NCBI GenBank assembly: GCA_018903055.1 | Contig: JAHIPW010000020.1 | Location: forward strand, 1-6,206 | Length of the DNA: 6,206 bases | From: DRGV01 sp018903055 [NCBI: bacterium] | GTDB lineage: Bacteria; UBP18; UBA7526 | Direction: 5' to 3' | Shown: positions 1-6,206 of the stretch, one piece after another | Position numbering within the stretch: the first letter of the stretch is position 1 | Layout: the number at the start of each line of letters is the position of its first letter | Notes under the pieces: model-generated | What the model was told of the DNA's origin: nothing | Database searches by the model: none | The model's input: only the letters and a program-made list of their open reading frames with translations | Translations under genes and position numbers: made by a program

Positions 1-1
1 A

Positions 2-103
2 CTTAAAGGTTGCGTTGAAAAATCAAATATTACCCCGAGAAATTTGGAGAATTTCCGGGACTACGTCCTCGGAATCTTTTCAAGATTCCAGAGGGAAAAT
101 TAA
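2..103 (+). CDS. Possible C-terminal end of an unidentified protein (5' part outside the window)
   Basis: An open frame enters from the left edge and runs 33 codons to a TAA at 101-103. The residues look protein-like: a charged start (LKGCVEK), then a likely amphipathic helix (NLENFRDYVLGIFSRFQREN). I do not recognise the family and assign no function. The caveat is that the second half of this frame coincides with strong inverted repeats at 55-94, so the stretch could instead be non-coding structured DNA that happens to be open. The frame is short enough to be chance. It would lie upstream of mtnA on the same strand, separated by about 215 bp of repeat-rich DNA. Confidence 0.35.
   Translation, partial: LKGCVEKSNITPRNLENFRDYVLGIFSRFQREN
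55..94. repeat. Two overlapping, mutually exclusive stem-loops
   Basis: Hairpin A (55-72) is CCGGGAC, loop TAC, then GTCC-t-CGG with one bulged T. Hairpin B (67-94) is CCTCGGAATCTT, loop TTC, then AAGATTCC-a-GAGG, a 12-bp stem with one bulged A. The two share 67-72, so only one can form at a time. No T-run follows on the + strand, so this is not a classical intrinsic terminator. It could be a palindromic repeat or a 3'-end processing structure of the upstream transcript. Confidence 0.45.
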
Positions 104-160
104 ATATCAAAATGATTTAGCACAGCACAGATACACATTAATAGAGTAAGCATAAGTTAA

Positions 161-217
161 ATTTTACATTTTGTCCGTCTTAGACGGATCATTTTACATT
201 TTCATTTTTGATTTTTG
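161..217. repeat. A/T-rich array with about 7-bp period, interrupted by a palindrome
   Basis: The units are attttac (161-167), attttg (168-173), attttac (191-197), attttc (198-203), atttttg (204-210) and atttttg (211-217). The 12-mer attttacatttt occurs at 161-172 and again at 191-202, on either side of the palindrome at 174-188. This gives the appearance of a small element inserted into, or amplified within, the array. Confidence 0.6.
174..188. repeat. Small GC-rich palindrome TCCGTC-tta-GACGGA
   Basis: This is a perfect 6-bp stem with a 3-nt loop, embedded between two copies of attttacatttt. It resembles the palindromes at 254-273 (TCCGCC/GGCGGA) and 4307-4331 (TGCCTG/CAGGCA) in size and placement. 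No T-tract suited to a terminator follows it directly on either strand. Confidence 0.5.
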
Positions 218-242
218 ACATTGCGCTGTATCATCTGATACG
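215..242 (+). promoter_or_regulatory. Tentative sigma-70 promoter upstream of mtnA
   Basis: A consensus -35 box TTGACA (215-220) is followed after 16 bp by GATACG (237-242), which matches the -10 consensus at only three positions. The -35 lies at the end of the T-rich array, which could produce it by chance. If real, transcription would start near 249-250, giving a leader of about 70 nt. The palindrome at 221-252 would then occupy the spacer and -10 and could act as an operator. Confidence 0.25.
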
Positions 243-252
243 AGTAGCGCAA
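221..252. promoter_or_regulatory. Long inverted repeat upstream of mtnA (operator-like or hairpin)
   Basis: TTGCGCTGTATCA (221-233), loop TC, then TGATAC (236-241), a 4-nt bulge GAGT, then AGCGCAA (246-252). This makes a 13-bp stem in two blocks. The inner part GTATCAtcTGATAC is a perfect dyad of the type bound by dimeric repressors, and it sits directly after a TTGACA hexamer. It may instead be an RNA hairpin. Its right arm overlaps the next hairpin (247-280), so the two would compete in RNA. Confidence 0.45.
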
Positions 253-280
253 CTCCGCCAAACTTACGGCGGACAGGCGC
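247..280. repeat. Palindromic element GCGC-TCCGCC / GGCGGA-GCGC
   Basis: GCGC (247-250), internal loop aac, TCCGCC (254-259), 8-nt loop, GGCGGA (268-273), internal loop cag, GCGC (277-280). The direct repeat gcgcaac occurs at both ends (247-253 and 277-283). The segment ggcggacaggc (268-278) matches ggcagacaggc (4320-4330) at 10 of 11 bases, suggesting a dispersed palindrome family. Confidence 0.45.
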
Positions 281-304
281 AACCGATAGACGTTTCATAT
301 TTAT

Positions 305-309
305 AGGAG
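305..309 (+). promoter_or_regulatory. Ribosome binding site deciding the mtnA start
   Basis: AGGAG lies 9 nt before ATG 319. It directly abuts the upstream in-frame TTG at 310, leaving that codon with no spacing, so ATG 319 is the better start. Confidence 0.7.
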
Positions 310-318
310 TTGGAGCAA

Positions 319-1353
319 ATGAGAACCGTTTGGTGGTCTAAGAATAGAGTTAAACTCATTGATCAGACGAAACTTCCCTTCAAGACAGAAGTCCTGGAAT
401 TTCGCGATTATAGAAAGTTGGCCAGAGCAATAAAAGAGATGAGGCTGAGGGGGGCGCCCGCCATTGGGGTGGCCACTGCCTTAGGGATTGCCCTGGGGAT
501 AAATCATTCAAAGGCATCCTCCTTTAGGGAATTATCTAAAGAATTGGATAGAACAATAAAGACCTTTCAAGGGACAAGACCAACTGCGGTCAACCTCTTC
601 TGGGCCTGTCGGAGGATGAAAAAGAAATTTCGAGAGAATAGAGGTAAAAGTCCCAAAGAGATTAAGAGAATATTGGTTCAGGAGGCAAAGAGAATTACTC
701 AGGAGGATATAGATTGTTGTAAAAGAATAGGAGAATTGGGGGCTTCTTTAATTAAAAAAGGGGATTCTATTCTTACCCATTGTAATGCCGGCGCCTTAGC
801 AACTGCAGGTTATGGAACTGCTTTGGGAGTAATTAAGAAGGCCCATGAAGAGGGTAAGAGGATTAAGGTCTTTATAGATGAGACTCGTCCCAGGCTTCAG
901 GGAGCAAGACTCACTACCTGGGAGTTAAAGAGAGAAGGGATTCCTTTTACTCTCATTACTGATAATATGGCCGGCTACTTCATGAAGAAGAAAGAGATTG
1001 ACTTGGTCATTGTAGGAGCAGATAGAATCGCCGGAAATGGCGATGTAGCAAATAAGATCGGAACCTATCCCTTGGCGGTCTTAGCCAAGGAGCATAAGAT
1101 TCCTTTCTATGTTGCGGCTCCTACCTCAACCATTGATTTGAGACTTCCCTCTGGCAATAGGATACCCATTGAAGAGAGGAATACCAGGGAAGTGACCCAT
1201 ATGGGAGGCAGAGCCTTGGTTCCTAAAGGGACAAAGGCTGCTAATCCTGCCTTCGATCTCACTCCCAATAGGTATATCAAGGCCATCATCACAGAGAAGG
1301 GGATTGCCCGAAGACCTTACAGGCAGAGCTTGAGGAAAATCTGTGGTTGGTGA
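319..1353 (+). CDS. mtnA: S-methyl-5-thioribose-1-phosphate isomerase
   Basis: MtnA converts the aldose 5-methylthioribose-1-phosphate to the ketose 5-methylthioribulose-1-phosphate, a cytosolic step of methionine salvage. It belongs to the eIF2B alpha/beta/delta-like fold. The 344-residue product is full length for the family. Visible motifs are RGAPAIGVA (44-52), RPTAVNLFWA (87-96), THCNAGALAT with the candidate catalytic Cys155, ETRPRLQGARLT (188-199), and VGADRIAGNGDVANKIGTY with the catalytic Asp235. The Cys-Asp spacing of 80 equals that of the characterised Bacillus enzyme (Cys160/Asp240). The start is ATG 319 with AGGAG 9 nt upstream; an in-frame TTG at 310 lies too close to that site. 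No other salvage gene is in the window, so MtnA may serve a shortened pathway or partner with genes elsewhere. The TGA stop is the first three bases of an octamer array. Confidence 0.96.
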   Translation: MRTVWWSKNRVKLIDQTKLPFKTEVLEFRDYRKLARAIKEMRLRGAPAIGVATALGIALGINHSKASSFRELSKELDRTIKTFQGTRPTAVNLFWACRRMKKKFRENRGKSPKEIKRILVQEAKRITQEDIDCCKRIGELGASLIKKGDSILTHCNAGALATAGYGTALGVIKKAHEEGKRIKVFIDETRPRLQGARLTTWELKREGIPFTLITDNMAGYFMKKKEIDLVIVGADRIAGNGDVANKIGTYPLAVLAKEHKIPFYVAAPTSTIDLRLPSGNRIPIEERNTREVTHMGGRALVPKGTKAANPAFDLTPNRYIKAIITEKGIARRPYRQSLRKICGW

Positions 1354-1381
1354 TCAGGTTATCAGGTGATCAGGTGATCAG
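1351..1381. repeat. Octamer tandem array tgatcagg overlapping the mtnA stop
   Basis: The units are tgatcagg (1351-1358), ttatcagg (1359-1366), tgatcagg (1367-1374) and tgatcag (1375-1381), so 3.9 copies with one substitution. The mtnA TGA stop is the start of unit 1. Each full unit carries the palindrome TGATCA except the second. The motif resembles the reverse complement of the heptamer array inside ileS (ggtgatc-type). Confidence 0.85.
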
Positions 1382-1424
1382 AAACCAAACTACTCAGTAA
1401 TATCTAAAGTAAATCATCAATAAT

Positions 1425-1453
1425 TTGACTTTTTCTACTATAGATGCTATACT
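1425..1453 (+). promoter_or_regulatory. Extended -10 sigma-70-type promoter for ileS
   Basis: The elements are -35 TTGACT (1425-1430), a 17-bp spacer, and -10 TATACT (1448-1453) preceded by TG at 1445-1446 (extended -10). Start of transcription is expected near 1460. That leaves about 9 nt before ATG 1469 but about 27 nt before ATG 1487, which favours the second as the ileS start. A leader this short has no room for a T-box riboswitch. Confidence 0.75.
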
Positions 1454-1486
1454 AAATAAATTACCCCTATGGAAAAGAAAAAGAAG

Positions 1487-4264
1487 ATGAATTACAATAA
1501 AACCCTCTGTTTACCCAAAACGAAATTTCCCATGAAGGCCGAGCTTTCCAAGAGAGAGCCGGAGATACTCTCTCTCTGGGATAAAGTAGACATCTATGAG
1601 AAGATAAGGGAGAAGAGGAAAGGGGCCAAGAAGTATATCTTGCACGATGGCCCCCCCTATGCCAATGGGGATGTCCACATCGGGACCGCCCTCAATAAAA
1701 TTTTGAAGGATATCATCATTAAGTTCAAGACCATGTCTGGTCTCGATGCCCCCTTTGTTCCTGGCTGGGACTGCCATGGTCTTCCTATAGAGCACCAGGT
1801 GATGAAGCTTATGGGTGTAGAGGGCTTGAAAATTTCCCAGATAGAGATTAGAGAGAGATGTCAGGAGTATGCTAAGAGATATATCGATATTCAGAGAAAG
1901 CAGTTCAAGAGATTAGGAGTCTTCGGTGACTGGGAAAAGCCATATCTTACGTTAGATTTTGAATACGAAGCAAAGATTATAGAGGTCTTTGGTCGACTCG
2001 TCGAGGATGGCTATATCTATAAAAGGAAGAAACCCATCCACTGGTGTCCTACCTGCAAGACTGCCTTAGCAGAAGCAGAATTGGAATATAAAGACCATAC
2101 CTCTCCTTCCATCAACGTCAAATTCAAACTCCTCCACCCTGACCGATCACCGATCACCGATTACCGATTACCGATTTATATTATCATCTGGACCACCACT
2201 CCCTGGACACTCCTGGGCAATGTGGCCATTGCCTTCCACCCCAATCTTGATTACCAACTCCTTAAAATAAAAGATGAGATATTTATTATGCTTAAGGAGC
2301 TTGTTCCTTCCACTATGGAAAGAATGGGAATAAAGGACTTTGAAATGTTGGATACCATTAAAGGGAGTAAATTTGAGGGATTGGAATGCCAGCATCCTTT
2401 TTTGGATAGGAGATCAAGGCTTATCTTAGCAGACTATATTACCAAGGAGGAGGGGACGGGCTGTGTTCATACTGCACCGGGGCATGGAGAAGAGGATTAC
2501 CGGAGTGGAGTGAAGTATGGTCTACCCATCCTTTCGCCCGTGAATGAGAGAGGGGAGTTTACTGAAGAGGCCGGAGAGCTTAAAGGTCAGAATGTCTTTA
2601 AAGCGAATGAAAGAATCATTAAGAAACTAAAAGAGACCGGGAATCTAATCTATGAGGGAACTCTTATCCATTCCTATCCCCATTGTTGGAGGTGCAAGAA
2701 GCCGGTTATCTTTCGGGCAACAGAGCAATGGTTCATTTCCCTGGACCATAAGAATTTAAGGGCCAGAGCTCTTTCTTCCATAGATGAGGTAGAATGGATC
2801 CCGGATTGGGGCAGATCACGCATCAGGGGAATGGTGGGGGTGAGGCCTGACTGGTGCATCTCAAGGCAGAGGGCCTGGGGGGTTCCCCTTCCCGTATTCT
2901 ACTGTAAAAAGTGCCATCACTACCTGGCAAGTAAGGGGAGCCTGAAAGCGGTTAAGGAATTGATGAAAAGGGAGGGCTCTGATGGCTGGTTTAAAAAAGA
3001 GGTAGACGAGATTCTTCCTCAAGGAACCAGGTGTTCCGAATGTGGAGGAGGAAATTTTGAAAAGGAGACCGATATCTTAGATGTCTGGTTTGAGTCCGGG
3101 GTGAGCCACCAGGCGGTATTGACTACCAGAGAAGAACTATCCTATCCTTCTGACCTCTACTTAGAGGGAAGCGACCAGCATAGAGGATGGTTCCAGAGTT
3201 CTCTATTGACCGCCATAGGATGTGAAGAGAGGCCTCCCTATAAATCAGTTCTCACCCATGGCTTTATGGTGGATGGAGAGGGAAAGAAGATGTCCAAGTC
3301 CTTAGGGAATCTCATCTCCTCTGAGGAGATGGTCGAAAGGAGAGGGGCAGATATCACTCGGCTCTGGGTGGCTTCTGAGAATTACCAGGAGGATGTTGCC
3401 TATTCTGACGAGATAATGGAGAGGATGCAAGAGGCCTATCGCAGAATAAGAAATACCTTCCGCTATCTCCTGGGGAACCTCTATGACTTCGATCTCCAGA
3501 AGAACGAAATAAAATATGATGAAATGCTGGAAATAGATAGATGGGTCCTTTCCCAGTTGCAGGGTCTCCTGGATAAAGTGACCAATGCCTACCATAACTT
3601 TTCCTTCTACCAGTTCTATCATCTGGTCCACAACTTCTGCGCCATTCAGCTATCTTCTTTTTACTTCGATATCCTGAAAGATAGGTTATATACCCAGGGG
3701 AAGGATTCTTTGGAAAGACGTTCTGCCCAGACTGCTCTATATGAGATACTCCTGGTTTTAGTAAAGATTATGGCTCCTATCCTTCCCTATACCACAGAGG
3801 AGGTCTGGAATTACCTTTCCAGTAAGGAAGAGGAAAGCGTCCATCTCTCTGACTGGCCAAAGATAAATGAGAGATTCGTAAATAAAAAATTGGAAGAGAG
3901 ATGGGAGAGATTAATCTCCATCAGGGAGATGGTCTTAACCTCTTTAGAGAAGGCCCGGAAGGAGAAGAGGATAGGTAACTCTTTAGAAGCAGAGGTGGAG
4001 ATCCATTCCAAAAAAGAATATGAGTTCTTAAAAGAGTATGAAAAGAATCTTCCTGCCTTATTCATCGTTTCTGGAATAAGGTTGGTATTGGCAGAGGAAG
4101 AGGGTGAGGAGATAGTGGTCAAGGTGGGAAAAGCATCGGGAGAGAAGTGCAGCCGCTGCTGGAACTACTCAACAGAAGTGGGAAAAAGTAAAGAGCATTC
4201 TACCCTCTGCCCGAGGTGTATCAGAGTCATTAAGAAATACTACCAGGAGAAAGTGGGAAAGTGA
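1487..4264 (+). CDS. ileS: Isoleucyl-tRNA synthetase
   Basis: This cytosolic class I synthetase charges tRNA-Ile and edits misactivated valine. The 925 residues match the bacterial length. The N-terminus MNYNKTLCLPKTKFPM is family-typical. The HIGH motif reads HIGT (64-67), followed by a long match to family sequence ending GWDCHGLPIE. The CP1 editing domain shows WTTTPWT and HTAPGHGEEDY. KMSKS is at 601-605. The C-terminal zinc finger has Cys888, Cys891, Cys908 and Cys911. An in-frame ATG at 1469 would add six residues (MEKKKK), but it lacks a Shine-Dalgarno and sits about 9 nt from the predicted transcription start. ATG 1487 has a weak purine-rich site (GGAAAAG, 1471-1477), so 1487 is preferred. 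Residues about 219-230 are encoded by a heptamer repeat. The stop lies inside an octamer array. Four downstream genes follow on the same strand. Confidence 0.97.
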   Translation: MNYNKTLCLPKTKFPMKAELSKREPEILSLWDKVDIYEKIREKRKGAKKYILHDGPPYANGDVHIGTALNKILKDIIIKFKTMSGLDAPFVPGWDCHGLPIEHQVMKLMGVEGLKISQIEIRERCQEYAKRYIDIQRKQFKRLGVFGDWEKPYLTLDFEYEAKIIEVFGRLVEDGYIYKRKKPIHWCPTCKTALAEAELEYKDHTSPSINVKFKLLHPDRSPITDYRLPIYIIIWTTTPWTLLGNVAIAFHPNLDYQLLKIKDEIFIMLKELVPSTMERMGIKDFEMLDTIKGSKFEGLECQHPFLDRRSRLILADYITKEEGTGCVHTAPGHGEEDYRSGVKYGLPILSPVNERGEFTEEAGELKGQNVFKANERIIKKLKETGNLIYEGTLIHSYPHCWRCKKPVIFRATEQWFISLDHKNLRARALSSIDEVEWIPDWGRSRIRGMVGVRPDWCISRQRAWGVPLPVFYCKKCHHYLASKGSLKAVKELMKREGSDGWFKKEVDEILPQGTRCSECGGGNFEKETDILDVWFESGVSHQAVLTTREELSYPSDLYLEGSDQHRGWFQSSLLTAIGCEERPPYKSVLTHGFMVDGEGKKMSKSLGNLISSEEMVERRGADITRLWVASENYQEDVAYSDEIMERMQEAYRRIRNTFRYLLGNLYDFDLQKNEIKYDEMLEIDRWVLSQLQGLLDKVTNAYHNFSFYQFYHLVHNFCAIQLSSFYFDILKDRLYTQGKDSLERRSAQTALYEILLVLVKIMAPILPYTTEEVWNYLSSKEEESVHLSDWPKINERFVNKKLEERWERLISIREMVLTSLEKARKEKRIGNSLEAEVEIHSKKEYEFLKEYEKNLPALFIVSGIRLVLAEEEGEEIVVKVGKASGEKCSRCWNYSTEVGKSKEHSTLCPRCIRVIKKYYQEKVGK
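2143..2176. repeat. Heptamer tandem array within the ileS editing domain
   Basis: The units are ccgatca (2143-2149), ccgatca (2150-2156), ccgatta (2157-2163), ccgatta (2164-2170) and ccgatt (2171-2176). In the ileS frame it reads about DRSPITDYRLPIY (219-231), just before the conserved IWTTTPWT block. Linker length here varies among IleRS proteins, so the array occupies a tolerant loop. The frame stays open because neither repeat type introduces a stop in any of the three phases used. Confidence 0.85.
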
Positions 4265-4277
4265 AAAAGTGGGAAAG
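4250..4277. repeat. Octamer array aaagtggg across the ileS stop codon
   Basis: The units are aaagtggg (4250-4257), aaagtgaa (4258-4265), aaagtggg (4266-4273) and aaag (4274-4277). The TGA stop (4262-4264) lies in the variant second unit; the consensus unit would read through (TGG). The last IleRS residues (KVGK) are therefore repeat-encoded. Confidence 0.75.
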
Positions 4278-4288
4278 AAGATCAGTGA

Positions 4289-4337
4289 AAAATGCAAAAT
4301 GCAAAGTGCCTGCCTCGTCGGCAGACAGGCAAAATGC
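4289..4337. repeat. aaaatgc heptamers split by a GC-rich palindrome
   Basis: The units are aaaatgc (4289-4295), aaaatgc (4296-4302) and aaagtgc (4303-4309). Then comes a palindrome with TGCCTG (4307-4312) pairing CAGGCA (4326-4331), plus two inner pairs after a C-A mismatch. One more aaaatgc follows at 4331-4337. The arrangement of a palindrome between copies of the same short repeat is the same as at 161-203. Confidence 0.7.
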
Positions 4338-4348
4338 AAAACGGGTTT

Positions 4349-4381
4349 CAATGTTCAATGCTAAATGCTCAATGTAAAATG
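4349..4381. repeat. Heptamer array caatgtt/caatgct before the small membrane protein gene
   Basis: The units are caatgtt (4349-4355), caatgct (4356-4362), aaatgct (4363-4369), caatgta (4370-4376) and aaatg (4377-4381). The array ends where a purine-rich GAAGGAG (4381-4387) begins. With the two preceding arrays, repeats make up most of the 142-bp gap between ileS and the next gene. Confidence 0.75.
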
Positions 4382-4406
4382 AAGGAGAATAGGAGAGTAA
4401 AAGAAA

Positions 4407-4736
4407 ATGGAAGAGAAAGAAATTAAAAAAGAGGAAGAGGTTAAAACGTTAGAGAAATTAAAGACTACGGTGCAGGGACTATCCGAGCACTTAGAGAAAT
4501 TGAGAAGCGAGTATGTGGAACTCTTCAAGAAACCTCGAAAGTTCATCTGGATGAACCTTTTTTTAGGGATCGTACGTGGGGTAGGGATGTTTATTGGAAT
4601 GGCGGTCTTGGGTGCTATCTTGGTTGCTATTGGTACGATGATTATGAAAAAAGGAGAAGCTCTTCCAGTAATTGGAGAATTTTTTGCCAAGATCAATCAG
4701 GTACTGGATCAGGTACTGAAGACGAGTGGTAAGTAA
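4407..4736 (+). CDS. Small membrane protein, DUF5665-like
   Basis: A 109-residue protein. Residues 1-40 are highly charged and likely helical or coiled coil (EEKEIKKEEEV, then LEKLK...LSEHLEKLRSEYVELF). The segment YVELFKKPRKFIWMNLFLG (36-54) leads into a hydrophobic span (about 47-80) rich in Gly and Ala, followed by a short amphipathic tail (81-109). From memory, the YVEL..PR..W.N...G..RG.G pattern and the layout match DUF5665, a family of unknown function; no search was run. A single membrane segment with a cytoplasmic N-terminus is predicted from the positive charges before it. ATG 4407 follows AGGAG (4391-4395) by 11 nt. It sits between ileS and a DksA-like gene, in the same orientation as lspA and lgt, which hints at an envelope-related role, but no function can be claimed. 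Confidence 0.8.
   Translation: MEEKEIKKEEEVKTLEKLKTTVQGLSEHLEKLRSEYVELFKKPRKFIWMNLFLGIVRGVGMFIGMAVLGAILVAIGTMIMKKGEALPVIGEFFAKINQVLDQVLKTSGK
4696..4719. repeat. In-frame 12-bp tandem duplication in the small membrane protein gene
   Basis: atcaggtactgg (4696-4707) is followed directly by atcaggtactga (4708-4719), 11 of 12 identical. It produces the QVLD-QVLK repeat near the C-terminus (98-105). The core atcaggt is shared with the octamer array after mtnA. Confidence 0.7.
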
Positions 4737-4740
4737 AGGT

Positions 4741-4798
4741 CTCTGAAAAAAGTTTCAGAGCCCTCTAATCAGAGATTTCGGACTTTTTCAGAAATCTC
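4741..4798 (+). promoter_or_regulatory. Tandem stem-loops with an alternative pairing, before the DksA-like gene
   Basis: Stem-loop 1 is CTCTGAAA (4741-4748), loop AAAG, TTTCAGAG (4753-4760). Stem-loop 2 is GAGATTTC (4772-4779), 11-nt loop, GAAATCTC (4791-4798). CTGAAAAAAGT (4743-4753) can also pair with ACTTTTTCAG (4782-4791) with one bulged A, disrupting both. The structures begin 4 nt after the upstream stop and end 3 nt before the Shine-Dalgarno of the next gene. No T-run follows, so mRNA processing, stability or attenuation is more likely than simple termination. Confidence 0.5.
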
Positions 4799-4816
4799 AA
4801 GTAAGGAGGAAACAAA

Positions 4817-5191
4817 ATGAGAAAGAAGAGTTTAGAATATTATAAGAAGAAGCTTTTAAAATTGAGGGATAGTTTGGTGGAGGAGATCAAGCAGCTAGAA
4901 GAAAGGTCTCTTTCTAAAACCCAGAGGGATGCTTCGGGAGACCTCTCTGGTTATTCCTTCCATATGGCCGATGTTGCTACTGCAAGTCATGAGAGGGAGA
5001 AAGCCTTGAACTTGAGGGGAAGCGAAGAGAACCTACTCTACAAGGTGGATCAGGCCCTATATCGCATTGAGAAGAAAACCTATGGCCTCTGTATTCAGTG
5101 TCAGCGAAAGATTGACAAGAAGAGACTGAATGCCATTCCCTATGCTGATCTATGTATCAAATGTCAGGCGAAGCAGGAGAAGAAAACCTGA
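4817..5191 (+). CDS. DksA/TraR-family C4 zinc-finger protein
   Basis: A 124-residue cytosolic protein. The N-terminal half (1-85) is charged and helical, as in the coiled coil of DksA/TraR proteins. The C-terminal half has a complete zinc finger, Cys92-x2-Cys95-x17-Cys113-x2-Cys116, with the family context YGLC...RLNAIPYADLCIKC. Family members enter the RNA polymerase secondary channel and tune initiation, often with ppGpp. The tip motif of E. coli DksA (DxxDxA) is replaced by HMADVAT (49-55). The central Asp52 and Ala54 remain but the first acid is His49. This is the HxAD pattern of shorter TraR/YteA-like members, so strict DksA activity is not assured and no symbol is given. The start is ATG 4817 with TAAGGAGG (4802-4809) 7 nt upstream, the strongest Shine-Dalgarno in the window. 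The stop overlaps the lspA start. Confidence 0.93.
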   Translation: MRKKSLEYYKKKLLKLRDSLVEEIKQLEERSLSKTQRDASGDLSGYSFHMADVATASHEREKALNLRGSEENLLYKVDQALYRIEKKTYGLCIQCQRKIDKKRLNAIPYADLCIKCQAKQEKKT

Positions 5192-5634
5192 TGTCCCTCT
5201 TGCTCCTGGCAGCTATCGTCCTCATTTTAGATCAGATATCAAAGTTCATCATCTGTCGAATCATACTACCTGGGGGATCGTTCCCGGTTATTGAAAATGT
5301 CTTCTATCTTACCCATGTTCAGAATAAAGGGGCAGCCTTCGGCCTCTTCCCTAATCAGACACTATTCTTCATTATTGTTACCTTGTTTACCATCCTCCTC
5401 ATTCTCTTCTTTCACCAGAGGATTTCCAAAGAAGGAAGTTCCCCTTCCTGGGCGTTGGGCCTCATTCTGGGAGGTGCGTTGGGGAATTTAATAGATAGGA
5501 TAAGATTAAAAGCAGTCATCGATTTCTTAGATTTTAGCCTGAAGGGTTACCATTGGCCATCCTTTAATATTGCAGACTCCGCTATCACTATTGGAGCAGT
5601 AATCCTCTTCATTTCCTTATTCCGCAAGAAATAA
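5191..5634 (+). CDS. lspA: Lipoprotein signal peptidase (signal peptidase II)
   Basis: This is the inner-membrane aspartyl protease that removes signal peptides from diacylglyceryl-modified prolipoproteins. The 147 residues are close to the family length. Four hydrophobic segments fit the known topology (about 2-21, 56-75, 85-100, 129-144). Signature motifs are LDQISK (13-18), QNKGAAFG (44-51), GNLIDR with catalytic Asp102, and FNIADS with catalytic Asp129. The chosen ATG 5191 shares its A with the TGA of the DksA-like gene (TGATG), and AGGAG (5175-5179) lies 11 nt upstream. An in-frame ATG at 5152 would add 13 polar residues before the first membrane segment and overlap the upstream gene by 40 bp, so it is rejected. 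Overlap implies translational coupling. Together with lgt downstream it supplies the two early lipoprotein maturation steps. Confidence 0.96.
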   Translation: MSLLLLAAIVLILDQISKFIICRIILPGGSFPVIENVFYLTHVQNKGAAFGLFPNQTLFFIIVTLFTILLILFFHQRISKEGSSPSWALGLILGGALGNLIDRIRLKAVIDFLDFSLKGYHWPSFNIADSAITIGAVILFISLFRKK

Positions 5635-5648
5635 TACGAGAATAAGAA

Positions 5649-5680
5649 TCTGCACTACGCGCAGAACCTTGTTTCTTCGC
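5649..5680 (+). terminator. Weak terminator-like hairpin after lspA
   Basis: TCTGC (5649-5653), 7-nt loop, GCAGA (5661-5665), followed by a broken T-rich stretch (ccttgtttcttc, 5667-5678). The stem is only 5 bp and the T-run is interrupted, so termination here would be inefficient at best, and read-through into lgt is plausible. Confidence 0.25.
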
Positions 5681-5704
5681 TAACACTTAGAAATAAGAGA
5701 ATAA

Positions 5705-5814
5705 TTGGTAGTTGGGTTAGGGTAAAGTAGTGGGTTTGGTAGTTGGGTAAGGGTTAGGTGTTTTTTAAAAAGACCAACTACCTAACCAAACAACCAAACT
5801 AACAACCTAACCTT
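5705..5814. repeat. Strand-asymmetric G/T arm and A/C arm with inverted-repeat and G-quadruplex potential
   Basis: The left arm has the direct repeat ttggtagttgggt[t/a]aggg at 5705-5722 and 5736-5753 (17 of 18 identical). Five GGG runs start at 5714, 5720, 5732, 5745 and 5751, fitting a G-quadruplex on the + strand. No C occurs from 5687 to 5773. After T6A5 (centre 5766/5767), the right arm has no G from 5773 to 5814 and is made of aacc/aaacc-type units. Arms can pair: ggttaggt (5752-5759) with acctaacc (5780-5787), and ggtagttgg (5738-5746) with ccaactacc (5774-5782). It fills most of the lspA-lgt gap (239 bp). Confidence 0.75.
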
Positions 5815-5835
5815 GACCGTAACCCAATGATTTAG

Positions 5836-5858
5836 CAACTTATCAACTTATCAACTTA
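5836..5858. repeat. Octamer array caacttat before lgt
   Basis: The units are caacttat (5836-5843), caacttat (5844-5851) and caactta (5852-5858), a perfect period of 8. It ends 3 nt before the AAGGAG ribosome binding site of lgt (5862-5867). Confidence 0.8.
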
Positions 5859-5873
5859 ATTAAGGAGCTATGA

Positions 5874-6206
5874 ATGCATCCCATTCTCTTTGAGATAGGG
5901 CCATTGACCATCTACTCCTATGGGATTATGCTTGCCTTGGCCTTTGTTGTGGGTATCTGGTTCGCCACCCGCCAGGCAAGGAGGGAAAAAGTTCCCGCAA
6001 GTGCTATCCTCGATCTTTCTCTTGTTGCCCTGTTAACTGGGATAATTGGCGCTCGAATACTCTTTGTTCTCTTCAATCTTGATTACTATTCAAAGCATCC
6101 TTTTGAGATCATCATGTTCTGGCAGGGAGGATTGATCTACTCTGGGGGACTCATTCTAGGGACATTATGCGCCATACTATTCCTGAAAGTCCGCAGGCTC
6201 AATATC
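5874..6206 (+). CDS. lgt: Prolipoprotein diacylglyceryl transferase, N-terminal part (cut by window end)
   Basis: Lgt is an inner-membrane enzyme that moves diacylglycerol from phosphatidylglycerol to the lipobox cysteine of prolipoproteins, the step before LspA. The first 111 codons are present. The start MHPILFEIGPLTIYSYG is family-typical. Tyr16 in IYSYGIM corresponds to the essential Tyr26 of E. coli. GARILFVLF (59-67) carries the conserved Arg61. WQGGLIYSGGL (83-93) aligns with the GGxxxHGGL loop of E. coli, with Ser90 at the position of His103. Hydrophobic segments are at about 14-33, 46-66 and 84-104. ATG 5874 has AAGGAG 6 nt upstream. ATG 5870 is out of frame and stops after seven codons. 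The gap from lspA is repeat-filled, but same-strand adjacency supports a shared lipoprotein role. Confidence 0.93.
   Translation, partial: MHPILFEIGPLTIYSYGIMLALAFVVGIWFATRQARREKVPASAILDLSLVALLTGIIGARILFVLFNLDYYSKHPFEIIMFWQGGLIYSGGLILGTLCAILFLKVRRLNI

What the first reader, a model, noticed from the sequence alone, without database searches (positions are those of the whole stretch)
104..5858. Short tandem arrays of 7-8 bp period in almost every intergenic gap
Seen: arrays at 161-217 (7 bp), 1351-1381 (8), 4250-4277 (8), 4289-4337 (7), 4349-4381 (7) and 5836-5858 (8). Unit sequences differ but the period is nearly constant. Arrays often abut gene signals: stop codons on the left, Shine-Dalgarno sites on the right. 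Known: cyanobacteria carry heptameric STRR repeats spread through the genome. Inference: this genome hosts a comparable process that makes or spreads arrays by period rather than by sequence, perhaps replication slippage or an unknown amplifying activity.
Basis: partly seen in the sequence, partly recalled or inferred. Interest (0 to 1): 0.65.

Follow-up and report, generated by a model that had tools for sequence, protein, structure and literature searches.

The report
Short repeat arrays between bacterial genes
A little-known group of bacteria (candidate phylum UBP18) has many gaps between genes filled with short 7-8 base repeats, a good part of them halves of small hairpin-shaped DNA elements that turn up at unrelated places, although the three kinds of mobile-DNA enzyme searched for were not found.

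Summary
In 204 kb of this genome (window plus 40 of 191 contigs) tandem arrays are frequent at period 7 (29), 8 (21) and 14 (23), with none at 1-6. Three sister genomes show the same; 400 kb from 17 control genomes has none at 7-8. "Almost every gap" is too strong: 168 of 476 gaps. The best period-7 array of the window lies inside ileS and was missed.

"Period rather than sequence" is half right. 71% of arrays share an exact 10-mer with an array elsewhere in the same genome (25% after unit shuffling). Four in ten intergenic arrays have a complementary partner nearby, and several such pairs are dispersed palindromes of about 80-130 bp. The one at 5705-5827 has 14 close copies at unrelated sites in four genomes; its site is empty in three sisters. 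Orthologous gaps are mostly either near-identical or replaced; some sites, ileS included, carry different units of the same period.

No Y1, DDE_Tnp_1 or reverse-transcriptase match was found in six genomes; MutS1 has no match in any of them. Best reading: locally born heptamer arrays, dispersed as miniature palindromes by a copying process not identified here.

The parts
5705..5827 (+). Dispersed palindromic element (family a): left arm GGTAGTTGGGTTAGGG..., T/A loop, right arm ...CCTAACCTTGACC; 14 close copies (85-96% to the family consensus) found, this one included
   Evidence: DNA fold z -3.16
5635..5873 (+). Whole lspA-lgt gap (5641-5704 element, family a, period-8 array); in G002, G003 and G004 lspA and lgt are almost adjacent, with none of this DNA
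5832..5858 (+). Period-8 array TTATCAAC x3.4, directly after family a and before the lgt start
1349..1381 (+). Period-8 array GGTGATCA x4.1 at the 3' end of mtnA; its surroundings (1349-1420) do not fold better than shuffles
2142..2176 (+).
4249..4277 (+). Period-8 array GAAAGTGG x3.6 across the ileS stop codon
4289..4340 (+). AAAATGC-type period-7 array interrupted by a GC-rich hairpin (4308-4330); similar pieces at G003 L121:8442-8506 and G004 L177:4834-4893 (88%)
4347..4381 (+). Period-7/14 array TTCAATG / AATGCTCAATGCAA; similar piece at G000 L037:1987-2047 (85%)
96..253 (+). AT-rich array region (ATTTTACATTTT...) with dispersed relatives at 64-83% and a nested hairpin TCCGTC-TTA-GACGGA at 174-188; its fold is not significant (99-247, z -1.0)
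33..95 (+). GC-rich segment present here and absent from the matching stretch of G003 (L076, about 12650-12880)
   Evidence: read by eye from the sequences; hits
4737..4806 (+). Double hairpin with 11 dispersed matches, no tandem array
   Evidence: z -4.09
5641..5704 (+). Dispersed element AAGAAYC-[stem-loop]-GAACCTTGTTT...; stem differs between copies and often stays self-complementary

Best explanation
Two coupled processes act on the DNA of these UBP18 genomes. (1) Local birth: a 7-8 (sometimes 10) bp stretch with a few bases of flanking microhomology is duplicated to about 4-5 units, in gaps and, in frame, inside genes. (2) Dispersal: such arrays, many as inverted pairs that form imperfect hairpins, exist as miniature interspersed palindromes of about 80-130 bp that are copied to unrelated sites and replace gap DNA. 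Shown: periods, families, dispersal, inverted pairing, replacement, an empty site for the window's own element, the copy-number mode of period-7 arrays, two single-unit 8-bp indels. Inferred: the microhomology start; that copying is done by replication template switching or by recombination between diverged repeats and not by a dedicated transposase; and that missing MutS1 lets diverged copies recombine. A cell function for the arrays is not needed to explain them and none was found.
For: Period peaks in four genomes of one family, none in controls. Shared vocabulary 0.71 against 0.25. Inverted partner near 44%, 45% and 41% of gap arrays in G000, G001 and G003 (n 79, 73, 113) against 5% expected. 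Array gaps fold with median z -3.44 (34 gaps, G000), -2.77 (28, G001), -2.22 (50, G003); control gaps without arrays -0.38 (86). Family a: 14 close copies (17 rows less 2 duplicates and one 70% relative) in G000 (6), G001 (3), G003 (2), G004 (3); comparison of their flanks gave only short matches of 30-59 bp, none gene-like. In 386 genomes it matched four UBP18 genomes and, weakly over 33 bp, G250. The gap holding it is absent from 3 of 3 sampled sisters with lspA-lgt. Dispersed same-genome matches cover 27%, 27%, 29% and 19% of gap bases in G000, G001, G003, G004. Syntenic G003/G004 gaps are bimodal: of 31 pairs 12 are above 0.8 identity, 16 below 0.6, 3 between; conserved at flank identity 85-90% 0 of 10, 90-95% 4 of 9, 95% or more 7 of 9, 70-85% 1 of 3. 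Copy-number mode. Two 8-bp unit indels; in one the extra unit lengthens the exact complement of the other arm. No PF01797, PF00078 or PF01609 match in 6 genomes; among 1005 ORFs of four genomes only four same-genome pairs, none in three copies, and the three pairs sampled are HD/response-regulator, PD-(D/E)XK nuclease and glycosyltransferase genes. MutS1 no match in 6 of 6, against 350 of 386 genomes with one. Sense strand not more stable than antisense (85 of 156, p 0.27).
Against: No target-site duplication or precise end could be defined for the array palindromes, the lspA-lgt site included. Only three mobile-enzyme families were searched over whole genomes, so another transposase is not excluded. 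MutS1 loss is one event in one clade; of the five non-UBP18 genomes with more than ten hits of the AATCYGTG motif only G188 lacks it, while G336, G314, G029 and G176 have it. SbcD, also without a match in 6 of 6, is missing in 174 of 386 genomes and so says little. MutS1 loss would rather raise 1-4 bp arrays (recalled), which are absent. Family a shows 0 of 42 pairs with compensatory change. Flanks are self-complementary for family a (0.35 of 17 rows, two of them duplicates), h (0.40 of 5), j (0.33 of 3), e (0.14 of 7) and none of the other six families, so nesting is not general. The ten families were picked because they looked inverted. Of six window stretches folded, only 5705-5828 and 4737-4806 beat all shuffles.
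Confidence: 0.5

Rival explanations
1. Replication slippage alone: 7-8 nt is the favoured slip length of the replicative polymerase (footprint idea for bacterial heptamers), and everything else is drift.
For: Heptamers are reported as over-represented long simple repeats in many bacteria and a polymerase-contact length was proposed for them (Mrazek 2007, seen only as cited in passages of PMC4692102 and PMC4679880). Single-unit 8-bp indels between sisters. Perfect period-7 arrays inside ORFs peak at 31-34 bp, as expected for +21 nt in frame. No perfect period-7 gap array is longer than 27 bp.
Against: Dispersed copies at unrelated sites, inverted pairing, shared vocabulary, whole-gap replacement; copy-number mode at 4.0-4.5 also in period-7 gap arrays, where frame does not matter.
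Confidence: 0.15
2. Classical MITEs mobilised by an undetected transposase (other IS families or a lost autonomous partner).
For: Terminal-inverted-repeat elements coexist: CCCGCACCTTT...AAAGGTGCGGG with a clean empty site and ATGAA on both sides, CCCCGTTAGA...TCTAACGGGG. Dispersal, palindromes and the empty lspA-lgt site fit MITEs.
Against: No PF01797, PF00078, PF01609 match in 6 genomes and no ORF in three or more same-genome copies in the sample. No constant ends or target duplication seen for array palindromes; arms are tandem, which typical MITEs are not (recalled).
Confidence: 0.2
3. Selected RNA hairpins between genes of operons (terminators, processing or stability elements), with tandem arms an easy way to build them.
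For: Arrays sit in 156 of 415 co-directional, 5 of 30 convergent, 7 of 31 divergent gaps; families b-f lie mostly in one orientation to the genes, 32 to 7. The AAGAACC/GAACCTTGTTT element often keeps complementary stems of different sequence.
Against: Sense not more stable than antisense in array gaps (85 of 156), unlike control gaps (49 of 77, p 0.01); no compensatory changes in family a; arrays also inside genes; no Rfam match up to E 1 in the window.
Confidence: 0.15
4. Assembly or binning artefact of metagenome-assembled genomes.
For: All six genomes are incomplete draft assemblies in many contigs.
Against: Same periods in four separately assembled genomes, including a 252-kb contig of G003; arrays of about 30 bp are short; the ileS array is in frame in five genomes.
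Confidence: 0.02

Closest known systems
STRR heptamers of cyanobacteria (recalled, and as cited) and GGGAATC / GGGGA(T/C)T heptamers of Xanthomonas and Nostoc (PMC4692102, passages read)
   Same: Heptamer tandem arrays; [quoted passage not shown]
   Different: The paper treats one G-rich unit type per organism; here many unit types, periods 7, 8 and 10, arms of dispersed palindromes of about 100 bp, and whole-gap replacement
TAACTGA direct repeats of marine Beggiatoaceae (PMC4679880; abstract, section 8 and passages read)
   Same: Heptamer repeats spread over a genome, also in cyanobacteria and Bacteroidetes, some within ORFs
   Different: One unit whose single-base variants are rarely repeated there; here variants are common
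REP/REPIN elements with RAYT transposase (PMC3733652 and PMC3116915 seen in search listings only; RAYT recalled)
   Same: Short intergenic palindromes at many sites without their own gene
   Different: No Y1 transposase match in 6 genomes; arms are tandem arrays
MITEs (recalled)
   Same: Miniature dispersed inverted-repeat elements; ordinary TIR elements also occur here
   Different: No constant ends, target duplication or related transposase found for the array palindromes
Small dispersed repeats of cyanobacteria (Elhai et al., seen only as cited in a passage of PMC2884548)
   Same: Very small dispersed repeats thought to be mobile
   Different: About 20 bp there; paper not read

Membership tests
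Long simple sequence repeats (heptamer SSR/STRR) | Excess of tandem arrays at period 7 over neighbouring periods | tested here: met
Long simple sequence repeats (heptamer SSR/STRR) | One or a few fixed unit sequences per genome | tested here: not met
   period-7 arrays of 28 bp or more in four genomes: 26 canonical units among 50 ORF-interior arrays, 11 among 13 at ORF ends, 44 among 91 in gaps; one-base variants counted apart
REP/REPIN | RAYT/Y1 transposase in the genome | tested here: not met
   PF01797 0 of 6 genomes, controls 5 of 14
REP/REPIN | 20-40 bp palindrome with a GTAG or CGTC tag | not tested
   feature taken from title and abstract of PMC3733652 in a search listing; elements here are about 80-130 bp
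MITE | Dispersed copies at non-orthologous sites, no coding capacity | tested here: met
MITE | Constant terminal inverted repeats with target-site duplication | tested here: inconclusive
   ends of family a drift between copies and the empty lspA-lgt site shows no clear duplication; one TIR element, not an array palindrome, has ATGAA on both sides at an empty site
MITE | Autonomous partner transposon | tested here: inconclusive
   none found with PF01609 and ORF paralogy; other transposase families not searched
RNA hairpin element (terminator, riboregulator) | Structure kept by compensatory changes or sense-strand bias | tested here: not met
   for array gaps and family a; the separate AAGAACC element often keeps complementary stems

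The most novel reading that the evidence does not exclude
UBP18 genomes host a class of transposase-free spreading palindromes whose arms are four-to-five-unit heptamer or octamer arrays: the architecture (period, unit number, spacing such as 10-12-10, inverted layout) is handed on while the unit itself is exchanged, as in CACGGAT and CGCAGAT elements with the same spacing at one orthologous gap of G003 and G004 and at the ileS site. Copying would run through hairpin template switching and recombination between diverged repeats in a MutS1-less background.
Probability: 0.2. Interest if true: 0.85.

Novelty: new variant of a known kind. Interest (0 to 1): 0.6.

Why it matters
If right, a bacterial family renews much of its intergenic DNA, and loops of essential proteins such as IleRS, with small repeat palindromes so fast that 0 of 10 gaps compared at 85-90% flank identity were still alignable above 0.8, apparently without the commoner transposases. 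That would make the old question why bacterial long simple repeats favour seven bases testable by comparing clades with and without the process, and would offer a source of new peptide insertions and operon spacers.

Tried and rejected
Doubling model (7 to 14 to 28 bp): a first look favoured ABAB unit order, but with arrays chosen only by their base period it vanished (8 of 24, p 0.58; 10 of 24, p 0.25). Dropped.

Loss of the hairpin nuclease SbcCD as cause: SbcD has no match in 6 of 6 but is also missing in 174 of 386 genomes. Not informative.

Nesting of new elements in loops of older hairpins: seen for family a and in part h, j and e, not the other six. Not generalised.

RNA function: no sense-strand bias in array gaps and no covariation in family a. 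Rfam: no match at E up to 1 in the window.

Relative L108 (G003) looked like an orthologous lspA-lgt gap with changed letters; it is another gap, since lspA and lgt have no match in that locus.

A deviating inner unit in four-unit arms (seen by eye) was not claimed, because TRF trims deviating end units and so favours inner ones.

Papers: searches for heptamer, STRR, UBP18, palindrome and small-dispersed-repeat terms listed no description of these elements among the rows shown; the library is open-licence only. Mrazek 2007 is not held.
Full report
What the window is. It is contig C185 of genome G000 (1,085,295 bases, 191 contigs, 85% complete). Pfam on its ORFs: IF-2B family (mtnA by my reading), a class I tRNA synthetase with the IleRS zinc finger (ileS), DUF5665, a dksA/traR zinc-finger protein, signal peptidase II (lspA) and the start of LGT (lgt). 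I therefore place the window in candidate phylum UBP18 by inference.

The observation. TRF confirms the arrays in the window, with corrections given under the observation check. In 203,848 bp of G000 (24,835 of them N) the period counts are 7:29, 8:21, 9:5, 10:15, 14:23, 16:7, 21:10 and zero at 1-6, shuffles at most 1.2. G001 (203,748 bp), G003 (461,530 bp) and G004 (250,829 bp) repeat this. A threshold-free autocorrelation of gap DNA peaks at 7, 8 and 14 in G000, G001 and G003 but not in controls; at 21 controls are slightly raised too, and the ORF line for G000 is inflated by runs of N. Controls: 400 kb from 17 other genomes, no array of period 7 or 8. Arrays lie in 168 of 476 gaps of 50-400 bp, and a third of all arrays lie in ORFs called by a simple rule (51 of 159 in G000).

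Families. Of 487 arrays in four genomes 71% share an exact 10-mer with an array elsewhere in the same genome, against 25% when units are shuffled but arrays kept; ORF arrays do so as often as gap arrays (0.70 and 0.72). A 20-kb stretch of G003 gave short intergenic matches at many other places of five sister genomes. 75 of 104 gaps of the G000 sample have matches elsewhere in the sample (some are orthologous gaps), and same-genome matches cover 19-29% of gap bases.

Palindromes. Read by eye, many gaps are an array, a short loop, and the complementary array. Counted without choosing, 44%, 45% and 41% of gap arrays in G000, G001 and G003 have a complementary stretch within 150 bp above the 95th percentile of shuffled flanks; direct copies 18-23%. 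ORF arrays: 17%, 47% and 14%, so G001 is an exception. Array gaps fold far better than shuffles, but UBP18 gaps without a called array also do (medians -1.6 to -2.0), control gaps -0.38.

Family a, the element at window 5705-5827, has 14 close copies: G000 6, G001 3, G003 2, G004 3, two of them covering about three quarters of the consensus. Flanks of up to 500 bp share only short pieces of 30-59 bp between copies, which are other repeats by their look. In 386 genomes four UBP18 genomes matched and G250 over 33 bp (where at most two candidates per genome were scored). Its 12 aligned copies have a mean column identity of 86% and 42 predicted pairs, none with compensatory change: the palindrome is copied, not kept by pair-wise selection. 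The gap that holds it is an insertion relative to G002, G003 and G004, where lspA and lgt are nearly adjacent; no duplication at its ends is evident. Ten families that I picked because they looked inverted were examined; families b to f are mostly in one orientation to the genes (32 to 7), a and g in both.

Replacement and turnover. Of 31 syntenic G003/G004 gap pairs (both at least 50 bp) 12 are above 0.8 identity, 16 below 0.6 and 3 between; conservation goes with flank identity (0 of 10 at 85-90%, 4 of 9 at 90-95%, 7 of 9 at 95% or more). In 27 comparisons of G000 gaps with G001, G003 and G004 none is above 0.8. Where gaps are alignable, two differ by one 8-bp unit; in one of them the extra unit makes the arm a longer exact complement of the other arm. 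Read by eye, the gap after ileS has a different array set in G000, G001 and G005, a shared one in G003 and G004, and a short related piece in G002.

Inside genes. At one loop of IleRS just before WTTTPWTL, G000 has ACCGATT, G002 and G003 ACCGTTC-like, G004 ACCGATC and G005 CCTAAGT/CCAAAGT units, all of period 7 and in frame (the G001 contig starts after the site). Of 114 arrays inside ORFs 50 have a best match in another sampled genome: 17 are insertions, 24 aligned but diverged, 9 conserved; some of these pairs are not orthologs but other tRNA synthetases, so the 17 is an upper bound. Two more sites carry different heptamers in the matched genes (CCTGAAG and AAAATGC; AAAAATT and AGTTAGG).

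Copy number. Free slippage should give falling counts with length (inference). Period-7 gap arrays instead peak at 4.0-4.5 copies (57 of 168; one per unit 20 of 69), ORF-interior ones at 4.5-5.0 (27 of 105) besides many two-copy ones; for period 8 in gaps the mode is weak (25 of 134 at 4.0-4.5, 24 at 2.5-3.0; one per unit 20 of 82), and period 10 has its mode at 2.0-2.5. Perfect period-7 arrays in ORFs peak at 31-34 bp (21, against 12 at 22-30 bp), which keeping the frame (+21 nt) can explain; the gap peak it cannot.

Enzymes. No PF01797, PF00078 or PF01609 match at E 0.001 in the six genomes (controls positive in 5, 3 and 9 of 14). Four same-genome ORF pairs above 55% identity exist in the sample, none in three copies; members of three pairs are HD/response-regulator, PD-(D/E)XK nuclease and glycosyltransferase genes, the fourth was not scanned. 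MutS1 has no match in 6 of 6, where 350 of 386 genomes have one; SbcD has none either, but this is common. Recalled, not tested: MutS blocks recombination between diverged repeats, which is why its loss is part of my explanation.

Reach. The unit AATCYGTGNN, followed by itself, occurs in 30 of 386 genomes, five of them UBP18 (G002 has none), among the others G188 (94 hits), G336 (71) and G314 (37); the reversed control is zero except in G348. Four-copy elements with CACGGAT or CGCAGAT units share spacing 10-12-10 (7 loci), those with CACAGAT mostly 10-11-10 (6 loci): the layout stays while the unit changes.

Verdict. The arrays are best seen as locally born heptamer-type repeats, a good part of them arms of miniature dispersed palindromes. 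How they are copied is inferred, not shown.

Noticed in passing
window 5641-5704; 34 regex matches in 4 of 5 sampled genomes: Dispersed element AAGAACC-[stem-loop]-GAACCTTGTTTT with at least seven different stems (TGACTTCGTCA, TCCGATTTCATCGGA, TGCCTTCGGCA, TCGCTTCGCGA, TGCGCTACGCGCA and others) that often stay self-complementary between constant flanks.
   Followed up: partly
L109:5293 against L167:9504; L165:8205; further pairs: TIR elements CCCGCACCTTT...AAAGGTGCGGG, start-to-start distance of the ends about 34-123 bp, interiors differ; one clean empty site with ATGAA on both sides.
   Followed up: partly
window 4737-4806: Double hairpin with 11 dispersed matches; in another copy (G001 L124, about 14815-15010) the two halves are apart with other sequence between.
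   Followed up: no
L069:1338-1432, L042:2822-2991 and others: CCCCGTTAGA...TCTAACGGGG elements, 24 end motifs in the G000 sample.
   Followed up: no
genomes G000-G005, G188: MutS1 (TIGR01070) without a match in all six UBP18 genomes and in the motif-rich genome G188.
   Followed up: partly
G348: The reversed control pattern gave 52 hits in this genome only, so it may carry a dispersed repeat of its own.
   Followed up: no
G003 against G004 contigs: Flank identity of syntenic gaps varies from about 79 to 100% from place to place, as if parts had recombined recently.
   Followed up: no
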